From: Hujiaoplasma nucleasis
GTDB lineage: Bacteria > Bacillota_I > Bacilli_A > Izemoplasmatales > Hujiaoplasmataceae
Direction of reading: 5' to 3'
Length of the DNA stretch: 64,000 bases
Assembly: GCF_013745115.1 (NCBI RefSeq)
Contig: NZ_CP051151.1
Span: 248,001-312,000 of the forward strand
The notes below the pieces were generated by a model. It did no database searches and was not told the origin of the DNA. It saw only the letters and a list, made by a program, of their open reading frames with translations. Shown in pieces: positions 1-64,000 of this stretch. Made by a program: the position numbers and the translations under genes. Position 1 is the stretch's first letter. Each line of letters begins with the position of its first letter.

Positions 1-2
1 GT

Positions 3-722
3 GAAGAAAATTTACGTGGTATGAGAATGATGACCGATTTATTTACTATTTATGACTTACCTATTCAAGTGCCAAATTTTTATAATCATTTTAGGGCTGG
101 CACATTACCAATCGGTATTGGTGACCTAGCAACTTATTTACAATTAACCATTGCAGCACCTGAAATTGCTGGTAAATGGAACATTGCACCTCATCCTGGT
201 GTCTATAATGAAGAAGCAGGAGAAATAGAACGATGGGCTGCAAGTGGTGCCCAATCAATAATGATCTTAGCAGATACTGAGTTGCCTCAAGAGTCTTGGT
301 CATTTATAGAATGGTGGATGAGCACAGATGTCCAAGTTTTATTTGCTCAAAGATTACAAACAACTTATGGAACTGAATTTTTATGGAATACAGCAAATTT
401 AGAAGCATTTGCACAAACTTCACTACCAAGTGAACATTTAGAAGTTATTTTAGAACAATGGGAATACGCTATGGAAGCTTCAAGAATACCTGGAACATAT
501 ATGGTTGAACGTGAAATTTCTAATGCTTGGAATACCATTATTTTTGATGATACTAATCCTAGAATTGCTATGGATGAAGCTGTGAAAACTGCTAACAGAG
601 AAATTCTTTATCGTATGGAAGAATTTGATTATGTTGTTAATGGTCAAGTGGTGAAACCTTATATAGTGCCAACAATCTATAATATAGAACTATGGTTAAA
701 GGAGGGTAATTATGACGAATAA
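3..722 (+). CDS. Sugar ABC transporter solute-binding protein (3' part)
   Basis: The reading frame is already open at the window edge, so only the last 239 residues are visible and the signal peptide and N-terminal lobe are missing. The Trp- and aromatic-rich C-terminal region, with a WSFIEWWMS stretch near residue 98, resembles the C-terminal lobe of family-1 extracellular solute-binding proteins. The strongest evidence is context: its stop overlaps the start of a MalF-type permease by 11 bp, in a permease/glycosidase operon. It probably captures glucan oligosaccharides outside the membrane. The ligand is inferred only from the neighbouring GH16 and GH3 genes. Confidence 0.7.
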
Positions 723-1599
723 AATGAATTCTCCTTTATGGTTTATAACACCTTATGTCATGTTGTTTTTTACCTTTATTATTATTCCAGTTGTTATTGC
801 TATATTGTTATCATTTACTTATTTTAATACCATTGAAACTCCTGAGATTATTGGATTAAGAAATTATATAGAATTGATTACTAGAGATGAAGTATTCATG
901 CAATATGTATTACCTAATACTATTAAATTTGCCTTTATTGTGGGACCAGTTGGCTATATATTAAGTTTCTTACTTGCATGGATGTTAGCTCAAATCCCTC
1001 ATAAAGCAAGAACTGTATTTGCAATTATCCTTTATAGTCCTTCAATGACAGCTGGGATTGCTATGGCTGTTGTATGGACTGTTATCTTTTCAGGTAACTC
1101 GACAGGTTATTTGAATGCATTATTAATGAATTGGGGTCTAGTTCAAGAACCTATTCAGTTCCTTCAATCTCCAGACTATTTAATGACAATTATGATGATT
1201 GTATCTTTATGGGGATCAATGGGGGTAGGTTTTTTGGCTATGTTGGCTGGGATATTAAATATAGATCAAAGTTTATACGAAGCTGCTTATGTTGATGGTA
1301 TGAAAAACCGTTGGCAAGAAATATTTTATATTACCATACCATCAATGAAACCACAGATGCTCTTTGGTGCGGTTATGTCTGTTGTAGGGACATTCACCGT
1401 GGGGGCTATTGGCGTTCAGTTATCCGGTGCCAATCCAACACCTCAATATGCAGGCCAATTAATGGTTAACCATATTGAAGATTTTGGTTTCATTCGATAT
1501 TTAATGGGTTATGCATCGGCAGTTTCTGTAGTCTTGCTTGTAATGATTTATAGTATATCTAAGGTAACATTTAATTTACTAGGCGAAAAGAATAGGTGA
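712..1599 (+). CDS. Carbohydrate ABC transporter permease, MalF/UgpA type
   Basis: A 295-residue membrane protein with about six hydrophobic segments. It carries the EAA loop ([16 protein letters not shown], about residues 190-205) that couples binding-protein-dependent permeases to their ATPase. The start has an AAGGAGG ribosome-binding site at 699-705 and overlaps the upstream binding-protein gene. It forms the first permease pair with the next gene, 4 bp downstream. The ATPase is probably the MsmX-like protein encoded at 15225. Ends with TGA used as a stop. Confidence 0.9.
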
Positions 1600-1603
1600 T
1601 TAT

Positions 1604-2479
1604 ATGTCTAAATTTAGCGGAACTAAAATCAATCCTAAAAAATTTCATAGAAGTCAAACTAAATTTTTTGTCATACTTATTCCATTAGCAATTTTTGTTG
1701 GCTTACCCATTGTTTTTATTATCAATCATGCTTTTAAGCCAACCAATGAGTTATATGCCTGGCCACCTAGATTCTTTGTTAGAAGGCCAACCATTGATAA
1801 TTTTAGAAATTTAGTAGATTTGGCCAGTGAATCTGGTATACCTTTTAGTAGATATTTATTTAATAGTATACTAGTGACTGTTGTTGGAGTATTTTTAAGC
1901 ATTTTAATTACATCTTTGGCAGCTTATGGCTTATCTAAACTTAAGTTTAAAGGGAAAAAATTGTTATTTGAAATCAATACTTTGGCCTTAATGTTTGTAC
2001 CGATTGCTGTTACAATTCCTAGGTATTTAACCATGGCAAATATTGGTTTAATAGATACTTATTTTGGTTTGATATTACCTCTTATAGCCATTCCAGTTGG
2101 AATGTTTTTGGTCAAGCAGTTTATTGATCAAACACCTAATGAGGTTATTGAATCAGCCAAAATCGATGGGGCTAGTGAAATGCAAATCTTCTTAAAAATA
2201 ATTATGCCTATCATTGCTCCAGCTGTTGCTACTGTTGGTATTCTATCCTTCCAATTAATTTGGAATGATGTTGTTGGGTCTTCACTCTATGTAGATAGTG
2301 AAAGTTTAAAAACATTACCTTTTTACTTTTCTACTATAGCCGCTGTTGCAGGTAATCCTGTTGCGGGGCAAGGGATGATGGCTGCTGCCAGCTTTATAAT
2401 GTTTGTGCCAAACATTGTTTTGTTCATATTCTTACAAAGTAAAGTCATGAATACCATGGCTCACTCAGGTATCAAATAA
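1604..2479 (+). CDS. Carbohydrate ABC transporter permease, MalG type
   Basis: A 291-residue inner-membrane permease with a basic N-terminus, about six hydrophobic segments and an EAA loop (ESAKIDGASEMQIF, about residues 184-197). It is the MalG-like partner of the preceding MalF-like gene. Its TAA stop overlaps the next ATG (TAATG at 2477-2481), indicating translational coupling. The substrate is inferred to be a beta-glucan oligosaccharide from the operon's enzymes. Confidence 0.9.
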   Translation: MSKFSGTKINPKKFHRSQTKFFVILIPLAIFVGLPIVFIINHAFKPTNELYAWPPRFFVRRPTIDNFRNLVDLASESGIPFSRYLFNSILVTVVGVFLSILITSLAAYGLSKLKFKGKKLLFEINTLALMFVPIAVTIPRYLTMANIGLIDTYFGLILPLIAIPVGMFLVKQFIDQTPNEVIESAKIDGASEMQIFLKIIMPIIAPAVATVGILSFQLIWNDVVGSSLYVDSESLKTLPFYFSTIAAVAGNPVAGQGMMAAASFIMFVPNIVLFIFLQSKVMNTMAHSGIK

Positions 2480-4512
2480 TGAAAAAGTATTTAACGATAT
2501 TCTTATTCTTACTTGTTTCTGCTTTGGTGATCGGCACATCTGTAAAAGCGGAAAATGGTGTAAATTATAATACTTATACATTAAGCGATGGCAGGCTGGT
2601 AAGAACTCAAATCGCTTATGTTCCAATTGGGGATATTAATGAGTTAGATGGGGTGTCATTAGACACACCACAAGATGTTCATATCGCTAACAATAAATTA
2701 TATATTGCTAGTTTAGGTACTGATTCAAGTAAAATTATTATATATGACTTGTTATCTGAAACAGCTCAAGTGATTGGCCAAGATTTTTTAGAAAATGCGT
2801 CAGGTGTTTATGCGACAGAAGAAGGTATCATTTATGTTGCTGATAGAGCTGCTAATGTTGCTTACAAATTAGATGAAACAGGTCAAATTTTAACGACTTA
2901 TGTTAAACCTAATTCTCCATTGTTTGGCACTGAGAATTTTCAACCAAGAAAAATTATATCTGATTCAAGAGGAAATGTTTATATTCTTAATTTAGGAACC
3001 AAGGGTTTGGCTCAATTTACAAATGATGGTGAGTTTCTCGCTTATTTTGGTACCAATACCATTACTCCTACTTTAAGAACTGTTTTGCAGTATACTTTCT
3101 TTACTGATGAGCAATTGGAGTCTTTATTTAATTTAACTCCACCTGAAGTTTCTAATATGGCCATTGATAACCGTGGATTAATCCATACAGTTTCTTTAGG
3201 CGATGGGGCTTATGGGGTTAAAAGACTAAATATTTCTGGTGATAACTTATTGCCTGAAATGTACACATCTCCTAATTTAGTGGATGTTTATGTAGGCTCT
3301 TTAGGCAACATCTTTACAATAAGTAGAGAAGGTGTCATCTATGAGTATGATATTGAAGGTAATTTATTATTTGCTTTTGGTGGCCAAGATATTACCAATC
3401 AGGTTCAAGGTCTAATGAATCAACCGACATCAATAGCGGTTGATGATTATTCAAACATTTACGTACTAGATCGTGGAAGTAAATCTATGAAGATTTTTTA
3501 TCCTACGACTTTTACTCATCATGTCCATAGTGCTTTAGAGTTTTATCAAGATGGACTTTATGTTGAAAGCCAAGGTCCATGGCAAGAAGTGCTTAAAATG
3601 AATGATTTCTTTGATTTAGCTCATCGAGGGATGGCCAATGCCTATTTTTCTTTAGGTCAATATGAAGATGCATTAGATGAATACTATATTGCTAATGATA
3701 GAAGTGGGTATAGTGATGCGTTTTGGGAAGTTAGAAATGCTTGGTTAATTGACAATGCTCCAACATTCATAATTATTTTAATGGCTTTATTGGTTGTTTT
3801 TGTTGTCAATATAAAAGTAAAGGTTGTATCCTATGTATTTAAACCTGTAAGGTTATCTATAGGATGGACAAGGAAGAAATCAAAGATTGTTGATCAAATA
3901 CTTTATGTTTTTTCTTATTTACGAAATCCTGCAGATAAGACTTATGAGATTAAAAGAAAAAATCGGATTGGAATTTTCCCAGTAACAGTTTTGTTAGGAA
4001 TTTACTTTCTATTCTATATTTATTACATTTATAATTTAGGCTTCTTATTTAATACTAGAAATATTGATAATATCAATGTTATAGAAGAATTAATAAAAAT
4101 TATTTTACCGATTATTGTTTGGGTTGTAGCTAACTTCTTAATTGGATCTATTAGAGAAGGAGAAGGTAGGTTAAAAGACGTATATATTACTACAATCTAC
4201 AGTTTAGCTCCTTACTTCTTAACTTTACCAATTATAGCTATAGTCTCAAAAGGATTAACATACAATGAAGCTTTTTTAGTATCTTTTATGACAACAATCG
4301 CTGTAGGGTTAACGGTTATTTATTTCTTCTTTATGGTAAAAGAAACACATTTTTATAATGTTAAAGACACATTTAAATCCATCATCATTTCAGCCTTCAC
4401 GATGGTGATGATGTTGTTGGGTGTATTTATTTTATATATTTTATTAAATGAGTTATTTATTCTAGTAAAAGACATAATAATGGAGGTGATTTATCGTGTT
4501 ACAAATAGCTAA
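2479..4512 (+). CDS. NHL beta-propeller / TPR / Yip1-like membrane protein
   Basis: A 677-residue protein. A signal peptide (about residues 1-24) leads into an extracytoplasmic region with repeats of the NHL type (PQDVHIANNKLYIA, PTSIAVDDYSNIYVLD) up to about residue 345. A short TPR-like helix pair follows (AHRGMANAYFSLGQYEDALDEY), then a membrane anchor near residue 430, and a C-terminal block of about five membrane segments resembling the Yip1 family. It is the third gene of the transport operon. Proteins of this design are known beside sugar ABC permeases and DUF5696 proteins in Bacillota, but I know of no established role. A scaffold or sugar sensor for the importer is speculation. Confidence 0.75.
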   Translation: MKKYLTIFLFLLVSALVIGTSVKAENGVNYNTYTLSDGRLVRTQIAYVPIGDINELDGVSLDTPQDVHIANNKLYIASLGTDSSKIIIYDLLSETAQVIGQDFLENASGVYATEEGIIYVADRAANVAYKLDETGQILTTYVKPNSPLFGTENFQPRKIISDSRGNVYILNLGTKGLAQFTNDGEFLAYFGTNTITPTLRTVLQYTFFTDEQLESLFNLTPPEVSNMAIDNRGLIHTVSLGDGAYGVKRLNISGDNLLPEMYTSPNLVDVYVGSLGNIFTISREGVIYEYDIEGNLLFAFGGQDITNQVQGLMNQPTSIAVDDYSNIYVLDRGSKSMKIFYPTTFTHHVHSALEFYQDGLYVESQGPWQEVLKMNDFFDLAHRGMANAYFSLGQYEDALDEYYIANDRSGYSDAFWEVRNAWLIDNAPTFIIILMALLVVFVVNIKVKVVSYVFKPVRLSIGWTRKKSKIVDQILYVFSYLRNPADKTYEIKRKNRIGIFPVTVLLGIYFLFYIYYIYNLGFLFNTRNIDNINVIEELIKIILPIIVWVVANFLIGSIREGEGRLKDVYITTIYSLAPYFLTLPIIAIVSKGLTYNEAFLVSFMTTIAVGLTVIYFFFMVKETHFYNVKDTFKSIIISAFTMVMMLLGVFILYILLNELFILVKDIIMEVIYRVTNS

Positions 4513-6859
4513 AAAAATAGTCATTATGCTAGCCTTAGCTTCAGCAACTGTTTTAGTTGTTCAAGCGGCTAGTCCTACTTATACAAGTTCGAGTACCGAT
4601 ACAATCAATAATCCATTTACAGAAACTTTAAAGTATGATTCATCAAGATATTCTCAACCCGAAGATATGGGACTTGTAGATATCGATGAATATGTTGAAA
4701 TCACAAGACGTGATGAACAGGTTCTAGAAAATGACCAGTTTATAATGTATTTAAATCAAAATTCATTAGGTATTAAAGTGTTAAATAAATCTACAAATTA
4801 TGTTTGGTCTACTGCCATAGATAATGCAAGTGCAGGTACTTTTTCTGCTTTATTATCAAGTGGATTAGGTTTTGAATATTTTAATCTAACTCAGAATTTT
4901 AATAATAGACAAAATATAGGTTTGACTGATACGGAATTTACTTATGAAATGACTCAAGTCGGCAATAAAATAAAATTTGATTTAAGCATTGATGGTTTCT
5001 GTGCAACAAGAAACTGCAAGAGATATTATGATCAGTATCTTGCTGGAACAAAAACATTGGAAGAAATGATAGAACTTTATGATTATACTCAATTAGGTAT
5101 AGGTTTTTCTTTTGAAATAACTTTGACTGAGACTGGAATTGAATTTTTCATGCCAGTTGATTCAATTGTTGAGAATGATCCTGAAGTTATCCGTTTTTCA
5201 TCATTAATAGTATTCCCTGGCTTAGGTGCTACTGAAATGGATAATATACCAGGGTATATGATGATTCCAGATGGTGTTGGTGCTTTAATTCGTTATGAAG
5301 ATAATCAAGGAAAATATAGTTCACCTTTCCAAGCTCGTTTTTATGGGCCAGATTTTGGTGCTAGTTCAAGCGGTAGTTTTTTAAATAATTATAGACTATC
5401 ACTACCTATATATGGTGCAGTTCATGGTGTTGATCAAAACGCTTTTATAGCAAGTATTGAAGAAGGTGTGACAAATGCAAGATTATTTGCTTATCCGAAT
5501 GGCGCAACCAATATAGATTATAATTTGATTTTTACTAAATATGACTTTTTACAAGTCTATAAACAAAGCTTTACAACAGATGGCTCTGTTGGGGCTAATC
5601 GATTGTTTGAAACTAAGAGTGAAGATATAAAGCTAAGGGTTGATTTTTTATCAGATTCTGAAGCTAATTATATTGGAATGGCCAATCAATATAAAAATAT
5701 TTTAATTGAAGATGATATTTTATCAAATATGCAAGTATCAAAGGATGATATTCCAATCCATTTACAATATTTAATGTCTGATTCAAAAAATAGATTTATA
5801 GGTAAAGAACTTATTGAAATGACCTCTGTTGAAGATGTTGGGAGTATGTATCAATATTTTATGGATGCAGGTTTAAGTAACCAAAGAGTATCTTTATTAG
5901 GTTGGAATGAAGGAGGTTATAGTGGTCATTTGCCTTCTGAAGTTGATTTTGAAGGAAAACTAGGTTCTAATAATGATTTTATCGATTTAATTGAGTTAAT
6001 TAAAAGAGACAATGAGTTATTATTGGTCAACAACTATGTCATTGGTTCGAATCAATCAGATGGTCTAAGCTATAACAATGATGTGGCTGAGGGTATTAAT
6101 AGATTTAAGTTAGAATTCTCTATGGAAGATAGGGTTTATTCAGATACATATTTACTATATCCACAGTTTACTTATGAAAGAACTATGAATGATTTAAATG
6201 ATTATAAGGAATTAGGTGTAGATGTTTTATTTGAATCTATGGGTTCTATGCTATTTTCTTATTATGATGATGACTTATATACTAGGTATGAATCTCTAAG
6301 ATTCTATAAATATATTATTGATCAATATAAGGGTATTGGCCAATATAATCAGCCTAATTCTTATGCTTTAAAAGGCATGCAATCTTATTATTCAACGCCT
6401 TTATATAATAATCAATATGGATATTATGATGATTTAGTCCCGATTTTACCAACTGTTTTAAGTGGTAATATTGAGATGTTTTCTTCTCATTTGAATTTTA
6501 ACTCATTGGGTAAAGAAGAATTATTGAAATTAATCGATTTTAATATCTACCCATCATTTATTTTGACAAAAGAACGTCCTTCTTTACTAAAAGGAACTGA
6601 CATTGAATATATTTATTCATCACAATTTGAGGTATGGGAATCATCTATAATTAGTGAGTATGATTTTATTAATGGGGCATTGTCTCATGTTCAAGGTGAA
6701 ATGATCGTTTCAAGAAGAGTTCCATCTTTAGGTGTGGTTGTGGTTGAGTATTCTAATGGTGTTGAAATTATCATTAATTATACTCAAAATGATATTGACT
6801 ATGAAGGTTTGACCATTCAATCTTTGAATTATGGATTGAGAGGTGTTCAAAATGACTAA
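4496..6859 (+). CDS. DUF5696-like exported protein of a sugar-transport operon
   Basis: A 787-residue protein starting at GTG 4496, supported by the strong GGAGGTGAT site at 4482-4490; the start lies inside the end of the preceding gene. The first 25 residues form a signal peptide ending near VQAAS. The rest has no membrane segments and is rich in Tyr, Asn and Asp, as in surface carbohydrate-associated proteins. Length, neighbours and the central region (about 380-690) fit the DUF5696 family, which recurs beside Yip1-type proteins and carbohydrate permeases. Its function is unknown. A TIM-barrel-like glycan-binding or hydrolytic fold is possible but not shown here. Confidence 0.65.
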   Translation: MLQIAKKIVIMLALASATVLVVQAASPTYTSSSTDTINNPFTETLKYDSSRYSQPEDMGLVDIDEYVEITRRDEQVLENDQFIMYLNQNSLGIKVLNKSTNYVWSTAIDNASAGTFSALLSSGLGFEYFNLTQNFNNRQNIGLTDTEFTYEMTQVGNKIKFDLSIDGFCATRNCKRYYDQYLAGTKTLEEMIELYDYTQLGIGFSFEITLTETGIEFFMPVDSIVENDPEVIRFSSLIVFPGLGATEMDNIPGYMMIPDGVGALIRYEDNQGKYSSPFQARFYGPDFGASSSGSFLNNYRLSLPIYGAVHGVDQNAFIASIEEGVTNARLFAYPNGATNIDYNLIFTKYDFLQVYKQSFTTDGSVGANRLFETKSEDIKLRVDFLSDSEANYIGMANQYKNILIEDDILSNMQVSKDDIPIHLQYLMSDSKNRFIGKELIEMTSVEDVGSMYQYFMDAGLSNQRVSLLGWNEGGYSGHLPSEVDFEGKLGSNNDFIDLIELIKRDNELLLVNNYVIGSNQSDGLSYNNDVAEGINRFKLEFSMEDRVYSDTYLLYPQFTYERTMNDLNDYKELGVDVLFESMGSMLFSYYDDDLYTRYESLRFYKYIIDQYKGIGQYNQPNSYALKGMQSYYSTPLYNNQYGYYDDLVPILPTVLSGNIEMFSSHLNFNSLGKEELLKLIDFNIYPSFILTKERPSLLKGTDIEYIYSSQFEVWESSIISEYDFINGALSHVQGEMIVSRRVPSLGVVVVEYSNGVEIIINYTQNDIDYEGLTIQSLNYGLRGVQND

Positions 6860-7922
6860 GTTCATCGATAAAATGAAAAGTTTGTTAAAAAAAGTAAAAG
6901 TATTCTTTGTCAAAGTGTATTTGAATGTAAAAAACTTTTATAAAAACATTATCGCTAAAAATGTGTCTAAGTTTTTTAGCATTATAACCCATAACAAAGT
7001 TTTAAATATGTCTTATACTGAAATTATTTTATTTAATAAATTTAAGATTAAAAGAACCAATAAAAGAAGAGCTGCTTTCATCGGCTTAAGTTTTATATTT
7101 TTATGGATTGTTGGATACTTAATTTTTTCATTCTATCCAGTTTTTTATAGTTTCTTTTTAAGCTTACATAAGGTTAAGCTTGATGGTTCTGATATCCAGA
7201 CACAGTTTAAATGGTTTAATAACTATCGTGCAGCATTTTTATCAGACCCATATTTTGTTGAAATATTAATAAATTATGCTTTAAGTATGATACTTAATGT
7301 TCCAGTAACCATTGTGTTTGCATTAATTATTGCTTTATTAATTAATCAAGATATTCGTGGTAAGGGTGTTTGGAAAACTATCTTCTTTTTACCAGTTATT
7401 ATTGCGTCTGGTCCAGTGATTAGAGAACTTATGGCCCAGGGGGCTACGACCTTACCATCAATTGATGAATATGGTTTTATTGAAATGGTTGTTAATAATG
7501 TGGGTGAGTTTTTAGCTAGACCAATCCAAGCTTTATTTGATCAAATTTTGTATGTATTATGGTTTGCTGGTATACAAATATTGATATTTTTGGCTGGTTT
7601 ACAAAAAATAGACAAGTCTATTTATGAAGCTTCAATGATTGATGGAGCTAGTCCATGGGAGTCATTTTGGAAAATAACTTTGCCTTCAATTAAACCTTTG
7701 ATTACTATATCTGTTATTTATACCGTTGTATCAATGAGTGTATTTAGTTTAAATGAAGTTATCGTTTATATTCAAGGTAAGATGTTTGCTACGATAACTG
7801 ATGCTTTGACCAATGGATATGGTTATGTTGCGACTTTGGCATGGGTGTATTTCATTGTAATGGCATTAATCATATTGATTTTTGTTGGAGTTCTCAACAT
7901 TAGAGGAAGGAAGGCGAAATAA
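6852..7922 (+). CDS. Carbohydrate ABC permease, MalF type, with basic N-terminal extension
   Basis: A 356-residue permease. ATG 6852 is chosen over GTG 6843 because GAGAGG at 6838-6843 is well placed for it. About 75 Lys-rich, partly amphipathic residues precede the first membrane segment (about 80-105), an unusually long cytoplasmic extension for this family. Six hydrophobic segments and the EAA loop (EASMIDGASPWESFW, about residues 257-271) are present. It overlaps the DUF5696-like gene by 8 bp and pairs with the next gene, giving the locus a second complete permease pair. Confidence 0.88.
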   Translation: MTKFIDKMKSLLKKVKVFFVKVYLNVKNFYKNIIAKNVSKFFSIITHNKVLNMSYTEIILFNKFKIKRTNKRRAAFIGLSFIFLWIVGYLIFSFYPVFYSFFLSLHKVKLDGSDIQTQFKWFNNYRAAFLSDPYFVEILINYALSMILNVPVTIVFALIIALLINQDIRGKGVWKTIFFLPVIIASGPVIRELMAQGATTLPSIDEYGFIEMVVNNVGEFLARPIQALFDQILYVLWFAGIQILIFLAGLQKIDKSIYEASMIDGASPWESFWKITLPSIKPLITISVIYTVVSMSVFSLNEVIVYIQGKMFATITDALTNGYGYVATLAWVYFIVMALIILIFVGVLNIRGRKAK

Positions 7923-7923
7923 T

Positions 7924-8904
7924 ATGATGAGTCGATATAAAGAATTGACTAAGAAAATTTCTTCATATTTTACCAAAGATAAGGATAAGACAAAATCTAA
8001 ATTTAAAAGATTTATTTTTGGTATGAGATTTACTGATGGTTTTGCTTATAAGTTAATCATTTACTTGATGTTATTTGGCTTAGGTTATATTTATCTATAT
8101 CCTTTAATGTACATGATATCTTATAGCTTTATGACCATGACCGATATTATTGATGTATCAGTCAATTGGATACCTACCAAGTTTACACTTGAGAATTACA
8201 GATTAGTTTGGGAGGCTATTAATTATCCTAGAGCATTCTTAGATGCCATTATTCTTGCGGGTCTTCCTGCATTAAGTGCAACTATTTCAAGTGCATTAAT
8301 AGGCTATGGTTTTGCTAAATATGATTTTCCATTCAAAAAGACTTTGATGGTGCTGATGATTTTAACATTTATTATTCCACCTCAAGTTACTATGATGCCT
8401 ACTTTTAGAATGTATGCTCGTTATGACTTACTTGGTTCTATTAAAACTTTTATATATCCAGCTATTTTAGGCCAAGGATTTAATGGTGCTATCTATATTT
8501 TAATTTTCTATTCATTCTTTAGGATGATACCTAATAGTTTAATGGAATCAGCTCAACTTGATGGGGCAGGACCAGTTAAAATATTTATGAAAATCGCTAT
8601 TCCTTTAGCGGTTCCAGCTATAATTATTGTTTTCTTATTTAGCTTTGTATGGTATTATAATGAAACATATCTATCTGGTCTTTTCTTAAGAGATAGTAAT
8701 ATGTTAACTTTGCCTTTAAGAGTTCAACAATATATTGATAGTTATGCTAGTTTGTATCCTGAAGGATCTCTAGCTAGCGAACTCATGCAATCAGCCAAGT
8801 TGGCTGGGAATATACTAACAATATTGCCGTTATTAGTATTATTTTTCTTTACACAAAAATATTTCGTTGAGGCAATTGATAAAACTGGAATTACGGGGGA
8901 ATAA
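7924..8904 (+). CDS. Carbohydrate ABC transporter permease, MalG type
   Basis: A 326-residue permease. The start is taken at the ATG-ATG at 7924, one base after the upstream stop and preceded by AGGAAGGAAGG. A basic cytoplasmic N-terminus of about 45 residues leads into six hydrophobic segments and an EAA loop (ESAQLDGAGPVKIF, about residues 202-215). It is the MalG-like half of the second permease pair. Its stop is 1 bp before the start of the GH16 lipoprotein gene, so secreted enzyme and importer are probably co-translated from one mRNA. Confidence 0.9.
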   Translation: MMSRYKELTKKISSYFTKDKDKTKSKFKRFIFGMRFTDGFAYKLIIYLMLFGLGYIYLYPLMYMISYSFMTMTDIIDVSVNWIPTKFTLENYRLVWEAINYPRAFLDAIILAGLPALSATISSALIGYGFAKYDFPFKKTLMVLMILTFIIPPQVTMMPTFRMYARYDLLGSIKTFIYPAILGQGFNGAIYILIFYSFFRMIPNSLMESAQLDGAGPVKIFMKIAIPLAVPAIIIVFLFSFVWYYNETYLSGLFLRDSNMLTLPLRVQQYIDSYASLYPEGSLASELMQSAKLAGNILTILPLLVLFFFTQKYFVEAIDKTGITGE

Positions 8905-8905
8905 A

Positions 8906-10732
8906 ATGATGAAAAAATTATTAATTATTATTTCAATGACCATACTAGCTATGGTATTGATTAGTTGTCAGGAGAATATGACTTTAAATACAACAGATAC
9001 TCCAAGTGAAACTTCGACTGAAGTACCAACGACTGATTCTATGACAACAGAAGAACCAACAACAGAAGATGTTACCAATCTGCCTACGGATGCGCCTACG
9101 GAAGAACCAACAACTCTAGAACCTACAACCGAAGTTCCTACTGAAGTACCAACAGAGGAACCTACGACAATGGAACCAACAACAATGGAACCAACAACAG
9201 TGGAACCAACAACAGTGGAACCTATCACAGAAGAACCTACGACAGAAGAACCCACTACAGAGTTTGTATATGATGATAGAAGTTTGGTACCTGAAGAATG
9301 TCAATTTCTTGATAATATAGATGATTGGCAACCTATTTGGTGTGATGAATTTAATGTAGATGGTTTACCTGACTCTTCAAAGTGGATGTATGACGTTGGA
9401 GGTACTGGTTGGGGTAACAATGAATTACAGTACTATACAAATGCTGATTTAGATAATGCCTTTGTTGAAGATGGAATTTTAAATATTCGTGCACTTAAAG
9501 AGAATGTTGGAACTAATGATTACACTTCTGCAAGATTGATTACAAAATATCAAGGGGATTGGCAATACGGAAGAATTCAGATTAGAGCTAAAATGCCTGC
9601 TGGTAGAGGTACATGGGCAGCAATTTGGATGCTACCAACCAATTGGGTTTATGGCGGCTGGCCATACAGTGGCGAAATAGACATTATGGAGTATGTAGGA
9701 TATGATGATGGTGTCATTCATGGTACCATTCATACTGGAGCTTATAACCATGGTTTAGGCACTCAAATTGGGTATTCAAGATCATTAGAAACTGTTGAAG
9801 AAGAATTTCATCTTTATGAAATGATTTGGGAACCTTCAAGTATTAAATTATTCGTTGATGGTATTCAATTTGCAACTTTTGGATACAATCCAGACACCAA
9901 TATTGATGTTAAAAATTCAGATGCATGGCCATTTGATGAGGCATTTCATTTAATTTTAAATGTTGCTATTGGAGGTAATTGGGGTGGAGTCCAAGGTGTA
10001 GATGATTCAATATTCCCAACATCTATGCAAGTAGATTATGTAAGAGTCTTTCAAAAAGATTATGCAGGTATGGACCAAGAAAATCCAACAGGAGTCAGTC
10101 AACTTGTTTTGCAAGATACGAGTTATGATAGTATAAGATTCAAGTGGAAACATGCAACAGATGATATTTTAGTTTCACACTATAATATTTATATTGACGA
10201 TACTTTAATTGATCAAACGACTTTAAATGCTATTAGAATTAATGACTTAGAACCTAATACTACCTATAATTTATTTATAGAGACTGAAGATTTTTCTGGA
10301 AAAACATCTCCATTGGTTGGTTATACGGTGACGACTGATGATGTTCCAGAGGCCATTGGTTTGATTCAAGCAGAAGACTTTTATAAAGCTTCTGGTGTTC
10401 AAACTGAACAAAGTGAAGATGATTCAACTTTAAATGTTGGCTGGATTGATGATGGAGATTATATGATTTATTTGTTAAAAGTCTCTGAACCAGGAACTTA
10501 CCAAATTAGTTTTAGAGTAGCTAGTGAAAACCAAGGTGGTCAAATTCAATTATTTACAAAAAATCGTTTTCCTCATTTTACTTTGACTTTTGAAGCGACT
10601 GGGGGCTGGCAAACTTGGACAACTGTTACTACAGATACATTTACTTTAACAGAAGGTATACAAGAGTTTAAAATACTCGCTGTTGAAGGTGGTTTTAATC
10701 TAAACTATTTTGAAATAGTGAGGATTGAATAA
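8906..10732 (+). CDS. Exported GH16 beta-glucanase lipoprotein (GH16-FN3-CBM6)
   Basis: A 608-residue surface lipoprotein. The lipobox LISC places the lipidated Cys at residue 21. A Thr/Pro/Glu repeat linker spans about 30-119. The GH16 domain (about 138-385) has the GEIDIME motif with catalytic Glu257, Asp259 and Glu262. An FN3 domain (about 393-478) and a CBM6-type carbohydrate-binding module (about 484-608) follow. GH16 enzymes of this subtype usually cut beta-1,3 or mixed-linkage glucans, so laminarin is the likely substrate. ATG 8906 is chosen because it follows a GGGGGA site and directly precedes the signal peptide. The stop overlaps the lacI-type start (TAATG). Confidence 0.93.
   Translation: MMKKLLIIISMTILAMVLISCQENMTLNTTDTPSETSTEVPTTDSMTTEEPTTEDVTNLPTDAPTEEPTTLEPTTEVPTEVPTEEPTTMEPTTMEPTTVEPTTVEPITEEPTTEEPTTEFVYDDRSLVPEECQFLDNIDDWQPIWCDEFNVDGLPDSSKWMYDVGGTGWGNNELQYYTNADLDNAFVEDGILNIRALKENVGTNDYTSARLITKYQGDWQYGRIQIRAKMPAGRGTWAAIWMLPTNWVYGGWPYSGEIDIMEYVGYDDGVIHGTIHTGAYNHGLGTQIGYSRSLETVEEEFHLYEMIWEPSSIKLFVDGIQFATFGYNPDTNIDVKNSDAWPFDEAFHLILNVAIGGNWGGVQGVDDSIFPTSMQVDYVRVFQKDYAGMDQENPTGVSQLVLQDTSYDSIRFKWKHATDDILVSHYNIYIDDTLIDQTTLNAIRINDLEPNTTYNLFIETEDFSGKTSPLVGYTVTTDDVPEAIGLIQAEDFYKASGVQTEQSEDDSTLNVGWIDDGDYMIYLLKVSEPGTYQISFRVASENQGGQIQLFTKNRFPHFTLTFEATGGWQTWTTVTTDTFTLTEGIQEFKILAVEGGFNLNYFEIVRIE
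9036..9261 (+). repeat. Degenerate tandem repeat encoding a Thr/Pro/Glu linker
   Basis: In-frame short repeats with units such as GAACCAACAACAGTG encode runs of EEPTT, MEPTT and VEPTT inside the GH16 lipoprotein. They form a flexible stalk between the lipid anchor and the catalytic domain. The array is prone to expansion or contraction by slippage in multiples of 15 bp. Confidence 0.85.
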
Positions 10733-11751
10733 TGGTTACTATTAAAGATATTTCTAAAAAATCTGGGGTAAGTGTAGCTACTGTGTCTAAAGCTATTAAT
10801 AATTATCCAGATATCTCAGAAAAAACAAAAAAAAATATATTAAAATTAGCAAAAGAAATGGGCTATGTGCCCAATTCTTCTGCTAGATCATTAAAGACAC
10901 ATCAATCTTATACAATTGGTATTATTTTTGAAGAAATTACTGATTATGGTTTACAGCATCCATTATTTTCAAAAATATTGGAGAGTTATAAAAAGGTTGT
11001 TGAATCAAAAGGTTATGATATCATGTTTTTAGCAAAAAACATGGGTAATCAACAAGGGTCTTATTTACAACATTCAATGAGAAAACAAGTGGATGCCATT
11101 TTGGTTTTATGTGAAGACTTTAACAGTGAAGAAATGCTTGAACTCTATCAATCTGACCTACCAATTATAGTGATTGATTATGCCGTTTCTACAGCGGTTA
11201 CAGTGACATCAAACAATATTCAAGGTATGGAACAAGGCGTGAAGTTTTTAGTTGATTTGGGTCATAAAAAAATAGCTCATGTTTATGGTGATCCATACAC
11301 ATTTATTGGTGGGCAAAGAAAATTAGCCTTTGAAAATGCCCTACATAAGTATAATTTATCTTTAAGAGATGATTATTTAGTCTCTGGTGAGTATTTTTCT
11401 AAAGAGGATGGCTATCGGGCTATGCAAAAGCTTATGACTTTAGAAGATCAACCGACAGCAGTTTTCTGTGCATCCGATATGATAGCCATAGGTGCTATAC
11501 AAGCCATTAAAGAAGCAGGAAAATCAGTTCCAGAAGATTACTCTATTTTAGGTTTTGATGGTATTGATATTGGTCAACTGATTACACCGAAATTAACAAC
11601 TATTAGACAAGATGCTAGGAAAATGGGTGAAATAGCTGCTAGAAAAACTTTTCAGTTTTTAGATCATCCAAATACTAAACAAAACGGAGATATTATCACA
11701 GTTGAAACATATTTAATTAATGGAGATTCAACTAGAGTTTTAAAAGACTAG
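10732..11751 (+). CDS. LacI-family regulator of the beta-glucan locus
   Basis: A 339-residue regulator. The N-terminal LacI helix-turn-helix (TIKDISKKSGVSVATVSKAI, residues 3-22) is followed by the hinge and a periplasmic-binding-protein-like effector domain (about 60-339). It overlaps the GH16 lipoprotein stop and sits within the glycosidase genes, so it presumably controls the operon in response to a glucan-derived sugar. Its operator is probably upstream of the window, because no matching palindrome was found in the short gaps here. Repressor rather than activator is the family default. Confidence 0.92.
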   Translation: MVTIKDISKKSGVSVATVSKAINNYPDISEKTKKNILKLAKEMGYVPNSSARSLKTHQSYTIGIIFEEITDYGLQHPLFSKILESYKKVVESKGYDIMFLAKNMGNQQGSYLQHSMRKQVDAILVLCEDFNSEEMLELYQSDLPIIVIDYAVSTAVTVTSNNIQGMEQGVKFLVDLGHKKIAHVYGDPYTFIGGQRKLAFENALHKYNLSLRDDYLVSGEYFSKEDGYRAMQKLMTLEDQPTAVFCASDMIAIGAIQAIKEAGKSVPEDYSILGFDGIDIGQLITPKLTTIRQDARKMGEIAARKTFQFLDHPNTKQNGDIITVETYLINGDSTRVLKD

Positions 11752-11759
11752 GAGAAATA

Positions 11760-12467
11760 ATGAAAAGAAATTTATATATTGATTTTACTAAAGAAAAAAA
11801 ACTAGATTCTAATATATGGAATATTGCCATTGGAGATAAGTGGGCAAACAATGAGCTTCAAAGGTATACTGATTTGTCTGATAACTTGTTTTTCAACGAT
11901 GAAGGTCTTGTGATACAAGCCACACTTAAAAATGGTAAGTATAATAGCGCAAGAATTCATACAAAAAATAAATTTTCTTTCAAATATGGCCGAGGAGAAA
12001 TTATCGCTAAAGTGCCTAGTGGAAAAGGTACTTGGCCAGCTTTATGGATGTTGCCTCAAGACAATGTTTATGGCTATTGGCCTAAAAGTGGTGAAATAGA
12101 TATTATGGAGCACACTGGTAATAATAAGGACCTTTTGTACTTGTGTATTCATACTGAAAAGTATAATCATACCCGTAAGGACCAGTATTTCTATAGTGTT
12201 CAAAAAACAAATATTGCTGATGAATTCCATCGTTTTGGCTTTGAATGGGATGAAAAATCTATTACTTATTATATTGATGGCGTTAAAGAACATGCCTATA
12301 TTAAGGGTGATGACAGTAAAGATACATCATCAAAAGGATGGCCTTTTGATCAAGAATTTTATTTAATTATGAATCTAGCCATTGGAGGAACGCTTGGTGG
12401 TAAAGTTGATGAAAGTTGTTTTCCTCAACAATTTATAATTAAATCTATTAAAATTGAAGAATTCTAA
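11760..12467 (+). CDS. Intracellular GH16 beta-glucanase
   Basis: A 235-residue single-domain GH16 enzyme without signal peptide, linker or binding module. The catalytic motif GEIDIMEHTG contains Glu112, Asp114 and Glu117, and the conserved strand WPALWMLP precedes it. It is a paralogue of the domain in the exported lipoprotein 1 kb upstream but much shorter, retaining only the jelly-roll core. With no secretion signal it probably trims imported beta-glucan oligosaccharides in the cytoplasm before the GH3 enzyme acts. An AGGAGA site precedes the start, and the next gene begins 9 bp downstream. Confidence 0.9.
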   Translation: MKRNLYIDFTKEKKLDSNIWNIAIGDKWANNELQRYTDLSDNLFFNDEGLVIQATLKNGKYNSARIHTKNKFSFKYGRGEIIAKVPSGKGTWPALWMLPQDNVYGYWPKSGEIDIMEHTGNNKDLLYLCIHTEKYNHTRKDQYFYSVQKTNIADEFHRFGFEWDEKSITYYIDGVKEHAYIKGDDSKDTSSKGWPFDQEFYLIMNLAIGGTLGGKVDESCFPQQFIIKSIKIEEF

Positions 12468-12476
12468 GAGGTTATA

Positions 12477-14573
12477 ATGGATAATAAAATTAATGACTTA
12501 TTAAAAACGATGACACTTAAAGAAAAAATAGGGCAATTGTATCAAGCGCCCTATTTTAGTGATGTCATCACAGGTCATGCTTTTGATTCATCAGCTACCA
12601 TTCAAAGAATTAAAGATGGTAGGGTTGGGTCTATATTAAGTGTCCATGATGAGAAAGTGTTATATCAACTTCAAAAAACTGCAGTTGAAGAGAGCCGTTT
12701 AGGTATTCCTTTATTGTTTGCTTTTGATGTCATCCATGGATATAAAACTTCATTTCCGATTAATCTGGCTTTATCAAATACATGGGACATGGATTTGATT
12801 GAAAGAATATCAAAAGCAGTGGCATTTGAAAGTACAAAAAAAGGTTTACATTTAACATTTTCACCAATGGTGGATTTGGTTAGAGATCCTCGATGGGGTA
12901 GGGTCATGGAAAGTAATGGAGAAGACCCATATTTATCTTCATGTTTGGCAAAAGCTTACATAAAAGGTTATCAAGGAAATGATTTATCTCACCCTGATAC
13001 GATTGCTGCATGTGCAAAACATTTTATCGGTTATGGTTTGTCGGAAGCTGGCAGGGAGTATAATACAGTTGATTTATCAAAACGAGTTTTGTACAACATG
13101 TACCTTCCAGCCTTTAAAGCAGCTGTTGAAGCTAATGTTCAAATGGTAATGACTTCTTTTAACACAGTATTTGATGTGCCTTCAACAGCCAATAAAGCCT
13201 TACTAAAAGATATATTAAGAGAAGAATTAGATTTTAAAAATGTAATTATATCTGATTATACATCAACTGAAGAGATTATTAATCATGGAATTGCAAGAGA
13301 CTTAAAAGATGTTGCTGAACAATGCTTTAATGCAGGATTAGAAATGGAAATGGTATCTGAATCTTACATAAGTCATTTAGAAGAACTTGTTCATGAAGGC
13401 AAAGTTAAGGAAAGTGATATTGATGATTCTGTAAGTAGAATATTAACTTTGAAATATAAACTAGGTTTGTTTGACAATCCTTTTAAATACTTTTATGAAA
13501 ATAGTGACCAATATATGCTTCTTGAAAAAACAAGAGAATTATCTAGAGAAGCAGCTGAAAAAAGCATGGTATTATTAAAGAACAATCAAGTTTTGCCATT
13601 AAAAAAAGAAACGAAAATAATGCTTTGTGGTCCAATGATTAAATCTCAGGATTTGATTGGAGAGTGGGCAGCTCTTACCAGTAAAGATGATGTAGTCAGT
13701 ATTTTTGATGCTTTCTCTAAAGATAAAACTCTGTCAATTATAGAAGAATCAGGTGATGAGGCAATTAAAAACGCTGAAGTCATTATTATGGCCTTAGGTG
13801 AACCAGGAAATCAAGCAGGTGAAGGTAATAGTAAGACACATCTACATTTGGCTGATGAGCAAAAAGCATATTTTGATAAAGTATACCAATTGAATCAAAA
13901 CATTGTACTCATTGTGTTTGCAGGTAGACCATTAATTATGACTGATTTTGCAAATAAAGTAAAAGCTTTGATATATGCTTACCAACCAGGTCTTGAAGCC
14001 GGCAATGCTTTGAAGAGACTAATGTATGGAGATTGTAGTTTTTCTGGAAAAATAACAATGACTTTCCCTTATCATCAAGGACAAATTCCTATTTATTATA
14101 ATCACTATGCCACAGGTCGACCATTTGATCCTCAAAGACCAAATTATAGGTATAATACAAGATATATAGATTGTCCAAATGAGCCTTTATATCCTTTTGG
14201 CTACGGATTATCATATGGAAAATTTGTTTATAAAAATTTTATTATTAACCAACATAAACTTAATAAACATGATAAACTATTTTTACAAGTTGAAATTGAA
14301 AATCAAAGTCAATATCCAGCTGATGAGATAATTCAATGTTATATCCAGGCAAAGAATTTTTCTGTATCTAGACCAGTTAATGAGTTAAAAAGCTTTAAAA
14401 GGGTTTCATTTAAAGCTTATGAGACTAAAACTATTGATTTTACATTAGACATTAATGATTTTAGGTCTTATAATATCAATATGGAATGGACTGCTGAGTA
14501 TAGAGACTATTTTGTGAAAGTAGGACCTAATTCTCAAGATTTGCTGTCTATAAGTGTTAATGTTGTAGATTAA
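12477..14573 (+). CDS. Intracellular GH3 beta-glucosidase
   Basis: A 698-residue enzyme of glycoside hydrolase family 3. The TIM-barrel domain (about 1-330) contains the KHF motif at 181-183 and the nucleophile region VIISDY with Asp260. The alpha/beta sandwich domain (about 360-565) and a C-terminal FN3-like domain (about 595-698) follow, the usual BglX order. No signal peptide is visible, so it acts in the cytoplasm, probably releasing glucose from imported beta-glucan oligosaccharides. It follows the GH16 gene by 9 bp. Confidence 0.93.
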   Translation: MDNKINDLLKTMTLKEKIGQLYQAPYFSDVITGHAFDSSATIQRIKDGRVGSILSVHDEKVLYQLQKTAVEESRLGIPLLFAFDVIHGYKTSFPINLALSNTWDMDLIERISKAVAFESTKKGLHLTFSPMVDLVRDPRWGRVMESNGEDPYLSSCLAKAYIKGYQGNDLSHPDTIAACAKHFIGYGLSEAGREYNTVDLSKRVLYNMYLPAFKAAVEANVQMVMTSFNTVFDVPSTANKALLKDILREELDFKNVIISDYTSTEEIINHGIARDLKDVAEQCFNAGLEMEMVSESYISHLEELVHEGKVKESDIDDSVSRILTLKYKLGLFDNPFKYFYENSDQYMLLEKTRELSREAAEKSMVLLKNNQVLPLKKETKIMLCGPMIKSQDLIGEWAALTSKDDVVSIFDAFSKDKTLSIIEESGDEAIKNAEVIIMALGEPGNQAGEGNSKTHLHLADEQKAYFDKVYQLNQNIVLIVFAGRPLIMTDFANKVKALIYAYQPGLEAGNALKRLMYGDCSFSGKITMTFPYHQGQIPIYYNHYATGRPFDPQRPNYRYNTRYIDCPNEPLYPFGYGLSYGKFVYKNFIINQHKLNKHDKLFLQVEIENQSQYPADEIIQCYIQAKNFSVSRPVNELKSFKRVSFKAYETKTIDFTLDINDFRSYNINMEWTAEYRDYFVKVGPNSQDLLSISVNVVD

Positions 14574-14587
14574 TAAGGAGTCTTCAT

Positions 14588-15148
14588 ATGGTATATCATA
14601 TATATTTGTATCAAAAGAATACTGTTGAATATTTACAAGAAATATTTGATAAAATGGACCATCTTACAAGAATTTCTATGATAAGTAATTCTATGATGAA
14701 GGTCTCTATTCATTCTGAAATCATTGAAGACAATTTAGACTTAGAGATGATTCATGCTTCGATGACAACTGATTTTGAAACAGATATACATATGTTATAT
14801 TTATATGATAATGTTCATGACCTCATCGAGGAATCTATGGTCATAGAACATTTACCACATCTTAAAAACAAGGTATATGATATTAGTGATTTTTTAATTT
14901 ATTTGAGTCATTTCCATGAAGGCAAAATGACTATGAAACGCAAGTTGGTTGAATTGTTAGGTCAAGACTATATCAATACAATTATTATGTTGGCCTCGAC
15001 CAACATGAATAATTCAATAGCTGCTAAGCGCTTATATTTACATAGGAATTCATTAAACTACCGTATAGATAAAATTTATCAATTAACGGGAGTTGATATC
15101 AAGACATTTAAAGGTCTTAGAGCTTTCATATCTATTTTAGAGTCATAA
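14588..15148 (+). CDS. Small PucR/CdaR-type helix-turn-helix protein
   Basis: A 186-residue protein. Its C-terminus (about 120-184) matches the PucR/CdaR-type HTH, with the core NNSIAAKRLYLHRNSLNYRI followed by a tract resembling LTGVDIKTFKGLRAF. The N-terminal 115 residues match no sensory domain that I recognise, and the protein is much shorter than typical CdaR or PucR regulators. It is the last gene before the ATPase and is preceded by AAGGAG. It is likely a second regulator of the sugar operon; its effector is unknown. Confidence 0.75.
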   Translation: MVYHIYLYQKNTVEYLQEIFDKMDHLTRISMISNSMMKVSIHSEIIEDNLDLEMIHASMTTDFETDIHMLYLYDNVHDLIEESMVIEHLPHLKNKVYDISDFLIYLSHFHEGKMTMKRKLVELLGQDYINTIIMLASTNMNNSIAAKRLYLHRNSLNYRIDKIYQLTGVDIKTFKGLRAFISILES

Positions 15149-15188
15149 TTTGTGCACTTTGTCCATAGATATAAAAGCTTATATATTT

Positions 15189-15194
15189 TATAAT
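15189..15194 (+). promoter_or_regulatory. Possible -10 box for the sugar ABC ATPase gene
   Basis: A perfect TATAAT lies 31 bp before the ATPase start in the 76-bp gap after the PucR-type gene. No good -35 is found at 16-18 bp spacing, so separate transcription of the ATPase gene is plausible but weakly supported. Confidence 0.35.
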
Positions 15195-15224
15195 AGTGAT
15201 AATTAAATAATAAAGGAGAGTTTT

Positions 15225-16328
15225 ATGGCTACATTAACATTTAAGAATCTTAAAAAAGTATACACTCCAGGTGATAAACCTGCAGTCGATGATTTTAACT
15301 TAGAAATTAAAGATAAAGAGTTCGTTGTCTTCGTTGGGCCTTCTGGTTGTGGTAAATCTACAACTTTAAGAATGGTTGCTGGATTAGAGGAAATTACTGA
15401 GGGTGAATTATATATTGATGATATCCTTGTCAATGATATGGCACCTAAAGATCGTAATATTGCAATGGTTTTTCAATCTTATGCCTTATATCCTCATATG
15501 ACAGTATATAATAATATGGCTTTTGGTCTAAAATTAAGAAAAGAACCAAAAGACATGATTGATGAAAAAGTAAGGAATGCTGCTCAAATTCTTGGATTGA
15601 CAGAATATTTAGAAAGAAAACCAAAAGCCTTATCAGGTGGACAACGTCAACGTGTTGCTTTGGGTAGAGCTATTGTAAGAAATGCTAAAGTATTCTTAAT
15701 GGATGAGCCATTATCAAACTTAGATGCTAAATTACGTGTACAAATGCGTGGAGAAATTATTAAACTTCATAAGAAGATTGAAACAACAACGATTTATGTT
15801 ACCCATGACCAAATTGAAGCGATGACGATGGCTAGTAGAATTGTTGTTATGAAAGATGGTTTTATTCAACAAGTTGGTGCACCTAAAGATATTTATGATA
15901 ATCCAAACAATATTTTTGTTGGTGGATTTATCGGAACGCCACCTATGAACTTTTTAGAGGGTATTGTTGATAAAAATGGTATATTCTTTGGTGAAGGAAT
16001 TTCTGTAAAAATATCTAAAAAGCATTTTGACCTATTAAAAGAAAAAAATTATTTGGATAAAGAAATTGTACTTGGTATTAGACCTGAAGATATTCATGAT
16101 GATGAAAAATCTAAAGAAAAATTTAAAGATGCTATTGTTAAGTTCACAGTAGATGTTGCTGAGTTATTAGGTTCAGAAACTTCTGTATTTGCAAAAGTAG
16201 GTCAACAAGATGTTACTGCAATGATTGATGCTAGAGCAGATATTCAAATTGGTGATGAATTACACATGGCCTTGGATATGGCTAAAGTTCATTTCTTTGA
16301 TAAAGAAACTACATTAAGAATTAAATAA
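15225..16328 (+). CDS. msmX: Sugar ABC transporter ATPase, MsmX/UgpC type
   Basis: A 367-residue ATPase. It has Walker A GPSGCGKST (about residues 38-46), signature LSGGQRQR (about 137-144), Walker B VFLMDEP, the VTHDQ switch His and a C-terminal TOBE region (about 240-367). This layout is that of the MsmX/MalK/UgpC proteins, which energise carbohydrate importers and in Bacillota often serve several of them. It is the only such ATPase in the window and so likely powers both permease pairs of the glucan locus. A bidirectional terminator follows. Confidence 0.93.
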   Translation: MATLTFKNLKKVYTPGDKPAVDDFNLEIKDKEFVVFVGPSGCGKSTTLRMVAGLEEITEGELYIDDILVNDMAPKDRNIAMVFQSYALYPHMTVYNNMAFGLKLRKEPKDMIDEKVRNAAQILGLTEYLERKPKALSGGQRQRVALGRAIVRNAKVFLMDEPLSNLDAKLRVQMRGEIIKLHKKIETTTIYVTHDQIEAMTMASRIVVMKDGFIQQVGAPKDIYDNPNNIFVGGFIGTPPMNFLEGIVDKNGIFFGEGISVKISKKHFDLLKEKNYLDKEIVLGIRPEDIHDDEKSKEKFKDAIVKFTVDVAELLGSETSVFAKVGQQDVTAMIDARADIQIGDELHMALDMAKVHFFDKETTLRIK

Positions 16329-16349
16329 GAACTATAATATATATAAAAA

Positions 16350-16376
16350 AATCTCAAATAAATTGAGATTTTTTTT
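16350..16376 (+). terminator. Bidirectional intrinsic terminator
   Basis: An 8-bp stem AATCTCAA/TTGAGATT (16350-16357 with 16363-16370) has a 5-nt loop, is preceded by A-rich sequence and followed by T6. It lies between the convergent ATPase and PfkB kinase genes and can serve both strands. Confidence 0.85.
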
Positions 16377-16378
16377 GT

Positions 16379-17500
16379 TTAAATTTTATTGTTTGCCCAA
16401 TCAGTGATGAATTTATTTAAATCAGCAAATGTTGGACTATCAGCGTTTCTTACATAATAACCGCTAGTAGACATACCTGTTAATAGTGCTTCATCTGGTT
16501 CTAAACCAAGAAGAAGACCTAGAACAAATCCTGCATTAAAGTTGTCTCCTGCACCTGTTGTTAACTTAGGCTCTGATATATAAGGTCCCTTTTCTTCATA
16601 ATAATTATTTTTGTAAATGACAGAAGAACGATCAACTGGATGAATAGCAACATAGTCTATTTCTAAATAATCATAAAGAGCTTGATTAACTTCTTTTAAT
16701 GTTTTAGACTCAATTACATTTTGACTAAATAAACCGAGGTGGACAGAGACATCATAAGCTTCTTTCTTATTCAAGCCTAAAACTACTTTAAAGTGAGATT
16801 TAAATTGTTTTAATAGGTCTAATGCTTCAACGATATCATGTCTTTCTCTTTTTTCAGGATCTGCGATGTCAATAAACATGAATGGTTTTTCTTCTTTAAT
16901 CGTAACGTTAGGTAAAATACATTGAATGATGTTTTTCCAAATATCTGTCATATATGGAAGCATGGACCAATTGACTGTAGAGAACAAGTCAATAGAACCC
17001 AATAAGTTGATTAGTTTTTCTTCAGGTACAATTTTAATTAAATGATCATAGTTCACATTAACCAAATTATTCATTTTGCCAATAATTAACTTGCCATCAT
17101 TAAATTCAACGGCTTGAGTGTCGCCATATTTTTCTATGGTGTAAACATTGGCTTGATCAACTAGGCTTTTAAATACTTCGTGAATATTCGGGTAACCTAA
17201 GGTGCCAATATAGGTTATTTGTGGATGATGTTTTATTAGGGCGTTAACCATAATAGGGCCATTACCACCTATTTTACTTTTGATTGGAACAAATTCTATA
17301 TTTGAAGATAAGCCACTTGCACGGTCGATTTTTTTTGCAAAATCACTGATGGTTTTAACTCTTGTGTAGTCTCTTGGACCTTGTCTTTTATCAACAACAT
17401 GAATGATTTCATCAACAAAACCATCAAAGCCAACCAGCATATTAAATACACTTGGATCTTTGCTTTTTAATTTGTCTGCGAGGGTGATTCTTTTATCCAT
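16379..17500 (-). CDS. PfkB-family carbohydrate kinase
   Basis: A 373-residue sugar kinase. The C-terminal PfkB signature TTGAGDNFNAGF (about residues 315-326) contains the catalytic Asp, and the N-terminal GGNGP element (about 74-78) fits the sugar-binding region. It is longer than ribokinase or fructokinase because of an extended N-terminus (GFDGFVDEII). It is transcribed leftward from its own promoter, downstream of the sugar dehydrogenase/isomerase operon, and probably phosphorylates a product of that pathway. The exact sugar is not deducible. Confidence 0.85.
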   Translation of the reverse strand: MDKRITLADKLKSKDPSVFNMLVGFDGFVDEIIHVVDKRQGPRDYTRVKTISDFAKKIDRASGLSSNIEFVPIKSKIGGNGPIMVNALIKHHPQITYIGTLGYPNIHEVFKSLVDQANVYTIEKYGDTQAVEFNDGKLIIGKMNNLVNVNYDHLIKIVPEEKLINLLGSIDLFSTVNWSMLPYMTDIWKNIIQCILPNVTIKEEKPFMFIDIADPEKRERHDIVEALDLLKQFKSHFKVVLGLNKKEAYDVSVHLGLFSQNVIESKTLKEVNQALYDYLEIDYVAIHPVDRSSVIYKNNYYEEKGPYISEPKLTTGAGDNFNAGFVLGLLLGLEPDEALLTGMSTSGYYVRNADSPTFADLNKFITDWANNKI

Positions 17501-17523
17501 ATTTTATCTCTCCTTTTATAAAT

Positions 17524-17552
17524 ATTATAGAACAAATTTGTTCTCTTTACAA
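17524..17552 (-). promoter_or_regulatory. Promoter of the PfkB kinase gene with palindromic operator
   Basis: On the minus strand, TTGTAA (17547-17552) and TATAAT (17524-17529) are spaced by 17 bp. The spacer contains the perfect 14-bp palindrome GAACAAATTTGTTC (17530-17543), a likely operator, so the kinase can be regulated separately from the upstream operon. Confidence 0.65.
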
Positions 17553-17556
17553 TGAA

Positions 17557-18537
17557 TTATTGATGTGAGAACTTGAATATTATTTGATCTTTATAGGTGT
17601 TTTTCAAAAGTGTATTTTTAAAATTTAAAGGTCCTCTTTGACATTCAAAACACAGACCATAATGCATAGGGTGTTTATTCAAGTGTTTTAGGGGAATTGA
17701 GTTTATATTGTTATGGGTATAGAAGACCATATGATTATAGGTTGAAAACACTTGTAGTTTTCTTTTGCTTATAGGATCATATGCCCAAGCTTTAGGCTCT
17801 ATATCCTTATCAAAGTAATATAAGTCATCATAACCCTTATATGGATGACCTTTTAATGATTTTAATAGAGTATGTAAAGACTTGGCTTGGGTGAAATCAT
17901 AGAGGGGATCTTTATGAACTTGAAGTGTTGAACATTGAAATTCATCAAGAATATGGACAAGGTCAGTGTTGATTTGAACAATATGATTCTCGATAGATGA
18001 TTTTAAGTTTCCAGATAAATTAAAATAAGCATGGTTAGTCAAATTAAAGAAGAACTTTTGATTTGATGAAATATCAAAGTCAATAATTATACTTGAGTTC
18101 TTAATGGTGTAGGTTATTTTTGTTTCGTAGGATACATCATTGATTAATTGTGAATAGTGTAGAAATTCAACAATCGTTTGTTGGTTGTTATCTTGAATTT
18201 CATAGTCAAAATATTTAAATGATAAGGCATCGGACCCACTATGTAGGGTTTGTCTTTGATTTTCATTTTTATCAAATTGATAAGTGTTGTCATCTATAAT
18301 TAATTGACCTTCAGGAATTCTGCCACATATTGGTCCTACGCTTGCGTTTAGGTATATATTATTTTTTATGTAGTCTGTTTCCTTAGGGTAAGCTAATAGA
18401 ATATCCTCATACTTATCAAACTGATCTGGTGTTTGTATTTGATATATCATAGCTCCGTAATTAGATAAGTCAACAATTATACCATTTTGTTCAATATGGA
18501 TAATATCCATGATTTTTGATTTTCTAATTTCGTACAT
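17557..18537 (-). CDS. Aldose 1-epimerase (GalM-like)
   Basis: A 326-residue protein of the aldose epimerase family, which interconverts the alpha and beta anomers of free sugars. Visible landmarks are an N-terminal SVGPICGRIPEGQ segment (the family's GNRIANG-like region, about residues 66-78), the catalytic-His region FFNLTNHAYFNLSG (about 163-176) and a DDLYYF segment near 240. The start is supported by GAGGT 8 bp upstream. It lies last in the leftward MocA-isomerase-YczE operon and probably prepares the imported sugar anomer. Confidence 0.85.
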   Translation of the reverse strand: MYEIRKSKIMDIIHIEQNGIIVDLSNYGAMIYQIQTPDQFDKYEDILLAYPKETDYIKNNIYLNASVGPICGRIPEGQLIIDDNTYQFDKNENQRQTLHSGSDALSFKYFDYEIQDNNQQTIVEFLHYSQLINDVSYETKITYTIKNSSIIIDFDISSNQKFFFNLTNHAYFNLSGNLKSSIENHIVQINTDLVHILDEFQCSTLQVHKDPLYDFTQAKSLHTLLKSLKGHPYKGYDDLYYFDKDIEPKAWAYDPISKRKLQVFSTYNHMVFYTHNNINSIPLKHLNKHPMHYGLCFECQRGPLNFKNTLLKNTYKDQIIFKFSHQ

Positions 18538-18550
18538 TTATATTACCTCA

Positions 18551-19228
18551 CTAATTAGATATTTTTAAAGCTTTGAAATACAAAGTCATGATTGGACTGA
18601 TAAAAACAGTAATAATCATACTTCCGATATTGACCGCACCAAGTGATTGGTCTAAATGATAATAAGTTAAGTATCCAAATATTGCGCCAATGGTAATACC
18701 AGTGAGTTCAATACTTAGTCTAACATATGTAATTTTCTTTGCCTTACTTATTTTTACAAACATTAGCATAAGTTCTTCAAATACAAAGGCTGGAAAATCA
18801 GACTTAACAATTAAAGATAAACCTAGAGGTAATAAGAATAGTCCTAATGTGAAGAAAATGAATTGAATCCATAATATTGATGATTCATAGTCGTGAAAGA
18901 CGGTGAAGTTCCAAAAATCAATACTTATTGCAACAAAAAGAATGGGAAAAACCATTAGTAAGTATCTGTATTTTTTTCTATATGATATAACAATTAGCAT
19001 TAAGGTAAAGGATATTAGGAAGGAAAACATTCCCATGGTTACCCAGGTAATATTTAGGTTTAGATGAAAGAAATCTCTTAGGTTTATTGATACAGTATCC
19101 CAAGCCCCATTTCCTAAATCTGAAGCTTTTATAATGTTGACTGCAAAACCAATGACTAAAAATCCTGTGAGATAGTAAAACAACCTTAGTTTATGTTTCT
19201 TAAGTTGCGAAACTACATTGTATCTCAT
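18551..19228 (-). CDS. YczE/YyaS-like multi-spanning membrane protein
   Basis: A 225-residue integral membrane protein with about five hydrophobic segments. The first carries a conserved-looking stretch (FAVNIIKASDLGNGAWDTV) typical of the YczE/YyaS/YitT-like group. Family function is not established. It is embedded between the TIM-barrel isomerase and the aldose epimerase, with a 1-bp gap upstream and 13 bp downstream, so it is co-transcribed with sugar catabolism. A transport role is possible but not shown. Confidence 0.75.
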   Translation of the reverse strand: MRYNVVSQLKKHKLRLFYYLTGFLVIGFAVNIIKASDLGNGAWDTVSINLRDFFHLNLNITWVTMGMFSFLISFTLMLIVISYRKKYRYLLMVFPILFVAISIDFWNFTVFHDYESSILWIQFIFFTLGLFLLPLGLSLIVKSDFPAFVFEELMLMFVKISKAKKITYVRLSIELTGITIGAIFGYLTYYHLDQSLGAVNIGSMIITVFISPIMTLYFKALKISN

Positions 19229-19229
19229 A

Positions 19230-20141
19230 CTAAATATACTTGACTAAATGATCATAAGAGTTTTTTACAGCCTTTAAAATAGATTCATATGAGTCTTCAT
19301 AATCCTTATCTTCAATCTCAACACATGTAGAGCCCTGGTAATTTGTTTCTTTAAGCTTGTTAATAAAAATTTTCCAATCAATACCGCCTTCACCAGGTAT
19401 TTTTGGTTGCATGTAATTTAGTGGAGGTGTAAAAATACCATATTCATTGATCTTATCCATATCTAATTTGATATCTTTGAAGTGAATATGAAAAATTTTA
19501 TCTTTAAATTCAGATAAAGGTTTTAAGTAATCCATTCTTTGTAAATACAAATGTGATGGATCATAAGCTAATCCAAAATAATCAGAAGGAATTTCTTCAA
19601 ACATTTTTTTCCATATATATGGACTACTAGCAAGGTTTTGACCACCAGGCCACTCATCTTGAGTAAAATACATAGGACAGTTTTCTATTGCAATTTTAAT
19701 TTGCTTTGATTCTGCGTAGCGAATTATTTCCGGCCAGTATTTTTTGAATAGTATAAAGTTTTCTTGGTCACTTATGTATTGGTTTTTTCCAATAAAAGTA
19801 GATACAAGGCTAACTTTTAATTTAACAGCAGCATCTATAAGTTTTTTTATGTGTGAAAAACTTATTTGTCTTTTTTCATCATCTTGATCAAGAGGGTTAG
19901 GGTAATAACCTAAAGCTGCAATTTCAATATTTTTTTTATGAGTGTAATCTAGTATATATTGGATTTTTTCGTCCGATAAAGTATCCAAATCTATATGGGT
20001 TACTCCAGCATATCTTCTTGATGCTTTTGATTTTGGCCAACAGGCTAATTCTACTGATTGGTAACCATAACTAGAAGCTATATCAATAACTTCTTCAAAA
20101 GTTTGATCGGCTAAAATTGCACTTAATAAACCTAGTTTCAT
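19230..20141 (-). CDS. Sugar phosphate isomerase/epimerase (AP-endonuclease-2 fold)
   Basis: A 303-residue TIM-barrel protein of the xylose-isomerase-like group. Likely metal ligands are Glu in AIENCPM, Asp and His in YDPSHLYLQ, His in FHIHFKD and Glu in CVEIEDKD. ATG 20141 is chosen because AAGGAGTG (plus-strand 20148-20155) lies 6 bp upstream; a longer GTG start would fall in that site. It follows the MocA-type oxidoreductase, a classic pairing for oxidised sugar or inositol catabolism. The substrate is unknown. Confidence 0.87.
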   Translation of the reverse strand: MKLGLLSAILADQTFEEVIDIASSYGYQSVELACWPKSKASRRYAGVTHIDLDTLSDEKIQYILDYTHKKNIEIAALGYYPNPLDQDDEKRQISFSHIKKLIDAAVKLKVSLVSTFIGKNQYISDQENFILFKKYWPEIIRYAESKQIKIAIENCPMYFTQDEWPGGQNLASSPYIWKKMFEEIPSDYFGLAYDPSHLYLQRMDYLKPLSEFKDKIFHIHFKDIKLDMDKINEYGIFTPPLNYMQPKIPGEGGIDWKIFINKLKETNYQGSTCVEIEDKDYEDSYESILKAVKNSYDHLVKYI

Positions 20142-20146
20142 AAAAA

Positions 20147-21262
20147 TCACTCCTTAATTTTTATCCATTGTTGTTTTTTAGAAGACTCATATATTTTATC
20201 ACATAATATCATTTGTCTTAAGCCATCTTTGAAGGTGGCATAATGTTTTTCTTTTGGTTGATGATAAACTTCTTTAAAAACATGTTTAATAGCATCTGGA
20301 AAACCTTCGGTATGACCTGCAGGATATTCTGTAGAAGAAGCAGCAAATATATTTGGATCTTTAGGAATGACAAGATTTGCTTGATCACGTTGGCCGACTT
20401 TTATGGTCTCTAAATCGGTTAAAGACCATTGTAAAGAAGACTTTGTTCCTGATATTAATAAGTTTAAGTTATTTTTATGACCGGCAGCCATTTGAGAAAT
20501 GTTTGCATTACCAATAGCTCCATTAGAAAATCTAAACATTATAAGGGCTAAATCTTCAGTGTCAATAGGTATTTCTTGGTATTGATCATCTTTTTTGTTA
20601 GAGAAAGATTCCACATTACTAAGAGGTTTCTTTCTATTTTTGTAATGAGTTTTAAATTCTGCAAATACTTCTGTGATTTCTAAACCAGTTAAATATTCAA
20701 CCAAATCCATCCAATGTGAACCAATATCAGCCACAGCCCTTGTAAGACCTGACTCTTTAGCGTTTAATCTCCATGAGTAATCTGTATCATATAGAAGCCA
20801 ATCTTGTAAGTAACCGCCTGTAATACTGATAATATCACCAATTGAATTTTCTTTAATCATTGATTTCATTTGTATGTTACTTGGATATAGTCTGTTATGG
20901 AAATTAACAGCATTGATTAGGTTTTTATCTATTGCTATTTGATTTAGAATTTTAGCTTCTTCAACTGAGAAGGTCATTGGCTTCTCTAAAACAACATTGA
21001 TATTGTGTTCTAAAGCATATTTTGCTATTTCAAAATGAGTATTGTTTGGTGTACATATATGGATGAAATCAGGTTTGACTTCATCTATCATTATTTTATA
21101 ATCATTGTATGCTTGATCAATATGAAGTTTTTTTGCTTTGTCTTCAACATTATATCTATCAACTAAAGCTACAACATCAACACTTCCTAATCGTCTTAAG
21201 GCTTCTACATGCGCTACACCTATAAAACCTGCACCAATGATTCCTGTTCTAAATTTTTTCAT
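20147..21262 (-). CDS. Gfo/Idh/MocA-family NAD(P)-dependent oxidoreductase
   Basis: A 371-residue dehydrogenase with an N-terminal Rossmann fold (GAGFIGVAHVEALRRLG, about residues 10-26) and the family EKPM motif (about 92-95), whose Lys is catalytic. The C-terminal alpha/beta domain contains the GSHWMDL segment (about 177-183) with the likely active-site His. It is first in the leftward operon, with AAGGAGTG before the start. It probably oxidises the sugar imported by the divergent ABC system. Confidence 0.9.
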   Translation of the reverse strand: MKKFRTGIIGAGFIGVAHVEALRRLGSVDVVALVDRYNVEDKAKKLHIDQAYNDYKIMIDEVKPDFIHICTPNNTHFEIAKYALEHNINVVLEKPMTFSVEEAKILNQIAIDKNLINAVNFHNRLYPSNIQMKSMIKENSIGDIISITGGYLQDWLLYDTDYSWRLNAKESGLTRAVADIGSHWMDLVEYLTGLEITEVFAEFKTHYKNRKKPLSNVESFSNKKDDQYQEIPIDTEDLALIMFRFSNGAIGNANISQMAAGHKNNLNLLISGTKSSLQWSLTDLETIKVGQRDQANLVIPKDPNIFAASSTEYPAGHTEGFPDAIKHVFKEVYHQPKEKHYATFKDGLRQMILCDKIYESSKKQQWIKIKE

Positions 21263-21290
21263 AATTTCACTCCTTAATAATTAATTATGC

Positions 21291-21336
21291 TAAACGTTTA
21301 CATCGATATTATACATATTATTTTTCATTATTGCAA
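21291..21336 (-). promoter_or_regulatory. Promoter and LacI-type operator of the MocA operon
   Basis: On the minus strand, TTGCAA (21331-21336) and TATAAT (21308-21313) are spaced by 17 bp. The predicted start falls near 21301, inside the palindrome TAAACGTTTA (21291-21300), a typical LacI/GalR operator core. The longer string TAAACGTTTACATCG is repeated, with one mismatch, at the divergent promoter. Confidence 0.75.
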
Positions 21337-21386
21337 CGAAATAAAGCGATAATTTGTAAATTATTAAAAAAAATTAAATTCGATTC

Positions 21387-21436
21387 TTGACAGTATGGTC
21401 CTATGTGATATAATAATTTTGTAATCGTTTACATCG
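21387..21436 (+). promoter_or_regulatory. Promoter and LacI-type operator of the lacI-ABC operon
   Basis: TTGACA (21387-21392) and an extended TGATATAAT (-10 at 21409-21414) are spaced by 16 bp. The operator GTAATCGTTTAC (21421-21432) lies at the predicted transcription start. TAATCGTTTACATCG (21422-21436) matches 14 of 15 bases of the site controlling the opposite operon. Confidence 0.8.
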
Positions 21437-21486
21437 TTTTTATAAAAATTTCACATAGATAAAAGAAGAAATGAGAGGATAAAATT

Positions 21487-22476
21487 ATGAATATTAAGGA
21501 CATTGCTGAGATATGCGGTCTTTCTGTTGCGACGATTTCTCGGGTAATTAACAATGATCCTCGGGTTGCTGATTCAACAAGAAAAAAAGTATTATCCGTT
21601 ATTGAAAAACATAATTTTATGCCTAATATCACGGGTAGGTCATTAAGGACTCAAAAATCAAATAAAATTTTAGTTTTACTTCCTACCATGGATAATCAGT
21701 TTTATACATCAATTATTGAAGGTATTCAAGATAAGGCTGAAGAAAAAAATTACGCTACTTTGGTTGCCGTAACAAATCTTGACCAGACTAAAGAATTAAA
21801 ATATCTTGATATGCTTAAAATGAATCATGTGGATGGTTGTATCAGTTTATTTAATACTTTAGACCCTGAAAAAATTAATCAATTGTCTTCTAAATTTCCT
21901 TTTGTTCAGTGTTGTGAAAAAACCATTGGCGCTGATGTTTCTAATGTAGTCATCGATAATGAAACTGCAGTATTTGAAACGACTAGTGAGTTTATTAAAA
22001 ATGGTCATAAAACAATTGCCTTTATTAGTGGTGATTATTATAAGTATTCTGAACGTAGTAGAGAGGCTGGTTTTAGAAGAGCTCATCAACAGGCTGATAT
22101 GTTTCTTGATGAAAAGTTAATTATTAAGCATTTTTATAAATATACTGATGGAGCAGATGCAGTCAAATATTTGATGCATTTAGAAAAAATGCCTACAGCC
22201 ATTGTATGTGCGTCGGATTCCTTAGCCATTGGAGCTATATCTGAATTAAAGAAGAACGATTACAAAGTGGGTAAAGATATTTTCGTTATTGGTTTTGATA
22301 ATACATCGATTACAGAGTTTTATAATCCATCTATATCTTCGATAGCACAACCTAGATATGAATTGGGTCAAGAAGCTTTTAATTTATTGCATCAAAAGTT
22401 AATTAATATTCATTCAACAAATAAGAAGATTATCTTACCATACAAGATTATTCATAGAGAATCAACAGGTTATTAA
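21487..22476 (+). CDS. LacI-family regulator of the divergent sugar locus
   Basis: A 329-residue regulator with the LacI helix-turn-helix (NIKDIAEICGLSVATISRVI, residues 2-21) and a periplasmic-binding-protein-like effector domain. It is the first gene of the rightward operon. Near-identical operators at both divergent starts suggest that it controls its own operon (importer) and the leftward catabolic operon. The likely inducer is the transported sugar. Confidence 0.92.
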   Translation: MNIKDIAEICGLSVATISRVINNDPRVADSTRKKVLSVIEKHNFMPNITGRSLRTQKSNKILVLLPTMDNQFYTSIIEGIQDKAEEKNYATLVAVTNLDQTKELKYLDMLKMNHVDGCISLFNTLDPEKINQLSSKFPFVQCCEKTIGADVSNVVIDNETAVFETTSEFIKNGHKTIAFISGDYYKYSERSREAGFRRAHQQADMFLDEKLIIKHFYKYTDGADAVKYLMHLEKMPTAIVCASDSLAIGAISELKKNDYKVGKDIFVIGFDNTSITEFYNPSISSIAQPRYELGQEAFNLLHQKLINIHSTNKKIILPYKIIHRESTGY

Positions 22477-22539
22477 TTAAGAAGTTTATTATATTTTAAT
22501 ATAATTGACTATACAAAAATTCTAGGAGGAGAAAAAGAA

Positions 22540-23547
22540 ATGAAAAAAGTTTTAATGATGTTTTTAGCATTATTTGCCATGGTAGGCTTAGTCGCTTGCG
22601 GTGGAGACGATGACCAAAAAGTATTGGCTGTTATTATGCCAAATGCAACACACGGTTTTACTGGTGAATCTGTAAAACATGCTACTGCAGCTGCTGAAAG
22701 ATTAGCAACTGAAGCTGGTTATGATTATCGAGTATACACATCGGGAGATGTTACTGCTCAGGCTCAACAAATTGAAACAGCAATTGCTGAAGAAGTTGAT
22801 GTAATTGTATTGTGGCCACATAATGGTGATGAATTAAAACAAACTGCACAATCTATTTTAGATGCTAACATTCCGTTAATTGTATATGACAGATTGATTA
22901 CAAATTTTGATGAAGATGCAGAATTAATGGGAGATAACGAAACCATTGGTGAAGAAACAGGTTTATATTTTAATGATTATTTCGCTACAGAATTAGCGGC
23001 TGGTCAAGTAAATATTCTTGAGTTCAAAGGGGATAATTCAACTGTTCCTACGCAACGTTCTGATGGATTCTGGTCTACAGCTAATGATAACTTTAATTTA
23101 GTTCAAGATTGGTCAACTGGATGGAGTAAATCAACAGCACAAACACAAATGGAAACTTTCTTAAATTCAAGTGAACAAGCTACAATTGAATCAATTAAAG
23201 CAGTTTTCACACATGATGCTGAAGTTGCTGCTGGTGTCCTTCAAGCAATCGAAGGTTATCAAGGTAGTGCAACAATTAATATTGAATTAGTATCTGCAGT
23301 AAGTGCTTCAAGAGAATTATTAGGTATGTTTGATCATTACGAAAATCTTGGTATTGACCAAGTTACATTCTCATTCTCACCAGCGATGGTTGTAGAAGCG
23401 ATTGAATTAGCAGTTGATATTCTTGATGGCGAAGATGTTTCAGGATTATACTTAGTAGAAACTGAAATGGTAGATAATGGAAACTATGAAACATTCATGG
23501 AAGGTCCAGTATACACATTAAGATATTCTTTAGAAGAAGAAGAATAA
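22540..23547 (+). CDS. RbsB-like sugar-binding lipoprotein
   Basis: A 335-residue lipoprotein; lipobox LVAC gives a lipidated Cys at residue 20. The mature part is a two-lobed type-1 periplasmic-binding-protein fold of the ribose/galactose/xylose group, with the start motif LAVIMPNATHGFTGESV and DVIVLWPHNGDELK. AGGAGG precedes the start. It delivers a monosaccharide to the ATPase and permease encoded next. Which sugar cannot be told from the sequence. Confidence 0.9.
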   Translation: MKKVLMMFLALFAMVGLVACGGDDDQKVLAVIMPNATHGFTGESVKHATAAAERLATEAGYDYRVYTSGDVTAQAQQIETAIAEEVDVIVLWPHNGDELKQTAQSILDANIPLIVYDRLITNFDEDAELMGDNETIGEETGLYFNDYFATELAAGQVNILEFKGDNSTVPTQRSDGFWSTANDNFNLVQDWSTGWSKSTAQTQMETFLNSSEQATIESIKAVFTHDAEVAAGVLQAIEGYQGSATINIELVSAVSASRELLGMFDHYENLGIDQVTFSFSPAMVVEAIELAVDILDGEDVSGLYLVETEMVDNGNYETFMEGPVYTLRYSLEEEE

Positions 23548-23564
23548 AAATCTAATAATGAATG

Positions 23565-23588
23565 GTCGGTTAGATTTTTCTAACCGAC
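23565..23588 (+). terminator. Intergenic hairpin, probable attenuator
   Basis: A perfect 10-bp stem GTCGGTTAGA/TCTAACCGAC has a TTTT loop and sits just after the binding-protein gene. The T-rich tail is interrupted (TCATTTCATTTTTT), so it probably trims or protects the mRNA, giving more binding protein than ATPase and permease. Confidence 0.65.
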
Positions 23589-23622
23589 TCATTTCATTTT
23601 TTGCTTGAAGGAGTTGAAAGAC

Positions 23623-25119
23623 ATGGTTGTAGAGTTTCAAAACATTTATAAAAACTTCAATGCAGTTAAAGCCTTAGAAAATGTATCCTTTAAAATTGGT
23701 GATTCAGAAATTCATGGATTACTTGGGGAAAATGGTGCTGGTAAGAGTACTTTAATGAACATTTTAGGGGGTGTATTGCCACCAACGAGTGGAAAAATCG
23801 TAATCGATGGTGTTGAATACGCACATTTAACGCCAGTTTTAGCATCTGAATTAGGAATAAACTTCATTCATCAAGAATTAAATTTGGTGAATGATTTAAA
23901 AGTATACGAGAATTTATTCATTCATCGAGAAATTACTAAGCACAAGATATTTTTAGATAAGAAAACTATGATAAAAAAATCTTACGAGATTTTTAATCGT
24001 TTAAACATAGATATTAATCCTACTGTTTTTGTCAGTCAATTAGATACTTTGCAAAAGCAATTAGTTGAAATTGCAAGGGCTATATTGTTTGAATCTAAGT
24101 TAATTATAATGGATGAACCGACAACAGCTTTAACTAATAAAGAAATAGATAATTTATTTAATATTATGAGAGATTTAAAGAAAAATGGAATTTCTTGTAT
24201 CTATATTTCTCATAAAATGCCTGAATTATTTGCAATTTGTGATAGGTATACGGTTCTTAGAAATGGTAAATTTATTGCTAGTGGTGATTTTAAAGATATA
24301 GATGAGGATAAGGCTACTGAATTGCTTGTAGGTAGAAGCATAGTAGAAGACAAGGATATTCATCGAGAACAACTCAATACTGAAACCGTCCTTCAAGTTA
24401 TAGAATTAACATCAGAGCCTTATTTTAGAGATATTTCTTTTGAAGTAAAGAAAGGTGAAGTTATTGTTATTACTGGTTTATTTGGTGATGGTCGCGGTGA
24501 ATTAAGTGAAGCTTTATTTGGTGCCCGAGATATCAATAAAGGTAAAATTTTAAAAAATGGAATAGAACTACCTATTCAATCCATTAAGAAGATGATGAGG
24601 TCTGGAGTAGGGATGATACCTAGAGACCGTAAAGAAAGATCAATTATTAAGGATATGAATATTTTAAATAATGTATCAATGGCTCATTTTAATTCTGATC
24701 ATAAAAGCCTCTTGATATCAGATAAAGAAGAGATAGATAGATTTAAGAAAAACCAAGAGATTACTAACATTAAAGTAGGTAGTCCGAAAGACTCAATTAC
24801 TTCTTTGTCTGGAGGTAACCAACAAAAAGTAATTTTTGCAAGATGGTTTGAACTTGATTCAGACGTCTATATACTTGACAATCCAACACAAGGAATTGAT
24901 GTGGGTGCTAAATTTGAAATATATAAATTAATAGACGAGTTAAGTAAAAAAGGGAAAGCGATTATTGTATTTTCTTCAGAATTTCCAGAAATATATAAAA
25001 TAGCCCATAGATGTATTGTTATGTATAAGGGTTCAATTAACAAAATACTGAATCATGATGAGTTGACGGAAAGAGATGTCATGTATTATTCAACTGGTTC
25101 AAATAGAAAGGAGTCTTAA
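23623..25119 (+). CDS. RbsA/MglA-type sugar ABC ATPase with two ABC domains
   Basis: A 498-residue tandem ATPase. Domain 1 (about 3-235) has Walker A GENGAGKST and Walker B LIIMDEPTTAL. Domain 2 (about 250-495) has a degenerate P-loop region (GLFGDGRGEL), the signature LSGGNQQK and YILDNPTQGIDVG. This degenerate second P-loop is usual for RbsA/MglA-type proteins. ATG 23623 is chosen over TTG 23605 because AAGGAG (23608-23613) lies 9 bp before it. It works with the adjacent binding protein and permease. Confidence 0.92.
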   Translation: MVVEFQNIYKNFNAVKALENVSFKIGDSEIHGLLGENGAGKSTLMNILGGVLPPTSGKIVIDGVEYAHLTPVLASELGINFIHQELNLVNDLKVYENLFIHREITKHKIFLDKKTMIKKSYEIFNRLNIDINPTVFVSQLDTLQKQLVEIARAILFESKLIIMDEPTTALTNKEIDNLFNIMRDLKKNGISCIYISHKMPELFAICDRYTVLRNGKFIASGDFKDIDEDKATELLVGRSIVEDKDIHREQLNTETVLQVIELTSEPYFRDISFEVKKGEVIVITGLFGDGRGELSEALFGARDINKGKILKNGIELPIQSIKKMMRSGVGMIPRDRKERSIIKDMNILNNVSMAHFNSDHKSLLISDKEEIDRFKKNQEITNIKVGSPKDSITSLSGGNQQKVIFARWFELDSDVYILDNPTQGIDVGAKFEIYKLIDELSKKGKAIIVFSSEFPEIYKIAHRCIVMYKGSINKILNHDELTERDVMYYSTGSNRKES

Positions 25120-25120
25120 T

Positions 25121-26203
25121 ATGAAGGGTTCGGCGAGAGAAAATCATTCATCATTGAAAGACAAAATAAAAGATTATTATCAACAAAAAGGTAAGGCACA
25201 ATTAAAGTCATTACTTATCAATCATAATTATGTAATTTCTTTAATTTTACTACTCATATTAGGACGTATTGCTTCTGATAACTTTTTGAGTTTTAATAGT
25301 TTGATGGCTTTAATGAGATCTTCAGCTATTATTGGGATAATTGCTTTAGGTATGACTTTGGTTATTATTTCAGGTAATATTGACTTATCAGTGGGGTCTT
25401 TAATGGCTTTGGTAGCTGCCAATACTGCCATTGTATTTAATGGTACTCATAATGTCTTTATTACTTTGTTATTTGCTTTAGCTTTTGGAGCATTCTTAGG
25501 TTTTGTTAATGGTGTTTTCATTGGTAAGGCTAAAGTAGCTGCCTTTATTGTTACTTTAGCAACCATGGCAGCTTATAGATCATTGACCATACAGCAAGGT
25601 GAAGGTGGGCCTGTTTTGATTGATGGGGATGCCTTTATGGAGACTTATAGAAAAGTTGGTTATAGTTCATTCTTGAATGTTCCCTATGTTGTTTGGATTT
25701 TCGTGATTATAACAATATTAATTATCATTTTAATGACTAAAACAAAGTTTGGACGATATGTATATGCAGTTGGGTCAAACGAAAAAGCTGCAAGATTAAG
25801 TGGTATTAACGTTGATAGAATCAAAATATATATCTTCTCTATCACTGGTTTATTAACTGGATTGGCTTCATTTATTTATGTTTCTAGATTTGGATCAGTT
25901 GATACTGCAACTGCAGGAAAGTCATTTGAATTAGATGCTATTGCCGCTGTAGCTATTGGTGGAACTTCAATGGCTGGTGGTAAAGGTTTTATTCAAGGAA
26001 CTTTCTTTGGAATTATTGTTCTTTACTCAATTAATGCTGTTTTAACAGCCTTTAAAGTACCATCATTTGTCAATGATTTAATTAAGGGCATCTTGATTCT
26101 TGGTGCTGTTTTATTGCAAAAAGTATTGAATGAAAGAAAATCTGGTTCTGCTAATGGAAATATTTTTAAAAATATTTTTAGTAGATTCACAAAAAAAGCA
26201 TAA
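25121..26203 (+). CDS. RbsC-like sugar ABC transporter permease
   Basis: A 360-residue permease with a charged N-terminus (about 1-40), then about eight to ten hydrophobic segments. Family hallmarks are GMTLVIISGNIDLSVGS (about 86-102) and VAIGGTSMAGGKG (about 276-288). The start follows AAAGGAG and lies 1 bp after the ATPase stop. It is the last gene of the operon, followed by a strong terminator. Confidence 0.92.
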   Translation: MKGSARENHSSLKDKIKDYYQQKGKAQLKSLLINHNYVISLILLLILGRIASDNFLSFNSLMALMRSSAIIGIIALGMTLVIISGNIDLSVGSLMALVAANTAIVFNGTHNVFITLLFALAFGAFLGFVNGVFIGKAKVAAFIVTLATMAAYRSLTIQQGEGGPVLIDGDAFMETYRKVGYSSFLNVPYVVWIFVIITILIIILMTKTKFGRYVYAVGSNEKAARLSGINVDRIKIYIFSITGLLTGLASFIYVSRFGSVDTATAGKSFELDAIAAVAIGGTSMAGGKGFIQGTFFGIIVLYSINAVLTAFKVPSFVNDLIKGILILGAVLLQKVLNERKSGSANGNIFKNIFSRFTKKA

Positions 26204-26219
26204 AAATAATTTTATATGA

Positions 26220-26248
26220 GTTCTAACTTTAAGTTAGAACTTTTTTTT
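26220..26248 (+). terminator. Intrinsic terminator after the RbsC-like gene
   Basis: An 8-bp or longer stem GTTCTAAC/GTTAGAAC (26220-26227 with 26233-26240) is followed directly by eight T residues. It separates the sugar importer operon from the heat-shock operon. Confidence 0.9.
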
Positions 26249-26257
26249 AACAGAAAT

Positions 26258-26284
26258 TTAGCACTCAAAACTTGACATTGCTAA
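26258..26284 (+). promoter_or_regulatory. CIRCE element 1 (HrcA operator), overlapping the -35
   Basis: TTAGCACTC, a 9-nt spacer, then CATTGCTAA. The left arm is a perfect CIRCE half and the right arm matches GAGTGCTAA at 7 of 9 positions. It covers the -35 box (TTGACA, 26272-26277), so HrcA binding would block RNA polymerase. Confidence 0.8.
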
Positions 26285-26300
26285 ATGACTTTAGTATAAT
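26272..26300 (+). promoter_or_regulatory. Promoter of the hrcA-dnaJ operon
   Basis: A consensus sigma-70 promoter: TTGACA (26272-26277), a 17-bp spacer, and TATAAT (26295-26300). It lies between and partly within the two CIRCE elements. Confidence 0.9.
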
Positions 26301-26304
26301 ATCA

Positions 26305-26331
26305 TTAGCATTTAGAAATAATGAGTGCTAA
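26305..26331 (+). promoter_or_regulatory. CIRCE element 2 (HrcA operator), at the transcription start
   Basis: TTAGCATTT, a 9-nt spacer, then GAGTGCTAA. The right arm is a perfect CIRCE half and the left arm matches 7 of 9 positions. It starts 4 bp after the -10 box, so it spans the predicted transcription start. Confidence 0.85.
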
Positions 26332-26343
26332 AGGGGTGTTGGA

Positions 26344-27357
26344 ATGACTGAAAGACAAGAAAAAATACTTAAATTAATTGTTGATGAGTATGTTAAATCA
26401 GCTGAACCTGTGGGTTCAAAATCTTTGTCAGAACTTTTAAATGTTTCGAGTGCAACCATAAGAAATGAAATGAGTGTTCTTGAAGATGAAGGTTATATAG
26501 AAAAAACCCACACATCATCAGGTAGAATACCTTCGGAAAAAGGTTATCGTTATTACATAGAAACAGTAGCTAAGACGATAGAAGATGATACTGATGGTTT
26601 TTTTGAGTTCGAACAGATATTTGCTAATAAAGAAGCAGAAAGAGATATTATTATAAAAGAAGCGATTAATTTACTTTCAGAAGCTACAAATTGTACAGCT
26701 ATTTCCCTTGGCCCTAATGCATATCACTCAAAAGTGAAAAAGGTGCAAATGGTTCAATTGAGTCCAACGCACGGACTAATACTGGTAATTACTAATTATG
26801 GTTACGTGGAATCTAAGGAAATTACTTTAGATGAACGAATGGATGTTGAAGAACTAACAAAAGTCATTGATTTACTTAATGAGTTGTTGAAGGATACACC
26901 AATTTCAAAAGTATCAGAAAAATTACACTATGAAATAGAACATAATCAAATTAAAGAGTTATTAAAATATAGAGAAACAATTGTTGAGTCTTTTATTGAA
27001 GCATTTTCTAAATTCGCACAATCTAGATACTATTTAACAGGTTCTTCAAACATGCTATATCAACCTGAATTTAATGATATTGATAAACTTAGAGAGTTCA
27101 TTTCTACCATTGAAAATAAAGAGATTTTTAAAATAGTTGATACAGAAGAAGAGGGCATTTCTGTAAAAATCGGTACTGAAAATCAAATTACATCCTTAAA
27201 TGATATTACAGTTATATCATCAACATACGATACCATAGATGGAGAGAAGGGTACAGTTTCACTGGTTGGTCCGAAGAGAATGGACTATCGAAAAGCCATA
27301 CCTTTAATAAAATATATTGCAAAACACATACAAAAATTATATGAAGAGGAGTCATAA
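26344..27357 (+). CDS. hrcA: Heat-inducible transcription repressor HrcA
   Basis: A 337-residue repressor that binds CIRCE elements and is kept active by chaperones. The N-terminal winged helix (about 1-75) includes SAEPVGSKSL and the recognition segment SSATIRNEMSVLEDEGYIEK; the dimerisation and inserted domains follow. It is the first gene of hrcA-grpE-dnaK-dnaJ, directly below two CIRCE sites, so it represses its own operon. Length and order are typical of Bacillota and Acholeplasma-like groups. Confidence 0.97.
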   Translation: MTERQEKILKLIVDEYVKSAEPVGSKSLSELLNVSSATIRNEMSVLEDEGYIEKTHTSSGRIPSEKGYRYYIETVAKTIEDDTDGFFEFEQIFANKEAERDIIIKEAINLLSEATNCTAISLGPNAYHSKVKKVQMVQLSPTHGLILVITNYGYVESKEITLDERMDVEELTKVIDLLNELLKDTPISKVSEKLHYEIEHNQIKELLKYRETIVESFIEAFSKFAQSRYYLTGSSNMLYQPEFNDIDKLREFISTIENKEIFKIVDTEEEGISVKIGTENQITSLNDITVISSTYDTIDGEKGTVSLVGPKRMDYRKAIPLIKYIAKHIQKLYEEES

Positions 27358-27358
27358 T

Positions 27359-29844
<2,486 letters not shown>

Positions 29845-29877
29845 TCAATTTAATCAAATTAGAAACGGGGTGAGTCT

Positions 29878-30999
29878 ATGAGCAAGAGGGATTATTATGA
29901 AGTGTTGGGTTTAGACAAATCAGCATCAGCTGATGATATTAAAAAAGCTTATCGTAAACTTGCTAAAAAATATCACCCTGATGTTTCTACTGAAAAAGAT
30001 GCTGAAAGCAAATTTAAGGAAGTTCAAGAAGCTTATGATGTTCTTTCAGATGATCAAAAGAAGGCACAATACGATCAATTTGGACATGAAGCACCTGGCG
30101 GTGGCTTCGGTCAAGGTGGTTTTGGTGGCGGCTTTGGGGATTTTGATTTCAGCGATATATTTTCTTCTTTCTTTGGTGGAGGTGCTTCTAGACAAAGAAG
30201 TACAAGAAACTCTCCAAGAAAAGGTTCTGATATACGCAGGGTTATGAATATTTCTTTTGAAGATTCTGTGTTTGGTAAATCCGAAAAAATTTCAATTCCA
30301 GTTTATGATGAGTGTCATGTATGTCATGGGTCAGGCGCTGAATCTGATAAAGATATAAAGACTTGTTCTCAGTGTCATGGTCAAGGAACTGTAATTGTAG
30401 AGCAACAAACTATATTCGGTATGTCTAGAACACAAACGACATGTCCGAAATGTGGTGGAACTGGAAAAGAGATTAAAAATAAATGCTCCAATTGCCATGG
30501 TGAAGGTGTTGAACGTGTGACAAAAAATGTTGAAGTTAAAGTACCTGCAGGTATCGATAATAATCAACATATTAGACTTGCTGGATATGGGAATAAAGGC
30601 CAAAATGGTGGCCCTAATGGTGACTTGTATATTTTAATTAAAGTCAACCCTTCAGATATTTTTACTCGTCAAGGTGATGATATCATTATTACCCATCCAA
30701 TCACTTTCTCTCAAGCGGCTTTAGGAGACGAAATAAAAGTCAAAACTCCTTATGGAGACGTTATGTTAAAAATCCCTGCAGGAACTCAATCAGATTCAAA
30801 ATTTAGGTTAAGAGGCAAAGGGATGACTAATGTTAGAACTAAACAAAAAGGTGATCAACATGTCATTGTTGAAGTTGTAACCCCTAAGAAGTTAAGTCCT
30901 GAACAAAAGAAATTATTTGAACAATTATCAAAGGTAGAAGACAAACCAAATGATAACCCATCTATATGGGAAAAGTTTAAATCTAATTTTTCAAAATAA
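29878..30999 (+). CDS. dnaJ: Chaperone protein DnaJ (Hsp40)
   Basis: A 373-residue type-I Hsp40. The J domain (about 1-70) has the HPD motif at 33-35 that stimulates DnaK. A Gly/Phe-rich linker follows (about 75-115), then four zinc-binding repeats ([32 protein letters not shown]) and the C-terminal substrate-binding domains. It is the last gene of the heat-shock operon, and its stop codon forms part of the terminator hairpin. Confidence 0.98.
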
Positions 31000-31026
31000 T
31001 ACCAGAGCAATCTGGTATTTTTTTTT
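30998..31026 (+). terminator. Intrinsic terminator after dnaJ
   Basis: A 9-bp stem AATACCAGA/TCTGGTATT (30998-31006 with 31011-31019) has a GCAA loop and is followed by a run of T. The left arm begins in the dnaJ stop codon. Confidence 0.9.
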
Positions 31027-31046
31027 ATATTTTTTTATACTTTCTA

Positions 31047-31075
31047 TTTACAAATTAGTTAGGATATATTATACT
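31047..31075 (+). promoter_or_regulatory. Promoter of the padR-jetABC operon
   Basis: TTTACA (31047-31052) and TATACT (31070-31075) are spaced by 17 bp. The predicted start is near 31082, immediately before a dense set of repeats, so downstream operators can block initiation or elongation. Confidence 0.65.
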
Positions 31076-31090
31076 ATAAACAGATTAAGT

Positions 31091-31120
31091 ATAAACAAAT
31101 TATACATAAACAAATTATAC
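31091..31120 (+). repeat. Two tandem copies of a 15-bp operator-like repeat
   Basis: ATAAACAAATTATAC occurs twice without a gap (31091-31105 and 31106-31120). The first copy also forms an inverted repeat GTATAA/TTATAC (31089-31094 with 31100-31105). This is a likely PadR binding region. Confidence 0.75.
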
Positions 31121-31139
31121 TTAAATCATTTAAGTATAA
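31115..31139 (+). promoter_or_regulatory. Perfect 25-bp palindrome before padR, probable PadR operator
   Basis: The 12-bp arm TTATACTTAAAT (31115-31126) is mirrored exactly at 31128-31139 around a single C at 31127. It ends 1 bp before the GGAGG ribosome-binding site and overlaps the tandem repeats. Autoregulation by the PadR protein is the simplest reading. Confidence 0.75.
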
Positions 31140-31153
31140 AGGAGGTGATGATA

Positions 31154-31504
31154 ATGACCAAAAATAGCGATCATATTAGGGGTTTTACAGATTACTTTAT
31201 ATTGTCTATACTAGAAAAATATGATAGTTATGGATATGAAATAGCTAAAATAATTGAAACTGTTAGCAAAGAAAATATTAATTTAAATGAAGCAACTTTA
31301 TATATTGCTTTGAAACGTTTGTTAAATGAAGGAAAAATATCGACTTATAAACAAAAAAATAAAAAGGGTATCTCGCGTCGTTATTATCGTCTCAACGATG
31401 AAGGGAAGAAGCAATTAAAAACTTTTAGAAAAGAATGGATCAACTTAGAAAATACATTAACCACCTTAGTAAGTGGAAAATTTAAATATGAGCGTTATGA
31501 GTAA
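31154..31504 (+). CDS. PadR-family regulator of the jetABC-like operon
   Basis: A 116-residue PadR winged-helix protein. Family features are the N-terminal helix (HIRGFTDYFILSILEKYDSYG), the wing region (LNEATLYIALKRLLNEGKI) and RRYYRLNDEGKKQLKTFRKEW. It is short, with a brief C-terminal helix. ATG 31154 is chosen for its spacing from GGAGG at 31141-31145. It lies 12 bp before the JetA-like gene and heads that operon, an uncommon arrangement that suggests ligand- or stress-controlled expression. Confidence 0.88.
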   Translation: MTKNSDHIRGFTDYFILSILEKYDSYGYEIAKIIETVSKENINLNEATLYIALKRLLNEGKISTYKQKNKKGISRRYYRLNDEGKKQLKTFRKEWINLENTLTTLVSGKFKYERYE

Positions 31505-31516
31505 GGATGTGAGACA

Positions 31517-32920
31517 ATGGATGTATTTAATATTATACCTAATCAATTTTTTAATTTATTAACAGGCAAGAATAGAACGATTTATGTGAATTGTTTACTT
31601 GAACTTTTTAGAGTTTATGAACAGGGTTCAATTTTAGGAATGGATAAAGATATAGCTAGACAAGTTGTTACTGACTATCTTGACATTAATCCTCTTGAAG
31701 AAGAACTAGATGATATCGAGGATACTTCAGAGTTAACTAATAGAGATAGAGCTAACCAAATACTACGACGTCTTGAAAAAACTGAATGGATTGATATTGA
31801 CGTTAATAATAATTATGAAGAAATTTTAAATTTTAGAGATTATTCAATTACAATTATTGAGGCCTTAAAAGATATATCTTCTGATGGTTTTTATGAGGAT
31901 TTTGATGATGATGGCCATGAATTTAGAGGATATATATATACATCTTACTCTTTGCTAAATAGTGATTTTGGAGAGTATGCGATGGTTTTAGAACAAGTAT
32001 ATAAAAATACATTGGCTTTTGTTAGAGAGATTAGAAAACTTGATTCTAGGTTAAAATTTTATATTAAAACCATTGTAGATAACTCTGAAATTAAAGATTT
32101 AATTAACTTATTAGTCAATTACAAGACAGAGTTAATGGATAAAGCATATCGGAGATTAAAAACGAGTGATAATATCAATAAATATCGTAATGTTATTGTT
32201 CAAAAACTAGAACAAATGCAGGAAGATAAGTATATCATGGAAATTTTGGCAAAAGAACATTTGGTTAAATCACATAATAATTCTGATATTGCCATGATGA
32301 AAGTTAATAAAAAAATAGACGATATCATCGATATTTATAATTCAGTTTCTTACATAATTGATGAAATTGATAATAAAAACAAAGTTTATGTAAATACGAC
32401 GATTGCTAAAATTAAGTTCTTACTATCAGATGATGAAAATGTTATTTCTAAATTAAGTAAAATTCTTAGATATACATCTGAAACCATTAAGGATAATCAA
32501 ACTATAAAAGCATTAAATACAATCAGACCAATGTTTACCTTATCTTCTTACCAACAAATATCGAAAAACTCATTATATACTCCAAGAGGTATTTATAAAC
32601 GCATTGAAAATCAATTCTTAGAATCAACCAATCATGAGTTTGATCAAAGTCTTAAAGATGATTTTTATAAAGAATTTGAAGCTCATTACTCTGAAGAAGT
32701 TATCGATAGATACTTAAAAGAATATTTCAGCCGTAATTCTGTGATTAAGGCGAGTGAAATAATTAAAGATGATATGACAGATGAAGCCATATTAAGATTA
32801 CTTTATATCTTAGTCTATGCTGGAGATGAAATGAATTATTATATTCAACCATTAAATAGAAAAATTAATAATCCAAGATTTGTCATTGATGATTTTGAGA
32901 TTATAAAGGGGGAAAATTAA
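31517..32920 (+). CDS. jetA: JetA/MksF-like kleisin subunit (DUF5716-type Wadjet)
   Basis: A 467-residue protein resembling the JetA family of Wadjet systems with DUF5716-type JetA, equivalent to the MukF/MksF kleisin. The N-terminal opening FNIIPNQFFNLLTGKNRTIYVNCLLELF is characteristic. The middle is a long helical region, and the C-terminus resembles a winged-helix domain that would contact the SMC head. The order JetA-JetB-JetC and the 0-bp gap to the next gene support the call. It would bridge the JetC ATPase heads in a DNA-loop-extruding complex. Confidence 0.82.
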   Translation: MDVFNIIPNQFFNLLTGKNRTIYVNCLLELFRVYEQGSILGMDKDIARQVVTDYLDINPLEEELDDIEDTSELTNRDRANQILRRLEKTEWIDIDVNNNYEEILNFRDYSITIIEALKDISSDGFYEDFDDDGHEFRGYIYTSYSLLNSDFGEYAMVLEQVYKNTLAFVREIRKLDSRLKFYIKTIVDNSEIKDLINLLVNYKTELMDKAYRRLKTSDNINKYRNVIVQKLEQMQEDKYIMEILAKEHLVKSHNNSDIAMMKVNKKIDDIIDIYNSVSYIIDEIDNKNKVYVNTTIAKIKFLLSDDENVISKLSKILRYTSETIKDNQTIKALNTIRPMFTLSSYQQISKNSLYTPRGIYKRIENQFLESTNHEFDQSLKDDFYKEFEAHYSEEVIDRYLKEYFSRNSVIKASEIIKDDMTDEAILRLLYILVYAGDEMNYYIQPLNRKINNPRFVIDDFEIIKGEN

Positions 32921-33532
32921 ATGATTTTGGAAAATTTCGAAGAACTAAATGTAGGGCAACAAAAGCTATTTGCTAAAACATGTTTAAGATTATTACAAAA
33001 TAGCTTTTTAGCTAAGGACAAAGAAGATAATAAGGAGATGTATTATTTCATTATTTCTTTTAAACAATACTTTGATGAATATTTTGATGTGATGGAATTT
33101 GATTTAATTTTAGATAGGGAGATGGGTGCAGTACAATTAGTGCATCGTGAAAATAACAATTTATTAAGACTTAAAAAAGATGAATCTATAGTTTTGCTTA
33201 TCTTAAGAATTTTATTCCATGAACATTTAGTAAAGACTTCTATCAATGATAATGTTGTTATTAAAGTTGACGAGATACATGACTACTATGATTCTCTTGA
33301 GTTAAAGAAAAAAATTAATAAAACTGATTTGGTTAAAATTCTTAGATTATTTAAAAAATATAATTTGATAGAAACACTTGGAGATATTACTAAGTCATCT
33401 ACACCAATCATAATTTACCCAACTATTTTACTTGCAATTAATACGCAAACGATAAATGATGTCTATAATATAATCTCTCATATTGAAAATAAGAATGGAA
33501 GTGAAAAAAATGAAAAAACTTTCGAAAATTAG
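32921..33532 (+). CDS. jetB: JetB/MksE-like subunit (DUF6063-like)
   Basis: A 203-residue protein with an alpha-helical, two-winged-helix character typical of MukE/MksE/JetB subunits (DUF6063-like in this Wadjet type). It starts immediately after the JetA stop, with AAAGGGGGA upstream, and overlaps the JetC start by 23 bp. The call rests mainly on size, operon position and helical pattern, because these subunits diverge strongly. It would bind the kleisin and DNA. Confidence 0.75.
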   Translation: MILENFEELNVGQQKLFAKTCLRLLQNSFLAKDKEDNKEMYYFIISFKQYFDEYFDVMEFDLILDREMGAVQLVHRENNNLLRLKKDESIVLLILRILFHEHLVKTSINDNVVIKVDEIHDYYDSLELKKKINKTDLVKILRLFKKYNLIETLGDITKSSTPIIIYPTILLAINTQTINDVYNIISHIENKNGSEKNEKTFEN

Positions 33533-36500
33533 ACTTATCAATTGGCATTATTTTTCTAATGAAACAATAAATATAAAAAATAATACCCTGATTACAGGTC
33601 AAAACGCCACTGGTAAATCAACCATTGTTGATGCAATAGCTTTTGTATTAACTGCAGGAGATCAAATATTCAACTTAGCTGCTAATGATAAAAGTAAACG
33701 TGATTTAAGAGGCTATGTTAAATGTAAGTTAGGAATTGATAATCAAGAGTATTTAAGAGCAGGAGATACGACAGGTCATGTGGCTCTTGAATTTTATGAC
33801 GAAGTCAAAGACGAATATTTTACTGTAGGGACTGTTATTGATATTGTTGGAGAAATCATTCCTCCAAAAGTAATCTTCTATGAATATCATGATAAGATTA
33901 ATGAAGAGTTGTTTGTTGATGATGAAGGCATTATTCTTACAACACTTAATTTCAAAAAAATTAAGTTAAGCAAAAAAATATACTTAACTAGAAGAGAAGC
34001 AAAAGCTGCTTTTAGGAAAAAATTCGGTTCTATCAATGAAAATTATTTTAGCTTATTGCCAAAAGCTTTGGCATTTAAACCTATTTCAGATGTAAAGGAA
34101 TTTATCTATAAGTATTTACTTGAAGAAAGAGTATTAGATGTTGAATCAATTAAAGAATCTATTAGGGCATATAAAGATTTAGAAGCGACACTAAAGATTA
34201 TTAAGGAAAAAGTAAAAGATTTAGATGATATAGCTCAAACATATGAAGAGATTAAAGACAATATTTCTCAAAAAGAGTTTTATGAATATTTCTTAAAACT
34301 GCTTGAAGTAGAATCTATTAAAGATAATATCGATAAAGAGAATAAAAAATTAGATAAAGTTATACTTGATAAAGAACAAAACAATAAGTTGATTCAAGAA
34401 CTATCTGATCAGCTAGAAATACTTGATGAAAGATCTAAAGAAGTCTATTCAATGTTGTCAAACAATGATACTTTTAAAGCTGCTGAGATATATGATAAAG
34501 AAATGAATGACTTAACTAAAAAGATTAATGAACAATCAGAAATGCGTCAGTATGCTGCTACTAAAGCTAAATCAATAAAAGAAATTATAGAAGACTTAAA
34601 TAGCGAGTATGATCAAAAAACTTATAAACAATTAGGTAAAATTGATTTAACAAATATTGATGATGAAAACTATGAATCAACAAAGTTAAAACTGATTCAA
34701 ATAGAAAAAGATTTAGATGAAGTCTTAGATCAAAACCGTTCAGAATTCGGAAAACTTAATCATGTAAAACAAGAAATTGTTGAAGAAATTAATGATGTAT
34801 ACCAAACCTTAAAAGGTTTAGAAAACAATAAGCTTAAGTATGATCCTATGATTGTTCGGTTGCAATCAAGTATAATTGATGGGGTTAAACAACAATATAA
34901 TGTAGATATCAATGTTCATGTTCTATGTGAACTTTTAGAAGTGACTGACCCTAAGTGGCAAGATACTATTGAAGATTATTTAGGAAGACAGAGATTCAAC
35001 TTGATTGTTGAACCAAGGTATTTTGATTTAGCATTATCAGTATATAATCAAATTAAAGATTCAATGCAAATATATGGTGTTGGTCTAGTAAATACAAAGA
35101 AAATTCAACAATTTGATCAATTTAGGCCAAATTCTTTAGCCTCAATAATTGACTCAGATAATAAAGATGCCAAAAATTTCATAAACATGATTTGTGGTAA
35201 TTTAATCATGGTTGATTCAGTCAATGAACTAGAAAACTATTCACAAGCAATCACTTTAAATGGTATGGTATATAGATCGTTTACAGTAAGGTCATTATTT
35301 AAACTAAAAGATAAACCATTTATAGGTAAAAATGCTAAAGCTTCACAATTAGAAACTTGGAGAAAAAAAGCAAAAGAATTATCACTAGATCATCAAAGAA
35401 TCAATAAGAAAATGAATGATATTACTGAAGAAAACTCTTTAATAAAAAGGTTAAATTTAAGTAACTTTATATCTATGCTCAAAAATTACTATTCACTAGA
35501 TACATTAAAAGAAAAACGTAAAGCTTTGGCTGAAAAGAAAAGAAACTTGCCTCAAGAAAGTTTAAAAGATTTAAGGGTAGAATATGAGCATATTAGAGAA
35601 GAAATTTCATCTTATAATATCAGTCGACAAAAAGCTTATGAGAAAAATGGGTCATTAAATAATAAAGAATCTAATTGTCATGAAAATCTACTAATGTTTG
35701 AAGAAAGTTTAAATACATTAAATAGAACAATTTCTAAGCAAGTAGAAGAAAATCCAGTCTTAAAGGATAAAGCTCAAACTTTATTTAATGAAGAAATTCA
35801 AAGTCAAGGTATTCAAAATATATTAGAGGCATATAAAGAAAAAATTACTAAGGAACTTAACAATATTGATAATTTAGAAGATGCTTTAAGAAGCAAACAA
35901 ATTCAATACACTCAAAAATATAATTTAAGCTATCAATTTGGTCTACAATATATTGATGAATATCTAGACGAAAGAAACAAGTTAGTTAAATCAGAACTTG
36001 TTAAGTATGAATCTAAAGTTAGAGAAGCTAGAGAAGTGGCAGAAAAATTATTTAAAGAAGATTTTATGTCAAAATTAAGACATTATATCATTTCAGCACA
36101 AGATGAGATCAAGAAAATCAATGAGACTTTAAAAAATATACGTTTTGGTGAAGATTCTTATGAATTTATTTTCCCTAAGAGTAAAGAATATGGGGACTAT
36201 TACGACATGGTATTATCAGAAGAAGCAATTAAATCAGGTGAAGAAATTTTTAATTATGATTTTGAAATGAAATACCAACGTCAATTGGAAGAGTTGTTTA
36301 TTAATTTAGCTTCAGAAGATTTAAATTCAAAAGGCAGTGTTAATAAATTTACGGATTACAGGACCTATATGGATTATGATATATTGATTACTAATACTTC
36401 GGGAGATAGAATTAATTACTCTAAAGTATTTAAAGAAAAATCTGGTGGAGAAACTCAAGTACCTTTCTATGTTGCAACACTAGCATCTTTTGTAAGAGTA

Positions 36501-36752
36501 TTCGATCAAGCTTCTAGAAAAGTCAATCAAGAGTCTATAGGACTAATCTTGTTTGATGAAGTGTTTGATAAAATGGACTCATCAAGAATCAAAGCAATGA
36601 TGAAGTTTATCCAACAGTTACCGGTTCAAATTATGCTTTCAACGCCACCACAAAAAATGGAAATATTACAAAAGTATACCGATACTACAGTAATAACTTT
36701 GAGAGATGGAAAAAAAGCAAGAACTCTACAGATGAACAAACAAGTCGCATAA
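33510..36752 (+). CDS. jetC: JetC/MksB-like SMC ATPase
   Basis: A 1080-residue SMC-type ATPase. Walker A GQNATGKST (30-38) is near the N-terminus; the ABC signature SGGE (978-981) and Walker B LILFDE (1012-1017) are near the C-terminus, separated by long coiled-coil arms around a putative hinge (about 470-560). All ATP-binding motifs are intact. ATG 33510 is chosen for GGAAGTG 6 bp upstream. It is the motor of a Wadjet/MukBEF-like complex. A JetD nuclease gene would normally follow, but the next gene is rsmE. Confidence 0.88.
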   Translation: MKKLSKIRLINWHYFSNETINIKNNTLITGQNATGKSTIVDAIAFVLTAGDQIFNLAANDKSKRDLRGYVKCKLGIDNQEYLRAGDTTGHVALEFYDEVKDEYFTVGTVIDIVGEIIPPKVIFYEYHDKINEELFVDDEGIILTTLNFKKIKLSKKIYLTRREAKAAFRKKFGSINENYFSLLPKALAFKPISDVKEFIYKYLLEERVLDVESIKESIRAYKDLEATLKIIKEKVKDLDDIAQTYEEIKDNISQKEFYEYFLKLLEVESIKDNIDKENKKLDKVILDKEQNNKLIQELSDQLEILDERSKEVYSMLSNNDTFKAAEIYDKEMNDLTKKINEQSEMRQYAATKAKSIKEIIEDLNSEYDQKTYKQLGKIDLTNIDDENYESTKLKLIQIEKDLDEVLDQNRSEFGKLNHVKQEIVEEINDVYQTLKGLENNKLKYDPMIVRLQSSIIDGVKQQYNVDINVHVLCELLEVTDPKWQDTIEDYLGRQRFNLIVEPRYFDLALSVYNQIKDSMQIYGVGLVNTKKIQQFDQFRPNSLASIIDSDNKDAKNFINMICGNLIMVDSVNELENYSQAITLNGMVYRSFTVRSLFKLKDKPFIGKNAKASQLETWRKKAKELSLDHQRINKKMNDITEENSLIKRLNLSNFISMLKNYYSLDTLKEKRKALAEKKRNLPQESLKDLRVEYEHIREEISSYNISRQKAYEKNGSLNNKESNCHENLLMFEESLNTLNRTISKQVEENPVLKDKAQTLFNEEIQSQGIQNILEAYKEKITKELNNIDNLEDALRSKQIQYTQKYNLSYQFGLQYIDEYLDERNKLVKSELVKYESKVREAREVAEKLFKEDFMSKLRHYIISAQDEIKKINETLKNIRFGEDSYEFIFPKSKEYGDYYDMVLSEEAIKSGEEIFNYDFEMKYQRQLEELFINLASEDLNSKGSVNKFTDYRTYMDYDILITNTSGDRINYSKVFKEKSGGETQVPFYVATLASFVRVFDQASRKVNQESIGLILFDEVFDKMDSSRIKAMMKFIQQLPVQIMLSTPPQKMEILQKYTDTTVITLRDGKKARTLQMNKQVA

Positions 36753-36757
36753 GATAA

Positions 36758-36788
36758 TAGGCCATAATTTTTATGGCCTAATATTTTT
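36758..36788 (+). terminator. Intrinsic terminator after jetC
   Basis: A 10-bp stem TAGGCCATAA/TTATGGCCTA (36758-36767 with 36771-36780) has a TTT loop and is followed by an AT-rich tail with TTTTT. It closes the padR-jetABC operon, confirming that no further jet gene is co-transcribed. Confidence 0.8.
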
Positions 36789-36816
36789 GAAAATATAGGT
36801 TTTATGGTAATATAGT
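36787..36816 (+). promoter_or_regulatory. Possible promoter of rsmE-mtaB
   Basis: TTGAAA (36787-36792) and TATAGT (36811-36816) are spaced by 18 bp. They lie between the jetC terminator and rsmE. Confidence 0.4.
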
Positions 36817-36843
36817 TATAGTTATTTTTGAATGGGTGAATGT

Positions 36844-37563
36844 ATGCAAAGATATTTTATTGAAAAAAATCATATTGAAGCAGATAAAGTATGTATCTAT
36901 GGTAAAGATCATCATCATATGAAAAATGTGATGAGATTTAAACCTGGAGATCAAGTCGTAGTCAATACCTATGATGGTTTTGTCTACTTGGCTCAAATAC
37001 TTGATTTTGCAAAAGACTATACTGAACTTTCACTCATAAAAAGCATGGAAGCTAAGAATATAAATTATCATTTGGATTTAGGTCTTAGTTTGACTAAAAA
37101 AGATGCTTTTGAGTTGGCGTTAAAAAAAATTACTGAACTTGGAGTATCTGGAATTATTCCTCTAGAGACTGAGAGATCAATCATCAATATTAAAGATTAT
37201 GAGAAAAAGAAAGAAAGGTATTTAACAATACTTAAAGAAAGCGCTGAACAATCGGAAAGAAATCAAATACCTCTTATTTATGATATAACTCAAATAGGAG
37301 ATTTGAATACAAAAATTTATGATTATTTATTTGTGGCGTACGCTAGAGAAGATCATATGACTTTAAAGAGTCAATTGACAGAAATTAAGAGTTCAGACAA
37401 GGTATTGGTAGTTATTGGCCCTGAAGGTGGTTTTTCAAAGACTGAAATTAAGAATTTGAAAGAGAAGGGTTTTGTTAGTGTCTCTTTAGGTGATACAATT
37501 TTAAGAGCAGAAACTGCAGCCATGTACATTGCTTCAGTTTTTAGATTTATGGTAGGTGAGTAG
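36844..37563 (+). CDS. rsmE: 16S rRNA m3U1498 methyltransferase RsmE
   Basis: A 239-residue SPOUT-class methyltransferase that modifies U1498 of 16S rRNA using S-adenosylmethionine. The N-terminal PUA-like domain (RYFIEKNHIEADKVCIYGKDHHHMKNVMR) is followed by the knotted domain with IGPEGGFSKTEI and LGDTILRAETAAMYI, the SAM-binding signatures. ATG 36844 is preferred because MQRYF is the normal family start and GGGTG lies upstream. The mtaB ATG overlaps its stop region, forming a small operon. Confidence 0.94.
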   Translation: MQRYFIEKNHIEADKVCIYGKDHHHMKNVMRFKPGDQVVVNTYDGFVYLAQILDFAKDYTELSLIKSMEAKNINYHLDLGLSLTKKDAFELALKKITELGVSGIIPLETERSIINIKDYEKKKERYLTILKESAEQSERNQIPLIYDITQIGDLNTKIYDYLFVAYAREDHMTLKSQLTEIKSSDKVLVVIGPEGGFSKTEIKNLKEKGFVSVSLGDTILRAETAAMYIASVFRFMVGE

Positions 37564-38865
37564 ATGAAGGTAGCTTTTTATACTTTAGGATGTAAAGTGA
37601 ATGCATATGAAACTGAAGCAATCTTAGAATTATTTAAAAATCAAGGCTATGAAATTGTCGATTATGATGATTTTAGTGATGTTTATATTATAAACTCATG
37701 TATGGTCACTAATTCGGGTGAAAGAAAATCTAAACAAATTATCAGAAGACCCATATCCATAAACCCTAATGCCATTATTATTGTTATGGGATGTTTATCG
37801 CAGCTAAAAGCTAAACAAATGTTAGATATACCGGGTGTAAAGATTGTCTTAGGAACCAAAAATAGACACTTGATTATAGATTATCTTAATGAGTATTTAA
37901 GGTCTGGTGAAGTGATCAACAAGTCTGAAAAACTTGATAAGGATGAAAGTTTTGAAAATCTAGAAATAAATGATTTTAAAAACCATAAACGAGCTTTTTT
38001 AAAGATACAAGACGGCTGTAATAATTTTTGTACATACTGTATTATTCCATATACTAGGGGGAGAATTAGATCGAAATCACGGGATATTATTTTACAAGAA
38101 GTCAAAGAACTCGTGAAAAATGGTCATGTTGAAGTTGTACTGACTGGAATTCATACTGGAGGTTATGGTGAAGATTTAAAATCCTATAGTTTTTCAGATT
38201 TATTAGCTGATTTGGAAAAAATTCATGGTTTAAAAAGAATTAGAATATCCTCGATTGAAATTACAGAGCTAGATTCTGAAGTTCTTGAAGTAATAAAGAA
38301 TTCTAATAAAATTGTCAATCACCTTCATATTCCTTTACAAAGTGGAAGTGAAAGAATATTGAAGTTAATGAATCGAAAGTACACCAAGGCAGAATATTTA
38401 CGCAAGATTCAAGAAATTAGACAAGTTTTTGGTGAAATTGCCATTACTACAGATGTTATCGTTGGTTTTCCTTCAGAAAGCCAAGAAGATTTTCAAGAAG
38501 CCTATGATTTTATTAAGTCGATTGGTTTTCAAGAACTGCATGTTTTTCCTTATTCTAGAAGACAAGGAACTCCTGCAGATAAAATGAAAAATCAGATTGA
38601 TAAGTCTGTTAAGAAAGAAAGGGTACACCTTCTAATCGAACTCAGCAATCAATTAAAGAAATCCTATTATGAATCACAATTGAACTCTATAAAATCAGTG
38701 ATCGTTGAGCAAGAAAAAGATGGATACCTATTTGGTCATACCAGTGACTATATTTCTGTTAAATTTGTAGGTCAAAAAGCGCTTTTAGGCCAATTAATCG
38801 ATGTTGAATTAAGTGAAATGGATTTCCCCAACATTATTGGAACCATAAAAAAAATAACAACTTAA
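37564..38865 (+). CDS. mtaB: tRNA t6A37 methylthiotransferase MtaB
   Basis: A 433-residue radical-SAM enzyme that converts t6A37 to ms2t6A37 in tRNA. The N-terminal UPF0004 domain opens with FYTLGCKVNAYET and carries cluster-binding Cys residues including CMVTN and GCLSQ. The radical-SAM motif CNNFCTYC lies at about 158-165, and a TRAM-like RNA-binding tail ends the protein. It follows rsmE directly, and a bidirectional terminator lies at its end. Confidence 0.93.
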   Translation: MKVAFYTLGCKVNAYETEAILELFKNQGYEIVDYDDFSDVYIINSCMVTNSGERKSKQIIRRPISINPNAIIIVMGCLSQLKAKQMLDIPGVKIVLGTKNRHLIIDYLNEYLRSGEVINKSEKLDKDESFENLEINDFKNHKRAFLKIQDGCNNFCTYCIIPYTRGRIRSKSRDIILQEVKELVKNGHVEVVLTGIHTGGYGEDLKSYSFSDLLADLEKIHGLKRIRISSIEITELDSEVLEVIKNSNKIVNHLHIPLQSGSERILKLMNRKYTKAEYLRKIQEIRQVFGEIAITTDVIVGFPSESQEDFQEAYDFIKSIGFQELHVFPYSRRQGTPADKMKNQIDKSVKKERVHLLIELSNQLKKSYYESQLNSIKSVIVEQEKDGYLFGHTSDYISVKFVGQKALLGQLIDVELSEMDFPNIIGTIKKITT

Positions 38866-38879
38866 GCTGTTATTTTTTT
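38850..38879 (+). terminator. Bidirectional intrinsic terminator
   Basis: An 8-bp stem AAATAACA/TGTTATTT (38852-38859 with 38868-38875) is flanked by A and T runs. It is shared by the convergent mtaB and the unknown membrane-protein gene, overlapping both gene ends. Confidence 0.75.
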
Positions 38880-39448
38880 AATTTCTCTACAATTTCATAT
38901 TTGATGATATGTTTGTTGTCATGATTTTCCAGTTCATAAGGCTTGGCTTGGTCTATATATTGTGGGAGTTCATAAACATAAGCAATCATATCAAAAAGTA
39001 GTTGATGTTTGTTTAATTGTTTTTTTAACTTGTTAAATGAGTCTTTTATGTAGTATTTACCTAATTGTTGGTTTTGATCATCTTTGAATATAAAGACCAA
39101 CTTGTTACGTTTCATATTGGGAGTAATGATGCTTTTCTTTTCTACCAAATCATTTAAACTATCTTGATAGAATTTAAAGTAACGTTTAATTTTTTTCTTG
39201 CCCCTATTTTTAAGAGTTTTATATGTGTTGGATTGATCAGTAATATAGCGGTTATAAAGGATATCAATTAATACATTAGCGTTATAGTTTTTTTCTTTAT
39301 GTTTTATAATTGCTTTTAAAGATTTTTTATAACGTCTTACATTTAAATTTCTTTTTAAGAAAAAAATTATAAGGAAGCTGATTATAATAGCAAGAATAAT
39401 AATGATGCTCAATGTAATGATGTCTTTTTGTTCAATGGCTAATATCAT
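38870..39448 (-). CDS. Membrane-anchored protein of unknown function
   Basis: A 192-residue protein that I do not recognise. One strongly hydrophobic segment (about residues 12-31) is followed by a very basic, helix-prone cytoplasmic region (Lys- and Arg-rich, about 32-110) and a mixed C-terminal part. It stands alone on the minus strand between mtaB and rpsU, with a clear AAGGAGG site before its start, so it is probably expressed. A membrane-anchored nucleic-acid- or protein-binding role is only a guess. Confidence 0.7.
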   Translation of the reverse strand: MILAIEQKDIITLSIIIILAIIISFLIIFFLKRNLNVRRYKKSLKAIIKHKEKNYNANVLIDILYNRYITDQSNTYKTLKNRGKKKIKRYFKFYQDSLNDLVEKKSIITPNMKRNKLVFIFKDDQNQQLGKYYIKDSFNKLKKQLNKHQLLFDMIAYVYELPQYIDQAKPYELENHDNKHIIKYEIVEKLKK

Positions 39449-39526
39449 TTAGACCTCCTTATTCCTTGTCATATGTTTACATTTTACCATAGTAGCTAAA
39501 TTTTTAGAATAATCAAAATAAAAAAG

Positions 39527-39555
39527 TTTACTTTTTAATTAATATTTAGTATAAT
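39527..39555 (+). promoter_or_regulatory. Promoter of rpsU
   Basis: TTTACT (39527-39532) and TATAAT (39550-39555) are spaced by 17 bp, 31 bp before the rpsU start. Confidence 0.75.
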
Positions 39556-39585
39556 AACTAATGGTAAAGAAAAGGGGTGAAAGCA

Positions 39586-39753
39586 ATGGCTAAAACAATT
39601 GTTAGAGATAACGAAAATATCGAAGATGCACTTCGTCGTTTTAAACGTGACGTATCTCGTTCGGGAAATCTTGCTCAAGCCCGTAAAAAAGAGTATTACG
39701 AAAAACCAAGTGTAATGAGAAAACAAAAGAAGAACAAAAATAAAAATAAATAG
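39586..39753 (+). CDS. rpsU: 30S ribosomal protein S21
   Basis: A 55-residue protein beginning [20 protein letters not shown] and continuing [20 protein letters not shown], with a Lys- and Asn-rich tail, matching S21. S21 assists mRNA recognition on the small subunit. AAGGGGTGA precedes the start. It has its own promoter and terminator, although in Bacillota it often lies near phoH and era, as here. Confidence 0.95.
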
Positions 39754-39779
39754 TTAATTATGACTTACATAAAAAAATG

Positions 39780-39812
39780 ATGACAATTCACTAGAATTGT
39801 CATTAATTTTTT
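39780..39812 (+). terminator. Intrinsic terminator after rpsU
   Basis: A 10-bp stem ATGACAATTC/GAATTGTCAT (39780-39789 with 39794-39803) has an ACTA loop and is followed by TAATTTTTT. Confidence 0.9.
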
Positions 39813-39829
39813 CTCATTATGACCTAACG

Positions 39830-39838
39830 TGATATAAT
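39830..39838 (+). promoter_or_regulatory. Extended -10 promoter of the phoH-recO operon
   Basis: TGATATAAT (extended -10, TATAAT at 39833-39838) lies 21 bp before the phoH start. The -35 region (TTCTCA, 39811-39816) is weak, which is usual for extended -10 promoters. Confidence 0.6.
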
Positions 39839-39859
39839 ATTTTTAAGGAGTGTATCATA

Positions 39860-40819
39860 TTGACTGAAAAATTAAATATAAATATTGAGTTAAATCAATT
39901 GATTGATCTATTAGGGGTAAATGATAAAAATATCCAGTTGTTAAAACAACTATTAGATATAGAAATATATTCTAATCACCAAGAGTTGGTTGTAGAAACA
40001 GATAGTCCTGAAAAACTTGAATGGGTCCATAAAATTATTCGTGTTTTATTGGAGTTGATTCATAACAATATCGTTTTTAACGAAAGAGATATCATTTATA
40101 TTTACCACTTATTAGCAAAAGAATCTGAGGAAGATGTAATTTCTCTATTTTTATCTAGAAAAGAAATTATTAAAACTTTTACCGGTAAACCTATTTACCC
40201 AAAAACTTTTAATCAAAAAAAGTATATAGAGATGATAGAAAATAATACCTTAATTTTTGGAATTGGTCCAGCGGGGACAGGTAAAACCTATTTGGCTGTT
40301 TTAATGGCCATTAAGCAATTGAAAAACAATAAGGTTAAGCGTATTATTTTAACAAGACCTGCTGTAGAAGCTGGAGAAAAACTAGGTTTTTTGCCTGGTG
40401 ATTTAAAAGAAAAGGTTGATCCATATTTAAGGCCACTTTATGATGCCTTATATGATGTTTTAGGTCCTAAAGATGCTTTGGATTTATTGGATAAACAAGT
40501 CATTGAAATAGCGCCTTTGGCCTATATGAGAGGACGTACTTTAGACAATGCTTTTGTAATACTTGATGAAGCTCAAAACACAACGATAAATCAAATGAAA
40601 TTGTTTTTAACCCGCTTGGGTTTTGGATCTAAAATGGTCGTCAATGGAGATATTACTCAAATTGATTTGCCTAGTTATCAATCATCAGGCCTTATTAAGG
40701 CTAAAAATATACTAAATAATATTCATACAGTAGCTTTATTGAATTTCGATAAGACTGATGTGGTTAGACACCCATTGGTACAAACCATTATTGAGAGGTT
40801 TGAGAATGATCAACATTAA
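39860..40819 (+). CDS. phoH: PhoH-like ATPase
   Basis: A 319-residue P-loop protein. It starts at TTG 39860, supported by AAGGAG 9 bp upstream. An N-terminal KH-like region (about 1-110) precedes the ATPase core with Walker A GPAGTGKT (136-143) and Walker B VILDEAQN. PhoH/PhoL proteins are linked with RNA metabolism and ribosome function. Here it is followed by ybeY with an overlap of 14 bp, the standard neighbour. Confidence 0.92.
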   Translation: MTEKLNINIELNQLIDLLGVNDKNIQLLKQLLDIEIYSNHQELVVETDSPEKLEWVHKIIRVLLELIHNNIVFNERDIIYIYHLLAKESEEDVISLFLSRKEIIKTFTGKPIYPKTFNQKKYIEMIENNTLIFGIGPAGTGKTYLAVLMAIKQLKNNKVKRIILTRPAVEAGEKLGFLPGDLKEKVDPYLRPLYDALYDVLGPKDALDLLDKQVIEIAPLAYMRGRTLDNAFVILDEAQNTTINQMKLFLTRLGFGSKMVVNGDITQIDLPSYQSSGLIKAKNILNNIHTVALLNFDKTDVVRHPLVQTIIERFENDQH

Positions 40820-41234
40820 TATTATCAATCAATATGATCAAGAAAGTAAATATGATATCATTATTCAAAAAATCATTTTTCATGCTTACGATTATATGAG
40901 TATGTCTAGTGAACTTGTTATTAATGTGATTCTTATAGATGATATTCAAATGAAAGAATACAATCAGTATTATCGACAAATTGATAAAAGTACGGATGTA
41001 TTGTCTTTTGAAAACGAGGATAGCGATGATGAACTAGGAGATATTTTTATCTCTATTGATAAGACCAAGTCGCAAGCGCTTGAATATGGACATTCTTTTG
41101 AAAGGGAACTTGCTTTTTTGACCTTGCATGGGTTTTTACATTGCTTAGGATATGATCATCTCAATGATGATGAAGAAAGAATTATGTTTAAATTACAAGA
41201 TGAAATTATAGATCAAACAGAATTTAGGAGGTAA
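40806..41234 (+). CDS. ybeY: Endoribonuclease YbeY
   Basis: A 142-residue metalloprotein that takes part in 16S rRNA 3'-end maturation and ribosome quality control. The zinc-binding motif HGFLHCLGYDH is near residues 110-120, and DVLSFENED is the usual upstream segment. ATG 40806 is chosen because GAGGTTTGAG lies just upstream and the longer frame covers only phoH sequence. Confidence 0.94.
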   Translation: MININIINQYDQESKYDIIIQKIIFHAYDYMSMSSELVINVILIDDIQMKEYNQYYRQIDKSTDVLSFENEDSDDELGDIFISIDKTKSQALEYGHSFERELAFLTLHGFLHCLGYDHLNDDEERIMFKLQDEIIDQTEFRR

Positions 41235-41238
41235 AATA

Positions 41239-41634
41239 ATGAAAAATGAAATGTTAAATGAAGCTATAAAAATTATTGAAAATGCTTATGTGCCTTATTC
41301 AAAGTTTAGGGTAGCTGCAGTTTTAAAACTTAAAAACGGACAAACTTTAACGGGTGTTAATGTAGAGAATGCTTCTTATGGTTTATCCAATTGTGCAGAA
41401 AGAACTGCATTATTTCATGCATATGCTCAAGGATATCGTAAGGAAGATATAGATAAACTTTTAGTTTATACTGATAAAGAATATTTTGTTTCTCCTTGCG
41501 GAGCTTGTCGTCAAGTGATGAACGAACTATTGGAATCAGATGCTGAAGTGATCATGGCTAACAGCAAGGGTGAAATGAAATCTGTTAAAAACAAAGATTT
41601 ATTGCCCTTCGGCTTTTCTAGTGAGGACCTTTAA
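41239..41634 (+). CDS. cdd: Cytidine deaminase
   Basis: A 131-residue enzyme that deaminates cytidine and deoxycytidine to uridine forms for pyrimidine salvage. The active-site motifs are CAERTALFHA (Cys and proton-shuttle Glu, about residues 54-63) and SPCGACRQVM (two zinc Cys, about 86-95). It sits between ybeY and era with a TAATG-type overlap into era, a common Bacillota arrangement. Confidence 0.95.
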   Translation: MKNEMLNEAIKIIENAYVPYSKFRVAAVLKLKNGQTLTGVNVENASYGLSNCAERTALFHAYAQGYRKEDIDKLLVYTDKEYFVSPCGACRQVMNELLESDAEVIMANSKGEMKSVKNKDLLPFGFSSEDL

Positions 41635-42524
41635 TGTTTAAATCAGGCTTTGTTACTATTATTGGAGAACCTAATGTTGGGAAATCAACTTTTTTGAATC
41701 AAGTTTTGAATCAAAAAATAGCCATTACTTCTAATAAGCCACAAACAACCCGAAATGTTTTTTCGGGTATTTATAATGATGATGATTCTCAAATTATATT
41801 TATGGATACACCTGGGATTCATACAGGTAAAACTAAGTTAAGTCATTACATATCTTCTGCAGCTTTGGCAACTGTAAAAACTGTTGATTTGGTTTTGTAT
41901 ATGATTAATGCATATGATGATGTGAAAGTTGATAACTTGGAAATTCTGAAACAACTTAAAGGTGTTAAAACACCAGTTTTTCTAATCATTAATAAGTTGG
42001 ATACCATTAGTGATTATGAGCGTTTAGAAGAGGCTATAAATGTTTATAAAAACGCCTTTAATTTCAAGGGAGTTTTTGGAATATCTGCTTTACAGGGAGA
42101 CAATGTTGATCTCTTAATTAAAGATATTAAAGAAGAACTAGAAGCTGGACCAAAGTATTATCCAGATGGAGAAATCTCTGATAGACCTGAAACTTTTATT
42201 ATACAAGAGTTTATAAGAGAGAAGGTATTAGAGTATACTCATCAAGAAGTCCCTCATTCAGTGATGGTTTATTTAGAAAAGTATGAACAAAGAGAAAAAA
42301 TTACTCATATTCATGCAGCTATTGTCGTAGAGCGGAAGTCTCAAAAAGGTATCATTATTGGTAAAGGTGGATCAATGTTAAAAAGGATAGGTTCATCAGC
42401 TAGAAATGATATCCAAGATTTTTTAAAAAGAAAAGTTTATTTAGAACTATTTTGTAAAGTTGAAGAAGATTGGCGAAATAGAGAATTTTACTTAAAAAAT
42501 TATGGATTTAAAGATTCGCAATAA
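41634..42524 (+). CDS. era: GTPase Era
   Basis: A 296-residue ribosome-assembly GTPase. G1 GEPNVGKST (about 11-19), G3 DTPG (about 59-62) and G4 NKLD (about 120-123) are visible, with a C-terminal KH domain containing IIIGKGGSMLKRIG that binds the 3' end of 16S rRNA. Its start overlaps the cdd stop. Confidence 0.96.
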   Translation: MFKSGFVTIIGEPNVGKSTFLNQVLNQKIAITSNKPQTTRNVFSGIYNDDDSQIIFMDTPGIHTGKTKLSHYISSAALATVKTVDLVLYMINAYDDVKVDNLEILKQLKGVKTPVFLIINKLDTISDYERLEEAINVYKNAFNFKGVFGISALQGDNVDLLIKDIKEELEAGPKYYPDGEISDRPETFIIQEFIREKVLEYTHQEVPHSVMVYLEKYEQREKITHIHAAIVVERKSQKGIIIGKGGSMLKRIGSSARNDIQDFLKRKVYLELFCKVEEDWRNREFYLKNYGFKDSQ

Positions 42525-42533
42525 GGTGATTTT

Positions 42534-43250
42534 TTGGAACTAATTGAAGGTATAGTATTAAAACAAATCAATTACAAAGAAAGTTCAAAAATTATATATC
42601 TCTATACCAGTCATGGAAAGGTTTCAGTATTGGTACATGGGAGTAACAAACTTAAAAGCCCTTACTTAAATTTGGTTAGGGTTTTTTCTCATGTAAGATT
42701 GTTTGTTTCTGGGAAAGACTTGAAAACATTAAGAGAAGGAGAAGTTTTAAACTATTTTTCTTCTATTCCTGAAGACCTAAATCGTTATGCGTATGGCCTT
42801 CACTTACTAGAAACAGTTTATAATTTTTCAAATCATAATCATGATCATGAAAAACTTTATTTATTTTTACTTAAGATTTTATCTTTAATTTCAATATCTG
42901 ACAATTTTGAACTTTATGTCATGATGTTTGAGTTAAAACTATTGTATTTATTGGGCGTACAACCCCTTTTAAAACATTGTGTTTTTTGTGAAAATACTAA
43001 AACTTTATCTTTTTCAATAAAAGATGGGGGAATGGTATGTGAAAATCATGGTTCTTATAGTGAATATAAAGTGAGTGCCATTGAATTAATGATAAAACTG
43101 TATTATTATGATTTAAGTCTTGGTGAAAAAATTGATTTTCATGCAGAAGATATTGTATCTTTAAGATTATTAATTGATTCTTATTATGAATATCATTTAA
43201 ACTATAAAAGTAAGTCTAGGCAAATGATTAAAGAGTTAATGGCTTATTAG
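42534..43250 (+). CDS. recO: DNA repair protein RecO
   Basis: A 238-residue recombination mediator that helps load RecA on gapped DNA with RecR. The N-terminal OB-fold (GIVLKQINYKESSKIIYLYTSHGKVSVLVHG) is followed by a helical region with a zinc-like segment (CVFCE, later CENH). The start is TTG 42534, supported by AAGGTGAT upstream. It is the last gene before glyQS, as in Bacillus-type order. Confidence 0.92.
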   Translation: MELIEGIVLKQINYKESSKIIYLYTSHGKVSVLVHGSNKLKSPYLNLVRVFSHVRLFVSGKDLKTLREGEVLNYFSSIPEDLNRYAYGLHLLETVYNFSNHNHDHEKLYLFLLKILSLISISDNFELYVMMFELKLLYLLGVQPLLKHCVFCENTKTLSFSIKDGGMVCENHGSYSEYKVSAIELMIKLYYYDLSLGEKIDFHAEDIVSLRLLIDSYYEYHLNYKSKSRQMIKELMAY

Positions 43251-43316
43251 ATAAGATTAAGCTATTGCTTTATGTTTAAAAGTGCTTAAATTGGCTTTTT
43301 AAAGTCTTTTGTCAAT

Positions 43317-43345
43317 TTGACTTTTAACTTAATTTCATATATAAT
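43317..43345 (+). promoter_or_regulatory. Promoter of glyQS-dnaG-sigma operon
   Basis: TTGACT (43317-43322) and TATAAT (43340-43345) are spaced by 17 bp in the gap after recO. The leader to the start codon is only about 35 nt, too short for a T-box element. Confidence 0.75.
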
Positions 43346-43384
43346 TAAAATGAGATATTATGCGGAAAAATGGAGGAACTTAGA

Positions 43385-44755
43385 TTGAAATATACTTTAG
43401 AACAATTAAGTGCTTATGCTAAACAATATGGATTCATTTATCAAGGATCTGAGATTTATGGCGGATTGGCAAATACTTGGGATTATGGCCCATTGGGTGT
43501 GCACTTAAAAAATAATATTAAACAATTATGGTGGAAAAAATTTGTGAGTCAAAATAAACTTAATGTTGGATTGGACTCATCTATTTTATTAAACCCTAAA
43601 ACTTGGGAAGCAACGGGACATTTAGATGGATTTAAAGATCCACTTATGGACTGTAAAGAATGTAAGACTAGATATAGAGCGGATAACCTTATTGCAGATA
43701 CATCGAAAGGGAAAGTAGACGCTGATGGCTGGTCTTATGATAAAATGTATCAATACATCATCGATAATGAAATTCATTGTCCACATTGTGGTGGTTTCAA
43801 TTTTACTGAAATTAGAGAATTTAACTTGATGTTTAAGACTCAGCAAGGTGTCACTTCAGAGTCAAATAATGATATATATTTACGCCCTGAAACTGCTCAA
43901 GGGATTTTTTTAAATTTTAAAAATATTCAGCGTACTTCAAGGAAGAAAGTACCTTTTGGTATTGGCCAAGTAGGTAAAAGTTTTAGAAATGAAATTACAC
44001 CTGGTAACTATATTTTTAGAACTAGAGAGTTTGAGCAAATGGAACTTGAGTTTTTCTGTGTTCCTGGGACTGAATTAGAATGGTTTAAATATTGGAAAGA
44101 ATTTTCTAAACAATTTCTTTTGACATGTGGTTTGAAAGAGGAAAATATTCAATTCCATGATCATCCAAAAGAAAAATTATCTTTTTATTCTAACGCAACA
44201 ACAGATATTCTTTTTGCATATCCATGGGGCTTTGATGAGTTATGGGGTATTGCTTCTAGAACAGATTATGATTTATCACGTCATCAAGAATTTTCTGGTG
44301 AGAACTTAGAATATTTAGATCCAAATACAAATGAATCATATTTGCCTTATGTGATTGAGCCGAGTCTAGGTGTTGAAAGATTGTTTTTAGCCATTCTTTT
44401 AGATTCTTTAGAAGAAGAAACACTTGAAGATGGTTCTAGTAGAACTTTGTTAAGAATTTCAAAAGACCTTGCGCCTTATCAAGTTAATGTTTTACCTTTG
44501 GTAAAAAAATACCATGCTGAAAAAGCTGAAGAAGTCTATGATTTATTGTTAGAGAATTTCACCGCTTTTTATGATGAAACAGGAAACATAGGACGAAGAT
44601 ACCGAAGAGCTGATGCTATTGGGACTCCATATTGTGTTACCATTGATAATCAAACTGAAGAGGATGGAACTGTAACGATTAGAGACAGGGATTCCATGGA
44701 ACAAATTCGTCTTCATATTAATGAATTAACTGGTTACTTCAAGAAATTATTTTAG
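43385..44755 (+). CDS. glyQS: Glycyl-tRNA synthetase (single-chain)
   Basis: A class-II synthetase charging tRNA-Gly, 456 residues from TTG 43385. That start is preferred because GGAGGAA (43372-43378) lies 6 bp upstream; an ATG at 43370 would put the site inside the gene. Motif 2 ([25 protein letters not shown]) and motif 3 ([13 protein letters not shown]) are present, and the C-terminal anticodon-binding domain begins near 355. It is the dimeric single-chain type. Confidence 0.94.
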
Positions 44756-44768
44756 ATGAGGGGTCTTT

Positions 44769-46577
44769 ATGAGTTTTATCGATCAAGATAAAATTGAAGA
44801 ATTGATACAATCCGTTGATATTGTTGATGTGATTAGTGAGTATGTGTCGCTACAAGCATCAGGGAAAAGTATGAAGGGCTTGTGTCCTTTTCATAGTGAA
44901 AAAACTCCTTCTTTTCATGTGAGTAAAGATAGACAATTATTCAACTGTTTTGGATGCCATAAAAAAGGTAATGTTGTTGGTTTCATCCAAGAATATAAAC
45001 ATTTAGATTATATAGAAGCCATTAGATATTTGGCTGATCAATATCATTTTGATTTAGGGGAAAATGATCAAATTGTTCAAAAATATAATTATTCAAAATT
45101 ATATGATATTAATAAAACTGCTAAAGATTTTTTTAACCTGAATTTATTAAACTTAGATAGTGGAAAAAAAGCTTTAGATTACTTGATAGATAGAAAAATA
45201 GATAAACATACCATGAATGACTTTAATATAGGTTATGCACCACCTAGAAATAATATTCTTCTAAAAAACTTAAAAGAGAATTTTCAGGAATTTGAGATGG
45301 TAGAAGCAGGACTTATTGGAAGAAGTCAATCAGGCGAGTATTATGATCTTTTTAGAGATAGGATAATGTTTCCTATATTAAATGAACAAGGCAAAGTACT
45401 AGGATTTAGTGGGAGAATATTATCTGATGATAAGTCTCAAGCAAAGTACATCAATACTCAGGCTACTAAAATATTTAATAAGGGTGAAATTTTATATAAT
45501 TTAGATAAAGCTATTCCCTTTATTAACCAAAGAAAACGGGCAGTTTTAATGGAAGGATTCTTTGACGTTATTCAAGCTTATATGGCTGGAGTGGAAGAAT
45601 CAATTTGTACTATGGGTACTGAACTGACGGTCGAGCAAGCAAAAAAAATTAAAAAGTATACTGATAATGTAGTTATATGTTATGACGGTGATAGCGCTGG
45701 AAAGCAAGCTACTTATCGTGCCTTAAATATATTAGAAAAAGCCCAATTGAATGTTCAAGTTGCCCTCATGCCAGATGGCTTGGATCCTGATGAATATATT
45801 AAGAATCATTCACAAGCAATGTTTAGAAATCAGTTAAATCAAAATTTAATTGATAAATATGATTTTGTTTTTGAAATGATTATTCAAAAGGGAATTCAGT
45901 CTAGTTCTGAGATAGAACTAGCTAAGAATGCTTTATTTAAGTTTTTATTAGCCTCAGCATCTAAAACTATTACCAGTATTTATTTGCAAAAGTTTTCTGA
46001 AGTTGTTCATTTACCTTTAGAGGCTATTGAACAGGATTATAAAAAATATCTAGTCAATCAAAGAAGATTTCAAACCATTGAAAAAGAAAAGAAACCTTTG
46101 GCTATACCAAAGATTTCCAAAGCTAGGACAACTGCTGAAATCAAATTAATTTCTTATTATCTTCAAAGTGATGACTACCGTAGTTTAATCGATGATGAAT
46201 TTCATCAGTTTCATTTTTCAAAGGGTTTAAGATTTGAGATTTTTTCAACAATGAGAGAAATGAATCATCAAAATAGAGAAGTGGCTTTGTATAATTTGAA
46301 GTCAGATTTAAGTGATAAAGCCTTTGAAGAATTTCAAGATATGTTGTTAAAAGAAAATTATCAATATAGTGATATTGAACTAAGAGAGCTTATTGACACG
46401 CTAATATTAGAATCCTTAGTTGAAGAAATTAATGAGCTCAAAGAAACTTTAACCATCAAACTAAACAATAAACAAAATGATGAATACTATAAAGACAAAT
46501 TGATCTTAGATGATAAAAGAAAATCCTATGAGATTATCAAAAGGAGAAGGAATGATAAAAAAGCAAATCCTTCGTGA
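44769..46577 (+). CDS. dnaG: DNA primase DnaG
   Basis: A 602-residue primase that makes RNA primers for replication. The N-terminal zinc ribbon has Cys39, His42, Cys60 and Cys63 (CPFH and CFGC). The Toprim core has LMEGFFDVI and [12 protein letters not shown], and the helicase-binding region is C-terminal. It precedes the sigma factor genes as in the classical macromolecular synthesis operon, and its end overlaps the first sigma gene by 26 bp. Confidence 0.96.
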
Positions 46578-47799
46578 GTTAACAAATCTTTATAGACATA
46601 AGGGACAGTTAACTATAGAAGATGTATTCACTTATTGTAAAAGAGATAACAAAGACTTTGATGAAATCATTGAAGCTTTAGCTTATCAAGGCTTATTGAC
46701 TGAAGATTTTTTTGAACAGATTGATTCTTTACCCTTAGATGAGCAAATTGATGTTACAGAAATGGTTAATGATTTAAGTGTTTTTGAAGATATTAGTGAG
46801 CTGAAAAACTATGCTAAAGATACTCAAGAGCTTTTAATGAAAGAAAAGCATTTTTCTAGTAAAATTAGTGTTCATGGTAATGATTCTATCGGTATTTATT
46901 TAAAAGAAATAGGGCAAGTCAATTTGTTAAAACCTGAAGAAGAATATGAATTGGCTGTTATGGTAGATGCTGAAAAAAAAGCTAGGCTTGACTATCAAAA
47001 ATTAATGTCTAGTCAAGAACCTTTGACTAAAGAGCAAATGGATTATTTTCAAGATATATTTAGAAAGGCAGATTTTGCTAAAAGTAAATTAATTGAATCT
47101 AACTTGCGTTTAGTATTCTCTATAGCAAAAAAATACAATAATTCCGGCATGCATTTTTTAGATATTATCCAAGAGGGTAATATGGGATTAATGAAGGCTG
47201 TTGAAAAGTTTGATTTTAGAAAAGGCAATAAATTCTCAACCTATGCCACTTGGTGGATTAGACAGGCTATTACAAGGGCTATTGCTGATCAATCTAGAAC
47301 GATTAGAATTCCTGTTCATATGGTTGAGACGATTAATACCATGTTAAAAACCCAACGTTCTTTAGTTCAAAAGTTGAAAAGAGAACCTACAGATCAAGAA
47401 GTTGCTTTTGCCATGAATGTGACTGCGGACAAAATTCAAGCCATCAAAAAGATAGCTCAAGATCCTCTATCATTAGAAAAACCTATTGGTGAAGAAGAAG
47501 ATTCTAGTCTAGGAGATTTAATTGCTGATGGGGACGTTTTAGACCCAATGGAATATGCTTCAAAAGAGGCTTTGATAAGGGAAATAAACCAGGCTCTATC
47601 TACTTTAACTGATAGGGAAGAACAAGTGATTAGATTAAGATTTGGTTTGTGGAATGAGCAACCGAAAACACTTGAGGAAGTGGGTCATGTTTTTCAAGTA
47701 ACCAGGGAAAGAATAAGACAAATTGAATCAAAAGCAATTCAGAAATTGAGATCGCAAAATCAATTTGAATTGATTAAATATTACGCTGAACTACAATGA
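46552..47799 (+). CDS. Second RpoD-like sigma-70 factor (diverged paralogue)
   Basis: A 415-residue sigma factor with all major parts: region 1.1-like N-terminus (about 1-60), region 2 ([20 protein letters not shown]), region 3, and region 4 with [20 protein letters not shown]. It lies between dnaG and the canonical rpoD and is clearly homologous to it over its full length. Region 2.1 has drifted ([13 protein letters not shown] against [13 protein letters not shown]), as have the non-conserved segment and the C-terminal end. The start at ATG 46552 follows AGGAGAAGG. It may direct polymerase to an alternative promoter set. Confidence 0.9.
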
Positions 47800-47817
47800 A
47801 ATTTAGGAGGAAAAAGA

Positions 47818-49071
47818 ATGACAAAACAACAAATATATACTGAACTCATTGATATTTTTAAAGAGAATGGTGAATTAACAGTTAAAGATATTTTTGAATA
47901 CATTGATAAAGAACATGAAGATTTTGAAGACATCGTAAATTTACTGGCTAATAGAGGGGTTTTACCAGATGAGTTTTTTGATTATGTAAAAAACGAAACA
48001 AGCAGTGATCATGTAAGTTTAGATGATTTATCTGACGATTCAATCTCAGAGTCTGATATTGCTGAAATTAGAGATTTTTCTAAAGAAACTAATGATCGTT
48101 TGATGAAAGAAAAAGTCTTTGATTCATCTGTGGCTATTAAAGTTGATGATCCAGTAAGAATGTATTTAAAAGAAATTGGTAGAGTTGACCTCCTTACTAG
48201 TGAAGAAGAATATGAGTTGGCGACCTTGGTTGATAGGGATAAGAAGGTTCGTGAAATTTATGAATATAGAAGACAAGAAAATATTCCTATTTCTGATGAA
48301 GAAATGTTTGAATTTGAAGAAGTCTTTAGAAAAGGTGACTTTGCGAGAAAAAAACTTGTTGAGGCTAATTTAAGATTGGTTGTCAATATAGCTAAAAGAT
48401 ATGTGTCAAGGGGCCTCCAATTCTTAGATTTAATTCAAGAGGGTAATATGGGGTTGATTAAGGCTGTTGGTAAGTTTGATTATACTAAGGGATTTAAATT
48501 TTCTACCTATGCTACTTGGTGGATTCGCCAAGCTATTACCAGGGCCATTGCTGACCAAGCAAGAACCATTCGTATACCTGTTCATATGGTTGAAACCATC
48601 AATAAAATGGTGAGAACTCAAAGAACTTTAACCCAAAAATTAAAGAGAGAACCTACACCAGAAGAGGTTGCTGCTGAGATGGGTATTACAGCTGATCGTG
48701 TTCAAGCTATTCAAAAAACAGCTCAAGAACCTATTTCTTTAGAACAACCTGTGGGTGAAGAAGAAGATTCAAGTTTAGGCGATTTTATTGCTGATAATGA
48801 AATCTTAAATCCTTATGAGTTTACCACAAAAGAAATGTTAAAAAGAGAATTAAATGCTGCTTTAGCTACTTTAACTGATAGAGAAGAAAAAGTATTAAGA
48901 ATGCGTTTTGGTTTATTAGATGGTAAACCAAGAACCCTAGAAGAAGTTGGTAAAGAGTTTGATGTTACTAGAGAAAGAATTAGACAAATAGAGTCTAAGG
49001 CCATTAAGAAATTAAGATCACCAAATCGATCAAAGAAATTAAAAGATTTTAAAGAAGGTCATTATAGATGA
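47818..49071 (+). CDS. rpoD: Primary sigma factor RpoD (SigA)
   Basis: A 417-residue sigma factor with region 1.1-like N-terminus and textbook regions 2 ([40 protein letters not shown]), 3 ([15 protein letters not shown]) and 4 ([20 protein letters not shown]). It is closer to the family consensus than its upstream neighbour, so it is probably the housekeeping factor recognising the TTGACA/TATAAT promoters seen here. An AGGAGGAAA site precedes the start. The last codons overlap trmK (ATGA). Confidence 0.95.
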
Positions 49072-49724
49072 TTTCAGAACGCTTAAGAATCGCAAGTCAA
49101 TTTCTTAAGGGCTATCATTATTTAGCTGATTGTGGCACAGATCATGCGCTTTTACCAATATATGCTATAGAAAAAGGATATGTTAAAAAAGCTATTGCAT
49201 CAGACAATAAAAATCTACCTTTAATGAATGCAAAAGATAATATAAATCAAAAAGGTTTGTTTTTAGAAGTGAAAACAGTTTTAGCAGATGGTTTAAGTTA
49301 TCTAAATTTAGAAAATGAAGTTGATGTCGTGACGATCTTAGGTATGGGCGGCATTGTGATGAAAGATATTTTAGATAAAGCTTATTTGTATAATGTAAAA
49401 AGAATGGTTTTACAGCCTAATTCACATTCGGAACTTGTGCGAAGATTTTTAGAAGAACATAAGTGGAAGATTGTTGATGAAGTTTTTATAGAAGACAATA
49501 AAAAGTATTATCAAATAATTGTTTGTGAAAAAGGGTCTATGATTTTAAATGATTTAGATAGAGAATTTGGGCCAATTATTTTAAAGAAAAAACCGCCTTT
49601 ATTCATTAAGAGAATTGAATCAATGATTGATCATTTTAATCAGGCTTTAGAACAAGCAAAAGATTCTGAAACAAAAGAAAAATTAAATCAAAGAATTGCT
49701 TTTTTGAAAGGAGCTTTGGCATGA
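49068..49724 (+). CDS. trmK: tRNA m1A22 methyltransferase TrmK
   Basis: A 218-residue SAM-dependent methyltransferase. [18 protein letters not shown] is the SAM-binding motif I, and [15 protein letters not shown] follows. A short C-terminal coiled region ([19 protein letters not shown]) is present. It overlaps rpoD by 4 bp and the Nif3-like gene by 4 bp; the rpoD-trmK-nif3 order is typical of Bacillota. Confidence 0.92.
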
Positions 49725-50485
49725 ATTTAGTTGATATAATCAGATATTTTGAATCTAAATATCCAAAAGATTTGGCTTATGATTGGGATAATGTGGGTAT
49801 ACAAGTGGGGACTTTAAACCAAAAAGCCAAGAAAGTTCTTATTTCTTTAGATTTAACCAAAGAAGTGGTCAAAGAAGCGATAGATTTAAAAGTAAATATG
49901 ATATTAACCCATCATCCATTAATGTTTAAACCAATGGATCGAATTGTTTTTGATTCACCTAAAGGGTGGATTGTTAAGAACTTGATTAAACATAATATTA
50001 CTGTATATTCAGCTCATACCAATTATGACTTAGCAAATGGAGGTATGAATGATACCTTAGCTAAGGCTTTAAAAATCAAAAACCCTCAATTATTAGATAT
50101 GGATGATGAAATTGGTAGATATGGCGACATTGATCCCTTGGCTTTCAATGATTTTATTAAGATGATTAAAAAACAACTTAAACTTGAAGTAGTGAAAGTT
50201 GTTGGCCGTGAAGATAAAGTGGTAAAAACCATAGGTGTATCTGGTGGCTCTGGTTCAAAACATATGTATGAAGCTAAAAGAGTAGGTTGTGATGTTTACT
50301 TAACTGGTGATGTTACTTATCATACCGCTTTAGACGCTATTGCCTTAGGATTAACAATTGTTGATATAGGGCATCATGCTGAGAAAATATTTGTTCCAGC
50401 TGTGAAAGCTGACTTGGAATCTCAATTTGAAGAAGTAGAATTTATTGAGTCAAAAATTAATACAGATCCTTTTAAAACCTTTTAA
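49721..50485 (+). CDS. Nif3-like dinuclear metal centre protein
   Basis: A 254-residue Nif3/YbgI-family protein. Metal-binding motifs are LTHHPLMFK (about residues 63-71), SAHTNYD (about 96-102) and DIGHHAEK near 220. It is the short form without the inserted domain found in the 370-residue Bacillus YqfO. Function is not firmly established; GTP cyclohydrolase-I-type activity is only an annotation tradition. It is coupled to trmK by an ATGA overlap. Confidence 0.9.
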   Translation: MNLVDIIRYFESKYPKDLAYDWDNVGIQVGTLNQKAKKVLISLDLTKEVVKEAIDLKVNMILTHHPLMFKPMDRIVFDSPKGWIVKNLIKHNITVYSAHTNYDLANGGMNDTLAKALKIKNPQLLDMDDEIGRYGDIDPLAFNDFIKMIKKQLKLEVVKVVGREDKVVKTIGVSGGSGSKHMYEAKRVGCDVYLTGDVTYHTALDAIALGLTIVDIGHHAEKIFVPAVKADLESQFEEVEFIESKINTDPFKTF

Positions 50486-50492
50486 TATAAGG

Positions 50493-50515
50493 AGGTTTGT
50501 ATAGCAAGCCTTTTT
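50493..50515 (+). terminator. Probable intrinsic terminator after the Nif3-like gene
   Basis: A 7-bp stem AGGTTTG/CAAGCCT, with one G-U pair (50493-50499 with 50505-50511), has a 5-nt loop and is followed by T5. Confidence 0.55.
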
Positions 50516-50518
50516 CTC

Positions 50519-50547
50519 TTGCATTCCATTATAGAATATGATAATAT
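50519..50547 (+). promoter_or_regulatory. Promoter of the degV-marR operon
   Basis: TTGCAT (50519-50524) and TAATAT (50542-50547) are spaced by 17 bp. Twin operator-like palindromes begin 5 bp after the -10. Confidence 0.6.
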
Positions 50548-50551
50548 AAGT

Positions 50552-50564
50552 TTTGAAATTCAAA
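50552..50564 (+). promoter_or_regulatory. FabT-like operator copy 1
   Basis: TTTGAAATTCAAA is a perfect inverted repeat TTTGA-N3-TCAAA. This is the core spacing known for FabT (MarR-family) operators of fatty-acid genes. It lies at the predicted transcription start of an operon encoding a MarR-family protein. Confidence 0.7.
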
Positions 50565-50567
50565 CTG

Positions 50568-50580
50568 TTTGATATTCAAA
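50568..50580 (+). promoter_or_regulatory. FabT-like operator copy 2
   Basis: TTTGATATTCAAA is a second perfect TTTGA-N3-TCAAA site, centred 16 bp after copy 1 and ending at the GGAAGG ribosome-binding site of degV. Confidence 0.7.
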
Positions 50581-50592
50581 GGAAGGTATATT

Positions 50593-51432
50593 ATGAAAAT
50601 AGGTATTGCTGTTGACGGTAACTCAGGTATTGATTATTTAGAAAGAGATAAAGAGATTAGAATTTTTAGATCACATTTAATTATTGAAAAAGAAGAATTT
50701 GAAGATTTTGTTGAAATAAGTAGCGATGTTTTTTATTCAAGATTAAATGAAAATCCAGATTTAAACATTTCTACTGCACAAACTAGTACAGGTAATATTC
50801 TAGAAATGTATGAAGAAATGCATGCTAAAGGTTATGATCAGTTGTTGATTATTACCATATCTAAAGAATTGAGTGGTACCTATCAAAATGCTGTTTTAGC
50901 AGCTAAAATGATTGACACAAATGTTATTGTCTACGATTCTAAATCAGTTTCATATGTTCAAGCATATATGGCTTTACAAGCTCAAGAGATGGCTAATCAA
51001 GGTAAGTCAATCGAAGAAATCATTGAGAGACTTGATTATATCAGAGATCACAATCATATTTATATAACTGTTGATACTCTTAAATATTTAGTGAAAAATG
51101 GTCGTTTATCTAATGTTGCTGGAGCAATAGGATCTTTATTAAAACTAAAACCTTTATTAGAAGTCAATGATGAAGGTAAAGTTAAAACTGTCGATAAAAT
51201 TAGAACTACTAAAAAAGCTAGAAAACTCCTAATTGAAAGATTTGTTAAAGAAACAGAAGGTAAAGATGTGATGACTTTTGTTGTTTATACAAATAATCAA
51301 CTAGAAATGGAAGATTTTAAAAAAGAATTAGAAAGCCATGGGGTGCGTGATGTTCAATTGGTTCCTTTAACACCAGTTGTAGGTACACATGCAGGTCCAG
51401 GTACTATGGGGGTCGGGTATATTGAACGATAG
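50593..51432 (+). CDS. DegV-family fatty-acid-binding protein (FakB-like)
   Basis: A 279-residue DegV protein. The fatty-acid-binding Ser/Thr cluster is seen in STAQTSTGNILEMYEE (about 63-78), the DegV core is ITISKELSGTYQNA, and GPGTMGVGYI is at the C-terminus. DegV proteins bind fatty acids and, as FakB, present them to the kinase FakA for phosphorylation. ATG 50593 follows GGAAGG. It is co-transcribed with a MarR-type regulator under FabT-like operators, supporting a lipid role. No fakA is in the window. Confidence 0.88.
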   Translation: MKIGIAVDGNSGIDYLERDKEIRIFRSHLIIEKEEFEDFVEISSDVFYSRLNENPDLNISTAQTSTGNILEMYEEMHAKGYDQLLIITISKELSGTYQNAVLAAKMIDTNVIVYDSKSVSYVQAYMALQAQEMANQGKSIEEIIERLDYIRDHNHIYITVDTLKYLVKNGRLSNVAGAIGSLLKLKPLLEVNDEGKVKTVDKIRTTKKARKLLIERFVKETEGKDVMTFVVYTNNQLEMEDFKKELESHGVRDVQLVPLTPVVGTHAGPGTMGVGYIER

Positions 51433-51865
51433 TCAAAATGATGCAAAAAAGATTGTTAATGAACTTTTAGTTGATATTTTTAATCGTATTTTAATTATAG
51501 AAGCTGAGTTTATGAAAGAAAAAAGTGTTAAGCTATCTATGAATGAAATTCACGTTTTAGAAGCTATTGAAAAAGTAGAAGAACCTTCGATGTCAAATAT
51601 AGCTAAAAAATTGCATATTACTGTTGGTTCTTTAACCATAGCTATCAATACCCTATATCAAAAAAAATATGTTATTCGTGAAAAAGATGTCAATGATAGA
51701 AGAAAAGTATTAATTAAATTAACAGAGGATGCAAAGTTAGTTTTAAGAAAACATGATTTATTTCATGAACAAATGATTGATTCAATCTTTAAAGAACTTA
51801 ATGTTGGTGAAGATCAAGTATTAATCGATTCTTTAAGAAATTTATCTTCATTTTTTAGTCGATAA
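51422..51865 (+). CDS. MarR-family regulator, probable FabT-like lipid regulator
   Basis: A 147-residue winged-helix protein. It has the MarR pattern LSMNEIHVLEAIEKVEEPSMSNIAKKLHITVGSLTIAINTLYQKKYV with the wing EKDVNDRRKVLIKLTED. The start is taken as TTG 51422 because upstream codons lie inside degV and a G-rich site precedes it; the exact start is uncertain. Its pairing with a DegV protein and two TTTGA-N3-TCAAA operators suggests a FabT-type regulator of phospholipid precursor supply. A bidirectional terminator follows. Confidence 0.82.
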   Translation: MNDSQNDAKKIVNELLVDIFNRILIIEAEFMKEKSVKLSMNEIHVLEAIEKVEEPSMSNIAKKLHITVGSLTIAINTLYQKKYVIREKDVNDRRKVLIKLTEDAKLVLRKHDLFHEQMIDSIFKELNVGEDQVLIDSLRNLSSFFSR

Positions 51866-51870
51866 AAAAA

Positions 51871-51895
51871 ACAGCGAATAATCGCTGTTTTTTTG
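51871..51895 (+). terminator. Bidirectional intrinsic terminator
   Basis: The stem ACAGCGA/TCGCTGT (51871-51877 with 51882-51888) is extended by A4/T4 pairs, has an ATAA loop and is followed by T residues. It serves the convergent marR and ferredoxin genes. Confidence 0.9.
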
Positions 51896-51904
51896 TTTAC
51901 ATAA

Positions 51905-52072
51905 TTATTTTGTAATGATGCAATCTACTGGACAATTAGCTTCGCATACTCCGCAATCGATGCAAGCATCTTCGTCGATAACGTAGATATCTCCTTCTTC
52001 GATGCAATCTACAGGACAGTTTTCTTTACATGTCCCACAGGCAATACAAGTATCTAAAATAAATCTTGGCAT
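51905..52072 (-). CDS. fdx: 2[4Fe-4S] ferredoxin
   Basis: A 55-residue clostridial-type ferredoxin. Two cluster motifs, CIACGTCKENCPVDC and CIDCGVCEANCPVDC, supply eight Cys ligands. It carries low-potential electrons in the cytoplasm and implies anaerobic or fermentative redox chemistry. ATG 52072 is chosen because AAGGAGGATATG lies directly upstream. It is monocistronic; about 160 bases of AT-rich sequence with no recognised gene separate it from the yneF promoter. Confidence 0.96.
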   Translation of the reverse strand: MPRFILDTCIACGTCKENCPVDCIEEGDIYVIDEDACIDCGVCEANCPVDCIITK

Positions 52073-52233
52073 AATCATATCCTCCTTAAGAATCTTTGAC
52101 ATATCTATTTTAACAATGAATGGGTCTTTTGTAAACAAGAAATTTGAAAAATTATAACGACTGTTACTTAAAATGAATATAAAGTGACAGACACATATTT
52201 TTAAACAATTCATTATTTGCCAATGATAATGCC

Positions 52234-52262
52234 TTGAATAATTAAGTGACTTTTGATACAAT
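52234..52262 (+). promoter_or_regulatory. Promoter of yneF
   Basis: TTGAAT (52234-52239) and TACAAT (52257-52262), with an extended TG, are spaced by 17 bp, upstream of AAAGGAG and the yneF start. Confidence 0.65.
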
Positions 52263-52293
52263 GATTATGGTATTTAAAGGAGTTGATATTATT

Positions 52294-52509
52294 ATGGAAT
52301 TATGGTTAGCAATCGTATTAATTGTTGTTGCATTAATCGTAGGATTGGTTGTTGGATTTTTCCTATCTAGAGCATACTTTAAGAAGTACCTAGAAAAGAA
52401 TCCACCTATTAATGAAAAAATGATTAGAGCTATGATGTCTCAAATGGGAAGAAAACCTTCTGAGAAACAAGTGAGACAAGTTATGGCTTCAATGAAACAA
52501 GGTCAATAA
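52294..52509 (+). CDS. YneF family (UPF0154) small membrane protein
   Basis: A 71-residue protein with one N-terminal membrane helix (about 3-25) followed by [38 protein letters not shown], the UPF0154/YneF signature. Function is unknown; the family is conserved in Bacillota and Mollicutes. ATG 52294 gives the usual family length, with AAAGGAG about 11 bp upstream. Confidence 0.9.
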
Positions 52510-52513
52510 AAAA

Positions 52514-52544
52514 ATGATCTCCAACTTAGGAGATCATATTTTTT
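52514..52544 (+). terminator. Bidirectional intrinsic terminator
   Basis: A 9-bp stem ATGATCTCC/GGAGATCAT (52514-52522 with 52529-52537) has a 6-nt loop and T-rich and A-rich flanks. It overlaps the plsY stop codon and closes yneF. Confidence 0.88.
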
Positions 52545-53169
52545 TCTTTGATTTAAATAAATAGGTTTTATTTTCATTGTTATTGAGTAATCTAATAAAA
52601 TTTTGTTTGTGCTTAATGAATATTAGAGTAGAAGCAGCAGCAACAACAATTAAGAATTCTAAATCATAGTAAGGATTCATTCCATCAAAATATAATATAA
52701 AAGCAATAATGAAAGTTGATAAAGCTGTTGATGTTGATGCTAATGAAATGTATTTAGAAATATAAGTAATAAATAGGAAAAATGGTATGAGTGATAATCC
52801 TACCCATGGGGCATAAGCGATGATAATACCAAAGGATGATGCAACACCTTTTCCACCTTTAAATTTCATCCAGACAGGGAAGATGTGTCCTACCACTGAA
52901 GCTAAACCATAAAACATTGGATGCAACATGGTGATTCCAAATATTTCTGGGTTGTATTTAATGATTAATACTAAAATTCCAGCTTTGGTAATATCAAGTA
53001 CTAAAACTAAAATTCCGATAGCGTTTCCTAAAACCCTAAAGGCATTTGTCGTCCCTAAATTGCCACTTCCATGTTTTCTTAAATCTTTATTTTTAAGTTT
53101 TTTTCCGAAAATATATGAAAAAGGAATTGATCCAATGACATAAGCAAGGACTAAAAAAATGTATTCCAT
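52534..53169 (-). CDS. plsY: Glycerol-3-phosphate acyltransferase PlsY
   Basis: A 211-residue membrane acyltransferase that acylates glycerol-3-phosphate from acyl-phosphate, the first step of phospholipid synthesis in most bacteria. Active-site motifs are GSIPFSYIFGK, the HGSGNLGTTNAFRVLG loop and FKGGKGVASSFG, among about five membrane helices. It is divergent from parE, a frequent Bacillota arrangement. It fits the nearby DegV/MarR lipid module. Confidence 0.95.
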   Translation of the reverse strand: MEYIFLVLAYVIGSIPFSYIFGKKLKNKDLRKHGSGNLGTTNAFRVLGNAIGILVLVLDITKAGILVLIIKYNPEIFGITMLHPMFYGLASVVGHIFPVWMKFKGGKGVASSFGIIIAYAPWVGLSLIPFFLFITYISKYISLASTSTALSTFIIAFILYFDGMNPYYDLEFLIVVAAASTLIFIKHKQNFIRLLNNNENKTYLFKSKKKI

Positions 53170-53240
53170 GTTAACCTCTCTTTATTGATAATGATTATAC
53201 CAAAAAAATCTAGAAAAATAAAGAAATTCCTATTAAAATT

Positions 53241-53249
53241 TGATATAAT
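53241..53249 (+). promoter_or_regulatory. Extended -10 promoter of parE-parC
   Basis: TGATATAAT (TATAAT at 53244-53249) lies 29 bp before parE. No good -35 is seen, so this is an extended -10 call. Confidence 0.5.
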
Positions 53250-53278
53250 AAAGAATAGAGCAAAAAGGAGCTATTTTA

Positions 53279-55204
53279 ATGAGTAATAATACATATAATG
53301 CTAAATCTTTACAAATATTAGAGGGCTTAGAAGCCGTTAGAAAAAGACCCGCCATGTATATTGGTTCTACAGATACGAGAGGTTTGCATCATTTGGTATG
53401 GGAAATTATAGATAATTCAATCGATGAGGCTTTGGCTGGCTACGGAACATACATAAAAGTTGAAATCAATGAAGATAATTCAATTAGAGTTTCTGATAAT
53501 GGTCGTGGTATGCCTGTAGATATGCATGATTCTGGCTTGACAGGTGTTGAGTTGATTTTTACTAAGTTGCATGCTGGTGGAAAGTTTTCTGGCGATGGGG
53601 CATATAAAGTATCTGGTGGATTACATGGGGTTGGTGCTTCAGTAGTCAATGCTTTGTCTGAGTTCTTAGAAGTATCTGTTTATAGAGATGGTATCATTTA
53701 TCAAATGAGATTTGAGGCTGGGGGAAAACCGGTTCAATTACTAACTGAAGTTGGTGTAACTAAGAAAACTGGAACTGAAGTGTGGTTTAAACCTGATCAA
53801 ACTATTTTTTCAACAACTTTGTTCAATTATAAAATGATAGAAGAACGAGTCAGAGAAAATGCTTTTTTAATCAAAGGTTTAAAAATGGAGGTCATTGATC
53901 ACCGCAGTAAAACGAGTGAAATTTTCCAATACAACAAGGGTATTAGAGAATATATCGAATACATGAATAAAGGTAAGGGTGCCTTACATAAGGCCGTTTA
54001 TTTCTCTGGTTTAAACAATGATATTGAAGTAGAAGTATCTTTTCAGTATACCAAATCATTTTCTGAAAATTTGGTATCTTTTGTTAACAATGTAAGAACA
54101 AAAGATGGTGGAACCCATGAAACTGGGTTCAAGTCAGCCTTTACTAAAGCATTTAATGAGTATGGTCGAAAGATGTCTCTTATTAAAGAAAGAGACACGT
54201 CTTTGGAAGGTACCCACGTTAGAGAGGGTATGACAGCAATTGTTTCAGTAAGAATTCCTGAGTATTTATTGCAATTTGAAGGTCAAACTAAAAATAAATT
54301 GGGGACCAATGAGGCTAGAGCTGCCGTTGAAACAGTGGTTTATGACAAGGTATCAGCTTTCTTAATGGAAAACCCACAAACATCTCAAGAATTAGTATCA
54401 AAAGCCATTAAGGCTAGAAATGCTTGGGAGGCTGCTAGAAAAGCAAGAGAAGATGCTAGATTGGTTAAAAAAATTAAGAAAAAAGACACTATATTATCTG
54501 GGAAGTTAGCGCCTGCTTCTTCAAAAGATGCTTCAATTAAGGAATTATTTTTAGTTGAAGGTGATTCAGCTGGTGGCTCTGCTAAGCAGGGAAGAGATAG
54601 GTCTTTTCAAGCTATATTACCTTTAAGGGGTAAAGTCATTAATGCTGAAAAACAAAAAATGGAAGATGTATTTAAAAATGAAGAAATATCTACCATTATT
54701 TCAACTATTGGTGCTGGAATAGGTAGTGATTTCCAAGTAAAAAAATCTAACTATAATAAAGTCATAATTATGACAGATGCTGATACAGATGGAGCGCATA
54801 TCCAAGTATTACTCATCACATTTTTCTTTAGATATATGCCAGAACTCATTGAAGCTGGTAAATTGTACATAGCTTTACCTCCTTTATATAAAATCACAGC
54901 TAATTCATCAAAAAAATATGAATATGCTTGGACTGAAGAAGATAGAGAAATCATTAGTAAAAAATTTAAAAATTATTCTATTCAAAGATATAAAGGTTTA
55001 GGTGAAATGAACTCTACCCAACTTTGGGAAACAACTATGAACCCTGAAAGTAGGTCTTTAATACAAGTTTCTATTGATAGTTTAGCTGAAGCAGACCAAA
55101 GAATTTCAGTATTAATGGGTGATGATGTAGAACCGAGAAAAGAATGGATTGACAATAACGTCTCTTTTGCTATTGAAGACGATTTTTTAATTGAGGAGGA
55201 ATAA
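53279..55204 (+). CDS. parE: DNA topoisomerase IV subunit B
   Basis: A 641-residue type-IIA topoisomerase ATPase subunit. The GHKL ATPase motifs are [19 protein letters not shown] and [15 protein letters not shown]. The Toprim domain has [15 protein letters not shown] and [10 protein letters not shown], and the C-terminal [10 protein letters not shown] element follows. Pairing with the next gene, and no recF neighbour, favour ParE over GyrB. It decatenates chromosomes after replication. Confidence 0.94.
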
Positions 55205-55205
55205 T

Positions 55206-57824
55206 ATGGCAAAATCAGTTAAAAAGAAATTAGATGCATATATAGAAAATATTATTCCAATGAATTTAGAAGAAATTGTTGGTGAAAGATTTGGAAGATA
55301 CTCTAAGTATATTATTCAAGATCGTGCTTTACCTGATGTTAGAGATGGTTTAAAACCAGTTCAACGAAGGATTTTATTCGCTATGAACGAATTAGGAATG
55401 GGATCCACTAAAGCTTTTAAAAAATCAGCAAGAATTGTTGGTGAGGTGATTGGTAAATACCATCCTCATGGAGATTCTTCTGTTTATGAAGCCATGGTAA
55501 GAATGTCTCAAGATTGGAAGATGAGAAATCGTCTAATTGAAATGCATGGTAACAATGGTTCTATTGACAATGACCCTGCAGCGGCTATGAGGTATACTGA
55601 AGCGAGATTAACGGTGTTTTCTGAGGCTTTATTGCAGGATATAGACAAGAAAACGGTAAATTTCATACCAAACTTTGATGATTATGAATTGGAACCAGTT
55701 GTATTGCCTGCTAAATTTCCTAATCTATTGGTTAATGGTGGAACAGGTATGGCCACAGGTTATGCGACCAATATTCCACCCCATAATTTAAATGAAGTCT
55801 TAGAAGCCATTATTTATAAGATTGAACATAAAGACTGTAGCTTAGCTGACCTTATGAAATTTATAAAGGGTCCTGATTTTCCTACTGGGGGTATTGTTGA
55901 AGGAAGAGATGAAATTGAAAAAGCTTTCAAGACTGGTAAAGGAAAAATTGTTATTCGCTCTAAGGTTGAAGTTAATGAAACTGAATTAATCGTTACTGAA
56001 ATACCTTATGAAGTCAATAAGGCTGAATTAGTTAGAAAAATTAGTGAAATTGCTTTGAAAAAGAAAATTGATGGTATCGTCGAAGTTAATGATATTTCTG
56101 ATAGAGAAGGTATTCGCATTGAAATCAAACTAAAAAAAGATATTGCTAGCGATGTTATATTGGCATATCTTTTAAAGAATACTGATTTATCAAAAAACTA
56201 TAATTATAATATGGTTGCTATTAGCCAAAGAAGTCCTAGGTTATTATCTCTTGATGAAATATTAAATGAATACATACTTCATCAAAAAGAAGTGATAAGG
56301 AATCGATCTAATTATGAGTTACAAAGGTTAGAAAAAAGAAAACATATAGTTTTAGGTTTCTTAAAAATGGTCAGTGTTTTAGATGAGGTTATTCGTATCA
56401 TTCGTCAGTCGTCTGGAAAAAAAGATGCTGAAACTAATTTAATTGAAAGATTTTCTTTTACAAGTGAACAAGCAGATGCGATTGTTTCTTTAAGATTATA
56501 TCGTTTATCTTCAACGGATGTAAGTGAAATGGAAAATGAATCTGTTCAATTGTCTAAAGAGATTAAGAAACTAATTAAAATTTTAAATAACGAACATGAT
56601 TTAGAAAATGTTATTATTTCTGAAATAAAAGAACTCATGGACAAATACCCTAGTCCTCGTTTATCTGTAATTAAAGATGAAATAAAGAAAATAGAAATTG
56701 ATGAACAAGAGTTAATAGAAAATGAAAATGTTATGGTAGTCATATCTAGAGATGGGTATATTAAGCGTTCTTCATTAAAGTCATACCAAGCTACACAAGG
56801 AGCTACTGGTTTAAAAGAAAATGATGTAGTCCTAAAAAAAGGCGAAGTTAACACACGGTCAACCTTGTTATTATTTACTAATTTAGGTAATTTTATCCAA
56901 TTACCTGTTCATAAAATTATGGATGCTAAATGGAAAGATATGGGTGACTATATCGGGAATTTTGCTGCTTTAGATAATAAAGAAAAAGTCATTGACTATA
57001 TAGTGGTTGATGAATTTGATGAAGAAAGATTTGTTTTAGTCGCAAATCAAGACGGTTCGATTAAACGGGTTTTACTAAGTGATTTTAATAAAACAAGAAT
57101 TAACAAAACTTTTAATGTCTTAGCTTCTTCAACCATTAATCCCTTGGTTTCTATTGACTTGCAAGAAGCTTATGATACTTATGTAGTCATGGTTAGTAAG
57201 AATGGTTATGTGGTTAAATATGATATTGAAGAGATACCTGTTCAATCTTTGATGGCAAAGGGTGTTAAAGGTATTAATCTAAGAAAAGATAAATTGGTTG
57301 GTGCTAAGTTTGCAACTAAGATCAATAAAGATGAGATTTTAATGCTTACCAATAGAGGTGGTTTAAAACGAGAATTTACAGCCAATATTGATGTATCTCA
57401 TAGGCCAGCCAAGGGAAAACGATATTTTAAACTCATCAAATCAAATCCATATGAAGTTGTTTCAATTGCTTCAGAAAACATATTTAGATTAAAATCATTT
57501 ATTACCTTACATGTGATTGGTAAAGTTAAGGATCTTGTAATTCAAGGTGAAGAGATTAAACCAGATCGTTATGAAAATGGTATTCCTACTTTAGAAAAAG
57601 AAGATCAACCTCAAATGCTAAGGATTGATATTGATCGTTACAATGAGTCTAATGATTTATTGTTGAGTTTGGCTGAGCAAGTTGAAGATGAAGATGATCA
57701 AAACTCTGAGGATGTTATTAGTGAACTTGAAAAGATCATATCGATATCAAAAGATAGTGATCCAGAAGATATAGAAGAAGATGAAGATGATGATGAAAAC
57801 ATCATTCAACAAAAACTGTTTTAA
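55206..57824 (+). CDS. parC: DNA topoisomerase IV subunit A
   Basis: An 872-residue DNA-cleaving subunit. The catalytic Tyr is in [12 protein letters not shown] (about residue 120). The winged-helix region starts [21 protein letters not shown], and the C-terminal beta-pinwheel repeats run from about 500. It ends with an acidic tail ([13 protein letters not shown]). ATG 55206 follows GAGGAGGA, directly after the parE stop. The weak GyrA-box-like content of the pinwheel supports ParC. Confidence 0.94.
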
Positions 57825-57837
57825 TAGGAGATAAAGA

Positions 57838-59076
57838 ATGAAAAAAATATTTGGATTTATGATGATGTTGTCAGCATTGTTATTAACTGGCTGTAACTTT
57901 TTACCTGATTTGCAACCATCTACTCAAGAAGTTGATTATCTTAACTTCATTGAAATTTCTACTGTGGATGAGTTAAAAAATATTGAAATGAATAAGTCAT
58001 ACCAACTGATTGCTGATATTGATTTAGGTGGTGAAGAATGGATACCTATAGGAACTTTAAGTCAACCATTCTTAGGGCATTTTAATGGAAATAATCATAC
58101 CATATCAAATTTTGTAATCACTGAAAACCATAGTTTTAATGGTTTATTTGGATATCTTGAAGGAGATGTCTATAACTTAAATATTATTGGATTTGATTTC
58201 CAAATTTCTGACGACTTTATAATAAATGCTGGTGGTTTAGCTGGTATGAGTTTGGGTAGTATTCATCATGTTTCAGTCGATGGGCAAATGACCTTATCTG
58301 CTAATGGATTTAATGTTTATGCTGGTTTGTTGATTGGAAATCAACAAAAGTTAGCACAAAAGACGATTGTTTCTGGTGAATTTAAACCTAATGAAGTATA
58401 TCTTAATCAAGCCAGTGGCACCATTAAAGTGTTGGATTCAGAGATTGCTTATGTTGGCGGTTTGTTAGGTAAAAGTCATAATACTAAAACTTATCAAAAT
58501 GAAGTTTTAGACACATCTATTTCAGTAATTTCTCAAGTTTCATCCTTGGTAGGTGGCTTAATTGGACAACAATTTTTATATGGTTTTGAGCAAGAGAATC
58601 CATCTTTATCAATTGACTATCTTTTGGTTTATGAAAATATAGTTGATATTTCTTTTGACTTTGATGAAACTGATGTACTCAGCTTGGGTGGTTTAATTGG
58701 TTATAGTCAAAATACTGATGTAAGTAATAATTTTGTTCGATTAAATACTCAACTTACTGGTGGAGAATACTTGATGGGAACTTTAGTGGGTGACTATTGG
58801 CTAAAGGTTGCAAGTGATAATTTGGTCTATATTGAATCAATGAATATTGATGACGATACTTTGGGTGTAAGTGGTTCTATCGTTGGAAATATACAAGAGT
58901 CTCAAGAAGATGATTTTTCATCTTATATAGTGGCCAGCTCTTCTATAATGTTTGACGATAATCTAGCCAATCTTATCACTTTAAGTCAAGCAACAAATAT
59001 AGATTTTTATCAAAGTAATTACCCAAATTTACAAGATACATTTATTGATAGACTAATGGAGATTTTATTTGAGTAA
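57838..59076 (+). CDS. Lipoprotein with GLUG-like beta-repeat region
   Basis: A 412-residue lipoprotein with lipobox LLTGC and lipidated Cys at residue 19. The mature part has repeated units with GGLAG-, GGLLGK-, GGLIGQ- and GGLIGYSQ-type turns, resembling the GLUG repeats of bacterial surface proteins, preceded by a conserved entry (YQLIADIDLGGEEWIPIG). The fold is probably a beta-helix on the cell surface, where it could bind a ligand or partner. It follows parC by 13 bp, an unexpected place for a surface protein. Specific function unknown. Confidence 0.8.
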   Translation: MKKIFGFMMMLSALLLTGCNFLPDLQPSTQEVDYLNFIEISTVDELKNIEMNKSYQLIADIDLGGEEWIPIGTLSQPFLGHFNGNNHTISNFVITENHSFNGLFGYLEGDVYNLNIIGFDFQISDDFIINAGGLAGMSLGSIHHVSVDGQMTLSANGFNVYAGLLIGNQQKLAQKTIVSGEFKPNEVYLNQASGTIKVLDSEIAYVGGLLGKSHNTKTYQNEVLDTSISVISQVSSLVGGLIGQQFLYGFEQENPSLSIDYLLVYENIVDISFDFDETDVLSLGGLIGYSQNTDVSNNFVRLNTQLTGGEYLMGTLVGDYWLKVASDNLVYIESMNIDDDTLGVSGSIVGNIQESQEDDFSSYIVASSSIMFDDNLANLITLSQATNIDFYQSNYPNLQDTFIDRLMEILFE

Positions 59077-59088
59077 ATGAGGTGACTT

Positions 59089-60168
59089 ATGAATTGTATT
59101 AAAAATATAAAAGCAACATCGATTCCTCATGATGTTTTTATTAAAATGACTCAATTATATAAGTCTATGGGGATGAATGATTACTATGATGTTCATTTTT
59201 CAAAAAATCTTGATTATTATAAACACAAGACTGCAGAAGATAATGCCAAAGCATTTTATGCTTTGTTTTTGCCGGATTTCAAGGTTATTTCTAATCATCG
59301 TTTACAGGCTTTAACTCTAGAGTCTTCTGTAGCCAGCAATCGTTCTGAACAATTGTTTAAAAATATATTGCTTGTTTTTAGAAAAATACATTATCAGTCT
59401 TATGAACGCTTTCATTTGAATTCTGTAGAGATTAGGGAATTAATTTCTTATATTTTTACTGATGTCATGGAAATACCTAAATATCGTAAATTTGTAAAAA
59501 AGAGATCACTTTTAGATAGTCAAACTCTTTCTTTAAGAGAAGTTCTAGATAAATACATAGATGATCTTGAAAAGATAGAAAAAGAAAAGGTAATTGAGCC
59601 TATTTTCCTATATCTTAATTTTATGATCGATTTTGTTAATATGAAAATTTTTGACTTTAAATATAATGAAATTATAGGTACATTAATTTTCTATATTCTT
59701 ATGATAGAAAATGATTTAAGAGTATCTCATTTTATTGGTTTTTTTCCAAAGTTTCAAACAAAGAAAAATCTTTATTTTAAGTTGTTACATCAATCTTCTT
59801 TTCAGTGGGAAGAGGGCTTAGCGGATGTGATGCCAATGACTCATTTTATAATTAAGATATATCAAAGTATGTATGATGATTTAAAAGATTTGGCTAGAGA
59901 ATTTGAATTTGATAATGAAAGTACTCTTTTAAAAACAGATTTTGTTGAAAATATTATTTTGAAAATGCCTGAAACTTTTTCAAAAAAAGATATACGTAAG
60001 AAGTATCCACATGTATCCGATTCTACCATCAATAGAACATTACAAAGGCTTCAAGAAGAAGACAAAATTAGGTCTTTAGGTAAGGGTCGAGGCGCAAAGT
60101 GGGTTAAGATGATAGAAAATTATGATATAGAAGGACAACTAAAACTATATCTAGGTGATGAAGAGTAA
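59089..60168 (+). CDS. Degenerate Fic-like protein with C-terminal winged helix
   Basis: A 359-residue protein. The region about 185-270 resembles the part of Fic proteins that follows the active site: a helix aligned to the motif helix, then YFKLLHQSSFQWEEGLADVMPMTHFIIKIYQSMYDDL, like the post-motif helices of Fic enzymes. The HxFx(D/E)GNGR catalytic motif is absent; the aligned position reads KIFDFKYNEIIG. Residues 285-345 look like the winged helix found at the C-terminus of many Fic proteins (SDSTINRTLQRLQEEDKIRSLGKGRG). It is therefore likely a non-AMPylating pseudoenzyme or regulator. The Fic assignment is inference. Confidence 0.5.
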   Translation: MNCIKNIKATSIPHDVFIKMTQLYKSMGMNDYYDVHFSKNLDYYKHKTAEDNAKAFYALFLPDFKVISNHRLQALTLESSVASNRSEQLFKNILLVFRKIHYQSYERFHLNSVEIRELISYIFTDVMEIPKYRKFVKKRSLLDSQTLSLREVLDKYIDDLEKIEKEKVIEPIFLYLNFMIDFVNMKIFDFKYNEIIGTLIFYILMIENDLRVSHFIGFFPKFQTKKNLYFKLLHQSSFQWEEGLADVMPMTHFIIKIYQSMYDDLKDLAREFEFDNESTLLKTDFVENIILKMPETFSKKDIRKKYPHVSDSTINRTLQRLQEEDKIRSLGKGRGAKWVKMIENYDIEGQLKLYLGDEE

Positions 60169-60199
60169 ATATGGTTGTCTCATTATTTGGAGGTCTATT

Positions 60200-62284
60200 T
60201 TGATTAAAAGTAAATATTTATGGAATAAACAAATAGATGGTATTGTAAAAGACCAAGACATCTTTAAAATGATCAATCAAAATAGAGATATTCATGATCA
60301 TGAAGCATTCTTTTCAATGGGGGTTGAATCTCTTCATAGTCCATTCTTGTTTTCACAAATGCAAGTGGCTATTGATAGAATTAATTTAGCCATTAGCAAA
60401 GATGAAAATATATTAATTTTTGGTGACTATGATTGTGATGGAATTACTTCAGTAGCCATATTATATAGGGCGTTGAAAGACTTAGATGCGAGCGTTTACT
60501 ATCAGGTGCCAAATCGTTTTGAAGATGGTTATGGCTTAAATCTTGATTTGGTTAAAGAGTGGGTTGGTCAATATTCTTTAGTGATTACTGTAGACAATGG
60601 TATTACATCTATAGATGAAGTAGAGTATCTACAAAATCACAAGGTCGATGTCATTGTGACTGATCACCATCAACTCAAGGAGTATTTACCAAAGGCTTAT
60701 GCGATTTTGCATACAAAAGTGTCTGATCAATATCCTTTTAAAGAAATATCTGGTTGTATGGTTGCCTTTAAATTAGCATGGGCACTTAAAGGTGAATTTC
60801 CTCAAGACTTAACCGACTTAGCCATGATAGGTACAATTGCTGATTTAATGCCTTTAGAGGATGAAAATCAAGCCATGGTCAATATTGGTTTAGAGCAACT
60901 CAAACACACACGAAATTTGGGTTTAAGCAAAATTTTATCTTATAGTGATTTAGATATAATTAATCAAACTGCTATAGCTTTTCAAATCGCTCCAAAAATT
61001 AATAGTTCTGGGAGAATGAATCAAGCAGAAACTGCTATAGAATTATTAATTACTAGTGATTTAAGACAGGCAAATGAGCTTATTCTAAAAATAGAAGAAA
61101 ATCATGTGGTAAGAAAGAAACATACTGAAACTTCTTTTAAAATCGCTGAAAGTTTAATCAATCATGAAGATCAAGTTTTGGTTTTAGTTTCTGAAAAATT
61201 TCATGAAGGTGTAATAGGTATTTGTGCTCAAAGAATTTCAGAAAAATATCAAAAACCAACCATTGTTTTGACGATTGAAGATGATATAGCTAAAGGTTCA
61301 GCCCGTTCATTTGGACAAGTTTCAATTTTAAAAATGTTAACTCAAACTGAAGATTTGTTAGATAGGTTTGGGGGTCATCATCAAGCAGCGGGTATGCAGT
61401 TAAAATTATCTAATATTGATGAGTTTAGACAAAAGTTGAATTCTTTAGATATCAAAGAATCCGAGCCTGTTTTAGATATCGATATGGAAGTGGTATTAGA
61501 TCAAGTTTCTAAAGATACCATTCAAGAACTTCAAGAGAAATCTTTTCATACTGCCTTGTTTTTAATGAGAAATCTTAGAGTTATTCGCAAACAGATTATT
61601 GGTCAAAATCATGTTAAACTTCTTTTAGAATCTAATCATCAAAGTTTTGATGCGGTTAAGTTTAATCAACTCTCTTATTTTTATTCTTTAAACGAAGGTG
61701 ATGTTATCGATGTGGTTGGTGGTTTGACAATCAATCGGTATCGAAATAAAGAAAGTATTCAAGTGATGATATCTGATTTAAGTTGTGATCATTTTCAAGT
61801 ATTAGATTATCGTAGATCCTTAAATATTAGTAAGGTTCAAGATAATATTCTACCTGACTTTACCTATCTTAATGATCAAGTTGTTTTAATGACAAGTCAT
61901 CTAAAAAATTTAATGCATGGTTCAAAGTCTTATGCTTTGTTTCCAAAACAATTAAAAATCAATTTTAACTATTTACTTGATAGAAATCAAATGGCTAACT
62001 TGTATATTAAATTAAAAAGATTATCAGATTTTAGTAAATTTGATATAATGAAATTAGTTGATCAACAAGAATGGGTAAGTGATACTTTAATTAAAATCTT
62101 TTTAGAATTGGGCTTTGCCATTGAGAAGAATGGTCTATATAATATTCAAGAAAGTTCTAAAAAAGACTTAAGTGAAAGTCAAACGTACTTGGATGTATTA
62201 GAAAAGAAAAAAACTATTGATTGGTTGTATCTTACAAGCCAAGATAAAATAAAGACTTATTTGGAGGATAAAAATGGATTATAG
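60200..62284 (+). CDS. recJ: Single-stranded-DNA-specific exonuclease RecJ
   Basis: A 694-residue DHH-family nuclease that degrades single-stranded DNA 5' to 3' in recombination and repair. The metal-binding motifs are [15 protein letters not shown] and VTDHH in the N-terminal part, and [11 protein letters not shown] in the DHHA1 region (about residues 390-400). TTG 60200 is chosen because GGAGG (60189-60193) lies 6 bp upstream and the longer frame would overlap the previous gene. Its end overlaps apt. Confidence 0.93.
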
Positions 62285-62786
62285 TAAATATATTAAAAAT
62301 GTACCTAATTTTCCTGTTGAAGGGATTCAATTTAAAGATATTACACCTTTAATTGGTGATGGACAAGCCTTTAAAGCTTGTATTGATGAATTTGTTGATT
62401 TTGCTAAAGAAAAGCAAGCTAATAAAATTGTAGGTCCAGATGCAAGGGGCTTTATAGTTGGTGCTCCAGTGGCTTACGCCATGGCTATTCCTTTTGTTCC
62501 TATTAGAAAGCCTGGTAAGTTACCAAGGGAAACCTATTCTTATGATTATGATTTAGAGTATGGCTCTAATTCTTTATCAATGCATAAAGATGCTATTGTA
62601 AAAGGGGATAAGGTTGTTATTATGGATGATTTATTAGCAACTGGGGGTACTCTTGAAGCTACCATCAAGTTGGTAGAAGAAGCTGGTGGTCAGGTTGTTG
62701 GTTTAGGATTCATCATTGAGTTAGTTGATTTAAATGCAAGAAATAAATTAGATAAGTATCCAATTAAAGTATTATTAAAATATTAG
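62274..62786 (+). CDS. apt: Adenine phosphoribosyltransferase
   Basis: A 170-residue enzyme joining adenine and PRPP to make AMP in purine salvage. The N-terminal [14 protein letters not shown] and the PRPP-binding loop [14 protein letters not shown] are characteristic. The ATG at 62274 follows TTGGAGGA and overlaps the recJ stop. The order recJ-apt-relA is the usual one in Bacillota. Confidence 0.97.
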
Positions 62787-62797
62787 GAGGCTTTGCC

Positions 62798-64000
62798 TTG
62801 ACACAAGTTGATTATTACAAACCATTGGCAGATGCTCTGTCAAAGTATCTATCTAAATCTAAGCATCTTAAGTTAATAAGAAGCGCTTTTGACTATGCCT
62901 TACAAAAACATGGAGATCAGCGTCGCAAATCAGGAGAACCTTATATTATTCATCCTCGTGATGTGGCCATTACTTTGGCTGAGTATGAGGTTGATCCTAA
63001 CACAATTGTAGCTGGTTTATTGCATGATATATTAGAAGATACTGATACAACTTATGAAGAGATCAAAAATGAGTTTGGTGAAGAAATAGCTGATATTGTT
63101 GAGGGTTTAACTAAGTTAAAACAGTTACAATATCAAAATTCTAAAGTTCTTCAACAAGCTAAGAATCATCAAAAAATGATTTTAGCCATGGCTAAAGATA
63201 TTCGAGTTATCTTAGTTAAATTGGCTGATAGACTAAATAATATGCGTACGCTTGCTTTTTTGAATGATGAAAAACAGACAAGAATATCTAGGGAAACTTT
63301 GGATATTTTTGTGCCAATTGCCCATCGATTAGGTATGTATCGTTTAAAGGCTGAGTTAGAAGATTTAGCTTTTAAATATTTATATCCTTATGATTATCAA
63401 GAAATTGCTAAAAAATTGAGGGAGAAAAAAGGTTCTAGAGAAGCTGATGTCTTTAGGATGGAAGAATCACTTACCAATCTTTTGAAGGCTGAAGGTTTTA
63501 AGTTTGAGATTAAAGGTCGTATAAAGAATATTCATTCTGTCTATATAAAGATGAAAAATAAGAAAATTGATTTTGATGAAATTCATGATTTATTGGCTTT
63601 AAGAATTGTTGTTGAAACAGTTAGTGATTGTTATAGGGCTATTGGAATTGTTCATTCAAAATTTATGCCTGTACCTGGAAGATTTAAAGATTATATAGCC
63701 ATGCCTAAACCAAATATGTATCAATCTTTACATACCACTGTTGTCAGCAATGGTAAAATCTATGAGATTCAAATTAGGACTCAGGAAATGGATGATATTG
63801 CTGAAAAAGGGGTAGCTGCTCATTGGGCTTATAAAGAAACAACTGGTAGGAAATCTAACCGTAAAGATATTGAAACCATCATGTCATCTAAATTAAGATG
63901 GTATTCTGAGTTAATTAAATATACTGAAGAATCTGATTCTGAAGAGGAAATACTTGATATATTTACTGGTGATATTTTAAATGCCAATGTTTATGTTTTT
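62798..64000 (+). CDS. relA: (p)ppGpp synthetase/hydrolase RelA/SpoT (5' part)
   Basis: The gene begins at TTG 62798, preceded by TAGGAGG, and runs off the window after 401 codons. The hydrolase HD domain carries HPRDVAITLAEY, LLHDILEDT and LVKLADRLNNMRT. The synthetase domain shows GRFKDYIAMPKPNMYQSLHTTV and EIQIRTQEMDDIAEKGVAAHWAYKE. Both enzyme domains seem intact, so it is probably the bifunctional stringent-response enzyme. The TGS and ACT regions should lie beyond the edge. Confidence 0.95.
   Translation, partial: MTQVDYYKPLADALSKYLSKSKHLKLIRSAFDYALQKHGDQRRKSGEPYIIHPRDVAITLAEYEVDPNTIVAGLLHDILEDTDTTYEEIKNEFGEEIADIVEGLTKLKQLQYQNSKVLQQAKNHQKMILAMAKDIRVILVKLADRLNNMRTLAFLNDEKQTRISRETLDIFVPIAHRLGMYRLKAELEDLAFKYLYPYDYQEIAKKLREKKGSREADVFRMEESLTNLLKAEGFKFEIKGRIKNIHSVYIKMKNKKIDFDEIHDLLALRIVVETVSDCYRAIGIVHSKFMPVPGRFKDYIAMPKPNMYQSLHTTVVSNGKIYEIQIRTQEMDDIAEKGVAAHWAYKETTGRKSNRKDIETIMSSKLRWYSELIKYTEESDSEEEILDIFTGDILNANVYVF

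Follow-up and report, generated by a model that had tools for sequence, protein, structure and literature searches.

A type I Wadjet operon without JetD as a likely chromosomal SMC complex in Hujiaoplasma nucleasis and related Bacilli

The padR-jetABC operon of Hujiaoplasma nucleasis encodes a type I Wadjet motor without the JetD nuclease, and we consider it likely, though well short of settled, that this motor has been turned into the main chromosomal SMC complex (condensin) of its host; the function is inferred and no experiment supports it. The cutting subunit is gone, no other SMC complex was found and inheritance resembles that of a housekeeping gene; taken together, this suggests that JetABC probably organizes the host's own chromosome. 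In the proposed mechanism, JetD would have been shed from a type I Wadjet whose motor consists of the kleisin JetA, the kite JetB and the SMC ATPase JetC. The three remaining proteins, whose assembly into a complex is inferred, would load onto the chromosome, extrude loops with ATP hydrolysis (likewise inferred), and compact and separate sister chromosomes, Smc-ScpAB having been lost from the clade. With JetD absent, a stalled motor would yield no cleavage, leaving a harmless loop extruder and the only one remaining.

The padR-jetABC operon and its products

The window analysed is the whole stretch of 64,000 nucleotides from contig NZ_CP051151.1, to which all coordinates refer. The operon comprises the following features:

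31047..31075, + strand: promoter of padR-jetABC, TTTACA-17-TATACT (consensus in the source family, f1: TTTACA-17-TATAAT)
31075..31139, + strand: tandem repeats of ~15 bp (ATAAACAGATTAAGT ...) with an inverted repeat of 12-bp arms at the end; probable PadR operator, binding inferred
31154..31504, + strand: padR, PadR-family regulator, 116 aa (Pfam PadR, E 2e-18)
31517..32920, + strand: jetA, kleisin, 467 aa (Pfam JetA, E 1e-71; PADLOC JetA1, 349 bits)
32921..33532, + strand: jetB, kite subunit, 203 aa (DUF4194, E 1e-28; PADLOC JetB1, 192 bits)
33510..36752, + strand: jetC, SMC ATPase, 1080 aa from ATG (PADLOC JetC1, 989 bits)
36758..36780, + strand: terminator-like hairpin with a 10-pair stem; operon end, upstream of rsmE (start 36832)

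The original prediction, made without database searches, described a padR-jetA-jetB-jetC operon lacking JetD, tightly packed and closed by a terminator before rsmE. Its composition was confirmed by Pfam and PADLOC matches and by the lack of JetD nearby or genome-wide, and the near-gapless layout was seen as described (a 12-nt gap between padR and jetA, jetA and jetB abutting, jetB and jetC overlapping by 23 nt, and the stem at 36758-36780). An in-frame TTG at 33483 offers an alternative jetC start (1089 aa). The naming of the three proteins also stood, with JetA1, JetB1 and JetC1 the best-scoring profiles, and they are confirmed as genuine type I Wadjet proteins, encoded in Wadjet gene order. 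Membership of the MukB/E/F or MksB/E/F families was not met, JetB being weak as MksE (24 bits; cut-off 27), nor was membership of Smc-ScpAB (JetC against TIGR02168, SMC_prok_B: 41 bits; cut-off 567). The ATPase motifs of JetC, which had been called intact, are so throughout (Walker A, GQNATGKS; signature, SGGETQ; Walker B with catalytic glutamate, LILFDEVFDKMD) and are invariant or almost so in 30 diverse JetC; the JetC sequence also matches JetC chains of solved structures. The predicted JetA model had a mean pLDDT of 68, its top fold-search matches being JetA and MukF chains (E ~1e-3, low TM-scores), and a JetA profile returned no matches among PDB sequences.

The repeats start immediately after the promoter, promoter and repeats are common to f1 loci, and the source repeat unit has a single occurrence in the 64 kb, where 0.01 would be expected. 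PadR would probably repress its own operon via these repeats, which lie across the transcription start. No padR heads the homologous operons in f3 or in f22 (Anaeroplasmataceae), which marks it as an added layer of control, outside the core machine. The remark that a regulator at the head of such an operon is unusual was right for this locus, but the arrangement is limited to f1; our reading is that PadR, its binding being inferred, is an autorepressor added in that family.

JetD, Smc and ScpB in the genome and across the class

The source genome is a single contig of 1,808,583 bases (96 percent completeness). A profile search for JetD (JetD_C, PF09983) found none in that whole genome and none in any f1 genome of the class sample, while the same search did recover it from a control genome and from other class families. 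A JetD gene just outside the operon, which would have overturned the prediction, was ruled out: the next gene downstream is rsmE, and there is no JetD genome-wide. Canonical Smc was absent from the genome, where SMC_N matches other than this JetC had the size of RecF, RecN or ABC ATPases, and Smc (TIGR02168) rose above cut-off in 0/34 f1 genomes. ScpB was not found in the source genome with the ScpB profile (ScpA lay outside the search). JetABC is the sole SMC-kleisin-kite complex found there; it meets the criterion of a kite-type SMC complex without JetD that marks the MukBEF/MksBEF type, and does not meet that of a type I Wadjet, in which JetD is encoded with the operon. The source genome still has ParB, in one copy, though Smc and ScpB are missing. 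It is present in most f1 genomes and also in f2, which has neither complex, and was not found in f3; as a candidate partner of JetABC it was rejected, because its distribution does not track that of the complex, a mismatch that also speaks against the condensin reading.

It is highly improbable that the absence of Smc, ScpB and JetD is an artefact of assembly or searching. Many relatives are indeed fragmented MAGs, but the source genome is one contig, the f1 genome G007 is a complete chromosome, and the same searches found Smc in 134 and JetD in 18-21 genomes of the class, as well as in controls, with Smc and ScpB calls concordant per genome except for 3 each way.

The class sample comprised 296 genomes, with Smc called at the TIGR02168 cut-off and Jet as type I JetA or JetC. 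Smc was above cut-off in 134, Smc or strong ScpB was present in 137, and type I JetA or JetC in 82; 11 genomes had both Smc/ScpB and JetABC, 71 JetABC only, 126 Smc/ScpB only and 88 neither. JetA or JetC thus occurred in 11/137 Smc/ScpB genomes versus 71/159 others (Fisher P = 4e-13), and the two complexes are largely mutually exclusive in the class. JetABC without Smc or ScpB was found in families f1, f3, f5, f9, f12, f20 and f22. A JetD match was obtained in 4/71 Smc-less Jet genomes versus up to 9/11 Smc-bearing ones (P = 1e-7, or 2e-5 without the two weakest matches, in G040 and G104, which are weak or partial). Both the exclusion and the JetD contrast follow families, so genomes are not independent and these genome-level P values are inflated.

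In the loci read of Smc-less families, no JetD stood beside the operon except in G166 (f16), which carries a full JetABCD without Smc. This genome counts against a condensin role for JetABC, as do the f10 genomes in which JetD-less jetABC occurs although Smc is retained (loci L081, L084, L085, L089 and L090). In f10 genomes G040, G076 and G086, JetD-less jetABC shares a contig with smc, at a distance of ~16-25 kb. A second, JetD-bearing locus was found in addition to the JetD-less operon in f22 genomes G185 and G289, where it is separate, and in f9 genome G103, where it looks broken. That G185 and G289 retain the JetD-less operon alongside a JetD locus suggests distinct jobs for the two.

The 88 genomes without Smc/ScpB and type I JetA/JetC belong to f2, f7, f18 and parts of f9 and f16 (ScpA, MukB and type II/III JetC were outside the search). 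Several of them reach 99 percent completeness, and a Walker B search in 40 gave mostly SbcC- or RecF-sized proteins; these are possibly lineages without any SMC complex. Because these genomes include f2, a sister family within the same order, an SMC complex may be dispensable in the clade, which weakens the condensin reading. JetABC could then be a conditional, PadR-controlled accessory chromosome factor in cells for which no SMC is essential, as seems to be the case in f2. PadR and the operator repeats, which suggest conditional expression, are compatible with this explanation. It is nonetheless rather doubtful in view of the strong conservation of the operon across f1 and of the homologous operons without padR in f3 and f22.

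Inheritance, gene neighbourhood and JetC phylogeny

A main role in the chromosome, as we propose for JetABC, is in keeping with how the operon is inherited. JetA and JetC were each present in 30/34 f1 genomes, and one or both in 32/34; the two genomes without either (G013 and G020) are fragmented MAGs. Most of the 20 f1 loci read have the order dnaK-dnaJ-(padR)-jetA-jetB-jetC-rsmE-mtaB, the variants having insertions after dnaJ or a thioredoxin-like lipoprotein gene ahead of rsmE, and dnaJ-jetA adjacency recurs in f3, which belongs to the same taxonomic order. At L059, L060, L063, L070, L073 and L075 the lipoprotein gene separates jetC from rsmE; the source locus does not have it. In G006, a genome of the source genus (L037, L076 and L099), jetA is split into two frames, either a MAG assembly error or a real lesion. 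JetC distances correlate with those of DnaK, DnaJ, MtaB and RsmE (r 0.77-0.85), and its evolutionary rate falls between DnaJ and MtaB. By these comparisons of sequences, JetC behaves as a vertically inherited housekeeping gene; the genes compared are neighbours of jetC, and the distance correlation alone would also allow for the block having been transferred as a whole. Synteny within f1, with a conserved locus position and a vertical pattern, joins the JetD and Smc/ScpB results in supporting the original suggestion of a chromosomal loop extruder, a function that remains inferred.

In Anaeroplasmataceae, sepF follows directly 3' of jetC in 44/44 loci with the JetD-less operon, mostly with a 1-bp overlap. 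The coupling was noted among L054-L056, L058, L092 and L121-L176, and L129 of Anaeroplasma bactoclasticum ATCC 27112 is one of the loci. SepF anchors and bundles FtsZ, and a jetABC motor that shares an operon with a division gene fits chromosome segregation better than plasmid defence. No substitute nuclease was identified downstream, the next gene being rsmE or the lipoprotein gene in f1, a PEP-utilising (PtsI-like) enzyme in f12 and SepF in f22. Placement of JetABC at a former scpAB-rluB locus was also considered and rejected, since an upstream pseudouridine synthase is not conserved, occurring at one f5 locus and at fewer than half of the f22 loci.

These neighbourhoods bear on whether JetABC might still serve in defence, sensing and trapping plasmids or other circular DNA uncut, or delivering such DNA to some unrelated nuclease that acts in trans. 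JetA, JetB and JetC are, after all, type I Wadjet proteins, with intact motor residues and a regulator at the operon head. Fixed synteny and near-universal presence in f1 are not the patchy islands of a defence system, however, and with the sepF operon in a related family, no adjoining nuclease gene in the loci read and full Wadjets separately present in some relatives, we judge continued defence unlikely. Recruitment of a nuclease in trans, which the original prediction had left as its second option, has in particular become less likely because f1 has no JetD and the JetD of relatives sits within its own separate JetABCD locus.

In a tree of 60 JetC, f1, f3 and f22 fell into one clade (support 100), all JetD-less; the tree is unrooted. 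JetD-bearing Wadjets (Clostridia, f10, f15, f16 and f22) fall in other parts of the tree, where further JetD-less groups are interspersed among them, and monophyly of the JetD-bearing sequences was rejected (AU P = 7e-41; log-likelihood lower by 189; three long branches excluded). As they do not form one clade, JetD has undergone repeated loss or gain, the direction of change being an inference in an unrooted tree. On balance we lean, with only modest conviction, towards repeated disarming and domestication of Wadjet (in Izemoplasmatales-like lineages, Anaeroplasmataceae and other families), with the motor serving as sole condensin after loss of Smc-ScpAB. JetA residue K298 (window 32408-32410) is Lys in most JetD-less proteins and Arg in 13/14 JetD-bearing JetA of the tree set and in 3/3 further Bacillota plasmid Wadjets. 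As a marker of JetD status it was not accepted and is a lead only, being post hoc, lacking enough independent changes to reach significance and failing in Pseudomonadota.

Significance and relation to known SMC systems

Smc-ScpAB is widespread among bacteria, and the origin of MukBEF and MksBEF is unresolved. No description of a JetD-less JetABC as sole SMC complex was found in the open-access literature. The JetABC of known Wadjets is believed to reel in DNA until nothing is left of a small circle, whereupon JetD cuts (PMC10586767), and a review has speculated that MukBEF and MksBEF descended from a Wadjet-like defence that lost JetD (PMC10586767). The present clade apparently took this step to a JetD-less state with a type I Wadjet, and JetABC is the only SMC complex found; if true, it offers an observable case of a Wadjet-to-MukBEF route until now proposed only as speculation. 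Cultured hosts, among them strain zrk2 and Anaeroplasma bactoclasticum, would allow the same motor to be examined both with JetD and in its absence. JetA, JetB and JetC models alone may also mislabel a chromosome-maintenance complex as plasmid defence.

The source complex shares with type I Wadjet (JetABCD/EptABCD/MksBEFG) its JetA, JetB and JetC families, gene order and ATPase motifs, and differs in lacking JetD, in belonging to a clade without Smc and ScpB, in its core synteny, and in the PadR head (f1) or sepF (Anaeroplasmataceae). Smc-ScpAB has the role proposed here and the same kleisin, kite and SMC architecture, whereas JetC is of a different family (TIGR02168, 41 versus 567 bits) and ScpB is absent from the genome. 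Like MksBEF of Pseudomonas and MukBEF of enterobacteria, which act on the chromosome, JetABC is a kite-type SMC complex with no JetD nuclease; unlike them, its proteins are type I Jet (DUF5716/DUF4194), its hosts are Bacilli and the JetD-less members form several separate groups in the JetC tree. MukBEF replaces Smc-ScpAB in enterobacteria.
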